The notes under the pieces were generated by a model. It searched no databases. It saw nothing but the letters and a program-made list of their open reading frames with translations, and was not told the DNA's origin. A stretch of 6,841 nucleotides of DNA from Gemmatimonadota bacterium. Its GTDB lineage: Bacteria; Gemmatimonadota; Gemmatimonadetes; Longimicrobiales; UBA6960. Location of the stretch: assembly GCA_022564535.1 (NCBI GenBank), contig JADFLD010000110.1:1-6841 (forward strand), given 5' to 3'. The position numbers were made by a program, and so were the translations under genes. Positions 1 to 6,841 of the stretch are shown here, piece after piece. Each line of letters opens with the position of its first letter. The stretch's first letter is position 1.

Positions 1-49
1 GGTGTTGGGCGCAGGGGGGTCGCGGCCCAGGAGGTCGTCTCTCCTCCTC

Positions 50-63
50 GCCGTAGCTACGGC
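50..63. repeat. Perfect 14-base palindrome 1
   Basis: GCCGTAGCTACGGC equals its own reverse complement. Its centre is exactly 40 bases from the centre of the palindrome at 90-103. As RNA it would be a 5-bp stem with an AGCT loop. As DNA it is a plausible dimer-binding site. The function is unknown. Confidence 0.6.
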
Positions 64-89
64 TACGACTCGTCGTCGTTCCTACTCCA

Positions 90-103
90 GGTCTCGCGAG
101 ACC
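90..103. repeat. Perfect 14-base palindrome 2
   Basis: GGTCTCGCGAGACC equals its own reverse complement. Its right half also belongs to the 9-base outer stem (102-110 with 9-17), so the two pairings exclude each other. The sequence differs from palindrome 1, so they are probably not two copies of one operator. Confidence 0.6.
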
Positions 104-218
104 CCTGCGCGCGGCACACCCTACTTGTTCAGAGGTTCCCTAGGGCTCGTCGCTCCATCGACGTGTGGGTTGCCCGTCTCACCCCGCCGCGGACATCTTG
201 GCTGCTCATCACCGTCCT

Positions 219-230
219 AGGATCACCGTG
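219..230 (+). promoter_or_regulatory. Ribosome binding site and GTG start chosen for the first gene
   Basis: AGGA at 219-222 lies five bases before GTG at 228-230. Translation from there begins VALLAILHPD, which fits the first beta strand of a receiver fold. The upstream in-frame GTG at 165 would add 21 residues and has no Shine-Dalgarno sequence at a suitable distance. I therefore prefer 228, with 165 as the alternative. Confidence 0.55.
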
Positions 231-2495
231 GCGTTATTGGCCATTCTCCATCCCGATGTACGGGCTGCCGCTCGCCTTTCCGACGCGCTCGGAGACGTGC
301 ACGACATCCTCCTCCATCGATCCTGGGAATCTCTCGAAAAAACGCTGGGCGCGGAGGCCATCGACGCGTGCCTGATCGACGCCGATCACCCGGATCGTGA
401 CGGAGCGGCACGGCGCCTCATGCAGCTCCGCAAGCAATTCCCGGGGCTCGCTCTCGTGGCTTGCGTCGACCACGAGCAGGCCGCCCACTACTTCGGCCTG
501 GGCAGCCTCGGGGTCGACGGCTTCCTCGTGTCGGGATCACAGACGGTCAAGCTCAGGGCGGACATCGACATCGCGCTGTCTACGGCACGTGGTCAGCAGA
601 TCGGTCGCCACCTCACGACAAGAATGCCTGACCCGGGACCCGCCGCCTTGGCGTGGGCCGTGGAGCACGCGGGTCCCGATGCCTCTGTCGAGCGACTCTC
701 CGCGGCGTTGGGCCACTCGCCACGCAGTCTCGGCGACGCCCTCCGTGCGGTCGGACTCCCGTCCCCGTCCCGGGTCCTCCTTTGGGGCCGCCTTCTCCTC
801 GCCGGGGCCCGCCTCGGAACGGACCGTCGGACGGTCGAGGACGTGGCCCTCTCGCTCGGGTACTCAGCTTCGACATCTCTCGCCCGCGCAATGAAACGGC
901 ACACGGGACTCACTCCCGCCGAGGTCTCTCGCCAGGGTGGAATGAACGCCGTTCGGGAGGCGTTCCTGTCGACGAACCCGCGTGACGGCGACGGCCCGCG
1001 CCACCCCCGCCATCGGGCGACGCAGGTCGCGACGTTGGTCTGGAGCCTCGCACTGGGTGGGTGCGCCACGCTCGGGTTCGGGGGGGCCGTCGTCGATCGC
1101 CACTCGATCGAACAGGTGCTCGCGTCACCCCCCATCGACCAGATTCACGTCGGAATATTCGCCATCGACGCACGCACAGGACGCACCCTGTACGCCCACA
1201 ACGCGAAGCGGAAGTTCGTTCCCGCCTCCAATCAGAAGCTTCTGGTCACGGCGACCGCGCTCTCTCTCCTCGGCCCCGGTTACCGGTTCCGAACCGAGGT
1301 CTGGGCCACCGGCTCAGCCGACGGATCGTACCTCGAGGGCGACCTGGTCGTCGTCGCCTCGGGGGACCCATCCATGTCGAGCCGATACTGGGAGTCGGGC
1401 ACCGCCGCGCTCGACGCGATCGCCGACAGTCTATTGCAGGCAGGTGTCGAGTACGTAGCCGGCTCGACGTTCATCGACGTGTCGGCGTGGGACTCCACGA
1501 CCGTAGGCCCGACCTGGGAAGTGGAGGACCTGCGCTATGCGTACGGCTCCACTGGGGGCGCGTTCGCCATCGACGAGGGTGAGGTCGAAGTCATCGTTAC
1601 CGCCGGCCCCGCCGTCGGGTCCCCCGCGACGATCGGATGGTCTCCCCTCGGCACCGAGGATTTCGTTCGGTCCCGGATTCGCACTTCGCCTCCCGACAGC
1701 TCGACCCGCGTCGTGCCCGGCTATCTGCCGGAATCACGGCAACTCGTCCTCGAGGGCACGATCGAGTGGGGCACGGTCGACACGATGACCTTCGCGATGC
1801 GTGACCCCGTCCGACAGGCGGCCGCCGCGCTCTCCAGCTCGATCGAGCGTGCCGGCATCGAGATGGAGGGTGGCTGGGAAATCAAATGGACCAAGGGGGA
1901 GCGCGTCGGCCGAGGATGCCTGTCCGGTGCCGTCCACGAGTGCGCCAGCTCCGCGCTGCTCACGGTCTTCGAATCACCCCCGCTCTCCGAGTTGATCGCT
2001 GGAATCCTGAAGCCGAGCCAGAACTGGATGACCGAGCAGCTCGTCCGCGCGCTGGGCGCCCGATACGGAGCCGAGGGTAGTTGGTCGGAGGGGGTCGGCG
2101 TCGTCGAGGCGTACCTGGTCAACGAGGTCGGCGTCGACTCGCTCGACATCTCGCTGCGGGACGGCTCCGGCCTGTCGGCCTACAACCTGGTCACCCCACG
2201 GGCGCTCGTCCGGATTTTGCAGGAGATGCACTCCGGACCTTACGCCGCCGAGTATCGCTCGGCACTCGCGGAGCCCGGTGAAGAAGGCTCGACATTGGAG
2301 GGGAGGCTCCTTGAATTGGAAGGACGGCTCTTCGCGAAGACAGGGACGATTTCGAACGTGAACTCGCTGTCGGGTTACCTCGTAAGGGACGATGGCCAGG
2401 AAGTGATCTTTTCGATTCTGACGAACGGATCGGGCCTGCCCTCCTCCCGCGTCCGAGAAGCGATCCATAAGATCGTTCGGGCTCTGGCGCGATGA
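228..2495 (+). CDS. Receiver-like/AraC-HTH regulator fused to a PBP4-type (S13) D-Ala-D-Ala carboxypeptidase
   Basis: A 755-residue protein from GTG 228 (776 from GTG 165). Residues about 1-118 resemble a response-regulator receiver: the phospho-Asp aligns with D51 in LIDADHPDRDG, but the acidic pair of strand 1 is missing and the conserved Lys is a Ser (S102). Residues about 134-237 form a double helix-turn-helix of the AraC type, ending LGYSASTSLARAMKRHTGLT. A basic stretch, a short hydrophobic segment and a lipobox-like LGGC (C279) follow. Residues about 293-755 are a full-length S13 domain with SxxK (S334-N-Q-K337), SxN (S597-Q-N599), DGSG (645-648) and KTG (K704-T-G706). The spacing matches E. 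coli PBP4, including the long insertion between the first two motifs. The family trims peptidoglycan stem peptides in the periplasm, and the catalytic set looks intact. C564 and C572 could form a disulfide. ATG 942 could be an internal start. The carboxypeptidase call is firm; whether the fusion is real or two genes share one frame is not settled. Confidence 0.88.
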   Translation: MALLAILHPDVRAAARLSDALGDVHDILLHRSWESLEKTLGAEAIDACLIDADHPDRDGAARRLMQLRKQFPGLALVACVDHEQAAHYFGLGSLGVDGFLVSGSQTVKLRADIDIALSTARGQQIGRHLTTRMPDPGPAALAWAVEHAGPDASVERLSAALGHSPRSLGDALRAVGLPSPSRVLLWGRLLLAGARLGTDRRTVEDVALSLGYSASTSLARAMKRHTGLTPAEVSRQGGMNAVREAFLSTNPRDGDGPRHPRHRATQVATLVWSLALGGCATLGFGGAVVDRHSIEQVLASPPIDQIHVGIFAIDARTGRTLYAHNAKRKFVPASNQKLLVTATALSLLGPGYRFRTEVWATGSADGSYLEGDLVVVASGDPSMSSRYWESGTAALDAIADSLLQAGVEYVAGSTFIDVSAWDSTTVGPTWEVEDLRYAYGSTGGAFAIDEGEVEVIVTAGPAVGSPATIGWSPLGTEDFVRSRIRTSPPDSSTRVVPGYLPESRQLVLEGTIEWGTVDTMTFAMRDPVRQAAAALSSSIERAGIEMEGGWEIKWTKGERVGRGCLSGAVHECASSALLTVFESPPLSELIAGILKPSQNWMTEQLVRALGARYGAEGSWSEGVGVVEAYLVNEVGVDSLDISLRDGSGLSAYNLVTPRALVRILQEMHSGPYAAEYRSALAEPGEEGSTLEGRLLELEGRLFAKTGTISNVNSLSGYLVRDDGQEVIFSILTNGSGLPSSRVREAIHKIVRALAR
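942..1064 (+). other. Possible internal start with lipoprotein signal for the carboxypeptidase part
   Basis: ATG 942 is in frame, directly after the HTH domain. From it the product begins with a long n-region ending in a basic stretch (RHPRHR), then a hydrophobic run (VATLVWSLALGG) and a Cys encoded at 1062-1064. This is a plausible signal-peptidase-II lipobox. Starting here would give a 517-residue lipoprotein close to normal PBP4 length. GGGTGG at 935-940 is only one base from the ATG, too close for a good Shine-Dalgarno, so independent initiation is uncertain. Confidence 0.4.
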
Positions 2496-2533
2496 TCGGA
2501 CTCACACGAGCCCCAACCCGTCGCATCGTATGA
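2492..2533 (+). CDS. Possible 13-codon translational relay mini-ORF between genes 1 and 2
   Basis: ATG 2492 overlaps the stop of gene 1 as ATGA (2492-2495). The frame encodes MIGLTRAPTRRIV and stops at TGA 2531-2533, which overlaps the ATG 2530 of gene 2, again as ATGA. Neither start has a recognisable Shine-Dalgarno. The simplest use of such an arrangement is stop-start re-initiation, passing ribosomes from gene 1 to gene 2 across the 34-base gap. The peptide is probably not functional. Both junctions could be coincidence, since a frame this short arises easily by chance. Confidence 0.3.
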   Translation: MIGLTRAPTRRIV

Positions 2534-5316
2534 CCGACTACAAGCTGCCCGACCTTCCTTCGGACGACGACCTCGGCATCACCGACGGCGACCGGGAGGA
2601 GTACGAGAAGAACTTCCCCGACGACGGCCCGGAAATGACGGATACCGAGATGGCAGCTCTGCTCGGGGACTCGCCCCCTCAGAAAAAAGAGCCCGCCAAG
2701 CCGACGCGGCGAGACAAACGGAAGGCGGCCAAGGAGGTGCGGCGGGAAGAGAAACGGCGGGCGAAAGAAGCGAAGAGCCGAGCCAAGGAAACGGATCGCG
2801 CACCGGAGAAGGAAACGGACCGCGCACCAGAAACGGCTGCCCCCTCCGTAGCGGCGGCATCGCGGAGCCGTTGGAGAGGCCCGGTCACTTTGGCAATCCT
2901 CATCGCGATTGCGGTCTTCAGCAGTTCCCGGACTGGTCTCCCCCGTCCGGTGCCCGCGAACGCTCCCGACACCGCGTTCTCTTCGGCCCGCGCGATGGCC
3001 ACACTCGTCGAGGTCGCGCGCGCGGCCCACCCACCAGGCTCGCCGGAACACGAGAGAGTTCGGGAGTTGCTCGTCGACCGGTTACGGGCTCTCGGTCTCG
3101 AGCCCGAAGTCCAGACGACGACGAGCATGCTCCAGAGCCCCGGAGTGGTGAGGGCCGCGACGGTCCGAAACATCGTCGCGCGCATACCCGGAACCGCTTC
3201 GACGGGCGCCGTTCTGATCACCGCGCACTACGACAGCCGGGGGATCGCGGTCGGAGCGGCCGACGACGGCTTCGGCGTCGTGTCGATCATCGAGGCGGTA
3301 CGAGCGCTTCAGGCCAGTTCTCCGCTACGCAACGATGTGATCGTGCTGTTGACGGACGCCGAGGAGCTGGGGCTGCTGGGCGCGCGCGCGTTCGTGGACC
3401 AGCACCCGTGGCTGGCCGACGTCTCGCTCGTTCTGTCCGTCGAGATGAGAGGCGGGGGTGGTCCCTCGATCATGTTCGAGACCAACGAGCAGAACGGCTG
3501 GGTCGTCCGCGCGCTGGCGGCGTTCGACTCCCACCCGGTGGCGAATTCGATTTCGTACGAGATCTACAAGCGAATGTCCAGAGACACCGACTTCACTCCA
3601 TTCAAGGAGGCCGGTGTTCAGGGGTTGAACTTCGCCGCCATCGACCGGGCAAACGTCTATCATCAGGTCTATGACAGGCCGGAGAACCTCTCCGAGTCGA
3701 CGCTCCAGCACCACGGCATCCACGCGCTGGACGCCCTGAAGTACTTCGGGCACGCCGACCTCAGTGTGGTGGACGCACCGAACCAGGTGTACTTGTCGCT
3801 ACCGCTTCTCGGACTCGTCGTCTACGACCAGGCGTTGGCAATCCCTCTTTCGGGCGTGCTCGTCGTGCTCTTCGGCGTCACTGTGCTCCTTGGCATGCGG
3901 GCAGGCGCCCGTCCAGGCAGGCTCGCGGCGAGCTTGGGCGTGGCGGTCCTGGCCGGCGCCCTCGCGTTCGGCTCGGGGTTCGGGCTTCTCACCTGGCTTC
4001 CACGTTTCCACCCGGAGATGGGGAGTCTGCCCGGATCGGCCTTTCACAGCGAAGGGTGGTACATGCTAGCGCTGGCGTGCGCCGCCTTCGTCATCGTGAC
4101 CGCTCTGACGACAGTGACGCAGCGGTGGCTCTCGTCCATCGAGCTCGCCCTGGGCGCCGTGCTCATTCCCCTCATCGGCGCCGTGGCGATGAGCTTCGCG
4201 ACGCCGCTCGCTGCGATGAATTTGCAGTGGCCGGTCATGGCAGCGTTGCTGTCCGTGCTGGTCCTTGTGCTCCTCGGAACCCGACGCGAAGGAATGGTCG
4301 GCTGGATCGCGGCGCTCGTGCTCGCCGCGCCGGTCCTCGTGATGATGGTCTGGCTCACCGAACTGATTTGGTTGGCGATGAGCCTGCGGATCGCGGGGAT
4401 CCTCTCGGTCATGATGGTCGTGACACTCCTTTTGTGCGTGCCGGCCTTGAGCGCCCTGAAGCATCCGAACTCATGGTGGGCCCCCCTGACGGGCCTGGTG
4501 CTCGGCGGTTTGGCCCTCGCCATCGGCCTGCTCATGTCCAGGCCGAGCCCGGATCGCCCCGCCCCGAGCACACTCGTCTACGCATACGAACACGGCTCGG
4601 GGGCAGCCATCTGGGCGACGAGTCCGTCCGAGGCCGATCCCGAATCCGAAGCCCGCGCCTGGGCGGTCCAGCGGGCGGGTGGCCCTTTCGCGGAGACCAG
4701 GGACCTGAGCGCGTTCGGCTATCGCGGGGGAGTCGTTCCGGTTACGTCAGCGCCCGTCGTATCTGCGCCGCCTCCCCGGGTCATTTTGGCGTCGGACTCC
4801 ATCGACGAGAACGGACGGTACGTCGTTCTGCATGTACGCTCGCGAATCGGTGCCGAGATGCTTCGCTTCGAGTACGACGCGCAAGGGAGTACGCGTCTCG
4901 TGTCGCTGAACGGGATCGCGATCGACGATCCCGAAGGCCTGCAGTGGGCAGAGCACTGGGGGGAGCCGGACGGTGATGTCGTGTTGGAGCTGACGATGCC
5001 TGCCGACGAGTCGATCGGGCTGCACATCATCGAGCATCTGCTCCGCCCCGAAGAACTGCTCGGGGAAGACGCCTTCACGCGCCCGGACGACCTCGCCGCG
5101 GATATCAGCTGGTTGAGCGACCGGGCCATGTTCCGCTACTCGGTCGCGGCGTTCGTCGACCCGCGCCACGCGATCATGCTTCCCTCGGCTGCGCCGACCG
5201 ACCCGGTCCCGGAGGCCACCGAAGAGAGCACCGACTCCACACGCGTCGACCTTCCCGATACGTCGGTGACCGCAACGGATACGCTACGTCCGGTGCCGGA
5301 CACGATCCCTCGGTGA
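2530..5316 (+). CDS. Membrane-bound M28 zinc metallopeptidase with multi-spanning C-terminal domain (ERMP1/PFF1-like layout)
   Basis: 928 residues. Residues 1-115 are a charged, presumably cytoplasmic tail: acidic to about 50, then Lys/Arg/Glu-rich with a perfect tandem KETDRAPE (86-93, 94-101). A signal-anchor helix lies at about 117-132. The M28 peptidase domain (about 150-410) has the co-catalytic di-zinc set: H233 (AHYD), D245 (AADDGFG), catalytic E278 and ligand E279 (DAEELG), E305 (SVEMRGGGG) and H378 (VYHQ). Glu rather than Asp at the fourth position and the following Gly run resemble the ERMP1/PFF1 branch. About eight membrane helices follow (436-670), then a soluble probably beta-rich domain (about 680-880) and a Pro/Thr/Ser/Asp-rich tail. 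The peptidase should face the periplasm and remove N-terminal residues from peptides; the substrate is unknown. ATG 2530 lacks a Shine-Dalgarno and is probably translationally coupled. The M28 call is firm, the eukaryotic comparison is by architecture only. Confidence 0.9.
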   Translation: MTDYKLPDLPSDDDLGITDGDREEYEKNFPDDGPEMTDTEMAALLGDSPPQKKEPAKPTRRDKRKAAKEVRREEKRRAKEAKSRAKETDRAPEKETDRAPETAAPSVAAASRSRWRGPVTLAILIAIAVFSSSRTGLPRPVPANAPDTAFSSARAMATLVEVARAAHPPGSPEHERVRELLVDRLRALGLEPEVQTTTSMLQSPGVVRAATVRNIVARIPGTASTGAVLITAHYDSRGIAVGAADDGFGVVSIIEAVRALQASSPLRNDVIVLLTDAEELGLLGARAFVDQHPWLADVSLVLSVEMRGGGGPSIMFETNEQNGWVVRALAAFDSHPVANSISYEIYKRMSRDTDFTPFKEAGVQGLNFAAIDRANVYHQVYDRPENLSESTLQHHGIHALDALKYFGHADLSVVDAPNQVYLSLPLLGLVVYDQALAIPLSGVLVVLFGVTVLLGMRAGARPGRLAASLGVAVLAGALAFGSGFGLLTWLPRFHPEMGSLPGSAFHSEGWYMLALACAAFVIVTALTTVTQRWLSSIELALGAVLIPLIGAVAMSFATPLAAMNLQWPVMAALLSVLVLVLLGTRREGMVGWIAALVLAAPVLVMMVWLTELIWLAMSLRIAGILSVMMVVTLLLCVPALSALKHPNSWWAPLTGLVLGGLALAIGLLMSRPSPDRPAPSTLVYAYEHGSGAAIWATSPSEADPESEARAWAVQRAGGPFAETRDLSAFGYRGGVVPVTSAPVVSAPPPRVILASDSIDENGRYVVLHVRSRIGAEMLRFEYDAQGSTRLVSLNGIAIDDPEGLQWAEHWGEPDGDVVLELTMPADESIGLHIIEHLLRPEELLGEDAFTRPDDLAADISWLSDRAMFRYSVAAFVDPRHAIMLPSAAPTDPVPEATEESTDSTRVDLPDTSVTATDTLRPVPDTIPR
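2785..2832 (+). repeat. Two tandem 24-base units encoding KETDRAPE twice
   Basis: Units at 2785-2808 and 2809-2832 encode the identical eight residues. They differ at only three bases, all synonymous third positions (GAT/GAC, CCG/CCA, GAG/GAA). This fits an in-frame duplication that has aged while the peptide was kept, in the cytoplasmic tail of the M28 peptidase. Confidence 0.8.
5313..5316 (+). promoter_or_regulatory. GTGA stop-start overlap coupling genes 2 and 3
   Basis: The TGA stop of the M28 gene (5314-5316) overlaps the GTG start of the PHP gene (5313-5315). No Shine-Dalgarno precedes this GTG, and the reading frame from it opens straight into a lipoprotein signal peptide, which supports both the start and translational coupling. 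Confidence 0.7.
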
Positions 5317-6326
5317 ATCGTCTCTCGCCGGGCCGCTACGCCCCTGCGCTTCTCGCGGCGACGCTCTTCGGTTGTACCGACGCGCCCACCGCGCGCTTCG
5401 AGGTTCCGCAGTGGACCGGTACCTGGTACAAGGGAAACACGCACGCGCACACGACGGAGAGCGACGGTGACTCGTCACCCGAGTACGTCGCTCAATGGTA
5501 CAAGGACCATGGCTACGACTTCCTGGTCCTGTCCGACCACAACGTTCTCACCGATCCGTCGACGCTCGACCACCTGACGGACTCGACCTTCCTGCTGATC
5601 CCCGGCGAAGAGCTCACGTCGAGCTTCGGAGACACCCCGGTCCACGTGAACGGCCTGAACCTTCCACACGTGGTCGAGGCCCGGACCGCCGAGTCACTCG
5701 TGGCCACCCTTCAGGCCAACGTCGATGCCATCCGCCAAGTCGACGGCGTACCGCACATCAACCACCCAAATTTTCGGTGGTCGTTCGGCGTGGAGGAGCT
5801 TCGCCAGCTCGAGGGAGACAGGCTGCTGGAGATCTGGAACGGCCATCCGACCGTCCACAACGAGGGAGGCGGCGGCGCTCCCGGACTCGAAGCGATCTGG
5901 GACCTGCTCCTCACCGGGGGAAAGACCATATACGGCATCGCGGTGGACGATGCGCATCACTTCCAGGGCGAGTTTTCCGTGGATCGGGCGAACCCCGGCC
6001 GAGGGTGGGTCTCCATTCGAGCCCCTGCCCTCGAGCCAGCCGCGCTGATGACCGCACTCGAAGCCGGACACTTCTACGCCAGTACCGGCGTGGAGCTCGA
6101 TGACCTGGTGGTAACGCCGACGCGACTCGAGGTTCATATCCGCGTCGACCGCGACTTCAAGTACGAAACCACCTTCATCGGCTCGGCCGGACGCGTTCTC
6201 GCTACGACGGTCGAGAACCCGGCCGTCTTCGACCTCACGCGCGACGTGGGTTACGTCCGCGCCAGAGTCCGTGACTCTCGGGGTGGCGTCGCGTGGACGC
6301 AGCCCTTGTTCGTCACGAGGAGGTGA
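5313..6326 (+). CDS. Lipoprotein PHP-domain metallohydrolase (CehA/McbA-like)
   Basis: 337 residues from GTG 5313. The N-terminus has a basic start, a hydrophobic run and a lipobox (LFGC, C21), so the mature enzyme should be an acylated lipoprotein outside the cytoplasmic membrane. The PHP domain covers about 36-260. Its metal-binding motifs are H44-A-H46, D51, D75-H76 (VLSDHN), E99/E100 (PGEEL), H111, H148/H151 (PHINHP) and D213 with H215/H216 (VDDAHH), which looks like a complete set. Residues about 265-337 form a small beta-rich C-terminal region. The wording WYKGNTHAHT and HGYDFLVLSDHN is typical of proteins named CehA/McbA family metallohydrolase. PHP enzymes hydrolyse phosphoesters, and some relatives hydrolyse carbamates; the substrate here cannot be told. 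It overlaps the M28 gene by four bases, so the two products are probably made together. Confidence 0.88.
   Translation: MNRLSPGRYAPALLAATLFGCTDAPTARFEVPQWTGTWYKGNTHAHTTESDGDSSPEYVAQWYKDHGYDFLVLSDHNVLTDPSTLDHLTDSTFLLIPGEELTSSFGDTPVHVNGLNLPHVVEARTAESLVATLQANVDAIRQVDGVPHINHPNFRWSFGVEELRQLEGDRLLEIWNGHPTVHNEGGGGAPGLEAIWDLLLTGGKTIYGIAVDDAHHFQGEFSVDRANPGRGWVSIRAPALEPAALMTALEAGHFYASTGVELDDLVVTPTRLEVHIRVDRDFKYETTFIGSAGRVLATTVENPAVFDLTRDVGYVRARVRDSRGGVAWTQPLFVTRR
6318..6326 (+). promoter_or_regulatory. Perfect Shine-Dalgarno containing the stop codon of the preceding gene
   Basis: AGGAGGTGA is fully complementary to the usual anti-Shine-Dalgarno tail of 16S rRNA. Its last three bases are the TGA stop of the PHP gene. 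It lies eight bases (counted from AGGAGG) before ATG 6332. It is the strongest ribosome binding site in the window and fixes the start of the last gene. It suggests that gene is translated independently and well. Confidence 0.85.
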
Positions 6327-6331
6327 CCCCC

Positions 6332-6841
6332 ATGATCCGTGCGCTCGTAACCGCAGGCTTCCTCACCTTCTCAGCTGTGATCATCTGGCTGGCGTTCTGG
6401 TTCGGAATGGACACACCGAGGGGCCAGCTATTCGTCAATCTCGGCACCGAGATGGTTGGAATCGTGATTACAGTTGCCGTAGTCGAATGGTTCTTCGAGC
6501 GTCGCCGGTTGCAGAATCGGGGGCGGCAACTCGCGTGGGACTCCCTGCACGCCGTCGAACACGCGGTGTGGGTATGGCAGGGTGGGCCCCGCGAGATGGA
6601 TACCGATGAAGTCCTGGGCGTGCTCAACGCAGTCGGCTTGGAGGACCCTCTTCCGGACTTCACCGAGGGGCTCTTACTCAATATCGGAACGCGGTCTCGG
6701 CGCCTCTTGAACAACGATCCGGAGGCCGTATCGTCGGTACGTGGCTTCATGACCGGGCTCGAGCACCTCGCGCGCCTCAGCTCGATGCGAGACGGGAAAA
6801 CGCCCATGCCGTCCCGCAAAGTCGGCGAAATCCTCGACCAG
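6332..6841 (+). CDS. Unrecognised membrane protein with N-terminal two-helix hairpin, cut by the window edge
   Basis: ATG 6332 opens 170 codons with no stop before the right edge, so the C-terminus is missing. Residues about 4-24 and 34-53 are hydrophobic helices separated by a short loop (MDTPRGQLFVN), followed by a positively charged FERRR stretch. That places both termini in the cytoplasm by the positive-inside rule. The remainder (about 60-170) looks soluble, mostly helical and charged. I do not recognise the family, although the NLGTEMVGIVITVAVVEWF segment is of a type seen in small bacterial membrane proteins of unknown function. It lies five bases after the PHP gene, has a perfect Shine-Dalgarno, and is probably the fourth gene of the operon. 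Confidence 0.8.
   Translation, partial: MIRALVTAGFLTFSAVIIWLAFWFGMDTPRGQLFVNLGTEMVGIVITVAVVEWFFERRRLQNRGRQLAWDSLHAVEHAVWVWQGGPREMDTDEVLGVLNAVGLEDPLPDFTEGLLLNIGTRSRRLLNNDPEAVSSVRGFMTGLEHLARLSSMRDGKTPMPSRKVGEILDQ

Follow-up and report, generated by a model that had tools for sequence, protein, structure and literature searches.

Introduction

BlaR1 and MecR1 couple a penicillin-binding outer domain to gene control. In ToxR and CadC, a cytoplasmic DNA-binding part is joined through one membrane helix to a periplasmic part, and the DNA-binding domain of the ToxR family is a winged helix, according to the sections of PMC5936718 available to us. The accessible sections of PMC10202637 describe enterococcal pheromones arising from lipoprotein precursors that are cut by type II signal peptidase and then by RseP (Eep), and suggest signal peptidases as site-1 proteases for RsiV. 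Those of PMC12067869 report the degradation of detached signal peptides by RseP. No regulator ahead of a lipobox was met in the available sections of these three papers.

Here we describe a gene, found in a 6,841-nucleotide stretch of Gemmatimonadota DNA (the window, i.e. the whole stretch that was analysed), which joins an AraC-type regulator to a PBP4-type enzyme. Its product shares the ToxR/CadC layout of cytoplasmic DNA-binding part, one membrane helix and periplasmic part, but has an AraC-type helix-turn-helix (HTH), a lipobox and an enzymatic outer domain, and no winged-helix family of Pfam matched it. Compared with BlaR1/MecR1 as these are generally known, it has one helix, and the place of their class-D-like sensor domain is taken by an S13 domain; a Pfam scan found no membrane metalloprotease domain in it, all matches being of HTH or S13/beta-lactamase type. 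With AraC/XylS-type regulators (HTH_18) it shares an HTH with a conserved core, whereas it differs from them in the receiver fold of its N-terminal domain and in the exported enzyme that comes after the HTH. With PBP4/DacB (family S13) it has the complete catalytic domain and every motif in common. Those matches are to the enzyme domain alone; in the window protein this domain belongs to a predicted lipoprotein and is preceded by a cytoplasmic regulator. In the enterococcal pheromones and RsiV, a precursor is turned into a signal by signal peptidase plus a site-2 protease (PMC10202637, available sections), whereas the N-terminal leftover of the window protein would be a whole transcription regulator.

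A regulator and a complete PBP4 in one frame

Positions 228-2495 of the window form an uninterrupted frame. It encodes an atypical receiver and an AraC-type HTH, followed by a hydrophobic helix and then by a complete S13/PBP4 domain. The gene and the features of its two halves are the following.

228 to 2495, + strand: whole fused gene, GTG start, stop ending at 2495, 755 aa
228 to 602, + strand: atypical receiver domain, residues 1-125, with Asp51 at the expected phospho-acceptor place (AlphaFold/Foldseek)
696 to 932, + strand: AraC-type helix-turn-helix, residues 157-235 (PF12833, HTH_18, E 3.8e-12)
942 to 968, + strand: conserved post-HTH helix, residues 239-247, opening with Met239, a possible non-conserved internal start
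1101 to 2483, + strand: S13/PBP4 D-Ala-D-Ala carboxypeptidase/endopeptidase domain, residues 292-752 (Pfam, NCBIfam, structure matches)
1227 to 1238, + strand: SxxK, S334-K337 (alignment)
2016 to 2024, + strand: SxN, S597-N599 (alignment)
2160 to 2171, + strand: DGSG, 645-648 (alignment)
2337 to 2345, + strand: KTG, 704-706 (alignment)

The HTH was recognized by the Pfam profile HTH_18 over residues 157-235 (46.8 bits, cut-off 33.6), and HTH_AraC (PF00165) remained under its cut-off (22.1, cut-off 26.6). Residues 1-250 were modelled by AlphaFold on a 29-sequence alignment with a mean pLDDT of 92.5, and a Foldseek search with this model returned receiver domains and FixJ-type response regulators (3crn, TMt 0.82; 3jte, 0.79), so that AlphaFold plus Foldseek assign a receiver fold to the N-terminal domain; Pfam gave no receiver match at 1e-3 in the window protein. 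Searching some 5.8 billion proteins gave 312 matches; the best 120 of them, a list that favours full-length matches, make up, together with the window protein, the 121 aligned sequences referred to throughout. Asp51 is present in 115 of these 121 and is invariant in the 29-row alignment A2. The acidic pair and the lysine of the receiver active site were not seen, by eye, at their expected places. Beyond the HTH, Leu246 is nearly invariant, stand-alone regulators included. The dN/dS ratios of six pairs were 0.13-0.29 for the regulator half and 0.11-0.21 for the PBP4 half, values that are rough since dS exceeds 1 in four of the six pairs. Judged by these ratios, the regulator half is under purifying selection. 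Its AraC-type part is predicted to bind DNA and control transcription.

The second half was matched by Peptidase_S13 (Pfam, residues 292-752, E 4e-85) and by the NCBIfam PBP4 model TIGR00666 (240.1 bits, cut-off 107.8), and it resembles solved S13 enzymes (PDB 2ex2, 1w79, 1w5d). S334, K337, S597, N599, K704, T705 and G706 occur in all 121 aligned sequences (window plus the best 120 of 312), and each of the four DGSG residues in 118-121 of them. In an AlphaFold model of the full-length protein both halves were mostly confident, with values below 50 at residues 249-270, 275-286, 422-443 and 645-652, and the pTM of 0.57 gave no fixed mutual placing of the two halves. An earlier note on this DNA had claimed a single frame joining an AraC-type regulator to a catalytically complete S13 enzyme, in an arrangement without a named family. 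The 755-residue frame, the profile matches to both domains and the conserved SxxK, SxN, DGSG and KTG residues bear out the first part; for the second, neither Pfam, NCBIfam nor the open-access literature searched holds a name for it. Searches of that literature found no report of the fusion or of a lipoprotein signal peptidase freeing a transcription factor, and an Rfam scan of the window at gathering scores gave no match.

Distribution and history of the fusion

Full-length relatives, 53-71% identical, were found in Gemmatimonadota, in named genome records as well as in many metagenome contigs. Both HTH_18 and S13 are annotated in 119 of the best 120 of 312 matches (precomputed Pfam), P0075 lacking the HTH label only; the nearest relative in this set, P0002 (99%), represents 13 member sequences with a contig count of 1. 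The conservation across independent genomes that the earlier note wanted checked is thus found in named genome records. An assembly artefact or frameshift is ruled out by the full-length relatives in genome records and metagenome contigs. At the DNA level, the start column reads ATG, GTG or TTG in all 12 loci examined. The receiver-AraC-PBP4 fusion is therefore real, conserved, and unnamed within the databases and literature searched.

A scan of genome contigs, seeded with two PBP4 peptides only and less biased than the protein search, retained 80 loci of 89. The gene is fused in ten of the 80 (L001-L008, L022 and L023), L007 being a shortened fusion in which residues 97-164 of the regulator are missing, and the regulator is a separate upstream frame in four (L021, L025, L039, L040). 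In L013 only the receiver remains, without an HTH, ahead of an intact PBP4. No clear regulator stands beside PBP4 in 65 of the 80 loci, a count to be read with upstream DNA shorter than 1 kb in eight loci; L009 and L042 hold remnants by eye, and L079 a weak 13.7-bit match. In the family of genome G001, a close PBP4 (E at most 1e-150) was found in 29 of 121 genomes: ten have complete fusions, G231 a fused gene that carries an internal deletion, G291 and G087 remnants, G004 a split pair, and the other 15, in this search, the PBP4 half only.

A 57-domain tree of PBP4, with its root set by six non-Gemmatimonadota rows, has one 26-row clade (99/95) that contains every fused gene of the tree (the window, L001-L008, L022, L023 and L092); it consists of 12 fused, two remnant and 12 regulator-free loci. 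The consistent splitting of close homologs, which the earlier note had named as what would speak against it, was not seen: wherever an HTH-bearing regulator lies beside PBP4 in this clade, the two form one frame (12 of 12 loci, 11 complete and L007 shortened). Two consistently split genes are rejected for this clade; split pairs occur in relatives outside it, namely the five separate-gene loci, i.e. the four listed above and G074/L130.

Parsimony required 11 changes for the character 'regulator present or fused' and seven for 'fused or remnant', gains and losses not being distinguished. A shortened regulator whose frame still runs from its own start into PBP4 is seen in L013 and L007 and apparently, by eye, in L009 and L042. 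L097 has only the second half of the HTH ahead of an intact PBP4. G269 (L121/L146) shows the same syntenic arrangement without PBP4: the regulator is kept and ends directly ahead of the M28 gene, and no close PBP4 was found in this genome at E 1e-150. Given the remnant loci, the simplest reading of these sequences would be that an existing AraC-PBP4 gene pair was fused in frame once, and that the regulator was later lost several times and PBP4 in G269. Fused, split and half-lost versions in close relatives offer a natural series for what the fusion adds.

Another junction was seen in genome G169, where the frame of a truncated ECF sigma factor (Sigma70_r2) continues into that of the PBP4 lipobox (L099, 1105-2973); this arrangement apparently arose by deletion of intervening genes.

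A lipobox between the two halves

The segment that joins the halves has three parts.

969 to 1025, + strand: variable, mostly basic linker, residues 248-266 (alignment, full-length model)
1026 to 1061, + strand: hydrophobic segment, signal-peptide h-region, residues 267-278 (alignment, full-length model)
1062 to 1064, + strand: lipobox cysteine Cys279, predicted Lgt/LspA site (120 of 121 sequences)

Residues 264-280 resemble the end of a signal peptide, with basic residues, a hydrophobic helix and, mostly, [GA]-Cys-Ala; basic n-region, hydrophobic h-region and lipobox Cys, the sequence marks of a lipoprotein, are all present. Cys279 is found in 120 of the 121 aligned sequences (window plus the best 120 of 312) while the surrounding h-region varies. 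The sole exception, P0006, misses the whole segment, hydrophobic helix and cysteine alike. Gly or Ala precedes Cys279 in 116 of the 121 and Ala follows it in 119; the charge ahead of it is net positive in 100 of 120. A PROSITE-like lipobox pattern fits 96 of 120, the window protein being one that fits, and does not fit 24; a strict pattern, [LVI][ASTVI][GAS]C, fits 40 of 120 and fails in 80. The linker has 21 different lengths, from 25 to 62 residues, in the aligned set, which is biased towards full-length proteins. In all 12 regulator-free orthologs of the fusion clade, the signal peptide ends, by eye, at the same lipobox cysteine. Genes for the processing enzymes were found in most genomes searched: Lgt in 10 of 11, LspA in six of eight (not found in the other two) and RseP in eight of eight, in genomes of unstated completeness.

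From these sequences we consider it on balance probable that the gene encodes one precursor, in which the regulator extends a lipoprotein signal peptide far into the cytoplasm and LspA separates the halves. The N-terminal 250 residues would be a cytoplasmic AraC-type regulator with an atypical receiver, the basic linker and hydrophobic helix the lipoprotein signal peptide, and the remainder a PBP4-type D,D-peptidase. On export, Lgt would modify Cys279 and signal peptidase II (LspA) would then cut just before it. PBP4 would be anchored in the periplasm by its lipid, and the regulator would stay behind on the cytoplasmic side, attached to a membrane stub from which an RseP-type site-2 protease would perhaps release it later. 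The freed regulator would most likely control envelope genes, possibly its own cluster. We infer translation as a single chain, cleavage, release and DNA targets alike; should the single chain be made, a cut ahead of Cys279 is probable. A lipoprotein signal peptide behind 250 residues is unusual, and poor processing is possible.

The earlier note had suggested a one-component membrane regulator of the CadC/ToxR or BlaR kind. As an intact sensor of this kind, the uncut chain would relay to the HTH what PBP4 has bound, stem peptides or beta-lactam. The domain order with its single hydrophobic helix, the complete active site and the retention of the fusion across large divergence would all suit such a sensor. 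Some regulator-only proteins (P0127-P0129, P0132, P0135) also keep the basic and hydrophobic stretch without a PBP4 half; they could be anchored regulators, in which case the tether could matter, or frameshifted or eroded fusions. Against this stand the loss of either half independently of the other and the five separate regulators and the G269 regulator, which end without a hydrophobic segment, so that a membrane tether is no general need of the regulator. The lipobox, overlooked in that note, also speaks against it: with Cys279 in 120 of 121 sequences and in regulator-free orthologs as well, a lasting CadC/BlaR-like sensor is improbable. Of the proposed membrane regulator with a penicillin-binding domain, the frame, the fusion and its conservation stand, and the intact sensor is not supported. 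A permanent transmembrane sensor is, on these sequences, unlikely, and we would give the specific scheme of an uncut reporting chain only a small chance. Since the halves survive apart and separate regulators have no membrane segment, a precursor that is cut suits the sequences better than a single chain that signals.

Cleavage at the lipobox would mean that a single gene supplies the cytoplasm with a regulator and the periplasm with a lipoprotein in a one-to-one ratio, as a bacterial polyprotein divided by signal peptidase II. Each PBP4 matured via Lgt and LspA might then leave one membrane-bound AraC regulator which, freed by RseP, would be a gene-control signal of its own export; we regard this extension as doubtful. 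A gated form of the cut precursor, in which the PBP4 half controls access of LspA or RseP so that the wall state sets the amount of freed regulator, would tie peptidoglycan editing directly to transcription. LspA action, however, is normally constitutive, and we hold gating to be quite unlikely, although the protease genes are encoded in most genomes searched and the RsiV anti-sigma factor (signal peptidase, RasP) and the enterococcal precursors offer precedents (PMC10202637, available sections).

A possible internal start for PBP4

Internal translation of PBP4 is a serious rival to the single chain. The gene would then have two products, the regulator from the long frame and the PBP4 lipoprotein from a start near residues 239-242, and would mostly be a merged operon. 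Met239 is present in 89 of the 121 aligned sequences (window plus the best 120 of 312), and a Met immediately ahead of the h-region in 16. The regulator-free proteins L011, L012 and L014 begin, by eye, at a Met resembling position 239. At the DNA level, GTG242 occurs in four of four loci without ATG239 and in one of seven with it (11 loci, Fisher p 0.015). This pattern, noticed post hoc among related loci and with Val codon preference unaccounted for (L092, the sister of L005, was omitted and fits too), is a hint of an internal start. Shine-Dalgarno-like pairing was scored with the linker of L007 and the ATG239 of L002 left out; it was strong at GTG242 of L003, L008 and L022 (-9.5 to -10.0, among the best of each gene) and above the median at ATG239 of L006 (-7.3), but only equal to the gene median at ATG239 of the window and weaker than the median at that of L004.

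No internal start codon is conserved, however, codon 239 being CTC, ACG or TTC in L001, L003, L005 and L008. Residues 239-247 are moreover a helix of the regulator, and the near-invariance of Leu246 in stand-alone regulators can explain their conservation. Finally, independent starts would not require a shared frame, yet all 12 loci keep the frame, and it persists over linkers of 21 different lengths, which speaks for a single chain. Taken together, these observations make two separately started products unlikely.

Upstream element and gene neighbourhood

170 to 202, + strand: promoter-like element TTGC-N18/19-RCAYYTTSGC (by eye), 25 nt ahead of the start codon
2530 to 5316, + strand: M28-family membrane peptidase gene (Pfam), recurrent downstream neighbour
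5313 to 6326, + strand: CehA/McbA-type metallohydrolase gene (NCBIfam), next recurrent neighbour

A regular-expression scan found the upstream element at the same place in 13 of 89 records (the window, L001-L007, L009, L017, L021, L022 and L146). It is missing at the regulator-bearing L008 and L023 and at the separate-gene loci L025, L039, L040 and L130, and absent from most regulator-free loci checked, L009 and L017 being the exceptions. In 14 genomes the pattern gave 33 matches, against ten for a reversed control. Six genomes carry it also ahead of another gene, of one kind in all six (L175, L192, L205-L208; the four checked are aldehyde dehydrogenases), and five of these genomes have no complete fusion (G087, G169, G269, G284, G419). 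It precedes other genes too, some of which look secreted by eye. As the element precedes unrelated genes, the idea of a private operator of the regulator, which its absence from most regulator-free loci had first suggested, was dropped in favour of a core promoter, and the TTGC...CATCTT-type element is possibly a core promoter form of Gemmatimonadota.

The neighbourhood recurs in 26 records in the order aminotransferase class V (23 records), ECF sigma factor (19), probable anti-sigma factor (19, named by eye without a Pfam match), YbjQ-like (20), the regulator-PBP4 gene, M28 peptidase (22) and CehA-type metallohydrolase (14, named from the window gene). In the window, where little upstream DNA is present, the YbjQ gene that relatives have upstream was not found.

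Four of five genomes (G001, G002, G004, G005; loci L149-L152) have a second S13 gene, with about 30% identity, in tail-to-tail arrangement with a stand-alone receiver-AraC regulator. In G003 (L153), where the fused regulator is a by-eye remnant, such a regulator was not found within 15 kb, and no S13 gene lies beside the other stand-alone regulators (L133-L145) in the adjoining DNA examined. Because the second S13 gene adjoins a stand-alone regulator, the arrangement supports a working link between this type of regulator and S13 enzymes.

At the start of the window, positions 2-117 hold an imperfect 23-nt inverted repeat with arms at 2-24 and 95-117.
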